Positions 1-64,000 of a DNA stretch of 64,000 bases are shown here, piece after piece (position 1 is the first letter of the stretch; each line of letters starts with the position of its first letter). A program made the translations under genes and the position numbers. The stretch comes from Candidatus Ornithospirochaeta stercorigallinarum (lineage in GTDB: Bacteria > Spirochaetota > Spirochaetia > Sphaerochaetales > Sphaerochaetaceae): contig DVIF01000074.1 in NCBI GenBank assembly GCA_018711525.1, forward strand, positions 1 through 64,000, in the 5' to 3' direction. The notes below the pieces were generated by a model that was not told the DNA's origin, searched no databases, and saw only the letters and a list, made by a program, of their open reading frames with translations.

Positions 1-2
1 AA

Positions 3-374
3 GATGAGGATGGAGAGATAGTCGATGAGGACGACATAAGGATATATGTGAACTGGAAGTACGAGGGGGAGGATGAGTATGGAAAAGTCAGCCATGATTT
101 GAGGTGTGCGGAACCTGGGGAAATGTATTACAATGAGATCAGGAAGAGGGTGGAGAAGATAAAGGACAGGGAAGGAGGAGCCAGGATGAGAGAGGATGTA
201 TTCTACAGGATGAAAAGAGAAGGATTTGAAGAGGGTAGAGCTGAAGGTAGAAATGAGGCGAGGTCTGCATTTGTAAGTGTTCTTTTAAAAGATAACAGCC
301 CATCCGACATTTCAAAGAAATTCAACATACCTCTTGTGGAAGTTGAGAGGATAAGAAGAAGTATGAAAGCTTGA
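3..374 (+). CDS. C-terminal part of a PD-(D/E)XK nuclease family transposase / Rpn-like protein (5' end outside window)
   Basis: Frame is open from the window edge; translation ...NWKYEGEDEYGKVSHDLRCAEPGEMYYNEIRKRVEKIKDREGGARMREDVFYRMKREGFEEGRAEGRNEARS... resembles the C-terminus of these families. Confidence 0.65.
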   Translation, partial: DEDGEIVDEDDIRIYVNWKYEGEDEYGKVSHDLRCAEPGEMYYNEIRKRVEKIKDREGGARMREDVFYRMKREGFEEGRAEGRNEARSAFVSVLLKDNSPSDISKKFNIPLVEVERIRRSMKA

Positions 375-515
375 TGATTTCTCTTTGTGGACTGTAATGA
401 GAGGGAATTTGGGTTTTAACAGATCTCTTTTCAGAAAATGAAGTACACAATCGGGTGAAAATAAGTTATATTGATTATACGCGTTATGCGCGAATTGAAT
501 TAAAGGAGAACGATT

Positions 516-632
516 ATGAAGTGGGTTTGCACTCTTTGTGGTTATGAGTATGAAGGTGAAGAGCTTCCAGAGGATTTCGTATGTCCTCTTTGCGGCGCAG
601 GTGCTGATGCCTTTGAGAAGGTAGAAGACTGA
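516..632 (+). CDS. Short rubredoxin-type protein (38 aa, two CxxC knuckles)
   Basis: ATG at 516 after [46 protein letters not shown]; absent from the ORF track because of size. Confidence 0.85.
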
Positions 633-646
633 TCTTTATATTACCG

Positions 647-671
647 GCGGTCATCAACGGCCGCTTTTTTT
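647..671 (+). terminator. Rho-independent terminator
   Basis: GCGGTC-ATCAAC-GGCCGC stem (one G-T wobble) followed by T7. Confidence 0.7.
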
Positions 672-678
672 GTTTCCT

Positions 679-1191
679 ATGATTACGGTTTTGGTTTCAG
701 ACATTACGAAGATGAAGACCGATGCGATTGTGAATGCCGCCAACAACACCCTCCTCGGCGGAGGTGGGGTCGATGGAGCAATCCATGCTGCAGCAGGTGT
801 AGGGCTGCTAAGGGAGTGCATGACTCTTGGAGGATGTGAAACAGGCAAGGCCAAGATTACGAAAGGCTATGATCTTCCTGCAGGATATGTAATCCACACT
901 GTCGGTCCTGTATGGAGAGGTGGTGAGAGGAATGAAGATGAGCTTTTGAAAAGCTGCTACGTTGAGTCTCTGAGCCTTGCCAAGGAGAACGGGATAAGAA
1001 GCATTGCATTTCCCCTCATAAGCTGCGGCGTCTATGGATTCCCAAAAGATAGGGCTTCTAAAATCGCACTTTCAGTACTCTCAAAAAGCAATCTTGATAT
1101 ATACGTCGTCTGCTTCTCCCCACGCGACAGGGACATCTACCTGAAAAGTGCGGAAGAGATGCATCTGGAAGAAGGGATTTCATTCAAATGA
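679..1191 (+). CDS. Macro domain protein (MacroD-like ADP-ribose hydrolase/binder)
   Basis: [40 protein letters not shown]; intact NAAN and [10 protein letters not shown] motifs. Confidence 0.9.
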
Positions 1192-1212
1192 GATAGTCTC
1201 TCCTAATTTGAT

Positions 1213-1246
1213 AACAGACAACTTTTCTAATAAACAGACAACTTTT
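1213..1246 (+). repeat. Pair of direct repeats AACAGACAACTTTT with 20 bp start-to-start spacing, upstream of the two-component operon
   Basis: Copies start at 1213 and 1233; identical over 14 bp. Confidence 0.8.
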
Positions 1247-1336
1247 ATTTGCTTTCTCCATCTCCTGCCTTGAATTCCAGTTGAGCTTGCAGGATTACTC
1301 TCTTACTCTTATTCAAAAGAGGAGGATAACCGCTTG

Positions 1337-2866
1337 ATGGGAGAAAGGAGGTCAGGCAGACATCATTTCAGTCTGATGGAGAAGAACATCATATTCACGA
1401 CCCTCTTTGTGATCTCCCTCATCCTTCAGCTTGTTCTCAGCAGGATTCAGAATGAATATGTCGTAGTCTCCGTGTATGAGAACCAGGAGAAGATCCAATC
1501 CATAAGCAGCCTTATGAACAATGTAGGGGATACTGTTTCCGCTCTCTCCGATTTCAGATGGAACTACAGCGATAAATCTTCCCTGATATCTCAATTGAGG
1601 TCCAATCTGGCGGACAGTATAAGGATACTTGGTGAAATCGATGTCGTGGATCCTTCGCAGGGTAGGGCCACATACCTTCTTGAAAGTGCTGTTTTCACTA
1701 TATTCAAATCCTACCAGACGCAGCTTGGACGGCTATCTCTGCTTCTTATAGACAACGAGATAGAAAAGGCCTCCAATCTATACTATCAGGAGCTTGAACC
1801 ATGCTCGGCATATCTTGGGCAGTATCTGCAGCAGTATCTTGATGCGACCATAAGGGATGGAAGTGAGTCTTTCTATAAGGTCATGACACTGAATGAGAAG
1901 CTTCAAGGGTATTGTCTTCTTTCCACATTGTTCTGCCTCTCTTCGACTTTCGTGGTAAGCCTGAATCTTGCGAAGCTTGTTGCCGCTATGACGAAGCTTG
2001 CAGCTGCCAGTGCATCAATTTCAGAAGGAAATCTCTCGATTCCCGATTTCATTGTGGATAAGAATGATGAGATCGGGAGGACGGAGGCTGCCTTCAATGA
2101 CATGAAGGCCTCAATGCACAACCGTCTTCAGCTGCTTGAGGAGAAGCAGAGGATAGAGACAGAGCTACATCGGAGTGAGACCGAGGCTCTCGAGCTTCAG
2201 ACGCTGCTGGAGAGGGAGAAGCTTCAGCAGCTGAGGAGCCAGATAAACCCTCATTTCCTTTTTAATACATTCAATGCGATAACATATACGGCTCAGGCTG
2301 AGAATGCCAGGGAGACGGAGAAGCTGCTTTCCTCCCTTGCCTTGTTCTTCCGCTACACATTGGCGAGCAATGACGCAGAGGTGCGGCTTTCGAGTGAGAT
2401 AAGGCTTTTGAATGAGTATTATGCCCTCATTTGTGCCCGTTTTGGAAAGAGGATCAAGCTCAAATGGAGAAGTCAGGATGAACTTGACCTGACTACCCTC
2501 TACGTTCCATCCTTCATGATCCAACCTCTTGTCGAGAATGCGATAAAGCACGGGCTCTCAAGGAAGGAAGAGGGAGGGACTGTGGATATATCAATCAGAG
2601 CAAAGGCCGGGATGCTTTTCATTTCCGTCAGGGACGATGGAGTCGGTATGAGCGGAGAAAAGCTTGATGCAGTGAAAAAGCATCTTGAAGTGGAGCCGAA
2701 GGAAGGCTCTCAGGTAGGGCTTTATAATGTGGCTTCTCGGCTACGTCTGATGGGGTCGCAATGTGGACTTGAAATAGAATCTGAAGAGGGGAAGGGAACG
2801 GTGATCACTATTCATTTCCCCCTGTCTGTGAGGAGTGAGGAAGATGTACAAGATCCTGATAGCTGA
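1337..2866 (+). CDS. LytS/YesM-type sensor histidine kinase with HAMP
   Basis: N-terminal TM, HAMP-like region, SQINPHFLFNTFNAITY, ENAIKHG and GVGM motifs. Confidence 0.9.
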   Translation: MGERRSGRHHFSLMEKNIIFTTLFVISLILQLVLSRIQNEYVVVSVYENQEKIQSISSLMNNVGDTVSALSDFRWNYSDKSSLISQLRSNLADSIRILGEIDVVDPSQGRATYLLESAVFTIFKSYQTQLGRLSLLLIDNEIEKASNLYYQELEPCSAYLGQYLQQYLDATIRDGSESFYKVMTLNEKLQGYCLLSTLFCLSSTFVVSLNLAKLVAAMTKLAAASASISEGNLSIPDFIVDKNDEIGRTEAAFNDMKASMHNRLQLLEEKQRIETELHRSETEALELQTLLEREKLQQLRSQINPHFLFNTFNAITYTAQAENARETEKLLSSLALFFRYTLASNDAEVRLSSEIRLLNEYYALICARFGKRIKLKWRSQDELDLTTLYVPSFMIQPLVENAIKHGLSRKEEGGTVDISIRAKAGMLFISVRDDGVGMSGEKLDAVKKHLEVEPKEGSQVGLYNVASRLRLMGSQCGLEIESEEGKGTVITIHFPLSVRSEEDVQDPDS

Positions 2867-3614
2867 CGATGAACAGGTTGAGATCAATATATTGAATACT
2901 ATAATAAATGCGGCATTTCCATCAAATGTCGAAGTCCAGAGGGCATCGAACGGAAAGATGGCGAAATCAATGGCACTTCTCTGGTCTGCCGATATCATAC
3001 TGATGGACATAGAGATGCCTGTGATGAGCGGCATAGAGGCAGCCCGGGAGATTCTGAAGGAGAACAGATGGACCAAGATAATCTTCATCACCGCCTATCC
3101 ACTGTTCAGCTACGCCAGAGATGCAGTACAGCTTGGTGCCATAGACTACATTCTGAAACCCGTCCGCTATGAGGATGTCGTATCCTCCATAGAGAAGGCG
3201 GTCAGACAGATAGAGACCATGCGTCAGCTCAGAGCGTCGAAGGATGAGATGCTGCAGGACGTCGGGGAAAGCAAGAATGCCCACCTTATAGCAAAGGTGA
3301 AGGGGTATTTGCGTTCGAATTATATGAATTACGGGCTCTCCCTTGAGAGTGTTGCAGACCTCATAGGGGTGAACGCCTCCTATCTTTCCTCCATGTTCAA
3401 GAAGGAAGCGGGAATCAATTTCATCGACTATGTGGTGGATCTCAGGATATCGGCGGCAAAGGAGCTGTTGAAGGACCCTCTCCGCTCTGCCGGGGAGATT
3501 GCAGAGAAGACGGGGTTTGAAAGCTCTTCGTACTTTACCAGGACATTCAAGAAGAAGACAGGGATGACTCCCACCGAATATAGGAGCAAGGCTGGTGGAG
3601 GCAAGGAGATATGA
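2844..3614 (+). CDS. Response regulator, receiver plus AraC-type DNA-binding domain (YesN-like)
   Basis: KILIADDEQ...DIILMDIEMPVMSG...KPVR; C-terminal AraC HTH ...SSYFTRTFKKKTGMTPTEYR; overlaps kinase gene. Confidence 0.92.
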   Translation: MYKILIADDEQVEINILNTIINAAFPSNVEVQRASNGKMAKSMALLWSADIILMDIEMPVMSGIEAAREILKENRWTKIIFITAYPLFSYARDAVQLGAIDYILKPVRYEDVVSSIEKAVRQIETMRQLRASKDEMLQDVGESKNAHLIAKVKGYLRSNYMNYGLSLESVADLIGVNASYLSSMFKKEAGINFIDYVVDLRISAAKELLKDPLRSAGEIAEKTGFESSSYFTRTFKKKTGMTPTEYRSKAGGGKEI

Positions 3615-4603
3615 GGAGGCTTTTGCCCGTAGTATTCATCATCCTGGCACTTTTTCCCTCCTGCAGCCGGGGCAGGGACGGGGAGAGCGTGAAGCTGGTG
3701 CTCCGCTATGCCGATAACCAGCCCGAGGGGCATCCTGCTGCCGAGGCTGCAAAGTATTTTGCTTCCCTTGTGCATTCAAGTACGGACGGGGAGATAGATG
3801 TGGAGGTGTATCTCAACGGGGAGCTTGGGAGTGAGACGAGCATCTTCGAGCAGGTGAGGTTCGGCGGTGTCGATTTCTCGCGGTTCTCAATAGGTACGCT
3901 TCCTCCTGATATGGGCGAGTACAGGGCTCTGATGTATCCTTTCCTCTACAGGGACAGGGAGCATATGTGGAGTGTGCTGGACGGAGATATCGGGAAAAGG
4001 CTTCTTGATGACAGCGTGGAATACGGAATAATCGCTCTTGCATGGTTTGATGCAGGACTCAGGAGCCTCTATACAATCGAACAGATTGATGATTTTTCTG
4101 ATTTCAGAGGAAAGACGATCAGAGTGCAGGAGAATGATTTCATCGCCAGCATCTTTGAGACAATAGGGGTGCGTACCGTCCAGATTCCATATGGCAGTGT
4201 CTATTCGGCTCTCCAGATGAACAGGATAGACGGGGCGGAGAACAACATCCCCTCATATGTGCTTGCAGGACATTATGAATGTGCGAAGTACTATATGATA
4301 AGCCGGCATATGCGCACCCCTGAGATCCTTGCCATGAGCATGCAGGCTGTGGATAAGATCAGTGCTGTGAATCCTGAGTATGTCGATGTCATAAAGGAGT
4401 GTGCCCGGCAATCCGGGCTCTATGAGCGGCAGCTATGGGTTGAGAGCGAAGAGTACTATATGCAGATCGCTTTGGATGCCGGGTGCGTGTTTGCATATCC
4501 TGACAAGGAGCTTGAGGCTCAGCTTTATGATGCCATGACGACCATAGACTATCTTCTTGATGAAAAAGAAAGACAACTTGTAGAAGAAATACGGAATACA
4601 TGA
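3611..4603 (+). CDS. TRAP-type DctP-family substrate-binding lipoprotein, operonic with the two-component system
   Basis: ATGA overlap with response regulator; lipobox FPSC; QIDDFSDFRGKTIRVQEN and SVYSALQMNRIDGAENN. Confidence 0.88.
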   Translation: MRRLLPVVFIILALFPSCSRGRDGESVKLVLRYADNQPEGHPAAEAAKYFASLVHSSTDGEIDVEVYLNGELGSETSIFEQVRFGGVDFSRFSIGTLPPDMGEYRALMYPFLYRDREHMWSVLDGDIGKRLLDDSVEYGIIALAWFDAGLRSLYTIEQIDDFSDFRGKTIRVQENDFIASIFETIGVRTVQIPYGSVYSALQMNRIDGAENNIPSYVLAGHYECAKYYMISRHMRTPEILAMSMQAVDKISAVNPEYVDVIKECARQSGLYERQLWVESEEYYMQIALDAGCVFAYPDKELEAQLYDAMTTIDYLLDEKERQLVEEIRNT

Positions 4604-4606
4604 TTG

Positions 4607-4639
4607 TTTAAACTTTTTTTGTTTCTTTTAAACTTTTTT
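4607..4639 (+). repeat. Pair of direct repeats TTTAAACTTTTTT with 20 bp spacing upstream of the TRAP operon
   Basis: Copies start at 4607 and 4627. Confidence 0.7.
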
Positions 4640-4708
4640 AGTTTTTCATTGCGGGTTCGAAATATGTGGTGTAAGCAGAATAGGCATTAGCAAAACATAG
4701 GAGGAATT

Positions 4709-5746
4709 ATGAAAAAAGCTCTTGCTATTCTGCTTGTATGTATTACACTTTTCGCATTCGTCTCCTGCTCGAAAGAGGAGGAAAAATCAACATCTGCAAC
4801 TGCATCCAGTGCAGCTCCTGTCGAGTCCCATGTGACACTTGTATATGCAGAGGTTAATCCGCTGGATTCCATCGTAGGACGCACAGCATCCTATTTCAAG
4901 GAGCAGGTGGAGACACTCTCTGAAGGTTCAATCACAATCGACCTCCAGGCTTCCGGCGTCCTCGGATCTGAGAACGATGTCCTTGATTCAATGCTCGGCG
5001 GTGGTACATCGATCGATATGTCCCGTATTTCAGCATTCGCACTCACAAGCTATGGTGCACAGAAGTCGATGCTTCTTTCCATCCCGTTCACTTTTGAAAG
5101 CAGGGACCACTACTGGGCGTTTGCAAACAGCGACCTTGCTCCTGAATTTTTGAACGAGCCGCAGGAGATCGGACTTCCTATCAGGGGAATCTTCTATGGA
5201 GAGGAGGGATTCAGACACTTCTTCACAGTCGATCCTGTCGATGACATTTCAGACCTCAAGGGAATGAAGCTCCGCGTATCCAACGACCCGATCATGAACG
5301 GTCTTGTCGAAGGTCTCGGCGCAAGTCCTACAGTGGTATCCTTCGGAGAGCTCTATTCCGCACTCCAGACAGGTGTTGTAGATGGTGCTGAGCAGCCGAT
5401 TGCAAACTATGCATCGAATGCTTTCCAGGAGGTTGCTCCATATCTCGTTCTCGATGGACACACACTTGGTGCCATCCAGGTTGTAATCACAGATACTGCA
5501 TGGGCAAAGCTCAGTGAGAAGCAGCAGCAGGTCCTCATCGAGGCAGGACGCCTTGCACAGGCATACAATGCCGAGATCTCACAGGAAGCTGAGGATGAGG
5601 TCCTTCAGTCCCTTATCGCACAGGGTGTTACCGTTGTCGAGTGCCCGGATAAGAGCCCTTGGAAGGATGCTGCAAGCGAAGTAATTGAAGAATACACTTC
5701 CAGCCAGACCGAGCTCTATCAGCAGATTCTCGATCTTGCAGACTGA
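4709..5746 (+). CDS. dctP: TRAP transporter substrate-binding protein DctP (lipoprotein)
   Basis: Lipobox FVSC; SDLKGMKLRVSNDPIMNGLVEGLGASPTVVSFGELYSALQTGVVDGAEQP. Confidence 0.92.
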   Translation: MKKALAILLVCITLFAFVSCSKEEEKSTSATASSAAPVESHVTLVYAEVNPLDSIVGRTASYFKEQVETLSEGSITIDLQASGVLGSENDVLDSMLGGGTSIDMSRISAFALTSYGAQKSMLLSIPFTFESRDHYWAFANSDLAPEFLNEPQEIGLPIRGIFYGEEGFRHFFTVDPVDDISDLKGMKLRVSNDPIMNGLVEGLGASPTVVSFGELYSALQTGVVDGAEQPIANYASNAFQEVAPYLVLDGHTLGAIQVVITDTAWAKLSEKQQQVLIEAGRLAQAYNAEISQEAEDEVLQSLIAQGVTVVECPDKSPWKDAASEVIEEYTSSQTELYQQILDLAD

Positions 5747-5763
5747 TTGATTCGTTTTGTTCT

Positions 5764-5795
5764 GCTTGGGCTTCTATGCCCAAGCATGCTTTTTC
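5764..5795 (+). terminator. Intercistronic hairpin between dctP and dctQ (possible partial terminator or 3'-end stabiliser)
   Basis: GCTTGGGC-ttctat-GCCCAAGC then atgcTTTTT, followed by dctQ RBS. Confidence 0.65.
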
Positions 5796-5808
5796 TGGAG
5801 GAAAAATC

Positions 5809-6366
5809 ATGAAAACAGGAAGTGAACCAAAATTCTTTTCTGTTCTGGATAAGGCACGTGTGGTATATGACATCACATACAAGGTTGTTCTTGTAATCTG
5901 CAAGCTTCTCCTTGTGATAGACATACTTATCACGACATATGCCGTTCTTGGCCGTTATGTAGGGGAGTATATTCCATTCCTCGATGATCCTGCATGGTCC
6001 GAGCAGATAGTGCTTACATGCATGTCGTATATGGCCGTTCTTTCTGCTGCTCTGGCCATAAGGGAGCAGAGCCATATCCGTATGACGGCGTTCGACCGTT
6101 ATCTTCCCAAGATCGCCATCAAGATTCTCGACCTCGTGGCGAATATCGCCGTCTTGATCCTCGGCATCGTCATGGCCTATGTCGGCTGGCGCTATGCAAG
6201 TACGATTGGTTCCAGAGGATTCTATGAATCCCTGCCATGGCTCAGCCGTTTCTGGATGTATTTCCCGATTCCTCTTGCAGGAGTGGCTATGATCATCTTT
6301 GAAGTAGAGGCTATTTACCTGAATATAAAAAGATTCTTCTTTGATGAAGAAAAGGAGGCTGCCTGA
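5809..6366 (+). CDS. dctQ: TRAP transporter small permease DctQ
   Basis: Small 4-TM protein between dctP and dctM; ATG at 5809 preceded by CTGGAGG. Confidence 0.88.
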   Translation: MKTGSEPKFFSVLDKARVVYDITYKVVLVICKLLLVIDILITTYAVLGRYVGEYIPFLDDPAWSEQIVLTCMSYMAVLSAALAIREQSHIRMTAFDRYLPKIAIKILDLVANIAVLILGIVMAYVGWRYASTIGSRGFYESLPWLSRFWMYFPIPLAGVAMIIFEVEAIYLNIKRFFFDEEKEAA

Positions 6367-7685
6367 TGGATGCCAATTCAATTGCAATCTTGATTCTACT
6401 TGGAAGTTTCTTCGCCATGATCCTTCTCCGTTTCCCTATCGCATATGCAGTTGCACTGTCATCCATCTTCTGCATGCTCTTCCAGGGAAACAACCTCAAT
6501 GAGGTCGCACGCCTCATGGTGAAGGGAATATCGTCATTCTCCCTGATGGCCGTTCCATTCTTCATCACGATGGGTGTCCTGATGGGCAAGGGTGGTATCT
6601 CACAGAAATTGATCGACCTTGCAAACGCATGTGTAGGCTGGATGCGTGGAGGACTTTCAATGGTGAACATCGTCGCCTCTTATTTCTTCGGAGGCATATC
6701 TGGTTCTGCTTCAGCAGATACTGCTTCCCTCGGCTCGATTCTCATCCCGATGATGGTATCGGAAGGGTATGATGCAGATTTCTCGACAGCTGTAACAATC
6801 ACATCAAGCTGTGAGGGCCTTCTCGTCCCGCCGAGCCATAACATGGTCATCTATGCAACCACCGCAGGTGGAATTTCCGTAGGAAGCCTCTTCCTTGCAG
6901 GATATCTTCCCGGCGCTCTTCTGGCCCTTTCCCTGATGATCGGCTCATATATCATCGCAGTCAAGAGGAACTACCCGAAGGGGGACAGGTTCTCCATCAC
7001 TAATTTCTTCAAGCAGCTTGGCAAGTCCATCTGGGCGCTTGCTGCTGTAATCATCGTCGTCATCGGTGTTGTCGCCGGTGTGTTCACAGCGACGGAATCT
7101 GCTGCGATTGCTGTAATCTATTCCCTTATCGTATCTGTATTCGTCTATAAGGGACTCAACTGGAAGGGTGTATGGAAGGCTCTTGATGAATGCATCTCGA
7201 CACTTGCCATCGTCCTTATTCTGATTGCTACATCTTCTGTCTTCGGCTACTGTCTGACAACGCTTCATGTACCAGACCTTGCCGCTGCTGCAATCACATC
7301 TCTTACGGATAACAGAATCATCCTGATTCTTCTCTTGAATGTCATCCTGCTCATTCTCGGATGCATCATGGATATGGCGCCGATCATCCTGATTGCAACC
7401 CCTATCCTGTTCCCGATTGCAACCGGGGTCTGCGGGCTTGACCCGATACAGTTCGGCATAATGGTTGTCCTCAACTGCGGAATAGGACTTCTGACCCCTC
7501 CTGTAGGTTCTGTTCTCTTCATTGGTTCAGCTGTTGCGAAACTGAGTATGGAGAAAGTCGTCAAAGCTACGCTTCCATTCTATCTGTGCATGATCATCGT
7601 TCTTCTCCTGATTTCTTTCATACCTGAGATCACACTGATCCTGCCGGAAGTGATCGGAGGATATGTATCACCTGTTGCAGCTTGA
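6366..7685 (+). CDS. dctM: TRAP transporter large permease DctM
   Basis: GGISGSASADTASLGSILIPMM, LTPPVGSVLFIGSAV; multi-TM. Confidence 0.93.
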   Translation: MDANSIAILILLGSFFAMILLRFPIAYAVALSSIFCMLFQGNNLNEVARLMVKGISSFSLMAVPFFITMGVLMGKGGISQKLIDLANACVGWMRGGLSMVNIVASYFFGGISGSASADTASLGSILIPMMVSEGYDADFSTAVTITSSCEGLLVPPSHNMVIYATTAGGISVGSLFLAGYLPGALLALSLMIGSYIIAVKRNYPKGDRFSITNFFKQLGKSIWALAAVIIVVIGVVAGVFTATESAAIAVIYSLIVSVFVYKGLNWKGVWKALDECISTLAIVLILIATSSVFGYCLTTLHVPDLAAAAITSLTDNRIILILLLNVILLILGCIMDMAPIILIATPILFPIATGVCGLDPIQFGIMVVLNCGIGLLTPPVGSVLFIGSAVAKLSMEKVVKATLPFYLCMIIVLLLISFIPEITLILPEVIGGYVSPVAA

Positions 7686-7700
7686 CGAAAGGGGATGTTT

Positions 7701-7731
7701 CCTGCTGCCGCATGCCGGCGGCAGGATTTTT
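7701..7731 (+). terminator. Terminator of TRAP operon
   Basis: CCTGCTGCCG...CGGCGGCAGG stem (one wobble) followed by ATTTTTAAAT. Confidence 0.65.
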
Positions 7732-7746
7732 AAATTGGGAGGACTC

Positions 7747-8259
7747 ATGACTTGCAACGTTGTATTAAGCGCAAAGGAATTCAGGAAGTTCACTTTTTTC
7801 GACATAATAAGGCGCAGGAAGATGTACAAAAGCCCCGTTACGTTTTCCCTGATTCTCCTTATAAGCGCCCTGATCTGTTTTCTGCTTCACGATATAGAGG
7901 GAGCAATCATGCTCGGAACTCTCCTTCTTGTTGTCGGTCTGGGAGTTCCCGCCGTATATTTCTCAACTTTTCATCTCTCTTTGAATAAACAGGTGAAGCT
8001 ACAGAGCCTTAAAGAGCCTAGACAGGTATATACTGTCAGTCTTTCCAGAGGCGGGATTGATGCAAGCAATGCCACCGAAAACGTATCTATAGCCTGGGAT
8101 GAAATCCATCATATCTATAAAGCGAAGTCCGCATTATATCTGTATTACACACAGCATAAGGCGTTCATTCTTCCTTTCAGTTGTTTTGACGTTCCCCCTT
8201 CCGATGTATGGGATCTCATCACGTCGATAGTGGAGGAAGAGAGGAGAAGCATCATCTGA
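7747..8259 (+). CDS. YcxB-like membrane protein
   Basis: Two TM segments followed by a YcxB-like C-terminal region (IAWDEIHHIYKAKSALYLYY); RBS GGGAGG before ATG 7747. Confidence 0.55.
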   Translation: MTCNVVLSAKEFRKFTFFDIIRRRKMYKSPVTFSLILLISALICFLLHDIEGAIMLGTLLLVVGLGVPAVYFSTFHLSLNKQVKLQSLKEPRQVYTVSLSRGGIDASNATENVSIAWDEIHHIYKAKSALYLYYTQHKAFILPFSCFDVPPSDVWDLITSIVEEERRSII

Positions 8260-8331
8260 TCCTCATATTGTTTTCTTTTTTGTTCTTCATGGCAGTCTGT
8301 CGTGCTATCATTGGGATAAGAGGAAAACAAT

Positions 8332-9600
8332 ATGGAACTGACGAAAAGGCAGCAGGATATCCTTGATGGAAAAGAAGGGGATGTCAAGGCCAAGGTGATG
8401 AAGACCCTTGTAATGTACGGCGAGACCTTCGGATCTGAGCGTATGGTCGACATTACAGGTGAATATGGTCATCTTGTGACAAGTTTTGGATTATCGGTGA
8501 TGAAACCGGTATATGACCTGATGGATACCCTTATCGAGGGTGGGGCGCTTTCGGGGCAGAAGTTTTCAGTAGACCCGAGGCCTCTTGAGGATTGCGTTCC
8601 AAGGAATCTTATCCAGAACATATTCTTCAAGGTGATGTATTCCAAGCAATCCGATTATGATGCCCAGCTTAAGAAGCTAGGTATAATGTCCCCTGATGCG
8701 TATACATGTACATGCTATATGGATGAAGTCGGCAACACCCCTAAGGAGGGGGATGTACTCTCATGGGCTGAGAGTTCTGCCGTCGTCTATGCGAACAGCA
8801 TCCTGGGAGCACGATGCAACCGTAACAGCGGCATACTCGATCTCTTTGGATCCATCGTCGGATGCGTCCCTTATTTCGGTCTCCTTACAGATGAAGGCAG
8901 GAAAGCAGACTGGTTGATTGAAGTGAGGACGAGCAGAAGGCCTGAGGCCCAGCTGCTTGGATCTGCTATCGGAATGAAGGTCATGGAGGATGTTCCGTAT
9001 GTCGTCGGCATGGACAGGTACTTCACATCCTTAACTGATGAGGCAAAGGCCTATTTCAAGGACTTCGGTGCAGCCACAGCCTCAAACGGTGCGGTTGGCC
9101 TCTATCATATAGAGGGGCTTACCCCGGAGGCTTTAAAGCATGGCAGGACGCTCTTAAAGGAGAACTACAAGACATTCGTAATAGATGATGAGGTCCTGGA
9201 GAACACAGAGAAGAACTACCCGATAATATGGAAGGATATGAATGCGAAGCCGAAGCTGGCATTCATAGGATGCCCGCATCTCTCACATGCTCAGCTTCTA
9301 TCCTGGACGGACAGGATAGGCAATACCTTGAGGGACAAAGGTATGAAAAAACTCTCGATTAAGACCGTGATGACAGCCGCTCCTGCTGTCTTGAAGGAAT
9401 TCAGGAAGACAGAGGAGGCTAAGAGGCTTGAAAGCTATGGCGTCGTCCTTTCCTACATCTGTCCTCTGATGTACATGAACAACCCTATGTGCGGCTCCAT
9501 GCCTGTCATAACATGTTCCAACAAGCTGAGGACCTATACATCTGCAAGGTATTTCAAAGAAGATGCCCTTTTGGACATCATCACAGGGGGTGCGTTATGA
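8332..9600 (+). CDS. Aconitase X catalytic (large) subunit
   Basis: MELTKRQQDILDGKEGDVKAKVMKTLVMYGETFG; AcnX/DUF521-type sequence including EGLTPEA and CPHLSHAQL. Confidence 0.88.
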   Translation: MELTKRQQDILDGKEGDVKAKVMKTLVMYGETFGSERMVDITGEYGHLVTSFGLSVMKPVYDLMDTLIEGGALSGQKFSVDPRPLEDCVPRNLIQNIFFKVMYSKQSDYDAQLKKLGIMSPDAYTCTCYMDEVGNTPKEGDVLSWAESSAVVYANSILGARCNRNSGILDLFGSIVGCVPYFGLLTDEGRKADWLIEVRTSRRPEAQLLGSAIGMKVMEDVPYVVGMDRYFTSLTDEAKAYFKDFGAATASNGAVGLYHIEGLTPEALKHGRTLLKENYKTFVIDDEVLENTEKNYPIIWKDMNAKPKLAFIGCPHLSHAQLLSWTDRIGNTLRDKGMKKLSIKTVMTAAPAVLKEFRKTEEAKRLESYGVVLSYICPLMYMNNPMCGSMPVITCSNKLRTYTSARYFKEDALLDIITGGAL

Positions 9601-10046
9601 GCGAGAGGATTTTCAAAGGGCGTGTGGTTGTAAAAGGTTCCGTTTCTGCAGAGGCGCTTGTATCAAAAGGAGGGTTCAACACTCTGGCCAGCTACCAGCA
9701 CTCGCTGATGTTCGGAGATAAGAAGGGAAAGTGCTCCGACCAGAACAACAAGGACCTATATAAGAAGGAGATGGCAGGAAAGGCACTGTGCCTGCCTCAG
9801 ACAATCGGCTCCACCACAGGGGGCCTTGTCCTCTACTGTGCTTCATGCATGGGCAGACAACCTGCATGCCTGCTGTTCTCAAAAGAGATAGATTCCCTTG
9901 CTGCTGCCGGTGCAATCCTTTCGGCAGTATGGACGGACAATCCGATGCCTACGATAGACTCCCTTGGCGAGGAGTTTCTTTCCTATGTACAGAGCGGGGA
10001 CAGGATAAGCGTCATGGAGGATGGCACTGTCAAAGTCGAGAGGTAA
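9597..10046 (+). CDS. Aconitase X swivel (small) subunit, DUF126
   Basis: ATGA overlap with large subunit; GRVVVKGSVSAEALVSKGGFN...GGLVLYCASCMGRQPACLLF. Confidence 0.88.
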   Translation: MSERIFKGRVVVKGSVSAEALVSKGGFNTLASYQHSLMFGDKKGKCSDQNNKDLYKKEMAGKALCLPQTIGSTTGGLVLYCASCMGRQPACLLFSKEIDSLAAAGAILSAVWTDNPMPTIDSLGEEFLSYVQSGDRISVMEDGTVKVER

Positions 10047-10048
10047 AA

Positions 10049-10073
10049 GATAAGAGGCATTGCGCCTCTTATC
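10049..10073. terminator. Bidirectional terminator between convergent genes
   Basis: Perfect 10-bp stem GATAAGAGGC-attgc-GCCTCTTATC with flanking A/T. Confidence 0.7.
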
Positions 10074-12161
10074 TCAAATCTTCATTGCAACCTCGTATGC
10101 ACGCCATATCACGCTTCTGAGGTTTCCTACACTCAGGCAATCTCCTACAAGGTATGATTTCCTTCCACTTGAGCTCAGTGGGGAAGGTGTGTATCCGACA
10201 CTGCTTATTACGCTCTCTGCTGGAATCTCCTTCTCCTCCCCGCTTCCTGTGGTGATTAATACAGCTCCATCTTTTATCTCTTTGACTTTGGCATTCAGGT
10301 AGACACCTGTCTTGTTAAGTGCAAACCATTCTCTCAGATATGAGCTGTTTGCAAGGCACACACCCTTTTGTGCGATGAGGTCGTCCTTCATCTCTATGAT
10401 GCTTACATCCTTTCCTTGCAGTGCAAGCTCATAGGCGACTTCGCATCCTGTAAGTCCTCCTCCTATCACAGCAACGCTATCTCCGACGGCTTTTCCATTA
10501 AGATAGTCGCATGCCTCGATTGTTTTATCGAAACCGGGGATGGGCAATCGCTTTGCTTTTGCTCCCGTGGCTATTACAACCACATCCTCATCAAGTTTCG
10601 AGATATCGTTGATTTCAGTGTTGTATTTAACTTCAATGTCAAGCTTTTCCATCTGCCTCTGATACCATGAAAGCAGGGCCCTGAGCTTGCCTTTGTATGA
10701 TTCGGCACTGGCTGGGATGAATGTTCCTCCAAGCTTGCCGCTCTTTTCATAGATGATAGGATTGTGCCCTCTGAGCTTTAAGACCCTTGCACTCTCCATT
10801 CCTCCGATTCCTCCACCTATGATTGCGACGTTCTTCGGCCTGTCCGTCTTCTTTATGTAATGCTTGTTCCATTGCATCATCTCCGCGTTCACCGCACATC
10901 TTGCAAGATGCAGGCTGTCTGAGAGGTCCTGGTCGTTCGGAACTCCTTTGTAGTGGCACATGTTGAAGCATCCGTTATGGCAGAGTATGCATGGCCTTAT
11001 GTCTTCGCTCCTCTCTTCCTTCAGCTTTGTAATCCATTCAGGGTCTGCAAGGAACTGGCGGGCAAAGCCTGCTCCGTCAAGCTTTCCTTCACTTATCGCC
11101 TCTGCCGCGGTATACGGATCAAGCCTTCCTGCTGCGACGACAGGGATGTCTACGAAATTCCTTATGTGCTCGACATCCTCCAGGTTGCAGTTTTCCGGCA
11201 TGTAGATAGGTGGGTGGGCCCAGTACCATGCATCGTATGTCCCGTTGTCGCAGTTGAGCATGTCATAGCCCGCATCCTGAAGCATTTTCACAGCTTTTTC
11301 CGACTCCGCCATATCCCTTCCGACTTCTGTGTATTCCTCTCCCGGAAGAGCACCTTTCCTGAAATCCTTTGTTTTGGAGAGTACGCTGTAGCGCAGGGAT
11401 ACGGGGAAGTCCGAGCCGCATCTCTTCTTTATCGCCTCGACGATTTCAATTGCGAAGCGGTATCTGTTCTCCATCGAACCGCCATATTCATCCGTCCTCT
11501 TATTCACATATTTGAGTGTGAACTGGTCCAGAAGATATCCTTCATGCACCGCATGGATTTCAACCCCGTCAACACCTGCATCCCTGAGCATCAGCGAGCT
11601 TTCGGCAAACGAGGTGACCATCTCTTTTATCTCATCTTTTGTCATCTCCCTTGACGGCACCTTGTCGGACCATCTGTTGGGGGAGGGGCTTGCGGATGCT
11701 GTGATCCTGTCGAGATTCATTATCGGCTTTGAAATCGTTTTGATTACAGGGGTGTTGTACAGCATCTCCATCATGCTGCTTATCGTGAATGAGCGTCCGA
11801 ATCCTGCAGTCAGCTGTATGAAGAGCTTTGCCCCTGTCTTATGGAACGACGGCATCCATTCTGCAAGATCCCTATACATCTTCTTGTTCTTGTGCAGCCA
11901 TTGCCCGAACATAGGGTTGTAGATCGGTTGACAGCCTGGAAGAAGAAGTCCGACATTGTTTTCTGCTACTTCCATGATGAAGCGGGCACCATCTTTATCG
12001 AAATGGTTCTTCTCCATCCATCCGAAGAGGTCAGTGCCTCCCATGCTTGTGAGAACAATCCTGTTCTTGATTTCACATTTCCCGATCTTCCACGGGGTGA
12101 ATAAAGGTTCTAATCGTGTGTCCATATTGAGAATGGTAAATGAAAAGAACCCACAGGTCAA
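10074..12161 (-). CDS. NADH:flavin oxidoreductase / 2,4-dienoyl-CoA reductase-2-enoate reductase family (FMN, 4Fe-4S, FAD)
   Basis: OYE barrel (PLFTPWKIGKCEIKNRIVLTSMG; AVHEGYLLDQFTLKYVNKRTDEYGGSMENRYRF), CxxCHxxCxxxC region CILCHNGCFNMC, two GxGxxG motifs. Confidence 0.92.
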   Translation of the reverse strand: MTCGFFSFTILNMDTRLEPLFTPWKIGKCEIKNRIVLTSMGGTDLFGWMEKNHFDKDGARFIMEVAENNVGLLLPGCQPIYNPMFGQWLHKNKKMYRDLAEWMPSFHKTGAKLFIQLTAGFGRSFTISSMMEMLYNTPVIKTISKPIMNLDRITASASPSPNRWSDKVPSREMTKDEIKEMVTSFAESSLMLRDAGVDGVEIHAVHEGYLLDQFTLKYVNKRTDEYGGSMENRYRFAIEIVEAIKKRCGSDFPVSLRYSVLSKTKDFRKGALPGEEYTEVGRDMAESEKAVKMLQDAGYDMLNCDNGTYDAWYWAHPPIYMPENCNLEDVEHIRNFVDIPVVAAGRLDPYTAAEAISEGKLDGAGFARQFLADPEWITKLKEERSEDIRPCILCHNGCFNMCHYKGVPNDQDLSDSLHLARCAVNAEMMQWNKHYIKKTDRPKNVAIIGGGIGGMESARVLKLRGHNPIIYEKSGKLGGTFIPASAESYKGKLRALLSWYQRQMEKLDIEVKYNTEINDISKLDEDVVVIATGAKAKRLPIPGFDKTIEACDYLNGKAVGDSVAVIGGGLTGCEVAYELALQGKDVSIIEMKDDLIAQKGVCLANSSYLREWFALNKTGVYLNAKVKEIKDGAVLITTGSGEEKEIPAESVISSVGYTPSPLSSSGRKSYLVGDCLSVGNLRSVIWRAYEVAMKI

Positions 12162-12222
12162 AATATTTCATTGTTTTTCCTCCTTCGATTTCTGTTGTAT
12201 CATTCAGAAAGAGGAGAAGAAT

Positions 12223-13143
12223 ATGTTTGATTTCCTTGACAGGGTTGCATTTGATATCATTGTCATCTTTCTTTTCATCATCTTTCTCATTATTGCAGTC
12301 AAGACAAGGTTCTGGCAGAGGATTCTCAAGAGATTGTTTGAAAAGATCGGCTCCGGGTATTTCAGGAAGGGAACGCGTAATTCTATTTTCCAAAGTGAGA
12401 GGACTGTCTATGGGAAGTCTGAAAGCGAGATGAGAAAAGCCGTGGATGAGTTCTATGGCGAGATGTTTGGGAACATAGATAACTATTTGGACCGCTTTTA
12501 TAGTTTTTCCGGACTTTTCGAACAGGCTGGAAGAACGCTCTCTTCATTTTTCAGCGGTAGCGACATTGAAGAAGCAAAGAAGAAGCAGACGCTGGAAATG
12601 CTCAAGGATACGATAACTCCGAGCTTTGACTTGGGAGCACGTCTTAATGAGATATGCATGGATTCCAATGAGGAGTTCAAAGCGGAAATCGAGAAGATCC
12701 TGAAAATAAACAGTGTAGGGCGCAAAGGTAGGAATTATGAGCTCAAGATACAATCTGCAATTACATCCTATAGGGAGATAGGAATGCCTGAAAGTGAGAT
12801 CAATCCATTGATTACAATCGGGGTAGGTGCTGCAGGAACAGTTCTTTCTTCTGCTTTTGCAGAGGAAGTGCTCTCTACTGCTTTAGATAATTTCCTCCCG
12901 GCAACAATCTCCGATACCCTCTCAGGGCCATTGGGACTTGGATTCGGCATTCTCTTAGGACTTGGCATAAACTACACGGGAATCAAGCTTGATGAGCTAA
13001 TAAACAGGAAGAAATATAAGGAATCACTTGTAAAATATATTGAGAAGGAGCGTTCTCTGTATTTAGAGGAGCTTGAAAAGACATTCTCCCTTCATGAGAA
13101 GAGGGCGAAGGAGATCTGTTTCGATTCATCTGAGGGCAGATAA
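12223..13143 (+). CDS. Conserved-type membrane protein of unknown function (N-terminal TM, C-terminal hydrophobic Gly-rich hairpin)
   Basis: ATG 12223 preceded by GAGGAGAAG; no family recognised. Confidence 0.6.
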   Translation: MFDFLDRVAFDIIVIFLFIIFLIIAVKTRFWQRILKRLFEKIGSGYFRKGTRNSIFQSERTVYGKSESEMRKAVDEFYGEMFGNIDNYLDRFYSFSGLFEQAGRTLSSFFSGSDIEEAKKKQTLEMLKDTITPSFDLGARLNEICMDSNEEFKAEIEKILKINSVGRKGRNYELKIQSAITSYREIGMPESEINPLITIGVGAAGTVLSSAFAEEVLSTALDNFLPATISDTLSGPLGLGFGILLGLGINYTGIKLDELINRKKYKESLVKYIEKERSLYLEELEKTFSLHEKRAKEICFDSSEGR

Positions 13144-13150
13144 TGAAAAA

Positions 13151-13174
13151 GGCCCATACTTTTACGCATGGGCC
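13151..13174. terminator. Bidirectional terminator
   Basis: GGCCCAT...ATGGGCC between convergent genes. Confidence 0.65.
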
Positions 13175-13194
13175 AATGTGTCAATTGGTTATTC

Positions 13195-15855
13195 TTACAC
13201 CTCTTCCTTCCAGGCTCTTCCATAGTAGGAGTCGAGGTAGAGCTGCTTGATCTGACTGATGAGCGGATAGCGTGGGTTGCTTCCTGTGCACTGGTCGTCG
13301 AATGCTTTTACAGCAAGCTCGTCCACTGCAGAGAGGAACTCAGCCTCATCAACACCCCATTCCTTGATTGATGCAGGTACTCCAAGCTCCTTCTTGAGTT
13401 TTTCGATTCCCTCGATGAGGATCTCGACCTTCTCCTCCAGGCTCTTTGCATTCCTGCTGTCCATGAGGTCGGTGTTCTTCGTGTTGTTGACAGGTGTTGA
13501 GATGTAGTCTGCAACACGTGCGTATCTGCTGATTGCAGACGGGTACTCATACTGAGGGAAGGATGCCTGCTTTGTAGGATTGTCATTTGCATTGAAGCGG
13601 ATGACGTTCGTAAGAAGCAGTGCGTTTGCCATTCCGTGTGGTACGTGGAAGCGTGCACCGAGCTTATGTGCCATTGAGTGACATACTCCGAGGAAGGCGT
13701 TGCTGAATGCCATACCTGCCATCGTGGATGCATCATGAACCTTCTCTCTCGCCTTCTTGTTCGTTCCATCGGCATATGCCTGTGGAAGATACTTGAAGAT
13801 GATCCTAGCCGCTTCAAGGGAGAGTGCGTTCGTATAGTCGGTGCTCATTGAGGAGACAAGTGCCTCAAGTGCGTGTGTAAGTACGTCCACACCGCAGCTT
13901 GCTGTAAGGCCCTTCGGCTGTCCCATTGCAAGCTCACTGTCCACAATCGCCATGCTCGGGGTGAGTGCATAGTCTGCAATAGCCCATTTCATGCCTGTCT
14001 TCTCATCTGTGATGATTGCAAACGGTGTGACCTCACTACCTGTTCCACTTGTCGTAGGAATACATACGAGCTCTGCCTTCTTGCCCATGTTAGGGAATGC
14101 ATAGATCCTCTTCCTGATATCCATGAACCTCAGTGCAAGTCCTTCGAACTTTACCTCCGGGTGCTCATAGAGAAGCCAGATGATTTTCGCTGCATCCATA
14201 GGGGAGCCGCCACCTACTGCGATGATCACATCAGGGTTGTATGCATTCACAAGCTGCATTGCTGTGTTGATCGTTCCAAGGGTTGGATCCGGTTTTACCT
14301 GATGGAACACCTCAGTCTCGACTCCGATCTGGCTAAGTGATTCCTGGATCCTGTCGATCATGCCGGAAGAAAAGAGGAAGCTGTCTGTGACGATGAATGC
14401 CCTCTTCTTTCCCTCCAGTTCCTGAAGTGCGACTGGAAGACAACCGTACTTGAAATAGATTTTCGGTGGCAGCTTGAACCAAAGCATGTTCTCCCTCCTC
14501 TCTGCTACTGTCTTGATGTTGAGTAGGTGCTTAGGTCCTACGTTCTCACTGATGCTGTTGTTTCCCCATGATCCGCAACCGAGGGTAAGGGAAGGCTCAA
14601 GGCGGAAGTTGTAGATGTCTCCGATGGCACCCTGGCTTGCAGGCATGTTGATAAGCACACGGCTTGTCTTCACAGTCTTTCCATAGTTGTCGATCTTGTC
14701 CTGCTCCTTCTCGTCGATGTAGAGCACTGATGTGTGTCCGAATCCTCCGAGTGCGATCAGCTGTGCTGCCATCATGCATCCCTCTCCATAGTTCTCGCAT
14801 GAGTACATTCCAAGGACAGGAGAGAGCTTTTCATGTGCGAACGGCTCGTCTGCGGCAACCCTCTTCACTTCCCCGATGAGGACCTTTGTGTTCTTTGGAA
14901 CGCTGAAGCCTGCGATCTCTGCAATCTTATATGCGGGCTGACCTACGATCTTCGGGTTTACAGATCCCCTTGCCGGATCGAGGATGATCGGGCTGAGCTT
15001 TGCCATCTCTTCCTTGTTCAGGAAGTGTGCACCCTGTTCTTTGAGCTCCTTCTTCACTTCGCTGTAGATATCCTTATGTGCGATGATGCACTGCTCGGAG
15101 GCACATACGACACCGTTGTCGAATGTCTTACTCATCAGGATCGATGCTACCGCCATCTTTACATTGCAGCTCTTATCGAGGAGGGCAGGGGTGTTTCCAG
15201 CTCCTACGCCGATTGCAGGTTTACCTGAGGAGTATGCGGATTTGACCATTCCAGGACCACCTGTTGCAAGTATGAGATTCACATGCGGGTGGTGCATCAG
15301 ATAGTTCGTCTTCTCCATGCTCGGCTCTTCGATCCATCCTATGATGTCCTCCGGTGCTCCTGCATTGACTGCCGCTTCAAGAACGATGCGTGCAGCATCG
15401 CATGTGCACTTCTTGGCCCTTGGATGCGGGCTGAAGATGATTGCGTTCCTTGTCTTGAGTGCGATGAGGGATTTGAAGATTGCCGTACTTGTCGGGTTTG
15501 TCGTCGGGATGATTCCGCAGATTACACCTTTCGGCTCTGCGATCTTCTTGATTCCGAATCCCGGATCGTCCTCGATGATGCCGCAAGTCTTGTCGTCCTT
15601 ATATTTATGGAAGATGTATTCGGCTGCGAAGTGGTTCTTGATGACCTTGTCTTCGATGATACCCATTCCGGTTTCCTCTACTGCATCCTGTGCAAGTGAG
15701 ATCCTTGCGTTGTTGGCTGCGATACTGGCTGCGCGGAAGATTTCGTCAACTTTTTCCTGAGGGAAATTTGCATAGATTAGCTGAGCTCTTTTTACTCTTT
15801 CAATCAGGTCCTGGAGTTCTTTCTCACCAGGGAACTGCTCATTGACTTCTGCCAT
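13195..15855 (-). CDS. adhE: Bifunctional acetaldehyde-CoA/alcohol dehydrogenase
   Basis: Full-length ALDH plus Fe-ADH domains; GGGSPMDAAKIIW, HALEA, CHSMAHKLGARFHVPHG. Confidence 0.97.
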   Translation of the reverse strand: MAEVNEQFPGEKELQDLIERVKRAQLIYANFPQEKVDEIFRAASIAANNARISLAQDAVEETGMGIIEDKVIKNHFAAEYIFHKYKDDKTCGIIEDDPGFGIKKIAEPKGVICGIIPTTNPTSTAIFKSLIALKTRNAIIFSPHPRAKKCTCDAARIVLEAAVNAGAPEDIIGWIEEPSMEKTNYLMHHPHVNLILATGGPGMVKSAYSSGKPAIGVGAGNTPALLDKSCNVKMAVASILMSKTFDNGVVCASEQCIIAHKDIYSEVKKELKEQGAHFLNKEEMAKLSPIILDPARGSVNPKIVGQPAYKIAEIAGFSVPKNTKVLIGEVKRVAADEPFAHEKLSPVLGMYSCENYGEGCMMAAQLIALGGFGHTSVLYIDEKEQDKIDNYGKTVKTSRVLINMPASQGAIGDIYNFRLEPSLTLGCGSWGNNSISENVGPKHLLNIKTVAERRENMLWFKLPPKIYFKYGCLPVALQELEGKKRAFIVTDSFLFSSGMIDRIQESLSQIGVETEVFHQVKPDPTLGTINTAMQLVNAYNPDVIIAVGGGSPMDAAKIIWLLYEHPEVKFEGLALRFMDIRKRIYAFPNMGKKAELVCIPTTSGTGSEVTPFAIITDEKTGMKWAIADYALTPSMAIVDSELAMGQPKGLTASCGVDVLTHALEALVSSMSTDYTNALSLEAARIIFKYLPQAYADGTNKKAREKVHDASTMAGMAFSNAFLGVCHSMAHKLGARFHVPHGMANALLLTNVIRFNANDNPTKQASFPQYEYPSAISRYARVADYISTPVNNTKNTDLMDSRNAKSLEEKVEILIEGIEKLKKELGVPASIKEWGVDEAEFLSAVDELAVKAFDDQCTGSNPRYPLISQIKQLYLDSYYGRAWKEEV

Positions 15856-15944
15856 TTCTTTGTCTCCTTATATTATCGATAAAAATTTATATATAATTAA
15901 TTATCGAATGTCAATAGAACCTGATATAATTTTAAATATTGTTC

Positions 15945-16985
15945 TTATAATATTTTCCAATCTATTAATTTAAGTAAAATAAAACAGCATAACATAGTTA
16001 TTGATGTGAAATATGGTACTTTTATTATGCTATCTTTCATTTCTTTTGCCTCTGTTTCATTTAATGCAGAGATGAATCTCTCTTTCAAACTGCCTTTTGA
16101 ATCATAGAAGATGCTTTCCATAGAGAAGAATCTTCTCAGAATCGAGGATATCATACCACCTGAGAACATGTATCGGGAGAATGTCAGGCTGATTATCATG
16201 ATAAGTGAGAGCCTGAGGCCCATTCTCAGTCCGATCTCAATCGACAGCTGTGAGATTGGAAAGCCGAAGATGGAGAACAGCACGAGCCCCCTTGGGATGA
16301 TTATGGATGTAAAGAGGGTGATGGCTATCAGGGCGATGTAGTTAAGCGGTTTGAATCTCCTTCCCTCTTTCAGACTTATAATAATCATGAGGATGAATGC
16401 GATTGCAAGGATTTCCACATGATCGAATGTTGTGATTATCAGAGAGGAGGAAAGGAGTACGATTGTAAAGCTTTTCCTCATTCTCAGATGCTCTGTTCCT
16501 TCATCCATCTTCCTATCCATATCAAATGGTATGCGGTATGAGATGTATGCAGTGATAAGGGCAGAGAAGAATGAAAAGATAAGCATAAGCGGCAGCAGGG
16601 AAAATATTCCAATGCCGATGATAAGGGAGGCGATGGCTATCTGTGCGAATGCGGATGCAGCTGCACCTGAGAGGGATATGCCGTAGAGGCTCACATGCTT
16701 ATCAAGCATGATGGAGACCATGTACATGATGGTGGCGCTTGCCATGCTCTGCCCCAGTGATATGAGGAAGAATGGGGAGAAGAGGGTTCCTGAGAGGTAG
16801 GAGGTGCTGACCGCCTTGAAAAGCGCCAGAGTAAGATAATCCTTTCCTCCCAGCTTCCCTATGGCAAGGAGCATAGGGATGTTTGCCAGTCCGATTCTGA
16901 AGAATGGCAGAGGCCGGGGTATGAAGGTCTCTGCAAGGGATAACAACAGGGAGAGGGCTGTGAGGTTGATTATCCTAGTACGCAT
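15945..16985 (-). CDS. Gx transporter family protein (Hpre_diP_synt_I) with an extended C-terminal membrane domain
   Basis: RTRIINLTALSLLLSLAETFIPRPLPFFRIGLANIPMLLAIGKLGGKDYLTLALFKAVSTSYLSGTLFSPFFLIS signature; about 170 aa of extra C-terminal TM sequence. Confidence 0.8.
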   Translation of the reverse strand: MRTRIINLTALSLLLSLAETFIPRPLPFFRIGLANIPMLLAIGKLGGKDYLTLALFKAVSTSYLSGTLFSPFFLISLGQSMASATIMYMVSIMLDKHVSLYGISLSGAAASAFAQIAIASLIIGIGIFSLLPLMLIFSFFSALITAYISYRIPFDMDRKMDEGTEHLRMRKSFTIVLLSSSLIITTFDHVEILAIAFILMIIISLKEGRRFKPLNYIALIAITLFTSIIIPRGLVLFSIFGFPISQLSIEIGLRMGLRLSLIMIISLTFSRYMFSGGMISSILRRFFSMESIFYDSKGSLKERFISALNETEAKEMKDSIIKVPYFTSITMLCCFILLKLIDWKIL

Positions 16986-17313
16986 AGCTGTCAACCTCGT
17001 CTTTTTGATTGATGATGGTGATGAGCACATGGTTGGGTAGGCAGCAGATGCTGTTTGAAGCAAGCCTCATGCTCAGGCATGTCTTGTTTGGACAGGGGGA
17101 ATCGATTATCCTCACATCCCCGTCCTTTATCTCTATCGTGGTCTCTCCCAGTGGGCCGTTTACGCTGAGAGTCCTCTCCTCAGAGAGGGGATAGATGTAT
17201 TTTCCCCCATCTGTGTCAATCATGACCTCATCTCCTCCTGCTATGAAGGAAAAGGTGGAGATGAGGATTAGAAGGATGAATAATATGGCGATGAATATGT
17301 CTGCTGTTTTCAA
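16975..17313 (-). CDS. NusG domain II-containing protein
   Basis: Single TM then VMIDTDGGKYIYPLSEERTLSVNGPLGETTIEIKDGDVRIIDSPCPNKTCL. Confidence 0.82.
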   Translation of the reverse strand: MKTADIFIAILFILLILISTFSFIAGGDEVMIDTDGGKYIYPLSEERTLSVNGPLGETTIEIKDGDVRIIDSPCPNKTCLSMRLASNSICCLPNHVLITIINQKDEVDSYAY

Positions 17314-18032
17314 TTCCAGCTGATAGAGAAGCTCATCGGCTTCGACAGAAGCAGGAAGTCTATGAGAGGGAAGCTGTATGAGCAGCTGTTTTTACCCGTC
17401 ACAGTGACACCTTCTGCCTTTGTAAGCTCGCCTGGCAGTGTGAAATTGATTGTTATCAGGCTTGTCTGAAGGGCCTCAGGGGCCTCCTCTCCCAGGAGGT
17501 AGAAGATCATGTCTGAATAATCTGCTTCGCTCATGCCCTGGTTGAACTCAGGTCCGTATACTTCGAAGTTGGGGTCGGCGAGGAACGGAATCATCTCCTT
17601 GAGCTCAGAATAGTTGTTTATGTCCAGATAGAACGAGAGGGAGTGGTCATCTCCTTTCAGGACGGAAAAGTTCTCGACTCCACCGAGGGCGGAGAGGGCT
17701 TCTGTGATATCCTCGAAATCGAATGAGAGCGTATACTGGTTCCCTTCACCCTTTGAGAAGAGGACGTTGCTGTTGTTCTCATTCGACGAAAGTCCGTTTG
17801 CAAAATCCCTGACAGCCGAATCCATTATGCTTTCATCGCTGTCCGATGTGGCCATGAACTGGGAGAAGTCGTTCAGGACATCGATGAAGAAATCGGAGAC
17901 TATGATCTCTCCTTCGCTTGTATTTCCTGCATCAGATAATGTAATGTTTTCTGTAACCTGGCAGGATGGAAAAACTATTAATAATAGGAAAGTGAAAAAA
18001 ATTAACAATTTATTCATAAACAGAGGATACAA
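17310..18032 (-). CDS. Hypothetical lipoprotein
   Basis: Signal peptide and lipobox VFPSC; operonic overlap with downstream gene. Confidence 0.6.
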   Translation of the reverse strand: MYPLFMNKLLIFFTFLLLIVFPSCQVTENITLSDAGNTSEGEIIVSDFFIDVLNDFSQFMATSDSDESIMDSAVRDFANGLSSNENNSNVLFSKGEGNQYTLSFDFEDITEALSALGGVENFSVLKGDDHSLSFYLDINNYSELKEMIPFLADPNFEVYGPEFNQGMSEADYSDMIFYLLGEEAPEALQTSLITINFTLPGELTKAEGVTVTGKNSCSYSFPLIDFLLLSKPMSFSISWN

Positions 18033-18057
18033 TTAATTTAAGGAAGGAGCAAGCGAA

Positions 18058-18867
18058 GTGAGAGGAAGAGCACTGTTTTCATTCATCTTGATTTTCATTC
18101 TTTCGTCATTAGATGCAGTATCCCTGGCACCGACGCCGTATGGAGCAAGACTGAAGATCTCTTCTCCTTCCGATACCGTATATACTGATATCTATGTGGA
18201 TAACGGCTTCATCGCGCGGCTGGATGGATCTGAGTCTTCCTATGAGATAACAGGACTTGAGTCGGACAGGGAGTACCTTCTCTCTATTGCATACAGAGAT
18301 GCATATAACAGCGACCTTGATGCTGAGTTCGTATACTTTGAGACTGGGAACTGGGACGGCGAGTATCTGTGGAAGAATATGACGGATGATGACAACAAGG
18401 GCAGGGTAAGGGAGCTGAGGCTCTCGGTGAAGACCGTGCACGATGAGAAATACGGGCAGTACAACGAGGTGTACTACGACATAGACGGGACAGCCTACCG
18501 CATATTCCCTCTCTTTGATTTCGGACAGCCTGTCTCATGGGTCGATTATGATGCCGACACCCCTCAGGCGATCTGTTACAGGACGAATGCCGAGAAGTTC
18601 AATAAAAGCGGGATCAACCCAAGCCGTTGGAGGCTTACACGGATGGAGGTCTCTCCTCTGAATGCAGTCTCCCATGTGGAGACGGTTGCGTTCGGTATCT
18701 CGATCGATTGCACGATAGACTTCTCCTTCTTCCTCGATGACGAGGGGAAAAAGCATGTTTCATTCCTTTTCGAGGGACCTTCGATCCTCCGCACCTTCCT
18801 ATTCTATTCCCCTAACGGGGAATCGGAGGACGGGGCCTTCATTCTTGACGAGATATCCTCCCTCTAA
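18058..18867 (+). CDS. Hypothetical secreted protein (possible Ig-like N-terminal part)
   Basis: GTG start after AAGGAAGGAG; signal peptide. Confidence 0.55.
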   Translation: MRGRALFSFILIFILSSLDAVSLAPTPYGARLKISSPSDTVYTDIYVDNGFIARLDGSESSYEITGLESDREYLLSIAYRDAYNSDLDAEFVYFETGNWDGEYLWKNMTDDDNKGRVRELRLSVKTVHDEKYGQYNEVYYDIDGTAYRIFPLFDFGQPVSWVDYDADTPQAICYRTNAEKFNKSGINPSRWRLTRMEVSPLNAVSHVETVAFGISIDCTIDFSFFLDDEGKKHVSFLFEGPSILRTFLFYSPNGESEDGAFILDEISSL

Positions 18868-18881
18868 ACGGTTTTTTGAGG

Positions 18882-18910
18882 TTGACAAACTGATTTTATG
18901 CCTTTATTTT
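18882..18910 (+). promoter_or_regulatory. Candidate sigma70 promoter for topA
   Basis: TTGACA - 17 nt - TATTTT. Confidence 0.5.
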
Positions 18911-18944
18911 CCTTAAAAGTAATAAAGGGAAAATCTAGGCACAT

Positions 18945-21473
18945 ATGAAAGCTGATCCGAGTAAGAAGAGTCTTATTATAGTAGAGTCGCCGACAAAGGC
19001 AAGGACTATTAAGCGGTATTTAGGGCCTAACTGCACAGTTATGGCGAGTCTTGGTCATATAGAGGACCTTGCCATCCAGCCTAAAAAAGGCGTCCATGGT
19101 GTCATGGTTGATGATGGCTATGAGCTTGAATACGAGATGAGCGATGAGAAGAAGAAACTCCTTTCAGAGATGAAGAAGGAGCTTAAGAAGGCTGACCAGC
19201 TCATCCTTGCAAGTGATGAGGACCGTGAAGGGGAGTCGATAGCCTGGCATCTGTATAACAATCTAAAGCCGACATGCCCGTGCTACAGGATGGTCTTCCA
19301 TGAGATTACAAAGCAGGCGATAACAGAAGCTTTCAACAACTGTCGGAAGATAGATATGAACCTCGTCTCCGCCCAGGAGGCCCGTCGTGCCATCGACCGC
19401 CTTCAAGGGTATGAGATAAGCCCGATCCTCGCACGCAAGATCGGCTTTACAAAGGCATCGGCAGGGCGTGTCCAGTCCCCTGGATTGAAACTGATTGTCG
19501 ACAGGGAGAAGGAAAGGCGTGCCTTCGTATCGAATGATTATACCACAGTCAACGTGTTCTTCGATGATTTCAAAGCCAAGCTCGATGCCATCGGTGAAAA
19601 AATCATAGCAGGGAAATCAAGTTTTGATGGAGCAACCGGTAGGATAAAGAGCGGACATATAGCTTTAACCGCAGCTGATGCAGCCGTTCTCATCAAAGAA
19701 CTCAGGGGAAAGGATGCCTCCGTGGTCTCCGTTGTGAGGCAGGAGAAGAAGACGATGCCTTCATATCCTTTCACAACAAGCACATTGCAGCAGGATGCCT
19801 CGCGCAAGCTCAATAAGAGTGTAAGGGAGATCATGAGCATAGCCCAGAGCCTGTATGAGAAGGGCTTCATCACATATATGCGTACGGACAGCCCGAATCT
19901 CTCCAGCGAATGCATCAAGGCCTCAAGGGCCCAGATAAAGGCTCTCTTCGGCGAGGGCTATCTTTCCGCCAGGGAGAGAAACTACAAGGCAAAGAGTGAA
20001 TCAGCACAGGAGGCGCATGAGGCTATAAGGCCGGCAGGGGATGTTTTCCGCACCCCTAAGGATACTGGGCTGAGCGGGGACGAGCTGAAACTGTATACCC
20101 TGATATGGAAGAGGACCCTTGCCACACAGATGAAGGATGCACTCAAGGCGGTAACCTCTGTCAAGCTTGAGAGCGGAGAGTACAAGCTCTCCGCAAGCGG
20201 CACTGAGATCCTTTTCGACGGATTCCTAAAGCTTTATTCGGAGTCGATGGATGAGAGTGCAAAGGATGAGGATGAGGGGGAGAACTCCAAGCTTCTTCCG
20301 CCGCTTAAAGAGGGGGATGTCAGACGTATCATAGATGCCGCAGAGGTCTCGCACACAACAGAGCCTCCTTTCAGATATAATGAGGCCAGCCTTGTCAAGA
20401 CGCTTGAAGAGAAAGGCATCGGGAGGCCAAGCACATATGCCCAGATAATCTCGACGATCCTTACAAAAGGATATGCCGTCAAACTTAAGTCATCGCTTGT
20501 CCCCACTTTCCTCGGCTTCTTCGTCGCAGACTTCCTCGATTCCGCATTCCCCCTATATGTAGGTTATGATTTCACATCCCGTATGGAGGAAGGGCTGGAT
20601 GAGATTGCAAGCGGCAGAGAGGATAAGAACACCTATCTTGACATGTTCTGGAAGGGAAGGGACGGTTTTGAAGGCCTGAGAAGCGATGTCTCTGCCGTCA
20701 GCAGGGGAGTAAGGATAAGTGAAGCGAAGACGCTTCATCTTAAAAACCTGAAGTATTCGTTCTCTGCAGGTGGAGAGGATTATCGATATTCAATCAAGAA
20801 TGGAAAGTACGGACCGTATCTCGAGATAAGGAGAGAAGGGGATGATGCTGTCGAATATGCATCCATAGACCAGAGCCGGTACTATCCGGGGACGTTCAGC
20901 GACAATGATGCTGCTAGGATCTTTGAGGATAAGAATAAGAAGGCCGACCTTGTCGATGGCACGGATGTCGAGATAAGGTCATCCCGCAGCGGCTCATACC
21001 TCTATCGCGAAAGTGATGGGAAGAGCGTCGGCATCCCTCGCACGATGAAAGCCGAAAGCCTTACAAAGGATGATGTCGATTTCCTCTTCTCCCTGCCAAG
21101 GACACTTGGTGAGGATGAGAAGGGCAAGGCGGAGCTCAGGCTCGGCCCATATGGCTTCTATGTCTCCTATGATGGTAGGAACACAGGGGTGAAGAACCCT
21201 AAGGATGTGACATTCGAATCCTTCAAGGATGAGCTTGAGAAGAGCAGCATGAAGCAGGAGAAGACAGTCATAAAGACATTTGGAGAGCTTGAGGGAAAGA
21301 GTCTTGAAATCCTCTCCGGGCGGTATGGAGCATACCTCAAGTGGGGGGATAGGAACATTGCCCTTTCAAAGGAAGATAAGGAGAATCCCGACATCATGAG
21401 TGAAGAGAGGGCAAAGGAGCTTGCCCTCTCCGCCCCTGAGAAGAAGAGGTCGTTCCATAGGAGAAAGAGCTGA
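18945..21473 (+). CDS. topA: DNA topoisomerase I
   Basis: KSLIIVESPTKARTIKRYLG, DEDREGESIAWHL, FITYMRTDSPNLS, TEPPFRYNEASLVKTLEEKGIGRPSTYA. Confidence 0.97.
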   Translation: MKADPSKKSLIIVESPTKARTIKRYLGPNCTVMASLGHIEDLAIQPKKGVHGVMVDDGYELEYEMSDEKKKLLSEMKKELKKADQLILASDEDREGESIAWHLYNNLKPTCPCYRMVFHEITKQAITEAFNNCRKIDMNLVSAQEARRAIDRLQGYEISPILARKIGFTKASAGRVQSPGLKLIVDREKERRAFVSNDYTTVNVFFDDFKAKLDAIGEKIIAGKSSFDGATGRIKSGHIALTAADAAVLIKELRGKDASVVSVVRQEKKTMPSYPFTTSTLQQDASRKLNKSVREIMSIAQSLYEKGFITYMRTDSPNLSSECIKASRAQIKALFGEGYLSARERNYKAKSESAQEAHEAIRPAGDVFRTPKDTGLSGDELKLYTLIWKRTLATQMKDALKAVTSVKLESGEYKLSASGTEILFDGFLKLYSESMDESAKDEDEGENSKLLPPLKEGDVRRIIDAAEVSHTTEPPFRYNEASLVKTLEEKGIGRPSTYAQIISTILTKGYAVKLKSSLVPTFLGFFVADFLDSAFPLYVGYDFTSRMEEGLDEIASGREDKNTYLDMFWKGRDGFEGLRSDVSAVSRGVRISEAKTLHLKNLKYSFSAGGEDYRYSIKNGKYGPYLEIRREGDDAVEYASIDQSRYYPGTFSDNDAARIFEDKNKKADLVDGTDVEIRSSRSGSYLYRESDGKSVGIPRTMKAESLTKDDVDFLFSLPRTLGEDEKGKAELRLGPYGFYVSYDGRNTGVKNPKDVTFESFKDELEKSSMKQEKTVIKTFGELEGKSLEILSGRYGAYLKWGDRNIALSKEDKENPDIMSEERAKELALSAPEKKRSFHRRKS

Positions 21474-21964
21474 TGGAGCTGCTTTTCGTCGATGCATTGG
21501 AGCATAAGGAGGAGATTGCGGACCTGCTTGAGGAATATACCGGCCTCCTGGTCTCTTTGAATCCTGGATTCTCAAAGTATCTTGATGAGCAGGACTTCTC
21601 TCATGAGTTGGAAGATCCAGGGCTCAAATATGGGCATGAGGGGAGACTTTTTGCGGTCCTTTGTGATGGTGAGGTCGCAGGCTGTGTAGGTTTCAAACAC
21701 CTTGATGCCTCCTCATGCGAGCTTAAGAGGATGTATCTGCGCCCTGCATTCAGGAAAAAGCATCTCGGCACGCTCATGCTTGAAAAGTGCATCAAGGAAG
21801 CAGAAGAGATGGGGTATGAATTTATGTATCTCGATACCCTTAAAGTCCTGGAAAGCGCAATCAACCTATATAGGAAGCATGGATTTGTGGAAATAAGGCC
21901 GTACAACAGCAATCCAGTGAAAGACGACATGCTCTATTTTCGCAGAAAGCTTCAGGAGTCATGA
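21473..21964 (+). CDS. GNAT family N-acetyltransferase
   Basis: CELKRMYLRPAFRKKHLGTLMLEKCIKEAEEMGYEFMYLDT...LYRKHGF. Confidence 0.88.
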   Translation: MELLFVDALEHKEEIADLLEEYTGLLVSLNPGFSKYLDEQDFSHELEDPGLKYGHEGRLFAVLCDGEVAGCVGFKHLDASSCELKRMYLRPAFRKKHLGTLMLEKCIKEAEEMGYEFMYLDTLKVLESAINLYRKHGFVEIRPYNSNPVKDDMLYFRRKLQES

Positions 21965-21965
21965 A

Positions 21966-22463
21966 ATGTTCCGACCGATGAGAAGAAAAGCACAGAGCCT
22001 CATACAGGAAGAGATTATCTCAATTCTGCAAAGGCAGACATATGGTACCCTGTCTCTTTGTGGAGATGACGGCTACCCGTATTCCGTTCCTATGAACTAT
22101 GCATATGATGGGGATAGGATAATATTCCACTCCGCGCTCTCCGGTCATAAGATCGACAGCATCAGAAGGTGCCCGAAGGCATCGTTTTCCGTTGTCGATA
22201 GCTCTGATGTCATAGCAGAGGAATACACTACGGCATATAGGAGTGTCATCCTTTTCGGATGCATCTCCTTTTTGGAAGGGGATGAGAAGAGGGAAGCTGC
22301 AAAGACCCTCGCCATGAAATTCTTTCCTTCGGACGACCCTCTCTCGAGAGATGCCTATATCGATTCCCATTGGCCTCACCTATGTGTTTTCGTCCTCGAG
22401 GTCGAACATATGAGCGGAAAGCAGGGACTTGAGCTCATGAAAGAGAAACCCCAAGAGAAATAA
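21966..22463 (+). CDS. Pyridoxamine 5'-phosphate oxidase-like flavin-binding protein (NimA-like)
   Basis: GTLSLCGDDGYPYSVPMNYAYDGDRIIFHSALSGHKIDSIRRCPKASFSVVD. Confidence 0.85.
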   Translation: MFRPMRRKAQSLIQEEIISILQRQTYGTLSLCGDDGYPYSVPMNYAYDGDRIIFHSALSGHKIDSIRRCPKASFSVVDSSDVIAEEYTTAYRSVILFGCISFLEGDEKREAAKTLAMKFFPSDDPLSRDAYIDSHWPHLCVFVLEVEHMSGKQGLELMKEKPQEK

Positions 22464-22731
22464 GACTCCTGGGGTAAGAGGGAATAGGCGTATTCGCATT
22501 GCCTATGAGATGTAAAACAAGGTAGGAAGTCACCCTCTTTTTCAATGCATAATATAATATTTTTGCGGGTTTAGGCCATAATTTTTTGATGAAGAATTGT
22601 TGAATTTGATTCCCTTGCAATATCATATTTCCTAATCAAGCAAAGAAATCTGTATCCACCGTGGTTGAAAATACGCTGAGAGAGTATTTTTTTTAGAGCA
22701 ATTCATATGATTTTGGGGTATATTATTAGAG

Positions 22732-22786
22732 GCATCCTTTTTCATCGACTGATTTCAGGGGCAGTTGATCCAATTGGATGCTTTTT
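22732..22786 (+). terminator. Two-tier hairpin followed by T-tract (terminator or small RNA 3' end)
   Basis: Outer stem GCATCC/GGATGC, inner stem ATCGACTG/CAGTTGAT (one G-U), then TTTTTCTTTTC. Confidence 0.55.
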
Positions 22787-22799
22787 CTTTTCTTTCATC

Positions 22800-22828
22800 T
22801 TGACAGATAGGGAGAGAGAAAGTATGAT
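22800..22828 (+). promoter_or_regulatory. Consensus sigma70 promoter of metal-transport operon
   Basis: TTGACA (22800-22805) - 17 nt - TATGAT (22823-22828). Confidence 0.75.
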
Positions 22829-22836
22829 TGATTTAT

Positions 22837-22866
22837 CATTTAAGCAAATGTTCATATGTTTAAATG
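22837..22866 (+). promoter_or_regulatory. Inverted repeat, candidate ArsR/SmtB-family operator
   Basis: CATTTAAGCAAATGTTCATATGTTTAAATG; 12/14 half-site match; overlaps predicted +1 and abuts RBS. Confidence 0.5.
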
Positions 22867-22879
22867 AAGGAGGCTTTAT

Positions 22880-23098
22880 ATGAAGAAGACATATGGTATA
22901 TCGGTCGACTGTGCAGCATGCGCCAACAAGATGGAGGCGGCAGCGAAGAAGACTTTTGGGGTAAAGGACTGCATAGTGAACTTCATGATGCAGAAGATGA
23001 TAGTTGAATTCAACGATGATGCAGACAGGTCGAGTGTGATGGAGAGTGTCAGAAAGAACTGCAAGAGGGTTGAGAGCGATTGCGAGGTATATATCTGA
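22880..23098 (+). CDS. Stand-alone heavy-metal-associated (HMA) domain protein
   Basis: MKKTYGISVDCAACANKMEAAAKKTFGVKDCIVNFMMQKMIVEF; CAAC metal-binding motif. Confidence 0.9.
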   Translation: MKKTYGISVDCAACANKMEAAAKKTFGVKDCIVNFMMQKMIVEFNDDADRSSVMESVRKNCKRVESDCEVYI

Positions 23099-23099
23099 G

Positions 23100-24983
23100 A
23101 TGAACAGGAAACAGAAGCTTATGCTGGCAAGGATCCTGCTCTCTGCTGCACTGACGGTCATACTATCCATTGTACAGGTGCAGGGCATCCCCGGATTCGC
23201 ACTTTACATGCTCTCATATCTCATTGTCGGATACGACATCCTCTTGAAGGCTATAAAGGGTATCGTGCGTGGACAGGTCTTTGATGAGTGTTTCCTAATG
23301 GCCATCGCCACCGTCGGTGCAATAGCATTGGCAATCTATGAGAGAAGCGGGGATTATACAGAGGCTGTGGCGGTAATGCTTTTCTACCAGACAGGGGAGC
23401 TGTTCCAGAGCTATGCGGTCGGCAAGAGCAGGAGGAACATCACGCAGCTGATGGACATACGCCCCGATTATGCGAATATCGAGGAAGGGGGGAAGCTCGT
23501 AAAGGTCGACCCCGATGATGTCGAAATAGGCTCCATGATAGTCGTCCAGCCCGGAGAGAAGGTCCCCCTTGACGGTGTGGTCGTTGAAGGCTCTTCCTCT
23601 CTCGATACCAGTGCCCTTACAGGTGAGAGCCTTCCAAGGAGCATCAGTGCAGGGGATGGGATCATCTCGGGTTCGATAAACATGAGCGGGGTCTTGAAGG
23701 TGAGGACCACAAAGGAGTTCGGCGCCTCGACAGTCTCGAAAATACTGGACCTTGTGGAGAACGCAAGTTCGAGGAAGTCCAAATCCGAGGATTTCATCTC
23801 CCGGTTCGCCAGGGTATATACTCCTGCAGTCTGTTTTGCCGCCCTCGCACTCTGCATCCTACCCCCTGTTTTCAATCTGATATCAGGCAATGCTCCTTCA
23901 TGGAGTACGTGGATATACAGGGCCCTGACATTCCTTGTAATATCGTGCCCTTGCGCCCTTGTGATATCAATCCCTCTTTCATTCTTCGCAGGGATAGGTG
24001 GGGCAAGCAACGCAGGTGTGCTTGTAAAGGGATCGAACTATCTTGAAACCCTTTCGAAAGTGAAAACGGTCGTCTTTGATAAGACGGGGACGCTTACCCA
24101 GGGTGTTTTCGAAGTGATTGGAATCCATCACAACATCCTCGAAGAGGAGAAGATACTGGAATATGCCGCTCTTGCGGAGAGCTCTTCCAGCCATCCTATA
24201 AGCAGGAGCATTCAGAGGGCATGGGCAAAGGATATCGACAGAAGCAGGGTCTCGGAAACAGAGGAGATAGGAGGAAACGGCATTATCTCAAAAGTGGACG
24301 GGATAGCTGTTGCATGCGGTAATGACAAGCTCATGCACCACATAGGCATAGAGCCTGTACCATGTCACTCCATCGGCACGATAATCCATGTCGCCATTGA
24401 TGGAAGGTACGCGGGGCATATCGTAATTGCAGATGTTGAGAAGCCGAACTCCAAGGAGGCAGTGGCGCAGCTTAGGAAAGCTGGAATAGAAAAGATCGTC
24501 ATGCTTACAGGGGACTCGAGACGTGTTGCCGCCAGTGTCGCATCCTCACTTGGTATCGACACCGTCTACTCCGAGCTGCTGCCTTCAGATAAGGTGGACA
24601 AGGTGGAGCAACTGCTTAGTGCTGAAGGAAGGAATGCGAAGCTTGCGTTCGTCGGGGATGGCATAAACGACGCTCCCGTACTCGGCAGAGCTGATATCGG
24701 AATTGCGATGGGTGCGATGGGATCCGATGCTGCAATAGAAGCTGCCGATGTCGTATTGATGGACGATGACCCTCTGAAAATCCCAAAGGCGATAAAGATA
24801 TCGAAGAAATGCCTCGGCATAGTCTATCAGAACATAGTGTTCGCAATCGGCATAAAGCTCTTGTGCCTCCTTCTAGGAGCACTTGGAATAGCGAATATGT
24901 GGCTGGCGATCTTTGCCGATGTCGGTGTCATGATGATAGCTGTGCTTAATGCGATAAGAGCGCTTTTCGTGAAAAATCTTTAG
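23100..24983 (+). CDS. P1B-type heavy-metal ATPase (Zn/Cd/Pb type), lacking its own N-terminal HMA domain
   Basis: TGESLPR, SCPCALVISIPLSFFAGIG, DKTGTLTQG, GDGINDAPVLGRADIGIAMG. Confidence 0.93.
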   Translation: MNRKQKLMLARILLSAALTVILSIVQVQGIPGFALYMLSYLIVGYDILLKAIKGIVRGQVFDECFLMAIATVGAIALAIYERSGDYTEAVAVMLFYQTGELFQSYAVGKSRRNITQLMDIRPDYANIEEGGKLVKVDPDDVEIGSMIVVQPGEKVPLDGVVVEGSSSLDTSALTGESLPRSISAGDGIISGSINMSGVLKVRTTKEFGASTVSKILDLVENASSRKSKSEDFISRFARVYTPAVCFAALALCILPPVFNLISGNAPSWSTWIYRALTFLVISCPCALVISIPLSFFAGIGGASNAGVLVKGSNYLETLSKVKTVVFDKTGTLTQGVFEVIGIHHNILEEEKILEYAALAESSSSHPISRSIQRAWAKDIDRSRVSETEEIGGNGIISKVDGIAVACGNDKLMHHIGIEPVPCHSIGTIIHVAIDGRYAGHIVIADVEKPNSKEAVAQLRKAGIEKIVMLTGDSRRVAASVASSLGIDTVYSELLPSDKVDKVEQLLSAEGRNAKLAFVGDGINDAPVLGRADIGIAMGAMGSDAAIEAADVVLMDDDPLKIPKAIKISKKCLGIVYQNIVFAIGIKLLCLLLGALGIANMWLAIFADVGVMMIAVLNAIRALFVKNL

Positions 24984-24991
24984 CCATCTTT

Positions 24992-25020
24992 GTGCCTCTA
25001 CCTGATGAGGCACTTTTTTT
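24992..25020 (+). terminator. Rho-independent terminator
   Basis: GTGCCTC-tacctgat-GAGGCAC-TTTTTTT. Confidence 0.85.
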
Positions 25021-25042
25021 GCATAATTGTTGCGAGGTGTTT

Positions 25043-25918
25043 ATGAGATTCCTAGTTCTTGGCTCGATGAATATAGACAATACATTCTCTGTGAATCACA
25101 TAGTGAGGGAAGGGGAGACCATCTCTTCAAATGGCTGCAGCCGCAGTGCCGGTGGAAAGGGTGCCAATCAGGCGGCATCCCTTGCAAAAGCGGGTGCGGA
25201 GGTGTTTTTTGCAGGCAAATGCGGTGATGATGGCAGATGGATTCTTTCCTTGCTCGAATCATATGGTGTGGATACCTCTCTTTCCATCATAGGAGAGGAG
25301 AGTACGGGTGCGGCGATGATACAGGTTGATTCTTCCGGGCAGAACTCCATTGTCCTCTATGCAGGAGGCAACAGGCAGTGGAGAGAGGATGAGGCTCTCT
25401 TTGTGCTATCTCATTTTGGAAAAGGTGATGTCATAGTCCTCCAGAACGAAGTCAATCTTCTTTCTTTCATAATGGAGAAGGCAAAGGAAAGGGGGATGCT
25501 CATCGCATTCAACCCTTCTCCTTTTGATGATGAGATAGCCGATCTTCCTCTTTCATATGTGGACTGGTTCTTTCTCAACGAGATCGAGGGGGAGTGCCTG
25601 ACAGGGGAGAATCGTTTCCCTCTGATTTTAGATGAGATGAGAAGACTATATTCTGCGGCCTCTGTCGTCCTGACCTGTGGAAAGAGTGGAGCATATGCCA
25701 TGCATGAAGGGAATGTCTATTATCAGGAGATAGTGGACTACCCTGTTGTCGATACGACAGGTGCAGGAGATACGTTTTCAGGATACTTCCTGTCTTCTAT
25801 CTATAACAATGGAAAAAGTGTCGAAGATAGTCTGTTCTATGCATCGAAGGCATCAGGTATTGCAGTATCCAGGAATGGAGCGATGGATGCCATTCCTTTT
25901 TCTTCTGAGGTTATGTAA
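25043..25918 (+). CDS. PfkB-family sugar kinase (ribokinase-like)
   Basis: MRFLVLGSMNIDNTFSV, SAGGKGANQAASLAKAG, DTTGAGDTFSGYF. Confidence 0.88.
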   Translation: MRFLVLGSMNIDNTFSVNHIVREGETISSNGCSRSAGGKGANQAASLAKAGAEVFFAGKCGDDGRWILSLLESYGVDTSLSIIGEESTGAAMIQVDSSGQNSIVLYAGGNRQWREDEALFVLSHFGKGDVIVLQNEVNLLSFIMEKAKERGMLIAFNPSPFDDEIADLPLSYVDWFFLNEIEGECLTGENRFPLILDEMRRLYSAASVVLTCGKSGAYAMHEGNVYYQEIVDYPVVDTTGAGDTFSGYFLSSIYNNGKSVEDSLFYASKASGIAVSRNGAMDAIPFSSEVM

Positions 25919-25924
25919 AAAAGA

Positions 25925-25953
25925 AAAGCGGCATCTTTCCTTCATGCCGCTTT
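25925..25953. terminator. Hairpin terminator between pfkB-family gene (+) and tRNA-Arg (-)
   Basis: AAAGCGGCAT...ATGCCGCTTT. Confidence 0.6.
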
Positions 25954-25957
25954 GCTA

Positions 25958-26035
25958 GGTGACCCTGAGCAGATTCGAACTGCTGACCTTCCGCTTAGGA
26001 GGCGGACGCTCTATCCAGCTGAGCTACAGGATCAC
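25958..26035 (-). tRNA. tRNA-Arg (anticodon CCU)
   Basis: Reverse complement GTGATCCTGTAGCTCAGCTGGATAGAGCGTCCGCCTCCTAAGCGGAAGGTCAGCAGTTCGAATCTGCTCAGGGTCAC; all arms fold, loop CTCCTAA. Confidence 0.95.
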
Positions 26036-26070
26036 GACCTATGGTAGTTTATAGAATTTTCAACTTTCAA

Positions 26071-26622
26071 TCAAGTTGTTTTTTCTTCATTCTCATTCTC
26101 CGGGCTTCCTTCCACATGGTCTATCGGCAGGGAGATCCTGGTAGGCTTGCCCAGTATCATGATCTCCACATCCGCCCTCTCCCTCTTCATATCTATTTTC
26201 AATATCTTCCCTTTCAGCGTAGTGAACGCCCCTCTTGTGACGATTACCACCTCTCCGGCCTTTATGAATACATTCTTCTGCCTGATGACCTGAGGGAAAT
26301 CAAAAAGCTGAGAGCAGTAGCGCTCATCATCTCCCCTCATCTCATAGGATTTATCGCTGTAGGTGAGGAAATAGAAGAAATCGTTTGCACCTGTGAGGAT
26401 TGAAAGGGTCTCAGGGGATATGCTCTCTGGAGAGCGTGCAAAGATGTAGCCTGGAATCAAGGTGTATTTCCTAGTGACCCTGCCTGTCCTGGAATGGTTC
26501 ACCATCTCTTTCTCCTGAAGACGGAATTCAATGTCGATATCGTTCTTCTTTGCGATTCTCTTCAGGCTTTTGACTGTCTGGTGCTCCTTTGCACTTTTGC
26601 TGAAAATGATGTAATACGGCAT
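26071..26622 (-). CDS. NusG-family antitermination factor paralogue (LoaP/RfaH-like)
   Basis: YYIIFSKSAKEHQTVKSLKR, RVTRKYTLIPGYIFAR, KAGEVVIVTRGAFTTLKGKILKID (KOW). Confidence 0.8.
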   Translation of the reverse strand: MPYYIIFSKSAKEHQTVKSLKRIAKKNDIDIEFRLQEKEMVNHSRTGRVTRKYTLIPGYIFARSPESISPETLSILTGANDFFYFLTYSDKSYEMRGDDERYCSQLFDFPQVIRQKNVFIKAGEVVIVTRGAFTTLKGKILKIDMKRERADVEIMILGKPTRISLPIDHVEGSPENENEEKTT

Positions 26623-26735
26623 CTAGGTATCAAGATATCAATTTTTTCTCTTTCACTCAATGATTATTGAAAATCAGGTGATTTAAGGCTATATTTTTCT
26701 AACAGACATTGCATGGTCTGATAGGGAGACTTTTT

Positions 26736-27380
26736 ATGATAATAGCAAGAAGAATGACAAAGCATCCTGTGGTGGCGAACCAGCATATGAGCACTCTTGA
26801 CGCTCTTGACCTGATGAAGAGGAAAGGGGTGGCGAAACTTCCGGTGCTGGATGACAATATGAATCTTGTCGGCATTCTTACTGAGAAAGACATCCTCAGG
26901 GCGAATCTTCCCGAGGTCAAGCAGCTCTCCCTTCTTGAGATGGCATACCAGGTCGGAATAACCAGCATAGAGAGCATCATGACACGTGATGTGATTTCCA
27001 TCACCCCCGATACAGGCATAGAGGAAGCGGCCCGTATAATGGTCATGCAGGACCTATCCTTCCTTCCCGTAGTCAAGGACGGAAAACTTGAAGGGGTCGT
27101 ATCCAAATCGGATATGTTCAAGACGATGATGGACCTCTTCGGTGCAAGGGTGTATGGAGCAAGAATCACACTTGCACTTGACGACAAGGTCGGAATGATC
27201 GCAAAGATCTCCAAAATCCTTGCAGACAACAACCTCTCCATCATAAGCTTCTGTAATTTCAGTGATGATGAGAGCGGTAAGGTCATCTGTACGCTTAAAG
27301 TGGAAGGAACGGATGAAGATACTCTCAGAAAGCTTTTAAGCCCTCTCGCAGTTGCAATTGTCGATGAGGGAGAAGTGTAA
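26736..27380 (+). CDS. Tandem CBS domain protein with C-terminal ACT domain (AcuB-like)
   Basis: MIIARRMTKHPVVANQHMSTLDALDLMKRKGVAKLPVLDD...SIMTRDVISITPDTGIEEAARIM...ACT-like tail. Confidence 0.85.
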   Translation: MIIARRMTKHPVVANQHMSTLDALDLMKRKGVAKLPVLDDNMNLVGILTEKDILRANLPEVKQLSLLEMAYQVGITSIESIMTRDVISITPDTGIEEAARIMVMQDLSFLPVVKDGKLEGVVSKSDMFKTMMDLFGARVYGARITLALDDKVGMIAKISKILADNNLSIISFCNFSDDESGKVICTLKVEGTDEDTLRKLLSPLAVAIVDEGEV

Positions 27381-28753
27381 TGGGGAAAAAGGTAAGGAAA
27401 TACGCGAAAGTACAGGATTTCTCAAAACGAAGGGAGGAAGAGGAGGCTCAGAAGGAGAGCCCGTTTTCTTCCATAGTCCTGAAAGAGAAGAGGGAAGAGA
27501 CTCAGAAGAAGGCGGTAAAGAACACAGGAAGGAGGAAAGCCTCTGATGTCGTACAGGGGTATGACCCTAATGCATCCTTTGCCGACATCCTTTCGAATTT
27601 CGAGCGTACGGGCAATCCATATGCCATGCCGAAGAAGAAGGATGCTCCCTCCAGCCCCATCTCTTTCGGGGATATCCTTGACAAATGGGAAGGCAAGGAT
27701 AAGAAGAAAAGTCTGCAGAAAGAGCAGAAGAAAAGCACATACAAGGCTACAAGGTCGTTTGCCGATATCCTTTCTGAGTACGAGGGAGTGCCTGGCAAAG
27801 AGGTGCGGAGAGCTGTACTCGATGAGGATCTCTCCATCTCCATTGAAAAGGAAGAGGATAAGAAGGATGAAAGCCCTCTTTTCAAGAAAGAAAGCATAGA
27901 TGAGGCAAGGAGTCCCGAGGCCTCATGGTCGATCTATGGAAACAACGAGAGCTTTGTGAGGAAGGAAGAGGAGCTGAGTCCTCCAGAGCAGGGGATTCAA
28001 GAGGAGAAAAGGGAGAAAACATCCCAGAAAAGAAGCACATATAAGGCTACCAGGGATTTCGGTGAGATCCTGAAAGGATTCTATGAGAGCCATGATGAGC
28101 TCTCCAGTGAGAGTATCGCCAGAGAAGTCGAGAGCGCAGAGGAGGCTCTCATGGAGGGAAGCGAGCCTTCTTTCTTCAAAGAGGAGAGTGGGAAGGAAAC
28201 AAGGAATCCTGAGGCATCATGGTCTGTGTATGGCAGGAATGACAGCTTTATAAGGAAAGAGGAAAAGAAGACGCCTTTAGAGGAAGTGCCGGCAAAGGAC
28301 GCTGGAAACAGTCATAAGAAGAGCGGGTATAAGGGAAAAAAGGAGTTTGCAAAGATTCTCGATTCCTATGATACAAAGAAAAAAGAGAAGGCTGATGTGA
28401 AGACCTTTGAGGACATAATCAAGGAAAAGGGTGATGTTCCTTCAAAGAGGGAGTATACGGTAAGCCAGCTCAGGACGATGATGCCGCAGGCGACCCTGGA
28501 TCTCCATGGAAAGACACAGGAGGAGGCAGAAGAGGCGGTTAGTGTCTTCCTTAAAGACTGCAGGGCTCACAAGATCAGGAAGATAAGCATAATAACAGGA
28601 AAAGGACTGCATTCCGAGGGAGGTGTGGGAGTCCTTCGCGATGTCGTCTCGGACCTGCTTGAGAAGGATGGAGGAATCTCTGAAAAGAGTAATGCCCCTC
28701 TCCAGTACGGAGGATCCGGCGCATTCTGGGTGATACTGAAGAAAGAGGACTAG
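27380..28753 (+). CDS. Smr (MutS2 C-terminal) domain protein with repetitive charged N-terminal region
   Basis: TLDLHGKTQEEAEEAVSVFLKDCRAHKIRKISIITGKGLHSEGGVGVLRDVV; N-terminal repeated [SDE]F.[DEK]IL motifs. Confidence 0.88.
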   Translation: MGKKVRKYAKVQDFSKRREEEEAQKESPFSSIVLKEKREETQKKAVKNTGRRKASDVVQGYDPNASFADILSNFERTGNPYAMPKKKDAPSSPISFGDILDKWEGKDKKKSLQKEQKKSTYKATRSFADILSEYEGVPGKEVRRAVLDEDLSISIEKEEDKKDESPLFKKESIDEARSPEASWSIYGNNESFVRKEEELSPPEQGIQEEKREKTSQKRSTYKATRDFGEILKGFYESHDELSSESIAREVESAEEALMEGSEPSFFKEESGKETRNPEASWSVYGRNDSFIRKEEKKTPLEEVPAKDAGNSHKKSGYKGKKEFAKILDSYDTKKKEKADVKTFEDIIKEKGDVPSKREYTVSQLRTMMPQATLDLHGKTQEEAEEAVSVFLKDCRAHKIRKISIITGKGLHSEGGVGVLRDVVSDLLEKDGGISEKSNAPLQYGGSGAFWVILKKED

Positions 28754-30087
28754 ATGATGCTCTTTTCCTTCCACTTCCCGCTTTTGTATCGGAGGTAGTA
28801 AAGAGTGCCGCGGCAGGTCCAGTCGGCATACATCGAGTACCATATGGCCTCGACTCCCATATGAAAGAGCCTGACAAGAATATAGGAGAGGACCACGCGG
28901 AACGCCCACATCGAGAAGAAAGATGAGAGCATTATGAATTTCACGTCTCCGACGGCTTTGAGTGTATTCGGCATTGTGAATGCGAACGGCCATATTACAA
29001 GGCAGGCTATCAGGCAGCCTCTGGCAATCGGAACCGCAAGGGCTGCACTTACATCCTCAAGCCCATAGAGATGGACTACCAGCGGGGTCAGTATGTATAG
29101 CGGTATGGTTATCAGAAGCGTCGAGAGGTATACTGCCAGCATCATCAGCCTTGTATAGTAGTAGATGTCCTTGAAATTGTTCTTGCCCCTGCACTGCCCT
29201 ACGATTGTGATGAGTGCAAGGTTTATCCCGTTTCCAGGAATGTTAGAGTATGAATTGAAGTTCCCGACTACTGCATTGATTGCTATGCTTGCAGTTCCGA
29301 GGGTTGCGATAAGGCTCTGTACCAGGATCTTCCCGATGTGGAATACGGTACTCTCTATTCCTGCGGGGATTGCAATCCTCAGTATTCTTTTAATCATGGC
29401 GGGGGAGATAGGCCCTTTTGCTATTCCGATCATGCTGAGCTCCTCGCTCCTCCTGTACATCAGGGCGAACATCATCATGCATCCAAGGACCCTTGAAGAG
29501 AGTGATGCGATCCCTGCTCCTCTCGGACCGAGGCCGAAGGCATAGATCAGTATTGCGTTCCCAGAGATGTTCACGACATTCATCAGTACTGCCGCCCCCA
29601 TTGTCCTGCCTGTCTTACCTTCGCTTCTTGAGATGGCTGTAAGTGATTCAAAGAGTGCAAGTGCAGGGTATGAGATGAGGATGGGGACGAAATAATCATC
29701 GGTGTAGGCACGTACATCCTCTGCGATGTCTCCGAATATGATGTCTATGACAAAGCCTCTGAAAAGAAGCATCAGAAGGCTCAGGACAAGTGCAATCAAT
29801 ACTGAGATGTAGATGAGGTTCCTGACACTGAGGATCGCACTTGCCTTGTCTTTCCTGCCCAGATACTGGGAAACGACAACCGCTCCACCTGTGGAGAAGG
29901 CTGTGAAAAGCTGGATTAGGAGGACTGAGACGGAGTCCACCAGAGACACTGCCGATACCGCCGCCTCTCCGCAGTTCGAGACCATTATGGTATCTGCCAT
30001 TCCGATCATCATGTTCAGAAGCGACTCGAAGATGAGTGGAATGATAAGAGTGAGAAGATATCTTGCGCTGAACTGGTGTTCCATCAT
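28750..30087 (-). CDS. MATE family efflux transporter
   Basis: LIIPLIFESLLNMMIGMADTIMVSNCGEAAVSAVSLVDSV; 12-TM pattern. Confidence 0.92.
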   Translation of the reverse strand: MMEHQFSARYLLTLIIPLIFESLLNMMIGMADTIMVSNCGEAAVSAVSLVDSVSVLLIQLFTAFSTGGAVVVSQYLGRKDKASAILSVRNLIYISVLIALVLSLLMLLFRGFVIDIIFGDIAEDVRAYTDDYFVPILISYPALALFESLTAISRSEGKTGRTMGAAVLMNVVNISGNAILIYAFGLGPRGAGIASLSSRVLGCMMMFALMYRRSEELSMIGIAKGPISPAMIKRILRIAIPAGIESTVFHIGKILVQSLIATLGTASIAINAVVGNFNSYSNIPGNGINLALITIVGQCRGKNNFKDIYYYTRLMMLAVYLSTLLITIPLYILTPLVVHLYGLEDVSAALAVPIARGCLIACLVIWPFAFTMPNTLKAVGDVKFIMLSSFFSMWAFRVVLSYILVRLFHMGVEAIWYSMYADWTCRGTLYYLRYKSGKWKEKSII

Positions 30088-30132
30088 CGACCTCAGAGAG
30101 GCACTATAGAACCTTTATGGAAAAAAGACAAT

Positions 30133-30164
30133 AAAAAAAACAGGGAGACCTCAGCGCTCCCTGT
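30133..30164 (-). terminator. infA terminator
   Basis: ACAGGGAG/CTCCCTGT stem with A8 on + (T8 on -). Confidence 0.7.
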
Positions 30165-30369
30165 ATACTATCCTTCCTTTTGTAAGATCATATGGAGAAA
30201 GTTCTACTTTTACCGTATCCCCTGGGACGATCCTGATGTAGTGCTTTCTCATCTTACCGGAAAGATGAGCAAGGATTACGAGCTTGTTCTGAAGCTCGAC
30301 GCGGAACATTGTATTGGGAAGAGCTTCCTTTACAACTCCTTCTACTTCAATTGCTTCTTCTTTTGCCAT
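30151..30369 (-). CDS. infA: Translation initiation factor IF-1
   Basis: [70 protein letters not shown]. Confidence 0.98.
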
Positions 30370-30520
30370 TGTATCTCCTAAATAAAACGTTAGAAAGTAT
30401 AGGGATATAGGGAAAATTTGTCAATTCTGGGCTTTTAGTGGAAAAAGAAGGGAAATCGATTGTCTAAATTTTGATAAACACTCATACTGCTAACAGCTAA
30501 CTTAAAAAAAGAGGTTTTTC

Positions 30521-32029
30521 ATGGACGCAGTAGATAGATACCTTGAAAGCGGTAATGTGAATAAGAAGATGATCCAGTATGTCTCATCCCTCTCCCTTGT
30601 GAAGGATGTCTCTCCTTTCATAGCAGATAGGATCGTACGTGAGCTCAGGGACCAGAGGAGCAATCTCAAGCTTATAGCCAGCGAGAACTATTCATCCCTT
30701 TCCGTGCAATCTGCAATGGGGAATCTGATGACAGACAAATATGCAGAGGGCTATCCGATGCACCGCTTCTACGCCGGCTGTGACAATGTGGATGCCATAG
30801 AGGATTACGGGGCGAGGAAGGCCGAGGAGCTCTTCGGGGCCGAGCATGCATACATCCAGCCTCATTCAGGGGCGGATGCAAACCTCTGTGCCTATTGGGC
30901 GGTCCTGAATCACAAGGTCCAGGTCCCTTCCCTTGAGGAGATCGGCATAAGCAATGTAAGTGCTCTCAGCAGGGAGGATTGGGAGAAGATAAGGTCAGCC
31001 TGTCATAACCAGAGGCTGCTTGGGCTCGACTACTACTCAGGTGGACATCTTACACATGGCTACAGGCAGAATATCTCTGCGCAGATGTTCGATGCATATT
31101 CATATTCTGTCGATGAGAAGACAAGTCTTCTCGACTATGACGAGATAGAGCGCCTTGCGAGAAAGATAAAGCCTCTTATCCTCCTTGCAGGATACTCGGC
31201 ATATCCGAGGAAGATAGACTTCAAGAGGATGAGTGAAATCGCACATTCAGTCGGGGCTGTCTTCATGGTCGATATGGCACATTTCGCAGGTCTTGTCGCA
31301 GGCAAGGTCTTCACGGGTGACTATGACCCCGTCAGATGGGCGGACATCGTGACGAGCACCACACATAAGACCCTCAGAGGGCCGAGAGGTGGTCTCATAC
31401 TATGTAAGAAGGAGTTTGCAGAGAGTGTCGACAAGGGCTGTCCTCTCGTAATCGGCGGACCTCTTCCACATGTGCTTGCTGCAAAGGCTGTGGCATTTAC
31501 AGAAGCACTCAGGCCTGAGTTCAAGGAGTATGCTGCAAGGATTGTCGAGAATGCGAAAGCCCTCTCCTCATATCTTATTGAAGAAGGTGTCCCTGTCCTT
31601 ACAGGAGGAACGGATAACCATCTGATGCTTATCGATGTGACACCATTCGGCCTTAACGGAAGGATGGCGGAGAGTCTGATGAGGGATGCCGGGATAACCC
31701 TTAACAGGAATGCGCTTCCATTCGACCCGAACGGTCCGTGGTACACATCGGGCTTGAGAATCGGAACCCCTGCCGTTACGACCCTCGGCATGGGGGACGA
31801 AGATATGAGGGAGATAGCCTCGATAATAGCTGATGTCCTGAAGAACGCCCATCCTCTCATCCTTACAAAAGGGGAGAATGCAGGCAAGCCTTCAAAGAAC
31901 AGGGCGAAAGTAGGGAAAGAGATTCTTGATGATGCAAGAGATAGGGTGGAAAAGCTTCTTGGGAAGCATCTGCTGTACCCTGAACTCGATCTGGATTTCC
32001 TGGAAAGGGAATTCCTCATTGAAGAATGA
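30521..32029 (+). CDS. glyA: Serine hydroxymethyltransferase (long form)
   Basis: LKLIASENYSS, NKYAEGYP-like DKYAEGYP, TTHKTLRGPRGG. Confidence 0.95.
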   Translation: MDAVDRYLESGNVNKKMIQYVSSLSLVKDVSPFIADRIVRELRDQRSNLKLIASENYSSLSVQSAMGNLMTDKYAEGYPMHRFYAGCDNVDAIEDYGARKAEELFGAEHAYIQPHSGADANLCAYWAVLNHKVQVPSLEEIGISNVSALSREDWEKIRSACHNQRLLGLDYYSGGHLTHGYRQNISAQMFDAYSYSVDEKTSLLDYDEIERLARKIKPLILLAGYSAYPRKIDFKRMSEIAHSVGAVFMVDMAHFAGLVAGKVFTGDYDPVRWADIVTSTTHKTLRGPRGGLILCKKEFAESVDKGCPLVIGGPLPHVLAAKAVAFTEALRPEFKEYAARIVENAKALSSYLIEEGVPVLTGGTDNHLMLIDVTPFGLNGRMAESLMRDAGITLNRNALPFDPNGPWYTSGLRIGTPAVTTLGMGDEDMREIASIIADVLKNAHPLILTKGENAGKPSKNRAKVGKEILDDARDRVEKLLGKHLLYPELDLDFLEREFLIEE

Positions 32030-32038
32030 TTTCATCTC

Positions 32039-32063
32039 AAGGCTCTCAGTAATGGGAGCCTTT
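32039..32063 (+). terminator. Hairpin terminator downstream of glyA
   Basis: AAGGCTC-tcagtaatgg-GAGCCTT. Confidence 0.55.
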
Positions 32064-32079
32064 AGTTTTAGGAGAGGAA

Positions 32080-32901
32080 ATGAACAATGATGAAAGACGG
32101 GAGAGAAATCGTCGGATACTGAATGAAACACTGGATTACATACACTCTGATGAGTATTTGAGTGCGAGTGTACGCACTTCAATGGCTCATCTCGAGTTTT
32201 TCCCCTCTGAAAAGATAGTGGAGTGCGAGCGGGGGAAGTTTGAGCATCCTGCAACTGTAGTTGTCTCCAGGAAAAGGACAGCAAGTGCGCTCTATGAGAG
32301 TGGGTATGGGAGCGTGATGCTTCTGGATTTTGCTTCCGCTACGAGTCCAGGAGGTGGAGTGAGGAAAGGCTCTAATGCGCAGGAGGTGTCGCTTTGCAGG
32401 GTCTCTACACTCCTATTATCCTTGGAAAGCAGGAAAGCCCGTCCTTTCTATGAGCGCCATAGGAAAAGCGGGGATGCCTACTACTCTGATTCCCTCCTGC
32501 TCGTTCCTGATGTCGTATTCTTCCGCTCTGATGATGAGAGTGCGGAAATCCTGGCAAGAAAGAAGTGGAGGAAGGCCTCCGTCATAGTCTCCGCCGCTCC
32601 GAACCTGAGACGGATAGGGGAGTGGGAATGTTTTTCCAATGAAGAGAAAGAGAGGTACTTCGAGCTGATGAGAAGCCGTGTGGACTCTGTTTTCAGGGCT
32701 GCTGCCAAAAAAGGTGCGGACCACCTTATCCTCGGCGCCTTCGGATGCGGGGCTTTCAAGAATCCTGCAGGTATTGCAGCCGGTATCTTCAGGGATGTAC
32801 AGCAGGATTACCTGAGGTCGTTCAAAGTGATTGAATATGCCATAGGTGGGGGAAACGAGAGGGATGAGAACCACCAGGCGTTCAGGAGGGCACTTTCATG
32901 A
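32080..32901 (+). CDS. TIGR02452-type microbial PARG catalytic-domain protein with altered signature (QEV)
   Basis: LLDFASATSPGGGVRKGSNAQEVSLCRVSTL; HLILGAFGCGAFKNPA. Confidence 0.88.
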   Translation: MNNDERRERNRRILNETLDYIHSDEYLSASVRTSMAHLEFFPSEKIVECERGKFEHPATVVVSRKRTASALYESGYGSVMLLDFASATSPGGGVRKGSNAQEVSLCRVSTLLLSLESRKARPFYERHRKSGDAYYSDSLLLVPDVVFFRSDDESAEILARKKWRKASVIVSAAPNLRRIGEWECFSNEEKERYFELMRSRVDSVFRAAAKKGADHLILGAFGCGAFKNPAGIAAGIFRDVQQDYLRSFKVIEYAIGGGNERDENHQAFRRALS

Positions 32902-33449
32902 AGGATTATGAACTTGTAAGACTGTCTAAAAGGATGTCATATGCACTGCGCCATCACCCTGATGAGTTCGGACTTGAGCTTTCTTCTGACGGGTCGGTCG
33001 AAATAGGGAGGCTTATCGAGGGCATCAACAGGGCCACATCATCTGAGTATACCCTTGATTCTGTCATTGCTGTCTTGAGGATGCCTGGCAAGAAACGATT
33101 CTTCCTGAAGGATGGAAGGATTGCAGCATACTATGGTCATACGACAGAGCGCAAGGTTGTAAGGATGGAGATTGCTCCTCCATCAGTCCTTTACCATGCA
33201 ACGAGCCACAAGGCGATTGGATGCATAAGGAAGGAGGGGCTTCTTCCTATGAGAAGGCAGCATGTGCATCTCTCTGCAACCAAGGAGACAGCCCTGGTTG
33301 CAGGCAGGAGAAGGGATGGGCATCCTGTGCTGCTGAAGGTCGATGCAAAGCGGGCATATGAGGATGGGGTGAGGTTCTACCAAGGTAACGAGGATATCTA
33401 TCTGGCGGACCCTATTGGTGCAGGATATCTTACAGAGGTGGAGTACTGA
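32898..33449 (+). CDS. kptA: RNA 2'-phosphotransferase (Tpt1/KptA family)
   Basis: ATGA overlap; LSKRMSYALRHHPDEFGLELSSDG, LYHATSHKA, VHLSATKETALVAGRRRDGHPVLLKVDA. Confidence 0.92.
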   Translation: MKDYELVRLSKRMSYALRHHPDEFGLELSSDGSVEIGRLIEGINRATSSEYTLDSVIAVLRMPGKKRFFLKDGRIAAYYGHTTERKVVRMEIAPPSVLYHATSHKAIGCIRKEGLLPMRRQHVHLSATKETALVAGRRRDGHPVLLKVDAKRAYEDGVRFYQGNEDIYLADPIGAGYLTEVEY

Positions 33450-33499
33450 GGTTTTTCTTTCCTCTTGAAAGCTCTTTTTCGAGGGATTATCATTTGACT

Positions 33500-34867
33500 A
33501 TGGCTAAGATACTTATAAAAGACGGACTGCTTGTGGATACTGAATGGAAAAGACATCAGGATATCCTTGTCGACGGCTCGAAGATAGTGAGAATCGCTCC
33601 CCATATCGATGAGAATGAAATCGGAGAGGATGTGAATATAATCAGTGCCGATGGGCTTTGTGTCCTTCCCGGCCTTATCGACGCCCATACGCATTATCAT
33701 CTGGTGAGCAGGGGCACGGTCACTGCGGACAGCTTCCCTGAAGGCTCCCGCCTTGCGTCCTTCGGTGGGGTGACGACGGTTGTAGATTTCGCAGACGATG
33801 ATAAGAAAAGCCTCCTTGGGAGTTTTGACAATCGGCGTAAGGAGATGAGGGGCATGGCAATAGACTATGCGCTTCATCAGGGGGTCTATGCCTACCGAAG
33901 CGATATAAAGAAGGAGCTGGAAGAGGTAAAGAAGAAAGGAATCGGCACGATAAAGATCTTCACGACCTATAAGAATGTGGGATACCTGGTGGAGAAACGC
34001 GATGAGCTCAAGGCGATCTTCAAAGCATCAAAAGAGCTTGGAATCATGGTCTCCATACATTGCGAGGATGATGGGATGATCACGAGGATCGAGGATGGCT
34101 GGAAGGGGACCTATCTTCCAAAGGACCATGCCGACATGCGCCCCTCCGAGGCCGAAGCCGAGGCTATAAGATATGTCTCTTCAATCGCAGAAGAACTCGA
34201 TATGCCGATCTATATCGTACATCTTTCATCTGCATCTGGGCTTGAAGAGGTGAGAAGGCAGAGAAGCAGGGGTGTGCATCTCATCGTTGAGACGACGCCG
34301 CACTATCTTTTCCTCGAGAGAAGCAAGCTTGAAGGGGATGATGGTCCGCTTTATGTGATGACACCTCCTCTGAGGACGAAGGATGACAATGAGGCTCTTC
34401 AGGAGGCGCTGCTGGATGGAGAGATACAGGTTGTGGCGACAGACCACTGCTCATTCACCAGGGAGCAGAAGCTTTCAAGCCATGACTGCCGCACCATCTA
34501 CCCGGGAATCCCCGGGACGGAGGAGATGCTTCCGCTTCTAAATACATTTGCAATCAGCAGCGGACGTCTATCCCTCTCGCAGATAGTCAACCTCACATCC
34601 ACAGGTCCTGCAAAGGCATTCGGACTTTACCCTGCAAAAGGTACGCTTGCAGAGGGAAGCGATGCAGATATCGTGCTCTTTAATCCCGACCTCTCATGGA
34701 CGATCGGCAGTGATACGATCCATAGTGCCGCAGGATACAGCGCATATGAAGGGATGACAGTGACGGGAAAGGTCATGATGACCATTCTCAGAGGCAGGAT
34801 CATCATGGGGGACGGCATCTACCTCGGACTTGAAGGGGATGGACAGTATTTGAAGGCTGAGAGATGA
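33500..34867 (+). CDS. Dihydropyrimidinase / D-hydantoinase family amidohydrolase
   Basis: LPGLIDAHTHYH, IKIFTTYKN, SIHCED, IVHLSSA, VATDHCSF. Confidence 0.9.
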   Translation: MAKILIKDGLLVDTEWKRHQDILVDGSKIVRIAPHIDENEIGEDVNIISADGLCVLPGLIDAHTHYHLVSRGTVTADSFPEGSRLASFGGVTTVVDFADDDKKSLLGSFDNRRKEMRGMAIDYALHQGVYAYRSDIKKELEEVKKKGIGTIKIFTTYKNVGYLVEKRDELKAIFKASKELGIMVSIHCEDDGMITRIEDGWKGTYLPKDHADMRPSEAEAEAIRYVSSIAEELDMPIYIVHLSSASGLEEVRRQRSRGVHLIVETTPHYLFLERSKLEGDDGPLYVMTPPLRTKDDNEALQEALLDGEIQVVATDHCSFTREQKLSSHDCRTIYPGIPGTEEMLPLLNTFAISSGRLSLSQIVNLTSTGPAKAFGLYPAKGTLAEGSDADIVLFNPDLSWTIGSDTIHSAAGYSAYEGMTVTGKVMMTILRGRIIMGDGIYLGLEGDGQYLKAER

Positions 34868-36012
34868 TTAAAGCGGTATTGTTTGATATGGATGGAGTCC
34901 TCGTCGACAGCGAGGACCTTTCCATCGGAATAGGAATCAGATATTTTGAAAAGAAGGGATATAAGGCTGATAAGAAGAATTTCCTCTCCCATCTCGGGAC
35001 GGGAATGGCCGATTTCGTCCTGGGTACGGCATCGGAGCTAGGTGCTCTTGATGTGACAGTTGAGGATGCTGATGAGTTCTATCACTCGGTATATGCCCAG
35101 GAGTTGAAAAAGCATGATATCGCAATGCCGGGAGCAAGGGAAGCGCTGGAGAACTTCAAGAAGGCAGGACTCAAGATTGCAATCTGTTCTTCCGCTCAGC
35201 GCTGGAAGGTTGAGGCGAACATAAAAGCACTCGGCCTTGAGCCCTCTTTCTTCGATGTCGTCATAGCAGAGGATATGATAAAGAGGAACAAGAGCAATCC
35301 CGATATCTATCTTCTCGGCGCTGCGATGACTGGAGTCGACCTTTCTGATGCGATCGTCATTGAAGACAGCCCGGGAGGCGTCCTCGCAGGAGTCAATGCA
35401 GGGATAAGGACGGTGGCTGTATCTACGACCATGACACGAAAGGAAGCGCTCTCCTGTGGCGCCGACAGGGTGATAAGCGATGTGAAGGAAATCTCCTCAT
35501 TCACATCAGCAGAGGCTCTGGAGGAATATCTCTTCGGCATTGCAGATAAAGAGGTTCTTTATGGTGCCTCCTATGTGAAGGCTACAGGACTTCCTTTGAG
35601 AGAGGAGGTTGTCGACAAATGCATCAAGGCGGCCTTGAGCGCCCGCATGAATGCATACACCCCGTATTCGGAGTACAAGGTGGGTGCTGCAGTCCTTAGT
35701 GCCTCCAGCGGGAGGATCTATAAAGGCTGCAACATAGAAAACTCTTCCTATGGAGCGACAATATGTGCAGAGCGCAATGCAGTCACCACTGCTTTGGCAG
35801 CGGAGGGGGCGCTGGGCATAGATCTCCTGGTCGTTGCAAGTGAGGACTATCCACCGGCACCTCCGTGTGCTGTATGCCTGCAGGTGCTCTCAGAGTTCGC
35901 AAAGGCGGATACAAAGGTCATACTGGTCTCAACCTCGGGTGAGAAAGTTGAATATTCCTTCTCAGAGCTATTGCCAAAACCATTTGTTTTTCCGACTATG
36001 AGAAAATCATGA
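34864..36012 (+). CDS. Fusion: HAD-superfamily phosphatase (beta-phosphoglucomutase-like) plus cytidine deaminase
   Basis: N-term VLFDMDGVLVDSE...IEDSPGGVLAGVNAG; C-term AYTPYSEYKVGAAVL...CAERNAV...PPCAVCLQVL; single uninterrupted frame. Confidence 0.93.
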   Translation: MIKAVLFDMDGVLVDSEDLSIGIGIRYFEKKGYKADKKNFLSHLGTGMADFVLGTASELGALDVTVEDADEFYHSVYAQELKKHDIAMPGAREALENFKKAGLKIAICSSAQRWKVEANIKALGLEPSFFDVVIAEDMIKRNKSNPDIYLLGAAMTGVDLSDAIVIEDSPGGVLAGVNAGIRTVAVSTTMTRKEALSCGADRVISDVKEISSFTSAEALEEYLFGIADKEVLYGASYVKATGLPLREEVVDKCIKAALSARMNAYTPYSEYKVGAAVLSASSGRIYKGCNIENSSYGATICAERNAVTTALAAEGALGIDLLVVASEDYPPAPPCAVCLQVLSEFAKADTKVILVSTSGEKVEYSFSELLPKPFVFPTMRKS

Positions 36013-37271
36013 TTAGATACATCTCTCTCTTCATCTCCATTATCCTGATCTCCTTCACATCCTGTGTGAATACAGATGTGTACTCTTCTGAATTCACGAT
36101 GAGAAGCGATTTAAGCGTCGAGGAGAAGCTTGAAGGTTTTGGAGCGAAGAAGATCTATGTCGATGAGCCTGAGACATATTTTGCAGGGGAGCTTTGGCTG
36201 GAAAAGCTGATAGAGCTCACAAAAGAGAGCGAGGACTACATCCTGATATCGACATTCCTCGGCTCCTCAAGCGAGAGGACCGAGCCTTTTTACGACCTTC
36301 TCTGCGAGAAGGCGGAGAGCGGGGTCGATGTCTATCTGATAATAGACGGGGTCTCCAGTTACGACATGACTGCATCCAAGGACTTCCTCACACCTCTTTA
36401 TTTCCTCCGCGAGAGCGGTGTGCACCTGATTGAGTATTCCCCGATTACATTCACCCACCTTCTATCTCCCCATGAACTTATGGTCAGGGAGCATAGGAAG
36501 ATGTTCGTCTTCGATGGAAGGAAATGCGCCATAGGAGGAATGAACATAAACTACATCTCCATCGGATCGGGGGAGGGTGGAAACCAGAGGGACAGCATGT
36601 ATCTCTTCTCTTCCTCTGCCTTGAGCAGCGCACTGACGGATGAGTTTGTGAATATATGGAACGAGATGAGTGTTGAGCCTCTTGATAGGAATGATTTCGC
36701 TTCCTATCCTGAATCGGATACGGGCTCGATTCCATCATACCTTTTCAATCAGGGGCCGGGAGGGAAGACGACGATCGGAGAACTCTATGCTACTCTGATA
36801 AACAGTGCTCAGAATGAGATCGACCTCATAGCATTCCTTCCCGTCTATGATGATAACATGGGAGATGCTCTCAGACGTGCGAAAGAGCGCGGTGTCTATA
36901 TAAAGGTCGTGGTCTCTACAGAGGCAAGGTCGTTTGCGGGGGTCACATACATGCTTCCTGACCTGCTTGAGATAGCTGATGAGGTCTATCTTACATCCGA
37001 TGACAAGGAGCCTCTTCTCCACGAGAAGCTCATGATTGTGGATGATATGTATACGGTGATAGGATCTGTGAACTTCAACTACCGCTCGATGGGGCTTAGC
37101 AACGAGATTGCACTTGTCCTTGTAAGTGATGAGTTCGCATTAAAGGAGAAGGCGCATCTTGATGAGCGCATCGCAGACGGTTCTGAGAGGATCTGCCTTG
37201 AAGATGCCATTGCCCTTAAAAAGGAGCATGGCTCTGCGTTTGCATATTTCTTGAATTTCTACGGAGGTTGA
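36009..37271 (+). CDS. Phospholipase D-like lipoprotein (cardiolipin synthase family)
   Basis: Lipobox FTSC; two HKD motifs EHRKMFVFDGRKCAIGG and LHEKLMIVDDMYTVIGSVNFNYRS. Confidence 0.88.
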   Translation: MIRYISLFISIILISFTSCVNTDVYSSEFTMRSDLSVEEKLEGFGAKKIYVDEPETYFAGELWLEKLIELTKESEDYILISTFLGSSSERTEPFYDLLCEKAESGVDVYLIIDGVSSYDMTASKDFLTPLYFLRESGVHLIEYSPITFTHLLSPHELMVREHRKMFVFDGRKCAIGGMNINYISIGSGEGGNQRDSMYLFSSSALSSALTDEFVNIWNEMSVEPLDRNDFASYPESDTGSIPSYLFNQGPGGKTTIGELYATLINSAQNEIDLIAFLPVYDDNMGDALRRAKERGVYIKVVVSTEARSFAGVTYMLPDLLEIADEVYLTSDDKEPLLHEKLMIVDDMYTVIGSVNFNYRSMGLSNEIALVLVSDEFALKEKAHLDERIADGSERICLEDAIALKKEHGSAFAYFLNFYGG

Positions 37272-37756
37272 TTTTGAAAAAGAAGATATTGGTAATATCG
37301 CTTCTATTCTTTCTTCTTTCTCCTCTGTATTCATTCTCCTTCTTCTACAGCATAGGAGGAGAGGGGGAGGGACTTGATGGGGAGAGCCACTATGCCGGGA
37401 TGAACTTCGATGTAGGGCTTTCTTTCTTTAACGAGCCGTATCTCATGGCTGATGCCTCTGTGGTCCTTTCACCTCTTTTTGAATCGGTCTCCATGAACAT
37501 CTCTTCAGAGCCTTTCTCGGTGCCTGTGCACATGTATTTCCTTTTTGCGAATCCTGTACTCTATTCTCCGAAGATAAAGGTCGGTGCGGAATATGTCTAT
37601 CAGGATGGATGGTATTACAGGGCGGAGGTCGCCTTGTTGAATTTCCGTGACAAGTCTTTTGAATATGAGTTCCTCACTCCGATGCTGACTGTCGATGCCG
37701 AGGACTATTCGCTGGGTTATGGGATCAGGATAATGGAATTCACATATTTCATGTAG
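37268..37756 (+). CDS. Hypothetical secreted protein, beta-barrel-like
   Basis: Signal peptide; ATGA-type overlap with upstream PLD gene (start codon TTG); alternating aromatic strands. Confidence 0.5.
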   Translation: MILKKKILVISLLFFLLSPLYSFSFFYSIGGEGEGLDGESHYAGMNFDVGLSFFNEPYLMADASVVLSPLFESVSMNISSEPFSVPVHMYFLFANPVLYSPKIKVGAEYVYQDGWYYRAEVALLNFRDKSFEYEFLTPMLTVDAEDYSLGYGIRIMEFTYFM

Positions 37757-37765
37757 GAGGATGGG

Positions 37766-38314
37766 GTGAAGAGGATAGCTGCTTTCTTACTTGTCATGTT
37801 TTCGCTGTTCTCCGTTTCTGCCGGGGATTATCAGGATATCGCAATGTCTTTTGCTCCGTCATCGACATACGGCTATTACGGGGCGATGGGGCTTGAAGAT
37901 TCACTGAGAGCCGACATCTCTGTCTCGCTCGGTCTTTCGTCCCGTTTTGAGGCGATTGCGGGAATTGTCACGGAGCTTACACCCGATATCGTGGATGAGA
38001 ATACATTCTACCTTGAATTCGATTACGCCCTCCTTGGAAAGAGAAGTACTGCAAGCAAGGTTGCAGGAAGCGGGATAAACATGCTCCTTGGAATAGGGGG
38101 CTTTTATAGCAGGACGTTCTCTTCAAGAGAGCAGGGGGCGGGGGCATACCTCTCGATAACCCCTCTTACGGTAGGCAGTCCCGTCACAGGAAGAAGGGAG
38201 AAGTTCATGAAGACCAATGTCGGCTATGACTTCATCAACAACCGCATGGTTGTATCCTTTTCCATTCTTACATTCGATCTGTATGTGAGGGGGACATACC
38301 GGGATTATCTATGA
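37766..38314 (+). CDS. Hypothetical secreted protein, beta-barrel-like
   Basis: Signal peptide; Gly/aromatic alternating strands ending RGTYRDYL. Confidence 0.5.
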   Translation: MKRIAAFLLVMFSLFSVSAGDYQDIAMSFAPSSTYGYYGAMGLEDSLRADISVSLGLSSRFEAIAGIVTELTPDIVDENTFYLEFDYALLGKRSTASKVAGSGINMLLGIGGFYSRTFSSREQGAGAYLSITPLTVGSPVTGRREKFMKTNVGYDFINNRMVVSFSILTFDLYVRGTYRDYL

Positions 38315-38748
38315 TTCTCAAGTGCCGTTATCTTGTCGATCCTTCTCTGATGGCGGCCCCCTTCGAACTCTGCATCTATGAAGGCATCGAGGATTTTCTC
38401 CGGCTCCTCCTTGTATTCGATCCTTCCTCCGAATGAGAGCATGTTCGCATTGTTGTGCCTCTTCGCCATCTCTGCGGAATATGAGTCCTGTACAAGGGCG
38501 CATCGTATTCCTTTGATCTTGTTTGCTGCGATTGAGATCCCTATGCCTGTCCCGCAGAGGACGAGTGCGAAATCATAACCGCCTTTAAGAAACTCCTTTG
38601 CGCATTTTTCAGCCTGGTCGGGATAATCCACGCTCTCCTCTTTATCCGTACCAAGATAGTTCACATCGATTCCTCTTTCTTTCAGGTGGGCTGTCAGCCT
38701 CCTTGCGAGGGAGACGGCTCCATGGTCATTTGCAACTACACATCTCAT
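38305..38748 (-). CDS. rpiB: Ribose 5-phosphate isomerase B
   Basis: MRCVVANDHGAVSLARRL, LVLCGTGIGISIAANKIKGIRCAL. Confidence 0.93.
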   Translation of the reverse strand: MRCVVANDHGAVSLARRLTAHLKERGIDVNYLGTDKEESVDYPDQAEKCAKEFLKGGYDFALVLCGTGIGISIAANKIKGIRCALVQDSYSAEMAKRHNNANMLSFGGRIEYKEEPEKILDAFIDAEFEGGRHQRRIDKITALENHR

Positions 38749-38834
38749 GCTATGGATTATGGTTGAAAAAAAGACTTTACACAACGAGTTGAAATCAGTT
38801 TTTATTTTCACCCTTTTCATGTAACATTATGTTC

Positions 38835-40463
38835 ATGGCTGAAATATTTGTTTTGGGACATAGAAATCCCGATATGGACTCAGTATGCTCGGCATGGGCT
38901 TATGCCAAGCTGAAGAACAGTGTTGATAAAGAGAACAGGTATGTTCCTGTCCGGTTGGGAAATGTCAGTGACAGCGTCAAATACCTTTTCCAGCGTGCGG
39001 GTGCTGACATCCCGGCCCTTCTGAAGGATGTGAAAGCAAAAAGCAGGGATATCGTGAAATCTCCTACTTTCACCGTCACAGGAAAAGATCCCGTCTATGA
39101 GCTGATCAGCCTTTTGAACACTTATCATCCATCGGTTGTCCCTGTGATAGACGACGGGGTCTACAAGGGCCTTGTAAGTGTTGATGATATCAACAGGTTC
39201 TTTTTAATGGAGAACCATAAGGGCAGGCCGTTCTATACGATAAACCAGAACAACATCCCGCGCATCATAGAAGGACATTTCCTGAAAAGATGCGCTCAGA
39301 ACACTTTCGATGCCCAGATTGTCGTCGGTGCCATGGACTACGATGTCTTCTGCCAGAGGGTCAATGCATGCGAGAAACCGCCACTGCTCGTAGTCGGAAA
39401 CCGCAAGCGTCATATAGAATATGCCATAAAGCATGAGCTTGCCGGTATCATCCTGACCGGTATTACGGATATTGAGAGTGTTGATGCCGATTTCTCCTCC
39501 TTCAGAGGCATGGTATACCTTTCAGAGGAGGATACTGCGGAGACACTCAGGCTGCTAAGGCTCTCAACCCCGATCAGTCAGCTGATGGGGGATAAGGATG
39601 CACCTTCTGTTGAGATGGACACCCTTTATGATGAGGTCAAAGCCATACTCACCAATGGAGAGAACAGAGGTGTCAGTGTCTTCGAGAACGGGGTATGGAA
39701 GGGGTTCATAACCAGGCGATGCTTTCTCAACCGCCCAAGGGCCAGGATAATCATGATGGACCATAATGAGGCAGAGCAGTCGGTAATAGGGATAGAGGAG
39801 GCCGATATCGTCGAGATAATCGACCATCACCGCCTTGCAGCTCCTAAGATGAAGAATCCCATATTCATCTGCTCAGAGCCTGTAGGAAGCACCTGTACGA
39901 TAGTCTTCGAGCAGTATGCAAAGTGGCAGACCCCGATAGACAAGGTCACTGCGACAGTACTTCTGGGAGGACTTGTTGCAGATACTGTCATGCTTAAGAG
40001 CCCGACTACCACAGAATATGACAAGGTCGTTGCCGAAGCACTCAAGAAAGCGGCGGAGATAGAGGACTTCGATGAGTTCTGCCACGCTCTCTTCTCATCA
40101 TCGGCATCCCTCAGGGAAAAAGACCCGAAGACCGTAATCCTCTCTGATTTCAAGAAGTACACGGAGCATGGCGTGCATTTCGGAATAGGGCAGGTCGAGG
40201 TTGGAAGCCTTGATGAGATCAAGGAGATGAAGGAGATATACCTTGAGAGCCTGAAGAGCGTACGGGACAAGGAAGGTCTTTCAATCGCAATGCTGCTGGT
40301 CACCGATGTCTTCAAAGAGGAGTCGATCCTCCTTAATACACAGTTCGATAAGGAATATAAGATCCCATATGAGAGGCTTGATAAGGGGATGTACTACCTT
40401 CCCGGTGTGCTCTCTAGGAAGAAGCAGCTCCTGCCTGAGACGCTGAAAGTGCTTGAAGACTGA
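38835..40463 (+). CDS. ppaC: Manganese-dependent inorganic pyrophosphatase with CBS/DRTGG insert
   Basis: MAEIFVLGHRNPDMDSVCSAWAYA, DHHRLAA, CBS repeats between. Confidence 0.92.
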   Translation: MAEIFVLGHRNPDMDSVCSAWAYAKLKNSVDKENRYVPVRLGNVSDSVKYLFQRAGADIPALLKDVKAKSRDIVKSPTFTVTGKDPVYELISLLNTYHPSVVPVIDDGVYKGLVSVDDINRFFLMENHKGRPFYTINQNNIPRIIEGHFLKRCAQNTFDAQIVVGAMDYDVFCQRVNACEKPPLLVVGNRKRHIEYAIKHELAGIILTGITDIESVDADFSSFRGMVYLSEEDTAETLRLLRLSTPISQLMGDKDAPSVEMDTLYDEVKAILTNGENRGVSVFENGVWKGFITRRCFLNRPRARIIMMDHNEAEQSVIGIEEADIVEIIDHHRLAAPKMKNPIFICSEPVGSTCTIVFEQYAKWQTPIDKVTATVLLGGLVADTVMLKSPTTTEYDKVVAEALKKAAEIEDFDEFCHALFSSSASLREKDPKTVILSDFKKYTEHGVHFGIGQVEVGSLDEIKEMKEIYLESLKSVRDKEGLSIAMLLVTDVFKEESILLNTQFDKEYKIPYERLDKGMYYLPGVLSRKKQLLPETLKVLED

Positions 40464-40489
40464 AAAAAGATGGTTTTAGGGGGTATGCT

Positions 40490-42502
40490 TCACACTCCTG
40501 CGACTTTCTTTATAGATGGAATCGCCCTTATCGCGGCCGTGGTCCTTCTCAGGGCCTCCTCATCATCACAAGAGATGGTGAAGATCCCCTCAAGGTCCTG
40601 ACCGTTGGCCTTGAGCTCCCCGCTGATAAGATGCCCACCGTGTTTTCTTGTGGCATTGTCGATTTCCCCGAAGAGTTCGGAGTTCATCTTCGCAATGACC
40701 TTGAACCTTCTTACAAGTTCTTTTCCATCCCATTCGACGGGTACGAGGCGTACATCCTTTTCCGGCATGTTCCTGAGATTCGGACAGTCCTTCCTGTGTA
40801 TTACATATCCTCTTCCCCTGGAGATGTATGCGACTATCTCATCCCCATGTACGGGGTTGCAGCATTTTGCGAAATCGAAAAGGATGTTGGAGTTGTTTCC
40901 AATGATGACAGTCCCTTTCTTTTCCTTGCTCAGGAATTTTATACCTCCGTTCTGAGGGATTATGGTTTTTGGCTTTTCCGGTGGCAGCGGCGCCTTCTCC
41001 TCTTTCTTCTGAGGTGCGATAGGGATGTTTGTGTTCTCGTTCTTGTTGAGCCATGCCCTTATCTTCTTCTTTGCATTAGGAGTGTATGCATAGTCCAGCC
41101 ATGCCTGGGTCGGATGTGCGTTCGGGCTTGTGAGGATTTCGACTATCTGTGTGTTCTGAAGGGGCTTGTTGAGAGGGATTATCGAGTTGTCGGCCCGCGC
41201 ACCTGAGCAGTGTATTCCGACCTCAGAGTGGACTTTGAATGCGAAATCAAGCGGGGTAGAGCCAACAGGAAGTTCGATGACATGTCCCTGAGGGGTGAAG
41301 ACTATGATCGAGTCCTTCAAGAGCTCGTTCTTGATCTCGTCCATGAAATCATCTTCGTTCTTCTCAATCTCCTGCTGCCAGGTCTTCAGCTTCGCTATTA
41401 TCTTGTTGTAGTTTATGCTGTCGACTGTCTTCCAGACTCCGCTCTCGCTTCCACTTGCCGCTTTATAGGACCAGTGTGCAGCGACACCTTCTTCTGCTGT
41501 CTTGTGCATCTCGAAGGTTCTTATCTGTATCTCCAGATGTTTCGCCCCCGGGCCTAGCACCGTGGTGTGCAGACTCTGGTAGTTGTTCGGCTTAGGCATT
41601 GCGATATAGTCTTTGAACCTTCCCTCGATAGGAACCCAGATCGAGTGGATGAGGCCGAGGATCGTATAGCATTCGACCTGTGTTTCACAGATTACACGGA
41701 CGCCGAGGATGTCATAGATCTCATCGATCTCCTTTTTCCTCTTCTTTATCTTCTGGTAGATGGAGTAGGCGTGCTTCACCCTGCCGGATATCTGCACATT
41801 CTTCAGTCCCGCTTTCCTGCATGCCTCCGCAAGGGTCCTTGAGACCCCCTTTATGTATGCGGTGTACTCCCCCTTCCTCTCAAGAAGGTATTCGTTTATG
41901 TAGTTGTAGCTCTCAGGTTTCAATGCCCTTAATGAGAGGTCTTCCAGCTCACATTTTATCGTAGCCATACCGAGACTGTCCGCTATCGGAGCGAAGATAT
42001 CCAGACAATCCTCTGCAAAGGCCTTCCTCCTCTCTGGTGGAAGGTATTCGGCGGTCCTCATGTTGTGAAGCTTGTCCGCAAGCTTTATGAGTATCACCCT
42101 GACATCCTTGCTCATCGCAAAGAACATCTTCTTTATCGTCTCGGCTTCCTGAATGCTCTTGTTGTCGGTGATGTGGCTTATCTTTGTGACACCTTCGACC
42201 ATTATCGCCACTTCTTTTCCAAAGAGGTTCTCTATCTCCTCCCTGGTGGTATCCGTATCTTCAAGGGTGTCGTGCAGTAGTCCTGCACAGATTGTGTCTG
42301 CATCCATCCCAAGGCTCATCAGTATCTCGGCCACAGAAAGCGGGTGTATGATATAAGGCTCACCGCTCTTTCTTTTCTGGTCGCCATGTTTTTTCGCCGC
42401 GTATATGGCGGCAGAGGAGATCTTGTCCTTTTCCTCCGCGTGGAATCTGATGATGTTCGTTATGAACTTGTCGACAAGTTCTTTGTTCGGGATGTCGTCC
42501 AT
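40490..42502 (-). CDS. RelA/SpoT family (p)ppGpp synthetase/hydrolase
   Basis: HD domain LLHDTLEDTDTT, synthetase YQSLHTTVLGP, TGS and ACT domains. Confidence 0.96.
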   Translation of the reverse strand: MDDIPNKELVDKFITNIIRFHAEEKDKISSAAIYAAKKHGDQKRKSGEPYIIHPLSVAEILMSLGMDADTICAGLLHDTLEDTDTTREEIENLFGKEVAIMVEGVTKISHITDNKSIQEAETIKKMFFAMSKDVRVILIKLADKLHNMRTAEYLPPERRKAFAEDCLDIFAPIADSLGMATIKCELEDLSLRALKPESYNYINEYLLERKGEYTAYIKGVSRTLAEACRKAGLKNVQISGRVKHAYSIYQKIKKRKKEIDEIYDILGVRVICETQVECYTILGLIHSIWVPIEGRFKDYIAMPKPNNYQSLHTTVLGPGAKHLEIQIRTFEMHKTAEEGVAAHWSYKAASGSESGVWKTVDSINYNKIIAKLKTWQQEIEKNEDDFMDEIKNELLKDSIIVFTPQGHVIELPVGSTPLDFAFKVHSEVGIHCSGARADNSIIPLNKPLQNTQIVEILTSPNAHPTQAWLDYAYTPNAKKKIRAWLNKNENTNIPIAPQKKEEKAPLPPEKPKTIIPQNGGIKFLSKEKKGTVIIGNNSNILFDFAKCCNPVHGDEIVAYISRGRGYVIHRKDCPNLRNMPEKDVRLVPVEWDGKELVRRFKVIAKMNSELFGEIDNATRKHGGHLISGELKANGQDLEGIFTISCDDEEALRRTTAAIRAIPSIKKVAGV

Positions 42503-42552
42503 AGAATAGATTATAATCAGAAAGTGAAATTAGGCAAGAAAAGGATGCTCTT

Positions 42553-43392
42553 TCAGCCTTTCTTTGTTGCGAAAGTGACCCGCTCAAGACCACTGAGGTC
42601 TTTTTTCGTCATGATGTTGGAAAAGCCATGTCCGCTGAGAAGAGACCTTATTGCAGCATGCTGCCTGTAGTCGGCCTCCAGGACCAGGCTTCCATCTGTT
42701 TCAAGATGCATGCCTGCCTCCTCTATTATGCTGCGGGTTATATCAAGTCCGTCCGCGCCATGATCTATCAGTGCGATATACGGCTCCCTCTTAACTTCCA
42801 TGCTCACACTCTCATACCATTCTTTTGTGACATATGGGGGGTTTGCTGTTATCAGGTTGAATCTCATGCCCCTCCATGGCTTGAAGAGGTCGCCCTCCCT
42901 TGCCTCTGCTTTTTCCCCCACTATATACTCGTAGTTCCTTACAGCGATTGAAAGGGCCTTCCCGCTTATATCTGAGAAGAAAGCTTCTATATCTGGCCTC
43001 TCCATCTTCAGTGCCGTTATGACAGCCCCGCTTCCCGTGCATATGTCCAGGACCTTGGGGCATCTGCTTCCATTTAGAAGGGAGAGTGCGTTCTCTACGA
43101 GGGTCTCGGTATCAGGCTGGGGGATGAGGACATCTTCGGATACGAAGAATGTATGGCCGTAGAACTCTTTTTTCCCTGTGATGTATGCCATCGGACGCCC
43201 CGAGAGGCGCTCGGATGCGGCATCGAGGATTTCCTTCTCCTTGTCTTTTTCGACTTCCATCGAATCTTTCAGGATAAGCTCTGATACACTTAATGAGAGG
43301 AAATGGGAAAGGAGTATGCGTGCCTCGAGGGCGGGGTTGTCTAAAGGAGCGAGCCTTTTTACAAGCTCGCTCCTCAGTTCTCTTATCTTCAT
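42553..43392 (-). CDS. prmC: Peptide chain release factor N5-glutamine methyltransferase
   Basis: [34 protein letters not shown]. Confidence 0.96.
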
Positions 43393-44450
43393 ACTTCCTT
43401 AAGTGCTTCTTCGCCTGCTGCGATCTTGAGCGGTTCGATCAGGTCGTCAAGCTCTCCGTTCATTATCGCATCGAGCTTATAGAGGGTGAGGTTGATCCTG
43501 TGGTCCGTCACCCTTCCCTGTGGGAAGTTGTATGTCCTGATCCTCTCAGAGCGGTCTCCTGAGCCTACCTGACTCTTCCTCTGCTCACTCCGCTCCTTCC
43601 TCTTCTTCTCCTCCTCCATCTCATAAAGACGGCTTCTGAGGACCCTGAGGGCCTTTGCCTTGTTCTTTATCTGGCTCTTCTCATCCTGGCAGATCACCAC
43701 AAGACCTGTCGGAAGGTGTGTAAGGCGCACTGCGCTGTCGGTTGTGTTTACACACTGTCCTCCAGGGCCTCCTGCCCTCATCACATCGACCTTGAGGTCT
43801 TCAGGTTTTATCTCGATGTCTGTCTCTTCCGCTTCAGGCAGAACGGCGACCGTGATTGCGGAGGTATGGATCCTTCCACCTGATTCGGTCTCAGGAACAC
43901 GCTGTACGCGATGCACACCCGACTCGTATCTTAAAGATGCGTAGACATCCTTGCCCGTGATTGAGAATACGATCTCCTTGAGGCCTCCGATACCGGTTTC
44001 GTTGCTGTTCATGACCTCTATCTTCCAATGCTTGGACTCCGCATAGTGGGAATACATGCGGTAGACATCGGCTGCAAAGAGCGCCGCCTCATCTCCTCCT
44101 GTTCCCGCTCTTATCTCCATGATGATGTTCTTTCCATCAAGGGGGTCCGGTGGTATGAGGAGCATCTTGACTTCCTTCTCAGCCTTTTCAAGCTTCTTCT
44201 CTGTCTCGCTTATCTCCTCCTTCGCCATCTCCACAATCTCACTGTCGCTTTCTTTGAGCATCTCCTCAGCTTCCTTCTTGTTCTCAAGAAGGGAGGCCAT
44301 CTCCTCGAGTTTCTCCACTATCGGGGCGATATGTGAGCGCTCAACCATGAGCTCTTTATATTTCTTCATATCAGACATGACCTCTGGAGAGGATATCCTT
44401 TTGTCCAGATCCTCAAGCTGCTGTCTGTATCCTGGAAGTTTTTCCAACAT
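43389..44450 (-). CDS. prfA: Peptide chain release factor 1
   Basis: [25 protein letters not shown] (GGQ), overlaps prmC. Confidence 0.97.
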
Positions 44451-44562
44451 GATTTTTCTCCTGAATCGTTATTATATATTAATTTTTTTCTTTTTGGATA
44501 GGTGGAGAAACATCCCTATACTCTCTTATAAAAATTTTGAATTTAGATTAACATGGTCAGAG

Positions 44563-45672
44563 ATGAGCACGTTTAAAAGGAACATAATTTTTTCTGCAGT
44601 CATAATCTTCCTGCTTTTTCTCGCCTTCCGATATTATGGGTATATCGAAGACTTCATCCATTCCTTTTTGGAAAGCATCTATGCGATAGTCATCGGTGCT
44701 GTCATGGCGTATATACTGAATCTTCCCATGACGTTCCTGGAGGAGAAGGTGTTCTACAGGGTGAAAAAAGGCAGGCGTGTGCTTTCAATAATCTCATCCA
44801 TCGTGATAGTCGTATTCGTAGTGGCTCTCGTCTTCTCCTACATAATCCCGAGATTCATAGAGTCATTGACACTCCTGATAAACAGCTTCCCGCTCTTTTT
44901 GTCCGACCTTGCCGATCTCGCTTCAGACAGACTCGATCCGTATATTGAGAGCCTGAGTGAATACCTGAGGCCTCTTGAGAACCTCAGGGCATTCCTCACA
45001 GAGCGAAGGGATGTCATTGTCGATGAGATCTTCAGCCTGGTAGGCTCTCTGGTAGGACTCATCGTATCCCTTGTCCTTGCCCTTGCATTCTCAATATACA
45101 TGCTCGGGGGGAAGGAGAAGATAATGAAGGGGATGCAGAGGCTTATGAATGCCTACCTTGGCAGGAAGAAGAGCGACAGTGTGCTTGCTGTGCTTTCAAA
45201 GGCGAACTCCATATTCAAGAAATTCTTCGTAGGACAGCTGACCGAGGCTGTGATCCTCGGCTCCCTTGCCTCACTCGGGATGTTCATCCTCCGTCTTCCG
45301 TATGCGCCTGCGATCGGAGCCCTTATCGGAGTGACTGCATTGATTCCTATTGCAGGTGCCTGGATCGGCGCAATAGTAGGGGCGATCATGATCTTCCCTC
45401 TCAGCCCGGTGAAGGCGGTCGTCTTCCTTGTTTTCATCCTCATCCTTCAGCAGACGGAGAATAATTTCATCTACCCCCGTGTGGTAGGCTCATCCATAGG
45501 ACTGCCTGGGATCTGGGTGCTTGCTGCAATCACAATCGGAGGAGGGCTCGGCGGTGTCATAGGAATGCTCGTCGCAGTTCCTACGGTCGCCCTCATAGTC
45601 GCACTAATCTCTGAAGATGCGGAAAAGAGGCTCAACAGGAGGGAGTCGAGTTTCACCGACTCCATCTTATAG
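44563..45672 (+). CDS. AI-2E family transporter
   Basis: Start at MSTFKRNIIF; C-terminal GGLGGVIGMLVAVPTVALIVAL. Confidence 0.85.
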   Translation: MSTFKRNIIFSAVIIFLLFLAFRYYGYIEDFIHSFLESIYAIVIGAVMAYILNLPMTFLEEKVFYRVKKGRRVLSIISSIVIVVFVVALVFSYIIPRFIESLTLLINSFPLFLSDLADLASDRLDPYIESLSEYLRPLENLRAFLTERRDVIVDEIFSLVGSLVGLIVSLVLALAFSIYMLGGKEKIMKGMQRLMNAYLGRKKSDSVLAVLSKANSIFKKFFVGQLTEAVILGSLASLGMFILRLPYAPAIGALIGVTALIPIAGAWIGAIVGAIMIFPLSPVKAVVFLVFILILQQTENNFIYPRVVGSSIGLPGIWVLAAITIGGGLGGVIGMLVAVPTVALIVALISEDAEKRLNRRESSFTDSIL

Positions 45673-45674
45673 TC

Positions 45675-47087
45675 TCAGGCAAGGATTCTTTTTTCCAGGT
45701 CGATGCCGTAGTCATAGAGCGCCTTGTATATGAGCTTGTCCTTGGCATTTGTCTCTATGCTGTCCATATGCTCCCTGCACTCCCTGAGATAGAGCTCTAG
45801 AGGGCGGGCATATTTGCTTGGCGGGTTTATGAGCCTGGATGCACAGAAGTTCCTCCATTGCACCTTCTCCTTACCGTTCATGCTCTCAGGCCAGTTCCGT
45901 GCCACCATGCGCCATAAGAGCTTATGGTACTTCTCATCCTCGAAATTGTATTCCCCCGCCTTGAGCTTGTCCTGAGGCTGCAGCCTTGATATCTCCTTCA
46001 GCTTAGCCTTGTCTGCCTCGCTCATGAACCTGTCATAGATTGTATAGTCGGCATCGCTTTCCGCCTCATAGTCTTTTTTCACATTCAGAGCCTCCCTCAG
46101 GTCGAATAGATATCGATGGCTGCGCCTGATCTTTTCCGCCTTTTCCTCAACCTCACTTCTTGTGAAGCCCAGGCGTTTCTCACATGATTCGTTCATTACG
46201 CTCATCGGTGCCACAAATGGGCATTTGTTTGCCATGATCCTTATGATGCCTGCCTCCCTGAGGTCCTCGATTCCCTCAAGGGTTTCAGGGATGGGGAATG
46301 TGAGGTCGAAGCAGTAGATCTCATTTCCTCTCTCCTTGTTCGCCATCAGTGGAAGGACGGGGTGGGTGTTCCCTCTCTCTGAAACATAGGCGGCGCTTGT
46401 ATGGAGTATAGCCTGATGCCTTATCGGGTCGAGGACTGCCCACACTTCATTCTTGAATCTGTGCGAGAATGCATAATTGAAGAGCTTCGGCTGCTTATCC
46501 CTGATGAGGCGTGCTACATCTATCGTCGCCCTTACATCCACAAGTGCATCGTGCGCTCCTTCCTGCTCGATATGGTTGACCCTTGTTATGTCTGTAAGCT
46601 TGAAGCTTGTGAATCCAGTATCAGGATTGACAGCTGAGAAATCTATGCCGTCGGGTCTGAGGTCCTTTGTGGCCCTTACAAGATTCATTATGTCCCAGCG
46701 GCTTCTGCCTTCCTTGTACTCCCTTTCGAACGGGTCGAAGAGGTTGCGGTATAATGTGGAGCGGATGCATTCATCATCGAAATTCACATTATTGAATCCC
46801 GCTGCGACAGTCCCGGGGACAAGGAACATGTCGTTTATCTTCTTTATGAAATCATATTCCCTGATTCCCTTCTCATTCACCTCCTGCGGTGTCAGTCCTG
46901 TGACGATGCAGCTTTCAGGATTCGGCAGATAGTCGTCTGTCAGACGGCAATAAAGGAGCACCGGTTCTTCTATTATGTTCAGCTGGAGGTCTGTTCTGAT
47001 CAAGGCCGCCTGGGCTATCCTGTCGACTCTAGGATTGAGTCCGAATGTCTCAAGGTCGTACCAGAGTATGGATTTTGCGTAGTTCAT
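45675..47087 (-). CDS. sbcB: Exodeoxyribonuclease I
   Basis: MNYAKSILWYDLETFGLNPRVDRIAQAALIRTD; full-length ExoI-like architecture. Confidence 0.9.
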   Translation of the reverse strand: MNYAKSILWYDLETFGLNPRVDRIAQAALIRTDLQLNIIEEPVLLYCRLTDDYLPNPESCIVTGLTPQEVNEKGIREYDFIKKINDMFLVPGTVAAGFNNVNFDDECIRSTLYRNLFDPFEREYKEGRSRWDIMNLVRATKDLRPDGIDFSAVNPDTGFTSFKLTDITRVNHIEQEGAHDALVDVRATIDVARLIRDKQPKLFNYAFSHRFKNEVWAVLDPIRHQAILHTSAAYVSERGNTHPVLPLMANKERGNEIYCFDLTFPIPETLEGIEDLREAGIIRIMANKCPFVAPMSVMNESCEKRLGFTRSEVEEKAEKIRRSHRYLFDLREALNVKKDYEAESDADYTIYDRFMSEADKAKLKEISRLQPQDKLKAGEYNFEDEKYHKLLWRMVARNWPESMNGKEKVQWRNFCASRLINPPSKYARPLELYLRECREHMDSIETNAKDKLIYKALYDYGIDLEKRILA

Positions 47088-47175
47088 ATACTGAATCATA
47101 GCATAAAAGCAGAGTTTTTTCAGAAAATCGGGAGTTTTGTAATGAAGTTTTCACACCGATTGTTTATTCTGGACT

Positions 47176-48462
47176 ATGGGAGATTTTATGCAGGATTCAA
47201 AAAAAGAGATAATATCATGGGCCCTTTACGACTGGGCGAACTCCGCTTTCGCCACGACTGTTATGGCGGCTTTCTTTCCAATCTTCTTTTCTCAGTACTG
47301 GGCTTATGGCTCGGAGAGTGCGACCAGCACGTTCTATCTAGGGCTTGCAAACAGTTTTGCGAGCATCCTGGTAGCGGCCATGGCTCCGGTGATCGGTGCG
47401 ATCGCAGACCGTGGAAGCTATAGGAAGAAGCTTCTGATATTCTTTTCATTCCTTGGTGCTGTCATGACGGGAGCGCTCTGGTTCGTGTCGATGGGCTCAT
47501 GGCCTCTTGCGGTCATCTTGTATGTCTTTGCAAACATAGGTTTTGCAAGTGCGAACTCGTTCTATGACAGTCTTCTGACGACGGTCGCAAGCCCGAAGAA
47601 GGTCGATTTCGTATCTTCCCTGGGTTATGGCCTCGGCTATATAGGGGGAGGGCTTCTATTCCTTTTGAACGTCCTGATGTATCTGATGCCCCAGGGTTTC
47701 GGCATCCCCGACGGACCGACTGCCATCAGGATAAGCTTTGTCATGGTCGCCATCTGGTGGGCGGTCTTCTCACTTCCCCTTGCCTTTTTCGTGAAAGAGG
47801 AGAAGGGGGACCGCGTCTCACTGAAAGAGGCGGTTCACGATGGCTTTTCCCAGATTGCATCGACACTCAGAAGTCTGAGGAATCTGAAGAACACGGCCAT
47901 ATTCCTCGTTGCATACTGGTGCTACATAGATGGTGTCGATACGATCATAAGGATGGCTACAGATTACGGGACGGCACTCGGTTTTCCCTCAGAGAGCCTG
48001 ATAGTTGCACTTTTGATCACACAGTTCGTCGCATTCCCTTCTGCAATACTATACAACATACTTGGAAAGAGGATCGGGGTGCGTCGTGCAATTCTGATTG
48101 CAATCGGCGCATATGCCGTTATAGCCGTCATTGGCTTCTTCATGACGGATGTGAGCCAGTTCTACATCCTGGCCTGCTGCATAGGCCTCTTCCAGGGAGG
48201 TATACAGGCCCTTTCCAGAAGCTACTATACCAGGTTGATACCGAAAGAGAACACCTCTGAGTTCTATGGGTTCTTCAACATGCTTGGAAAGTTCGCAGCC
48301 ATCATAGGGCCGTTCCTTGTGGGAATAGTCACCTTGATTACAGGTGAGCAGAGATATGGAATCGTATCCCTTGTGATACTCTTTGTGCTCGGGTTTGTCC
48401 TTTTAAGGAGGGTCGATGAGAAGAAAGCATCTGAAGAGATAGAGGCTTTCTCAAAAAGATAA
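47176..48462 (+). CDS. MFS transporter, UMF1/Atg22-like
   Basis: SWALYDWANSAFATTVMAAFFPIFFSQYW; 12 TM. Confidence 0.88.
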   Translation: MGDFMQDSKKEIISWALYDWANSAFATTVMAAFFPIFFSQYWAYGSESATSTFYLGLANSFASILVAAMAPVIGAIADRGSYRKKLLIFFSFLGAVMTGALWFVSMGSWPLAVILYVFANIGFASANSFYDSLLTTVASPKKVDFVSSLGYGLGYIGGGLLFLLNVLMYLMPQGFGIPDGPTAIRISFVMVAIWWAVFSLPLAFFVKEEKGDRVSLKEAVHDGFSQIASTLRSLRNLKNTAIFLVAYWCYIDGVDTIIRMATDYGTALGFPSESLIVALLITQFVAFPSAILYNILGKRIGVRRAILIAIGAYAVIAVIGFFMTDVSQFYILACCIGLFQGGIQALSRSYYTRLIPKENTSEFYGFFNMLGKFAAIIGPFLVGIVTLITGEQRYGIVSLVILFVLGFVLLRRVDEKKASEEIEAFSKR

Positions 48463-48552
48463 GCCTGAAAAGGCTGTTGTCCCTTACTCGAAAATTGTTT
48501 TCATCTACTCCTTCCGTCATGCTATCATTGCATGTAAAGGAGATGTCTTTAG

Positions 48553-50856
48553 ATGGATGCTGAGAAGATAGTACAAGAGCTGAGTCTTGAAGAGAAGGCG
48601 GCTTTGACAGTCGGAGCCGCCTTTTGGTTCTTTGAGGGTAATGAGAGGCTTTGCGTCCCCAGGACGCTTGTCACCGATGGTCCTCATGGCATAAGGAAGC
48701 AGAAGGTGATCGATTCCCTTATGGGCTCAGGGGAGAGTGTGGAGGCAACCTGCTTCCCTCCAGCCTGCCTGAGCGCAGCGAGCTGGGACCCTGATTTGAT
48801 TGAAGAGGAAGGGTCTGCCATCGCCGCGGAGGCATCAAGTGAAGGCGTCTCCATAGTCCTCGGACCCGGGACGAATATAAAGAGAAGTCCCTTGTGCGGC
48901 AGGAATTTCGAGTATTTCAGCGAGGATCCGTTTCTCTCAGGTGAGATCGCCAGTGCATGGATCAAGGGTGTTCAGAAGAACGGCATAGGAACATCTCTCA
49001 AGCATTTTGCAGCAAACAGCCAGGAGAAGAAGAGGCTTGTAAGCAATTCTGTAGTGGATGAGAGGGCGCTCAGGGAGATATATCTATCTGCCTTTGAGAA
49101 GGCCGTAAGGGAGAGTCAGCCCTGGACTGTGATGTGCTCCTACAACATGATAAACGGCACATACTCTTCGGATAACAGATGGCTTCTGACTGATGTGCTG
49201 AGAGAAGAATGGGGCTTTGAAGGGCTTGTCGTCACCGACTGGGGTGCGATGAACGACAGGGTTGCGGGCATCAAGGCAGGTCTGGACGTGGAGATGCCGG
49301 GGCCTGATGATGCGAATGTGAACGCAGTTGTAAAAGCCGTAAAAGAAAAGAGGCTCAGCCAAGAAGAGCTGGACAAGGTGGTCCTGAGGATAGTTGGCAC
49401 CGCACTTGAAGCAGAGAAGAATAGGAAAAGAGGTTCCTCTTACGATAAGATAAGCCATCATGAGCTGGTCAGGAGGATAGCATCGGAGTCTTTTGTACTG
49501 CTGAAGAATGAATCCCTTCTTCCGCTTGATGGAAGCAAAAGCTATGCCGTTCTGGGTGAGTTTGCTGAAAAACCGAGGATCCAGGGGAATGGAAGCAGTC
49601 AGATAAACAGCAACTATGTGGATACCCCATTGGAGATGCTCAAGAAGGCCGGTTATGATATCTCCTACGCCCCTGGATATTCCCTCGAAAGAATCGATGA
49701 TGATTCCCTTTTAAAAGAAGCGGTTGCATTGGCAAAGGAGAAAGACGCCGTAATAGTATTCGCAGGTCTTACTAGGGAAAGCGAGAGTGAGGGCTTTGAC
49801 AGGACTGATCTTTCTCTTCCTGGAATCCATGATGAGTTGATAGAAAAGGTTGCTGCAGTCAACGAGAGCGTAATTGTGGTCCTTTATGGTGGTTCCCCAT
49901 TCCTCATGCCGTGGCTTGAGCGTGTCAAGAGCGTCGTCCTGGGCTATCTGCCGGGAGATGCTGCAGGTAGTGCGACAGTCGATGTGCTCAGCGGAAGGGT
50001 CAATCCATCTGGAAAGCTCCCTGAGACCTTCCCCCTCTCCATTGAGGACACCCCTTCGTATGGGAATTTCGCTACAGAGGAAAAGAATGTCCTCTACAAG
50101 GAGTCCCTGCTGGTAGGATACAGGTATTACGACTACATGAAGAAGAGCGTCCTGTTTCCTTTCGGTTTCGGTCTGAGCTATACGACTTTCAGCTATGAGG
50201 ATATCAAGGCGGAATATGATGATGAGCTTGGAAAGGGGTGCGTCACCGTAAAGGTAAGGAACACAGGAAGCCGGGATGGTGCTGAGACTGTCGAGATTTA
50301 TCTGGAGAAGCTTGAGAGTCTGATCTTCCGTCCTCTGAGGGAGCTTAAAGGGTTCAAGAAGGTATTTTTGAAGAAGGGGGAGGCAAAAGAGGTTGTCATT
50401 CCGCTTTCAGAGAGGTCTTTCGCATATTATTCCGTCCCCCTTGGACGCTATGATGTCGAGGATGGAAAATACAGGATATATGCAGCCTCCTCTTCCCGTG
50501 ATCTGCGTCTGAGCGTTGATGTTACGGTAAGGGGAAATAAGAGCCCTCAGGTGATGAAATGGCGTCCTGGTGATGATTTTGCACTGCTTTTCAAGGATGG
50601 CAAGCTCCCTCTTTCTCCTGAAAGCAGCGGTATAACAATGAACTCCACCCTTTCAGAGGTCCTTGAGGATGAAAAGGCTTCCCTGGTGTTCAAACCCCTT
50701 GTAGATGCCTTCATAACCCCGTTCCAGGGAAAAAGTGATGGAATGAGCAGGATGCAGGTCGCTATGGCAGCCGATATGCCTCTCAGGGCAGCTGCTGTCC
50801 TTACAGGTGCGATAAGCCTGGATGAAATAAGGGAGAAACTTGAAGAACTGACTTGA
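48553..50856 (+). CDS. GH3 family beta-glucosidase with fibronectin type III-like domain
   Basis: VTDGPHGIRKQ, GFEGLVVTDWGAM, YRYYDYMKKSVLFPFGFGLSYTTF. Confidence 0.94.
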   Translation: MDAEKIVQELSLEEKAALTVGAAFWFFEGNERLCVPRTLVTDGPHGIRKQKVIDSLMGSGESVEATCFPPACLSAASWDPDLIEEEGSAIAAEASSEGVSIVLGPGTNIKRSPLCGRNFEYFSEDPFLSGEIASAWIKGVQKNGIGTSLKHFAANSQEKKRLVSNSVVDERALREIYLSAFEKAVRESQPWTVMCSYNMINGTYSSDNRWLLTDVLREEWGFEGLVVTDWGAMNDRVAGIKAGLDVEMPGPDDANVNAVVKAVKEKRLSQEELDKVVLRIVGTALEAEKNRKRGSSYDKISHHELVRRIASESFVLLKNESLLPLDGSKSYAVLGEFAEKPRIQGNGSSQINSNYVDTPLEMLKKAGYDISYAPGYSLERIDDDSLLKEAVALAKEKDAVIVFAGLTRESESEGFDRTDLSLPGIHDELIEKVAAVNESVIVVLYGGSPFLMPWLERVKSVVLGYLPGDAAGSATVDVLSGRVNPSGKLPETFPLSIEDTPSYGNFATEEKNVLYKESLLVGYRYYDYMKKSVLFPFGFGLSYTTFSYEDIKAEYDDELGKGCVTVKVRNTGSRDGAETVEIYLEKLESLIFRPLRELKGFKKVFLKKGEAKEVVIPLSERSFAYYSVPLGRYDVEDGKYRIYAASSSRDLRLSVDVTVRGNKSPQVMKWRPGDDFALLFKDGKLPLSPESSGITMNSTLSEVLEDEKASLVFKPLVDAFITPFQGKSDGMSRMQVAMAADMPLRAAAVLTGAISLDEIREKLEELT

Positions 50857-50905
50857 ATGAAGAAAAAAGCATGATATCATTTTGTTTATGAGTGGAGGAC
50901 AAATG

Positions 50906-51547
50906 AAAAAGATAGTTCTTTCTGTGTCTGTTCTGTTTGTCTTCTGTTGTTCTGTTTGTGCCGCTATTAGTGTGAGGGAGACCAATATAGCGCTTTCGTC
51001 TGCTCTTGACGGGACGATTTCTGCGGTGGCTTCGGTCACCTCCAACCCCACAATATCCCTGCAGGGGATATCTTTTGAATATGACGAGGAGGGGCTGCCA
51101 TGGCGAGTGGTGTTCACACGCTCCGATCTCTCTTCTTATCTCGAGGCCCTCAGCTTCAATGGATCAGGCTGGCGCAGTTGGTATGAGACGTTGTTGAATC
51201 AGAGTTCATCAACATCCTCTCAGTCGCCTTTTGCCGCCAAGGCGATCGAGTATCTGGTCTCCTCCGGATATGGTAAAGGCGATGTCGTCCTGGATGGCAC
51301 GATTACTCTCGAAAAGGGAAATGCGGCAGATCTTGGATTGCTTGCCTCCGACACCTCCTGGTCAGGTCTTGTCCTGCCGCTTTCGATAAGCCTTATGATA
51401 AGCGGCAGCGAGCTTTCCTCCTCCCTGATCGTCGAGGGAAGTGTTGAAATAATCGGTGGAGAAGATTTCAAGATTACAGTATACTCTGATAACCTGAAGA
51501 TAAACGGAGAGACGGTAAGCTTCTCTCCGTTTGAGATATCATATTGA
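50906..51547 (+). CDS. Hypothetical secreted protein
   Basis: MKKIVLSVSVLFVFCCSVCAA signal peptide; no family recognised. Confidence 0.5.
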   Translation, partial: KKIVLSVSVLFVFCCSVCAAISVRETNIALSSALDGTISAVASVTSNPTISLQGISFEYDEEGLPWRVVFTRSDLSSYLEALSFNGSGWRSWYETLLNQSSSTSSQSPFAAKAIEYLVSSGYGKGDVVLDGTITLEKGNAADLGLLASDTSWSGLVLPLSISLMISGSELSSSLIVEGSVEIIGGEDFKITVYSDNLKINGETVSFSPFEISY

Positions 51548-51566
51548 AAAAAGGAGATATGGATAT

Positions 51567-52859
51567 ATGGATAGGGTTGATGATTTTCTGATCCGCCATA
51601 AGATCAAGGCTGAGACGATAGATGATGCTGCTGTGCTCTCTTCATTCCTCAGTGAGATGGAGAAAGGGCTCAATGGGGAGAAAAGCAGCCTTCAGATGAT
51701 TCCGACATACTGCTCCCTTGAGGGGAATATCAAGCCGGGGGACAAGGTCATTGTCCTTGATGCCGGCGGGACGAACTTCAGGACATGTCTTGTCACTTTC
51801 AATGACGAACTTGAGCCTGAGATCAGCGATTTCAAAAAAGTCGGTATGCCCGGGGTGAAGAGCGAGGTGAGTGCGAAGGAGTTCTTTTCCACCCTTGCCG
51901 ATAATGTCGAGCGTCTCATAGACAAGGCCGACAAGATAGGTTTCTGCTTCTCTTATGCTGCAACCATCACAGAAGACCATGACGGAATTCCTATCATGTT
52001 CTCAAAGGAGATAAAAGCCCCTGAGGTCATCGGCATGCCGATCGGTGCATCTTTACTAAAGGAGCTTGAGTCGAGGGGGCATGATGTATCGAAGAAGAAG
52101 GTGTCTGTCGTAAACGATACTGTTGCAACCCTCCTTGCAACAAAGGCGAAATGCTCTTTCCCTTGCTCCGGATATATCGGATTCATCCTTGGAACCGGTA
52201 CGAATACAGCTTATGCTGAGCTTAACAGCAATATCGGTAAGATCAGGATGGGAGACGGGGCTCAGAGACAGATCATAAATGTCGAATCGGGTGATATGCA
52301 TCTTACCCTCGGGGATATCGACAAGGCGTTTGTCGCAGGAACGAAGGACCCCGGGAGCTATTTCTTTGAAAAGGCCATAAGCGGGGCTTATCTCGGGCCG
52401 TTCAGTCATCTTGTAATCAGCGTGGCTATTAAGGAAGGAGTACTGACTAAGGGCTTTGGAGAAAGATTTGCTCTCATTCCGACACTCTCTACGACCTATA
52501 TGTCCAATTATCTTGAGATGCCGAACAACAGGGACTATGTCCTCGTCTCCCTCATCGATAATGAAGAGGATGCATCTGCATTGTACAGGATACTGGATGC
52601 TGTCATAGAGAGGGCTGCGAAGCTTACTGCGATTAATCTTACCGCTGCTGTCTTGAAAAGCGGATTGGGAACTAGCCCTAGGCTTCCTGTCATCATAAAT
52701 GCAGATGGCACGACGTTCTACAAGACCGAGGGCCTTGAGTTCTACACAAGGAAATACCTGTTCGATATCCTTCAGAAGAAGCATGGCAGATATGTGAAGA
52801 TCGTAAATGTTCCTGACAGCCCCGTCTATGGAGCTGCTATTGCGGGATGTTCTGTTTAA
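51567..52859 (+). CDS. Hexokinase
   Basis: VIVLDAGGTNFRTCLV, GFCFSYAATITEDHDG, GFILGTGTNTAYAE. Confidence 0.93.
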   Translation: MDRVDDFLIRHKIKAETIDDAAVLSSFLSEMEKGLNGEKSSLQMIPTYCSLEGNIKPGDKVIVLDAGGTNFRTCLVTFNDELEPEISDFKKVGMPGVKSEVSAKEFFSTLADNVERLIDKADKIGFCFSYAATITEDHDGIPIMFSKEIKAPEVIGMPIGASLLKELESRGHDVSKKKVSVVNDTVATLLATKAKCSFPCSGYIGFILGTGTNTAYAELNSNIGKIRMGDGAQRQIINVESGDMHLTLGDIDKAFVAGTKDPGSYFFEKAISGAYLGPFSHLVISVAIKEGVLTKGFGERFALIPTLSTTYMSNYLEMPNNRDYVLVSLIDNEEDASALYRILDAVIERAAKLTAINLTAAVLKSGLGTSPRLPVIINADGTTFYKTEGLEFYTRKYLFDILQKKHGRYVKIVNVPDSPVYGAAIAGCSV

Positions 52860-53675
52860 ATGAGCAGTGTTGTCGCAATACATGATCTGAGCCTCTGGTC
52901 CAAGTCGAGCCTTTCCGTGGTCCTGCCTGTGCTGGAGGCGATGAATCATGAGGTCTTCATGCTTCCTACGATGATCCTGAGCACTCAGAGCGACGGCTAT
53001 CCGATTCTGGTCAAGAAGGACCTCTCTGCTGATATCTACTCATTCTACGAGCAGGTCAAGGAATATGGATATAGCTTTGATGCCGTCTATTCAGGATATC
53101 TGGGAAATGCCGAGATAATCGAATCGGTGGACCGGATCATGAAGGAAGAAGACGCTCTGACTCTTGTGGATCCCGTGCTCGGTGATAACGGTGAGCTTTA
53201 TCAGGGGATGGTCGAGGAGAACATAGCATCATCCAGAAAACTGGTGGAGCATGCTGATATCATAACACCGAATATCACAGAGGCATCGATACTTACTGGT
53301 ATGAGTATATTGAATAGTTATTCAAATGAAGATATCCGCTCAGTCGTGTCGTCTCTGAGGAAAATCGGACCGGAGAAAGGGATAATAACATCCGTCCCTC
53401 TTTCCATCGGAAAGCTTGGAAATGTTGCATATGAGGCTGATGATATGAGGATCTTCGCTTATGAGGACCTCTGTGTCTCATACCCGGGAAGCGGGGATCT
53501 CTTCGCATCCCTTTTCCTTTCCCTCCATCTTGCGGGGTATTCCTATTTCCCATCCGTCAGGATGAGCGGTGAGATGACTACAAGGGCAATCAGGTATGCA
53601 AAGGAGACGAAAAGGGAGAGACGGATGGGCATAAGCCTTGTTCCTGTGATGAACGACATCAGGGAGGTGCTATGA
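52860..53675 (+). CDS. Pyridoxal/pyridoxine kinase
   Basis: VAIHDLSLWSKSSLSVVLPVLEAMNHEVFMLPTMILSTQSDGY, DPVLGDNGELY, ITPNITEASILTG. Confidence 0.87.
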   Translation: MSSVVAIHDLSLWSKSSLSVVLPVLEAMNHEVFMLPTMILSTQSDGYPILVKKDLSADIYSFYEQVKEYGYSFDAVYSGYLGNAEIIESVDRIMKEEDALTLVDPVLGDNGELYQGMVEENIASSRKLVEHADIITPNITEASILTGMSILNSYSNEDIRSVVSSLRKIGPEKGIITSVPLSIGKLGNVAYEADDMRIFAYEDLCVSYPGSGDLFASLFLSLHLAGYSYFPSVRMSGEMTTRAIRYAKETKRERRMGISLVPVMNDIREVL

Positions 53676-54241
53676 AAGCCCTGATAGCAGCAAGCAGCAG
53701 AGAGGAGCTTTCTGCATTCAAAGATGAAAGGTACATCAAAGTAGTGACAGGGGTGGGGCTTTCTCTTGCTGCTGTGAACACCGTAAAGGCGATAATCGAG
53801 TTTGACCCTGATATCGTTATAAACATCGGCAGTGCAGGAAGCCTCAAAAGCTGTCATCCCGTAGGCTCGGTGCTCTCTTTTTCCTCTGTCTACTGCAAGG
53901 ACCAGGATCTGAGTCTTTACCATCTTGCCCCATACGCGACAATCATGAGCGACGGCTCGACAGTAAGGGAGATGAAGCTCATCGGAGATGAGAACATCCT
54001 CCTCTCTTCATCTTCCTTCTCCTCTGAGAAAGATGACCTGGTGAATGCCGATGCCGCTGATATGGAGTGCTATTCCGTGGCACTTGCCTCATATCTCTGC
54101 CGGAAGAGGTGTGCATCGTTCAAGCTCATAACCGACATCGTAGGCGAGAGGCCTTTGATCTCTGATTACAAGAGGATACTCCGCGAGGGGCGGATTCATC
54201 TGGAAGAGGAAGTTAGAATGTTTTTAGATAATATTAGATAA
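53672..54241 (+). CDS. MTA/SAH nucleosidase-like (PNP_UDP_1) protein
   Basis: GVGLSLAAVNTVKAIIEFDPDIVINIGSAGSL; ADMECYSVA...LITD. Confidence 0.8.
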   Translation: MKALIAASSREELSAFKDERYIKVVTGVGLSLAAVNTVKAIIEFDPDIVINIGSAGSLKSCHPVGSVLSFSSVYCKDQDLSLYHLAPYATIMSDGSTVREMKLIGDENILLSSSSFSSEKDDLVNADAADMECYSVALASYLCRKRCASFKLITDIVGERPLISDYKRILREGRIHLEEEVRMFLDNIR

Positions 54242-54302
54242 TTATATTATTCCGAATTTGGATTTTTATTTTTAGAATAGAATTTATTTCTGATAATAAT
54301 AA

Positions 54303-54322
54303 AAGGCAGGAAACCCTGCCTT
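54303..54322 (-). terminator. pyk terminator
   Basis: AAGGCAGG-aaac-CCTGCCTT with A-rich + strand flank. Confidence 0.65.
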
Positions 54323-54329
54323 GTTTCAT

Positions 54330-55745
54330 TTAAAGATATGTGATCTGCATCGTATCTGCATACTGATATCCTGTCATGCTTCCGGATATGATCACAGCAA
54401 GCTCTCCTTTCTCGATGATGTTCGTGCTTAGTGCGAGCTTGATGGAGTTCTTCTTCATCTCCGAAGTATCTTCCGTGTATGGAGCATGGATTGGATAGAC
54501 TCCGAAATAGAGCCTGAGCTGTCTGCATGCCTTTTCGTCCGTCACACAGGCGATGATCGGCGCCTCTGGTCTGTAGAACGAGGTGAGCAGTGCTGTCCTT
54601 CCCGTTGCGGACATGCAGATTATGGCCTTTGCATCCAGGAAGTAGGATGCATCGACACTTGCACTTGCAATCGTGTTCGGGATATCCTCGTTGAGCTTGA
54701 GCTGGTTGGATAAGAACCTCTCCTTGTTGTCTATCTGGTCCTCGGTGTACTCTGCAATCGCCGCCATCGCCTTTACAGCCTCAACAGGGTATTTCCCTGC
54801 TGCGGTCTCCCCGCTTAGCATGAGGCATGTGGTTCCATCATAAATTGCGTTCGCAACGTCGGAGACCTCTGCTCTTGTCGGCCTGGGATGCTCCGTCATG
54901 CTCTCGAGCATCTGGGTTGCAGTCACGACGAGCTTTCCTCGTTTATAGCATTTGGCGATTATGCTCTTCTGGATGCTCGGCAGTTCCCTGAATGGAATCT
55001 CTACTCCCATATCCCCTCGGGCTACCATGACACCATCTGCGATATCTATTATGGAATCGAGGTTCTGTACACCGCTCTGGTTCTCGATCTTTGCGATGAT
55101 CTTTATCCTCTCTCCGCCGTTGACGTTCAAAAGCTTCCTCAGCTTCTTAACATCCTCCACCGTCCTTACGAAACTTGCAGCGATGTAGTCGACATCCATC
55201 TCTATTCCGAATAGTATGTCCTTCCTGTCGCGCTCGGAGATATAGCTCTGGTCGATTTCGACCCCCGGGATGTTTATGCTCTTATGGTTGCTTATCCTTC
55301 CGCCGTTCTTTACACGGCAGACGACATCGGTTCCCTTCACCTCTTCGACAGTCATGGAGACAAGACCGTCGTCAATCAGGATCTCATCGCCTTTTCTCAC
55401 ATCTTCCGATAGATACGGGAATGTGACGCTGACGCCATCCTGATTCCCGATTGCATTCTCATCTGCATAGAGAGTGAAGACCTGTCCTTCCTCAAGTATT
55501 ACAAAACCGTTCTCAAAATCCCTTACCCTGATTTCAGGCCCTTTCGTGTCAAGGATGAGAGGTATCTCCATCTTGAGTTCTTTCGCAACTCTCTTGACCC
55601 TGTCCATCCTTGCTTTGTGTTCTTCATGGGAGCCATGGGAGAAATTGAACCTTGCAGCATCCATTCCAGCAAGCATCAGGTCCTTGATTTTCTCATCATT
55701 GTCCACACTGGGACCCATTGTGCAAATTATCTTTGTCTGTCTCAT
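54330..55745 (-). CDS. pyk: Pyruvate kinase
   Basis: MRQTKIICTMGPSVDNDEKI, MVARGDMGVEIP, ATQMLESM. Confidence 0.97.
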   Translation of the reverse strand: MRQTKIICTMGPSVDNDEKIKDLMLAGMDAARFNFSHGSHEEHKARMDRVKRVAKELKMEIPLILDTKGPEIRVRDFENGFVILEEGQVFTLYADENAIGNQDGVSVTFPYLSEDVRKGDEILIDDGLVSMTVEEVKGTDVVCRVKNGGRISNHKSINIPGVEIDQSYISERDRKDILFGIEMDVDYIAASFVRTVEDVKKLRKLLNVNGGERIKIIAKIENQSGVQNLDSIIDIADGVMVARGDMGVEIPFRELPSIQKSIIAKCYKRGKLVVTATQMLESMTEHPRPTRAEVSDVANAIYDGTTCLMLSGETAAGKYPVEAVKAMAAIAEYTEDQIDNKERFLSNQLKLNEDIPNTIASASVDASYFLDAKAIICMSATGRTALLTSFYRPEAPIIACVTDEKACRQLRLYFGVYPIHAPYTEDTSEMKKNSIKLALSTNIIEKGELAVIISGSMTGYQYADTMQITYL

Positions 55746-55861
55746 ATATTTCCTCAACAACATGCTAGCACAAATAATACAAACAAGTTAAGGAATCTGA
55801 GGTGAAATTGTATGATAATCCACCTTGTTATGAAATATAGGGGAGCTTGTATCCTCCTCTC

Positions 55862-56980
55862 TCATGGGCTTTGGAAAAGTCTGACAGAGTCCCTCGTACT
55901 GCTTTCTGCGAGCGCCTGTGCAAAACCCTCGATTTCCGCCCTCTGGTTCTCATAGGCTTTCTCAGCTCCTCTTTGCAGCAGGGCAAGGCTTTCTTTTGAT
56001 GTGTCATCGAGTGCTATCCTCCTTTCAAGGACATCGGAATATATCCTGAGATATCTCACATCCTTCATGCTTGCTATCTCCTCGTTCACGAGGTTCTCCT
56101 GTGCGTTTGAGTACACCCGGGTTATGTTCGATGCCCATGAGGCCGCACCTCCGCTTATCCTGCTGGGGTCGAATGAGAAGGCTCTCTTGCATGTGGAGAG
56201 TGAGAGGATTCTGAATTCATCAGCATCCGGATAGAGCCTCTTCGCCTCGATATATGCGATCATAGCCGGGTTGTTTGCGACAAGTCCTCCATCGGAGAGG
56301 ATGAGCTTTTCACCTGTTTGCCTGTCGCTTATTATCGCAGGAGGGAAATAGAGCGGGGCTGCGGTAGAGGCCCTTGCCGCCTCTCTGGATAGGTATCCGT
56401 GGCTGTCATAGCTTCTGAATACGTACGGCCTTGCGTTCGGACAGTCGTATGCGACTGCCAGAGTAGGTGAGAGTGCCTCGTCAAGCCTTATATGACCAAG
56501 CTGTTCGAGAAGAAACGCTTCAAGAGGTTTCTCATCATACTTCACCTGGAAGAGCTGACTGAGTGCATTCAGTGTCGTCCGGGGGAAGATTCTCGATCCG
56601 TGCCTGAGATAGAAGTCGCTCAAAGAGTCAGGTGCGGTGGAGGGAAGGATGTAGCCTTTGAACCTTTCTTCTTTCCTAAGCAGCCCTTTTCTGTATGTTT
56701 CAAATACCTTGAACGGTTCGAGGGAATCTGTTCTCAGTGCCGACTTTCCCGCAGGGGCTGTAAGGCCGAGTGCGAGAAGGGCGCCGGTACTTGTCCCTGC
56801 TACAAGGTCGAAATGGGCATACAGCGGTCTCTTGTCCCCTCTTTCCTTAACCAAGGCGTCGATCTTCGAGAGTATGTAGGCGGGGATGATTCCGCGCATT
56901 CCCCCTCCGTCGATGGAGAGGATGTATCTGATGTCTTTCCCTTCTCTTCTGCTTGTGAAGAAGTCTGTGAGTTTACCCAT
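55862..56980 (-). CDS. Patatin-like phospholipase
   Basis: DGGGMRGIIPAYIL, GTSTGA (nucleophile), SDGGLVANNP. Confidence 0.92.
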   Translation of the reverse strand: MGKLTDFFTSRREGKDIRYILSIDGGGMRGIIPAYILSKIDALVKERGDKRPLYAHFDLVAGTSTGALLALGLTAPAGKSALRTDSLEPFKVFETYRKGLLRKEERFKGYILPSTAPDSLSDFYLRHGSRIFPRTTLNALSQLFQVKYDEKPLEAFLLEQLGHIRLDEALSPTLAVAYDCPNARPYVFRSYDSHGYLSREAARASTAAPLYFPPAIISDRQTGEKLILSDGGLVANNPAMIAYIEAKRLYPDADEFRILSLSTCKRAFSFDPSRISGGAASWASNITRVYSNAQENLVNEEIASMKDVRYLRIYSDVLERRIALDDTSKESLALLQRGAEKAYENQRAEIEGFAQALAESSTRDSVRLFQSP

Positions 56981-56990
56981 TTCGGATTAA

Positions 56991-57956
56991 TTGATAATAT
57001 CTTTTCCTGCGAGGGTCAATAAGGTGGATTATACAAGGTGTGTTCTATGTCCCAACATGTGCGCTGTCGACAGGACAAGGGGGGAAAGAGGAGTATGCAT
57101 GATGTCCGACAGGGCGAAAGTCGCATGGTCGGGGCTTCATAAGGGAGAGGAGCCTCCTCTTGTCGGCAGATATGGATCGGGGATGATCTTCTTCACGGGA
57201 TGCCCTCTTCATTGCGCATATTGCCAGAACAGGCAGATCAGCGGCTCCGATGGTATGAACATGGGCTATGATGTCACTGATGAAGAGCTTGCGGATCTGA
57301 TGCTCTCCCTTCAGGATATGAAAGCCGAGACGATCAACCTGGTCACAGGGACGCATTTCATCCCCTCGATCAAAAATGCTGTGGAAACAGCCAGGAAAAA
57401 GGGGCTGGATAGACCTATCGTATGGAATTCATCCGGCTATGAGAATGTCGATGCCTTGAAAGAAATCGATGATTTCATAGATGTCTATCTTCTGGATTGC
57501 AAAAGCCTTTCCAGGAATGTGAGCAGGGTTTTCTGTGGTCGCTCGAAGTATGCCGATGTGATCATACCTGTCATGGATTATATAAAGGAGAAACATCCTA
57601 GGACCGATCTGGAGCATCTCAAGGGTACGATCCTCAGACACTTGGTCTTCCCGGGGACGATCGAGGCGACAAGGAAGTTCCTCAGGTATTATGCGGCGCA
57701 TTACAAGGACAGCTTCTATCTGTCGCTGATGGTCCAGTTCGTTCCGCCGCTTGGAAATGTAGATTTCCCGAAGATGAGCGATGATGAATATGACAGCTTG
57801 ATAGAGCTCTTGGAGGAGCTTGAGATAGATGACGGGTTCATGCAGGAAAGAGGGGATGAGATCCTCTGGATACCTGATTTCAACAGAGATGTCCCATTCC
57901 CTTCTTCCTTTGCCGAAGCAAACCCGTATTTCCTTTCAATCAAAGGGAGATCGTAG
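56991..57956 (+). CDS. Radical SAM protein, PflA-like (COG1313-type)
   Basis: FFTGCPLHCAYCQNRQISG; N-terminal extra Cys motif CVLCPNMC...GVC. Confidence 0.87.
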   Translation: MIISFPARVNKVDYTRCVLCPNMCAVDRTRGERGVCMMSDRAKVAWSGLHKGEEPPLVGRYGSGMIFFTGCPLHCAYCQNRQISGSDGMNMGYDVTDEELADLMLSLQDMKAETINLVTGTHFIPSIKNAVETARKKGLDRPIVWNSSGYENVDALKEIDDFIDVYLLDCKSLSRNVSRVFCGRSKYADVIIPVMDYIKEKHPRTDLEHLKGTILRHLVFPGTIEATRKFLRYYAAHYKDSFYLSLMVQFVPPLGNVDFPKMSDDEYDSLIELLEELEIDDGFMQERGDEILWIPDFNRDVPFPSSFAEANPYFLSIKGRS

Positions 57957-58629
57957 TTCCTTCAAAAGGCCTATCAGAAAGCATTGCCATCAGGTTCTCT
58001 ATGTTCCTTCCATCCATGCATATGACTCTCATGCCTTCTTTTCTCGCAATCTGTGATGCAATCGGATCAAAGGGGGTGTTCTTCCCCGGTGTCCATGTCT
58101 CGCCTACCATTGCGATGAAGTCATCCCATGAGATGTGGTCCAGAGGTTTTGCATCGGGGTTCTTCCTAGGGTCGTCCGTATAGACTTTCTTTATGTTGCT
58201 GAGGTTCACGACCGTCTTTGCACCGAATTTCCTGGCAAGATAGACAGCATCGGTGTCTGTAGAGAATCCCGGCTTCCATCCAGCTGCCACAAGGATCCTT
58301 CCATCGAATGAGAAATCGCCGGTGGGATCTGTGACGAGTTCATTCTCCACATATTCCGAGAACACTGCACGTACCAGGGCTCCGTTGAGATGGGTTGCCC
58401 TGATACCGAGCCAATCGAGTTCTTCAGCTGAGGAGGAAGGGGATATCTTCCTTGCCGCCTCCTGATAGATTCTTGCCGGGGCTCCCCCTCCTACGGTGAG
58501 GATGAGTCTTGCATCCTTCCTCTCTTCAAGGTATCCGGCAATGGAGGCCTTGAATCTGGTCAAGAACTCCACATCTACTTTTTCAGGGGCTACAATCGAG
58601 CCTCCAAGAGATAAAACTGTTGTTTTCAT
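57940..58629 (-). CDS. pyrH: UMP kinase, archaeal/spirochaete type
   Basis: MKTTVLSLGGSIVAPEKVDVEFL, GWKPGFSTDTDAVYLA, NLSNIKKVYTDDPRKNPDAKP. Confidence 0.92.
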   Translation of the reverse strand: MKTTVLSLGGSIVAPEKVDVEFLTRFKASIAGYLEERKDARLILTVGGGAPARIYQEAARKISPSSSAEELDWLGIRATHLNGALVRAVFSEYVENELVTDPTGDFSFDGRILVAAGWKPGFSTDTDAVYLARKFGAKTVVNLSNIKKVYTDDPRKNPDAKPLDHISWDDFIAMVGETWTPGKNTPFDPIASQIARKEGMRVICMDGRNIENLMAMLSDRPFEGTTISL

Positions 58630-58687
58630 GAAAATAATTTTTACACATTTTGGACTTTTTTGCACTAATAGATAGGAGGAATGATAA

Positions 58688-59125
58688 ATGAATCATTTGA
58701 ACAGTATCCTATTGGAGGGGAATCTGCTTTCAGATCCCAAGGTAGTTGTAACTGCACCCTCAGGTGAGAGCTGGGGATGCATGGTGAAATTCGATATCGC
58801 CAGTCACAAGGTCTACAGGAATTCGGATGGCGAGACGAAGGATGATGTGCTCATAATCTCCTGCATAGCATTCGGGGAGCTTGCAGAGCGCATACAGCCT
58901 CTTTTAAAGAGCGGTATGCAGGTGCGCGTGCTCGGACGTCTGAGAAGCACCAGGTGGCAGACTAGGGAAGGGGAGGACAGGAAGAGCTTCGAGATAGTCG
59001 CACAGCATATCGAATTCAGAAGGAGGAAGAAAGGAAAGAAGACGGAGGAGGAGATTTCCCTCTCGGATGACGAGAAGGCGAATGAGAAGGTTTCAGAGAA
59101 CGTCTTCCGCTACGAATTCTATTGA
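58688..59125 (+). CDS. ssb: Single-stranded DNA-binding protein
   Basis: MNHLNSILLEGNLLSDPKVV, OB-fold GMQVRVLGRLRSTRWQTREGEDRKSFEIVAQHIEF. Confidence 0.9.
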   Translation: MNHLNSILLEGNLLSDPKVVVTAPSGESWGCMVKFDIASHKVYRNSDGETKDDVLIISCIAFGELAERIQPLLKSGMQVRVLGRLRSTRWQTREGEDRKSFEIVAQHIEFRRRKKGKKTEEEISLSDDEKANEKVSENVFRYEFY

Positions 59126-59132
59126 GCGCACA

Positions 59133-59167
59133 TTTTCATCCGGCTGGACTTCAGAGCCGGATGAAAA
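59133..59167 (+). terminator. 13-bp stem hairpin between ssb and thioredoxin-like gene
   Basis: TTTTCATCCGGCT-ggacttcag-AGCCGGATGAAAA. Confidence 0.55.
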
Positions 59168-59235
59168 CAGACAAGATGAAAGAAAAATCTCGCATTCAGA
59201 CAGATTCTGCTTATAATTATTGTAAGGGGAAACGA

Positions 59236-59550
59236 ATGGAAACGATAAAAGATCTCGATTTGAAAGAAAAGGTTCTTGAAGAGAAAAGTCCTGTGCTTCT
59301 TTATTTCTACTCCCCTCTGCAGGTTCCATGCCTCCTTGTAGAGGCCCCGCTGGAGAATCTGGAGAAGGAGTATGAGGGCAGGGTGAGATTCTACAAGATG
59401 AACATAAGCGAAGGGGTAGATACCTGTCTTAAATACGGGGTTCTCTCCGTGCCCAAGATGCTCATATTCAAGGATGGTCATGTGGTTGCCCAGAGGGTGG
59501 GCAGCGCCTCAAGTGCGGTCCTTGCCTCCTTCATCAAGGCTCATATATGA
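59236..59550 (+). CDS. Thioredoxin-fold protein lacking the first active-site cysteine
   Basis: ATG 59236 after AAGGGGA; YSPLQVPCLLVEAPLENLEKEYEG aligned to WAPWCGPCKMIAPVLEEL; cis-Pro SVPKMLIFKDG retained. Confidence 0.82.
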   Translation: METIKDLDLKEKVLEEKSPVLLYFYSPLQVPCLLVEAPLENLEKEYEGRVRFYKMNISEGVDTCLKYGVLSVPKMLIFKDGHVVAQRVGSASSAVLASFIKAHI

Positions 59551-60490
59551 CATTTGTGTTCGGATAGCCGAATGTGCTCATCCTTGGAGCTGTGACATAG
59601 AAGTCCGATGCGCTGTCCGTATCCTGGTAGGGATAGTACCGGGCGGCGACCCTGCTGGATGTGACATAGTCGCTTCTGAAGGTCTCCCCGCTCCATTCCC
59701 CGATTGATGAAAGATACTTCACACTCTCCTCGCTTGCCTCATTCCCATAGCCGTTATTGTTTGTCGCATCACTCGTGTTGTACAAAAAGGCGTCCTCGAC
59801 CTTGCCCTTTCCGTTCGTATGGCTGTAGAGTATGACGCCTCCGTTTGTCCCGATAAGTGTCTCATCGCTTTCTGCAAATAGGTAGTATGTCTTTTCCATG
59901 TCCCTTATGAGGGTCGGGGGAAGGGCGTCGCACTTGTCCCAGTATATGACTATGATGTCGTTTTTGTTCATCATGATGTCGGGCAGATGGAATGCATGGT
60001 TCTCATATCCTATTATCCCGTCAAGTACTGCATACCCTCCTGTGGAGCCGCTCCCTGTTGCCGTGAGCTCAATCCTGTCGGGAGCCTGGCTTGTCCCTTT
60101 CATGGACACCTCGGTTATGATCAAAGGCGCCTGAGTGAGGTTTATTCCAACAAGCTTGAGTGCGAATCTGCTTGTGTTCCCGGCTTTGTCTTCTGCTGAG
60201 AAGAACAGTGTCTCTGCCTTTCCAGGCTGGATCTCCCTGCTCAGGGTGAGCATCGCCATGCGCGTCATACTCCCGCTTCTGTAGACGGTGCACCCATCCA
60301 TCCTTGCATCGGTGATGGATACCGTCTCGTCGAATGTGAGTATGCATATCCTGTTTTCCTTCAGATCGTAGTCTAGTAGCCGAGGGGCTTTCCTGTCCCT
60401 TTCAAGAAACAGGTTGACGTAGCCGTAGGATTCGGCAGGGCATGATGTAAGAAGCAGTGCTATCAAGAGCAGGGACAATATTTTTTTCAT
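59534..60490 (-). CDS. Lipoprotein with possible lamin-tail-like domain
   Basis: Lipobox LTSC; APLIITEVSMKGTSQAPDRIELTATGSGSTGGYAVLDG...HAFHLPDIMMNKNDIIVIYWDK. Confidence 0.65.
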   Translation of the reverse strand: MKKILSLLLIALLLTSCPAESYGYVNLFLERDRKAPRLLDYDLKENRICILTFDETVSITDARMDGCTVYRSGSMTRMAMLTLSREIQPGKAETLFFSAEDKAGNTSRFALKLVGINLTQAPLIITEVSMKGTSQAPDRIELTATGSGSTGGYAVLDGIIGYENHAFHLPDIMMNKNDIIVIYWDKCDALPPTLIRDMEKTYYLFAESDETLIGTNGGVILYSHTNGKGKVEDAFLYNTSDATNNNGYGNEASEESVKYLSSIGEWSGETFRSDYVTSSRVAARYYPYQDTDSASDFYVTAPRMSTFGYPNTNVIYEP

Positions 60491-60566
60491 ACCTATAAAA
60501 GCAGAAAAGTCCCACAGGTGTAAAAATCTCCTTTAAAAACCATTGCGGATTTGCTATTTTACTCTT

Positions 60567-61937
60567 ATGGCGAAGAAACTGTGGCAGAAGAATTATGAGG
60601 TGGATTCCATGCTGGAATCATTCACGGTCGGAAACGACTACATACTGGACCAGGACCTGGTGCTCCCCGATGCGTTTGCATCCCTTGCCCATGCCATGGG
60701 ACTTAATAAGATCGGGATTCTTTCCGATGGTGAGCTTGCCTCTCTGAAAGAAGGGCTGCTGGATATTGTGGCGTTGAAAGAGAGAGGGGAGTTTGCAATC
60801 AGAGCTCAGGATGAGGACTGCCATACGGCAATCGAGGGATACCTGACAGATAAATACGGTGATGTGGGAAAGAAGATCCATACGGGAAGAAGCCGCAACG
60901 ACCAGGTGCAGACTGCACTGAGGCTGTATATGAGGGAGGCTCTGGTAAAGACACTCGATGCTCTTCTTGATACAGTTTCCGCTTTAATCGGTTTTGCAAG
61001 GGATAATGCCTGGGTTCCAATGCCCGGGCGTACGCATATGCAGATCGCCATGCCCTCCAGCGTAGGACTCTGGGCGCTTTCTTTTGCCGAGGAGATGCTC
61101 GACACGGCATCTTATTCAGACTCCCTTTACTCGATTCTCGACCAGAGCCCGCTCGGCTCTGCCGCCTCATACGGCGTACCCCTTCCTCTGGACAGGGAGT
61201 ATACGGCACTTCTGATGGGCTTTGGCAAAGTCCAGAACAATGTTCTTTATGCGAACAACAGCAGGGGCAGGTTTGAGGCGATGATGCTGGATTTCTTCTC
61301 ATACATCGCACTCACAATAAGCAAGATCAGCCAGGACCTCATGATATTCACACTTCCAGAACTCGGTTATTTCTCCCTGCCGAAGGAACTTACTACGGGC
61401 TCTTCGATAATGCCTCAGAAGAAGAACCCTGACGGGCTTGAGCTTGCCAGGAGCAGAACGGCATTGATCCTCTCCCTTTCCGAGAGGGTGAAGAGCATAA
61501 TAAAATGCCTTCCCTCGGGGTATAACAGGGATTTCCAGGACACGAAGGAGCCTCTTATCGAGGGCTATAAGGCTGTAATGGAGCTTATAAGGATAACAGA
61601 GCATATGGTAAAGGGGCTTGTCGTGCATCCCGATGCGCTTGAGAAGGGCTGTACAAGCGAGCTATATGCAACCGACAGGGTCATGGAGAAGGTTCTTGAA
61701 GGGGGGAATTTCAGGGACAGCTATCTCTCGGTAGGGCTCAACCTCGACAAGGTCGGCAAGGACACAGATCCGGTAGCCTCTCTCAGAAAGAGGGTCAGCA
61801 CGGGAACAAGCGGGTGCCTCAATATTGGATATTCAGAGGATATGGAGAAGCATCTGAGAAAAAAGAACGATGAGAGGATGAGATCTCTTAGAAGCTCATA
61901 TGAGAACCTCCTGGGCATAGATGAGCTTCTGCTCTGA
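60567..61937 (+). CDS. argH: Argininosuccinate lyase
   Basis: KKIHTGRSRNDQVQTALRLYMRE, GSSIMPQKKNPD. Confidence 0.96.
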   Translation: MAKKLWQKNYEVDSMLESFTVGNDYILDQDLVLPDAFASLAHAMGLNKIGILSDGELASLKEGLLDIVALKERGEFAIRAQDEDCHTAIEGYLTDKYGDVGKKIHTGRSRNDQVQTALRLYMREALVKTLDALLDTVSALIGFARDNAWVPMPGRTHMQIAMPSSVGLWALSFAEEMLDTASYSDSLYSILDQSPLGSAASYGVPLPLDREYTALLMGFGKVQNNVLYANNSRGRFEAMMLDFFSYIALTISKISQDLMIFTLPELGYFSLPKELTTGSSIMPQKKNPDGLELARSRTALILSLSERVKSIIKCLPSGYNRDFQDTKEPLIEGYKAVMELIRITEHMVKGLVVHPDALEKGCTSELYATDRVMEKVLEGGNFRDSYLSVGLNLDKVGKDTDPVASLRKRVSTGTSGCLNIGYSEDMEKHLRKKNDERMRSLRSSYENLLGIDELLL

Positions 61938-62127
61938 GCAAATTATGATTGAGTTCCTTTTCTGCTAAGAAAATATTGAGGGAAAGTAATCACATCCATG
62001 CTGTTCTTCAGGGTGCAAGGCAGTGAAGGGACTCTGCCTCAGGTATTGTCATTTTAGACTTCATTATTCCATAATTCCTTGAATTATATTGCATAATCTC
62101 TTGTTTTTGGTATAACCTGAAGTCACT

Positions 62128-63414
62128 ATGAGCATCATCAAACCACATAAATTAGGTATTATTGCAGGACCTGGTTCAGAGTATTTCACAGGTAGGGTAG
62201 TCAAACATCTGAGAAGGCTTTACATCGACCGCTATGCAAAACTCAGCGAGGCGCTGACAAAGAGGCATGGAATGAGCGATGAGGAGCTGTTGAAGATGGT
62301 GACTCTTCTTGACGATCTCGATTCAAAGAAGATCCCGACAGGAAAGCTTCCGACACAGTTCCACTGTCCCGATGTCGCAATCAACGTGAAGTATACGCGT
62401 TTTGCCAACGGAGAGGTGAAGGCCGAGATAATCGATCCTGTAAGAGGCTTGAATGTATATATCGTTTATGATGTGTCGAACATGTTCCCGATAAAGGTTG
62501 CGGGCCTTGAGGAGGCGAGGCCGTTTTCAGTGAACGACCATCTGATGTTCCTCTTTACTACGATTGACGCCGTACGTCTTGCAGGGGCCGAATCAATCAC
62601 ATTGGTGCTTCCTACATACCCGTATGCACGTCAGCACAAGAAGGCGGGAAGGGAGGCGCTCACCGCAAGTCTTTTCGCCCGTTTCTGCGAGGAGCTCGGA
62701 GTGGCGAGGATCATCACGCTCGACATCCATTCAAGGGAGATCGAGAATGCATTCTCCACATGTCATCTTGAGAACCTCCATGGCTCATACCAGACATTGA
62801 TCGCACTGCGCAAGCTTATAGATTTCTCCGACCCCGACCTCGTCGTCGTCTCCCCCGATACTGGAGCTGTCAACAGGAACAAGTTCTATGCCCAGGGGCT
62901 GCACAGGCCGCTTGCAATCCTTTATAAGGAGAGGGACTATTCGGTCGTCAGCAAGGATGCGAAGAACACCAACATCAAGAGCATAAACCTTCTTGGAGAT
63001 GTAAAGGGTAAGACTGTTCTTATGGCAGATGACATGATCGCAACCGGTGGTACGCTCATCATAGCCATGAAGGAGCTTATGAAGAGGGGAGCAAAGAAGA
63101 TCATCTGCATCGTCTCTCTTCCATTCTTCAATGGAAACGCCATCGAGAATTTCGATGCGGCATACAAGGAAGGCACGTTCTGGCGTGTAATCGGTACAAA
63201 TGCGGTCTTCCAGGGTAAGGAGCTCCTTGAGAAGGAGTGGTTCGTACAGGCCGATGTCACAGAGCTTTTTGCTCGTACGATCAGCCGTCTTCATCACGGC
63301 CGTCCAATCAGCCCGCTGCTTGACAACAGGAAGTTCATCCAGCGTCTTATCGATTCATCCCAGGCCAATCCGAATGCGGCGATTCCTGCCGATCATGACA
63401 CTTTCATGGACTGA
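62128..63414 (+). CDS. prs: Ribose-phosphate pyrophosphokinase (long form)
   Basis: VLPTYPYARQHKKAGREALTASLFARF, VVSPDTGAVNRNKFYA, LMADDMIATGGTL. Confidence 0.93.
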   Translation: MSIIKPHKLGIIAGPGSEYFTGRVVKHLRRLYIDRYAKLSEALTKRHGMSDEELLKMVTLLDDLDSKKIPTGKLPTQFHCPDVAINVKYTRFANGEVKAEIIDPVRGLNVYIVYDVSNMFPIKVAGLEEARPFSVNDHLMFLFTTIDAVRLAGAESITLVLPTYPYARQHKKAGREALTASLFARFCEELGVARIITLDIHSREIENAFSTCHLENLHGSYQTLIALRKLIDFSDPDLVVVSPDTGAVNRNKFYAQGLHRPLAILYKERDYSVVSKDAKNTNIKSINLLGDVKGKTVLMADDMIATGGTLIIAMKELMKRGAKKIICIVSLPFFNGNAIENFDAAYKEGTFWRVIGTNAVFQGKELLEKEWFVQADVTELFARTISRLHHGRPISPLLDNRKFIQRLIDSSQANPNAAIPADHDTFMD

Positions 63415-63439
63415 GGATTGGGAAAGAGCAGATATACCA

Positions 63440-63466
63440 CCCCTCAGTGCGAGGGGTTCTTTTTTT
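63440..63466 (+). terminator. Rho-independent terminator downstream of prs
   Basis: CCCCTC-agtgc-GAGGGG-ttcTTTTTTT. Confidence 0.8.
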
Positions 63467-63480
63467 AGGAGAACAGAATT

Positions 63481-64000
63481 ATGCAGATGTCAAACAGGAT
63501 TTCATCATTCCAGGCTTCGCCTATCAGGAGGCTGGTCCCTTATGCGCGGGATGCAAAGAGCAAAGGCATCCATGTGATACACCTCAACATCGGTCAGCCG
63601 GATATCCTTACTCCTAAAGAGGCCCTCGAGGCTATCAGGGGCTATGATGAGAAGATTATCGAATACGGACTTTCTGAGGGGGAGGTGGCCCTCCGAAAGA
63701 GCCTTCTCTCATACTACAGGAATTTCGGGATCGAAGGTCTTGATGAGGACAACATACTCATCACAACAGGTGGAAGCGAGGCGATCCAGTTCTCTTTGAT
63801 GACACTCTGCGACCCTTATGATGAATTCATAATCCCCGAGCCTTTCTATACGAATGTTGCGACATTCGCGAATATCGCGATGATCAATCTCGTTCCTGTC
63901 ACAAGCAGGATGGAGGACGGCTTCAAGCTTCCGGAGATTTCTGAGTTCGAAAGGAAGATAAACAAGAAGACCATGGGCATCCTCCTCTGCTCTCCGAACA
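63481..64000 (+). CDS. Class I/II pyridoxal-phosphate aminotransferase (truncated by window end)
   Basis: MQMSNRISSFQASPIRRLVPYARDAKSKGIHVIHLNIGQPDILTPKEALEAI...ILITTGGSEAIQFSL; open to window edge. Confidence 0.9.
   Translation, partial: MQMSNRISSFQASPIRRLVPYARDAKSKGIHVIHLNIGQPDILTPKEALEAIRGYDEKIIEYGLSEGEVALRKSLLSYYRNFGIEGLDEDNILITTGGSEAIQFSLMTLCDPYDEFIIPEPFYTNVATFANIAMINLVPVTSRMEDGFKLPEISEFERKINKKTMGILLCSPN

Follow-up and report, generated by a model that had tools for sequence, protein, structure and literature searches.

At positions 34864-36012 (+) of the 64,000-nucleotide stretch of spirochaete DNA analysed here (hereafter the window), a phosphatase of the HAD type and a cytidine deaminase (CDA) are encoded by one and the same gene. 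This raises the question of whether such a fusion is genuine and, if so, whether the product of one active site is meant to serve as the substrate of the other.

Architecture and conservation of the fused gene

The gene represents a single open reading frame of 382 amino acids with an ATG start and without an internal stop. Residues 1-212 (34864-35499, +) correspond to a phosphatase domain of HAD subfamily IA (beta-PGM-like), which is matched over residues 5-186 by Pfam HAD_2 (PF13419; 100 bits against a cut-off of 23.8) and by the broad HAD-IA model TIGR01509 (58.5 bits, cut-off 29.4); the specific HAD families in the list of the 25 best NCBIfam matches of the fusion all stay below their own cut-offs. 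The HAD motifs I to IV (DxD, S/T, K and ED) are present as D8 and D10, S110, K143 and E167/D168; motif I (D8-M-D10, nucleophile and acid/base; 34885-34893, +) and motif IV (E167-D168; 35362-35367, +) are invariant in the alignment and profile designated A1. The inter-domain linker of approximately 34 residues (213-246; 35500-35601, +) is the most variable part of the protein. It is followed by a tetramer-type CDA domain (residues 247-376; 35602-35991, +), which matches Pfam dCMP_cyt_deam_1 over residues 252-347 (57 bits, cut-off 25) and passes the NCBIfam model TIGR01354, cyt_deam_tetra (130.4 bits, curated cut-off 113.65). Its zinc and catalytic motif C301-A-E303 (35764-35772, +) and its zinc motif C335-A-V-C338 (35866-35877, +) were read from a motif table and alignment, in which C301, E303, C335 and C338, as well as the NxEN motif N290-I-E-N293, are invariant with respect to Bacillota CDAs. 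An AlphaFold model (24-sequence alignment, mean pLDDT 80.7, pTM 0.57) comprises two folded units separated by a very low-confidence segment at residues 227-241 (pLDDT below 50). Foldseek searches retrieved cytidine deaminases with the CDA half (2d30, TM-score of 0.90 normalised to the target); with the HAD half they retrieved BT2127, CbbY, TM1254 and YniC at low TM-scores, which, given the thin alignment, are little informative. The C-terminal domain is therefore predicted from its sequence to be a normal zinc CDA, tetrameric and capable of deamination, and each of the two domains would be catalytically active.

The presence of a complete HAD and a complete CDA in one polypeptide, as claimed in a preliminary description of this DNA, is borne out by the uninterrupted frame and the profile matches, and what it gives as domain order, CDA type (tetrameric) and zinc ligands agrees with TIGR01354 and the motif reading; its extension of the HAD domain to about residue 225 has to be shortened, since this domain ends near residue 212 and is followed by the linker. 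The possibility, raised in the same description, that the fusion would resolve into two genes was not realised, as 48 additional species of this family share the same frame. The total stands at 49 full-length fusions in which the HAD and CDA active sites are both intact, spread over 14 genera of a single spirochaete family: 48 complete genes with a length of 340 aa or more, that of the window among them, and the gene of G136, which has both motif sets intact. Within the genus of the window, a fused match was obtained from 20 of the 24 genomes searched first, one of these matches being cut by a frame break. No fused match was found outside the family in a class-wide sample of 297 genomes; in a further sample of the phylum (n=120) only the window genome matched at an E-value of 1e-40, and a single pattern scan of other phyla returned CDAs alone, apart from one spirochaete fusion. 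Stops within related genes were also considered, and every one of them proved to be terminal.

In both halves of the fusion, synonymous change greatly exceeds non-synonymous change. For close pairs with usable dS, dN/dS amounts to about 0.04-0.13 for the HAD half (pairs with an intact HAD) and to 0.01-0.30 for the CDA half, where the value of 0.30 comes from a dS of 0.03; evolution of the linker is often more rapid, dN/dS being raised in several pairs. Considering that the frame recurs in 48 further species and is under purifying selection, an assembly or frameshift artefact can be rejected, and the fusion is an old, conserved trait of the family. Production of a free CDA from an internal translation start was also considered and rejected: the window gene contains a TTG preceded by AGGA, yet such starts are not conserved, and the linker lacks any in-frame start codon in 9 of the 48 fused genes. 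No description of a HAD-CDA fusion was found in the literature searched, and this domain architecture is, as far as that search goes, apparently undescribed.

Candidate substrates of the HAD half and origin of the fusion

When profile A1 was compared with the PDB, the best match was TM1254 (3kbb, TM_1254; 1.2e-35), followed by a putative beta-phosphoglucomutase and CbbY. HAD relatives of the TM1254/CbbY type are sugar-phosphate phosphatases (PMC4826498), HAD phosphatases in general are broadly promiscuous, and 5'-nucleotidase activity is common among them (PMC8475336). The fusion HAD shares 25-35% identity with its relatives, a level at which specificity is unreadable from sequence. A function as beta-phosphoglucomutase was ruled out by the score with TIGR01990 (69.4 bits against a cut-off of 189.4) and by residues differing from E. 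coli YcjU, in that the H, the R of GISR and the K of AYRKN, which we take to be substrate-binding positions of YcjU, are not kept in the aligned fusion HAD. The model for inorganic pyrophosphatases of the BT2127 type (NF053653) likewise scored below its cut-off (85.1 versus 245 bits), and no nucleotidase family occurs among the 25 best NCBIfam matches.

Unfused orthologues of the HAD are located in other settings. In family f26, those of G111, G142 and G049 are flanked by genes for an FGGY sugar kinase and a transketolase, accompanied by two dehydrogenase genes, and those of G133, G100 and G218 have as neighbours GH13 and GH65 genes as well as a regulator that by eye looks to be of the LacI type; in family f22 the orthologues are found downstream of ABC-transporter-like genes, as judged by sequence similarity only; orthology was established on a tree for G133 and G068, and was assigned to the others by score and cap signature. 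Because the nearest relatives are of the sugar type and the unfused orthologues reside in sugar operons, a sugar phosphate is somewhat likelier than a nucleotide as the substrate of the HAD. These solved relatives and contexts do not support the earlier reading of this domain as a nucleotide phosphatase.

The HAD and CDA genes also occur unfused and adjacent, with the HAD directly upstream of the CDA, in families f17 (G039, G063, G094) and f3 (G025), an arrangement which argues for some link of the HAD to nucleosides. The HADs of these adjacent pairs and most fused HADs carry the cap signature GxGE, and in the HAD tree the adjacent-pair HADs and the unfused HADs of f26 and f25 group with the fused ones. 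In the CDA tree (a quick tree of 134 columns) fused and adjacent-pair CDAs fall together with an SH-aLRT of 98, and the unrelated standalone CDAs of G208, G160, G075 and G333, although from the same genus and family, lie outside this clade. That the two genes adjoin unfused in two other families makes it probable that a single event in the ancestor of the family joined a neighbouring upstream HAD gene and downstream CDA gene. The HAD tree does not cleanly resolve the ancestor, the adjacent-pair HADs being nested inside the fused ones, and this nesting would also fit a later splitting of the fusion; the direction from adjacent to fused is preferred mainly because unfused HADs and CDAs are widespread in the class. 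Two further candidates for such arrangements were dismissed: in family f4 the neighbour of the CDA resembles, from its sequence read by eye, a nucleoside hydrolase, and at the place of a supposed in-frame HAD-stop-CDA pair in G312 there is no HAD.

The location of the unfused orthologues in sugar operons would also be expected if the HAD acted on a sugar phosphate only, unrelated to the CDA, and had been joined to it by a near-neutral accident of operon compaction which was kept for compatible expression levels. The dense operon with its 4-base overlaps and the tolerated HAD remnants and losses (see below) point the same way; retention of HAD-CDA adjacency in the separate families f17 and f3 and selection on both halves in most lineages speak against it, so that we regard such an accident as a serious though distinctly less probable explanation than the one preferred below.

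Separate loss of the two halves

Most lineages keep both active sites, and all states described in the following were read from draft genomes, with the remnants recurring in species pairs. In G190 and G271 the HAD is gone and the CDA on its own occupies the corresponding position between unchanged neighbours, the other sampled members of this genus (G285, G184, G202, G125) being fused; G320 and G323 similarly have a CDA alone with its motifs kept. In two species pairs, G307/G310 and G316/G331, a HAD remnant from which motif I with its DxD nucleophile is gone remains attached to a CDA with all motifs. An intact HAD joined to a deaminase that lacks the zinc ligands, and thus a natural pseudo-deaminase, was observed in G178 and G333 (L162, 6890-7900 (-); L192), the latter genome having in addition a separate canonical CDA. 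Finally, in G160 and G075 the dihydropyrimidinase gene is directly followed by the PLD gene (both described below), the fusion being absent and an unrelated standalone CDA being present in each. Overall, three genera or more have lost or inactivated the HAD, and one has inactivated the CDA.

These states bear on the proposal that the HAD is a (deoxy)pyrimidine 5'-nucleotidase which hands cytidine or deoxycytidine directly to the CDA. Two chemically consecutive steps would then be placed on one chain, the progression from adjacency to fusion with the HAD upstream of the CDA would be accounted for, and 5'-nucleotidase activity is found in many HAD phosphatases (PMC8475336). Obligate transfer of an intermediate would require both active sites to be kept together at all times and is hard to reconcile with halves that are lost or inactivated separately in living lineages; for the same reason the earlier claim that no intermediate is released is not supported. 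Considering, furthermore, that the HAD relatives and orthologue contexts are of the sugar type and that the linker is long and poorly ordered, we deem direct transfer improbable. A channelling nucleotidase-deaminase is possible in the intact fusions and is not supported, and we would give similarly poor odds to a tethered pyrimidine nucleotide phosphatase-deaminase that converts CMP, dCMP or a damaged nucleotide to the deaminated nucleoside with preferential transfer between the sites. If such preferential transfer did take place, the lineages that later lost one half would provide natural controls.

The attached remnants of G307/G310 and G316/G331, the former with a dN/dS of 0.27, could alternatively indicate that the HAD mostly supports the CDA structurally or regulates it, by ligand sensing or oligomer assembly; all catalytic HAD motifs are intact in 49 fusions, and the CDA persists alone with its motifs after loss of the HAD in the four genomes named above (G190, G271, G320, G323), making such a role quite unlikely.

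Operon context, proposed function and relation to known systems

In most genera the gene order is dihydropyrimidinase, fusion, PLD protein, two small ORFs and, in opposite sense, ribose-5-phosphate isomerase B. In the window, the directly upstream gene (33494-34867, +) specifies a dihydropyrimidinase/hydantoinase-like enzyme (TIGR02033, 401.5 bits, cut-off 393.25; synteny) and overlaps the fusion by 4 bases, while the directly downstream gene (36009-37271, +), also with a 4-base overlap, specifies a PLD-superfamily lipoprotein-like protein (PF13091, two stretches; synteny). The PLD gene and the two small ORFs (36009-38314, +), the latter without a Pfam or NCBIfam match, follow the fusion in nearly all genomes of the family. 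The dihydropyrimidinase-like enzyme (window; L210, L226 and others) is strongly conserved across the family (51-74% identity in full-length matches), whether or not a genome also has the fusion. Between the SHMT and dihydropyrimidinase genes, the window furthermore contains a microbial PARG-like gene (PF10021, TIGR02452) and a KptA/Tpt1 RNA 2'-phosphotransferase gene with a 4-base overlap (32080-33449, +), a pair seen elsewhere only in G238 among the neighbourhoods searched and one that appears to be accessory and ADP-ribose/NAD-related.

A uracil or pyrimidine degradation operon centred on the dihydropyrimidinase was considered and rejected, as most of the pathway is missing. Of the 46 family genomes, 7 have a dihydropyrimidine dehydrogenase PreA over its cut-off; the window genome (G000, only 83% complete), G167, G214 and G256 are not among them, and in G296 and G321 PreA adjoins a different dihydropyrimidinase paralogue, 35-37% identical to that of the window. 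The CN_hydrolase matches of G000, G167 and G214 all lie in frames of 570-660 aa that are read as Lnt and NadE, and the combination of this dehydrogenase with a beta-ureidopropionase, as needed for reductive uracil degradation, was not found. Uridine kinase, in contrast, is over its cut-off in 41 of 46 genomes, that of the window included, and pyrimidine-nucleoside phosphorylase (TIGR02644) in one; 31 of the 46 have a nucleoside hydrolase, with none seen in the 83% complete window genome. On these grounds, the best-supported role that can be proposed for the CDA half is to salvage cytidine by way of uridine and UMP.

That the fusion takes part in clearing damaged or non-standard pyrimidine nucleotides alongside the dihydropyrimidinase-like enzyme, whose gene overlaps it in the window and adjoins it in most genera, and whose substrate probably does not derive from dihydropyrimidine dehydrogenase (none being over cut-off in G000), is very improbable, since the dihydropyrimidinase gene is located elsewhere in seven fusion genomes (G226, G040, G136, G296, G313-G315), is absent from the complete, fusion-containing genome G167, and is retained in G018 and G160, which lack the fusion.

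The reading that we prefer, with a probability of roughly 0.6, is that one chain carries two active sites working independently, those of a salvage CDA and of a broad phosphatase for sugar or nucleotide phosphates, which are tethered for the sake of co-expression. The CDA half would convert cytidine and deoxycytidine to uridine and deoxyuridine in pyrimidine salvage, and the HAD half, as a broad phosphatase of the TM1254/CbbY type, would dephosphorylate a phosphorylated sugar or pentose, and possibly nucleoside monophosphates as well, with the phospho-aspartate being formed on D8. We infer that tethering serves mainly co-expression at a fixed ratio and that no passage of substrate between the sites would be needed. 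Adjacency in two families and retention of the fusion over 14 genera suggest a tie closer than mere co-expression.

The fusion is one of two known, very common enzyme families, and living relatives display all states: a distant HAD in sugar operons, adjacent genes, fusion, a dead HAD, a dead CDA, and removal of the HAD. This range constitutes a convenient natural experiment on the purpose of enzyme fusion, and the HAD-CDA case warns against inferring channelling from fusion alone. When compared with tetrameric CDAs (TIGR01354; B. subtilis 1jtk, 2d30), the fusion has the same zinc ligands, the CAER and NxEN motifs and the full length of the fold, and adds an N-terminal HAD. Bacillota CDAs have CRQ, whereas the fusion CDA carries PCxxC-LQ; PCxxCLQ instead of PCxxCRQ (window 35866-35883; L168, L165, L169, L173) is found in most of its spirochaete CDA clade, fused or unfused, and CRQ is kept in unrelated standalone CDAs of the same family. 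The HAD shares with the TM1254/CbbY-type HAD-IA enzymes (3kbb, 4uar) the subfamily, the catalytic motifs and the cap inserted after motif I, and differs in its cap signature GxGE and in being joined to a CDA; this signature marks out an unassigned HAD subfamily. Beta-phosphoglucomutase (TIGR01990; E. coli YcjU) belongs to the same HAD subfamily, with the fusion HAD falling under its cut-off. The plant riboflavin kinase-FMN hydrolase AtFMN/FHy (PMC9678776) similarly combines, in one chain, a phosphatase with a second enzyme of nucleoside-like metabolites; its partner is another one and its reactions are opposing, whereas the proposed HAD and CDA steps would be consecutive. In bifunctional MtlD (7oct; NF046057), a HAD-IA phosphatase is likewise placed N-terminal to another metabolic enzyme, which is a mannitol-1-phosphate dehydrogenase rather than the CDA of the present fusion.
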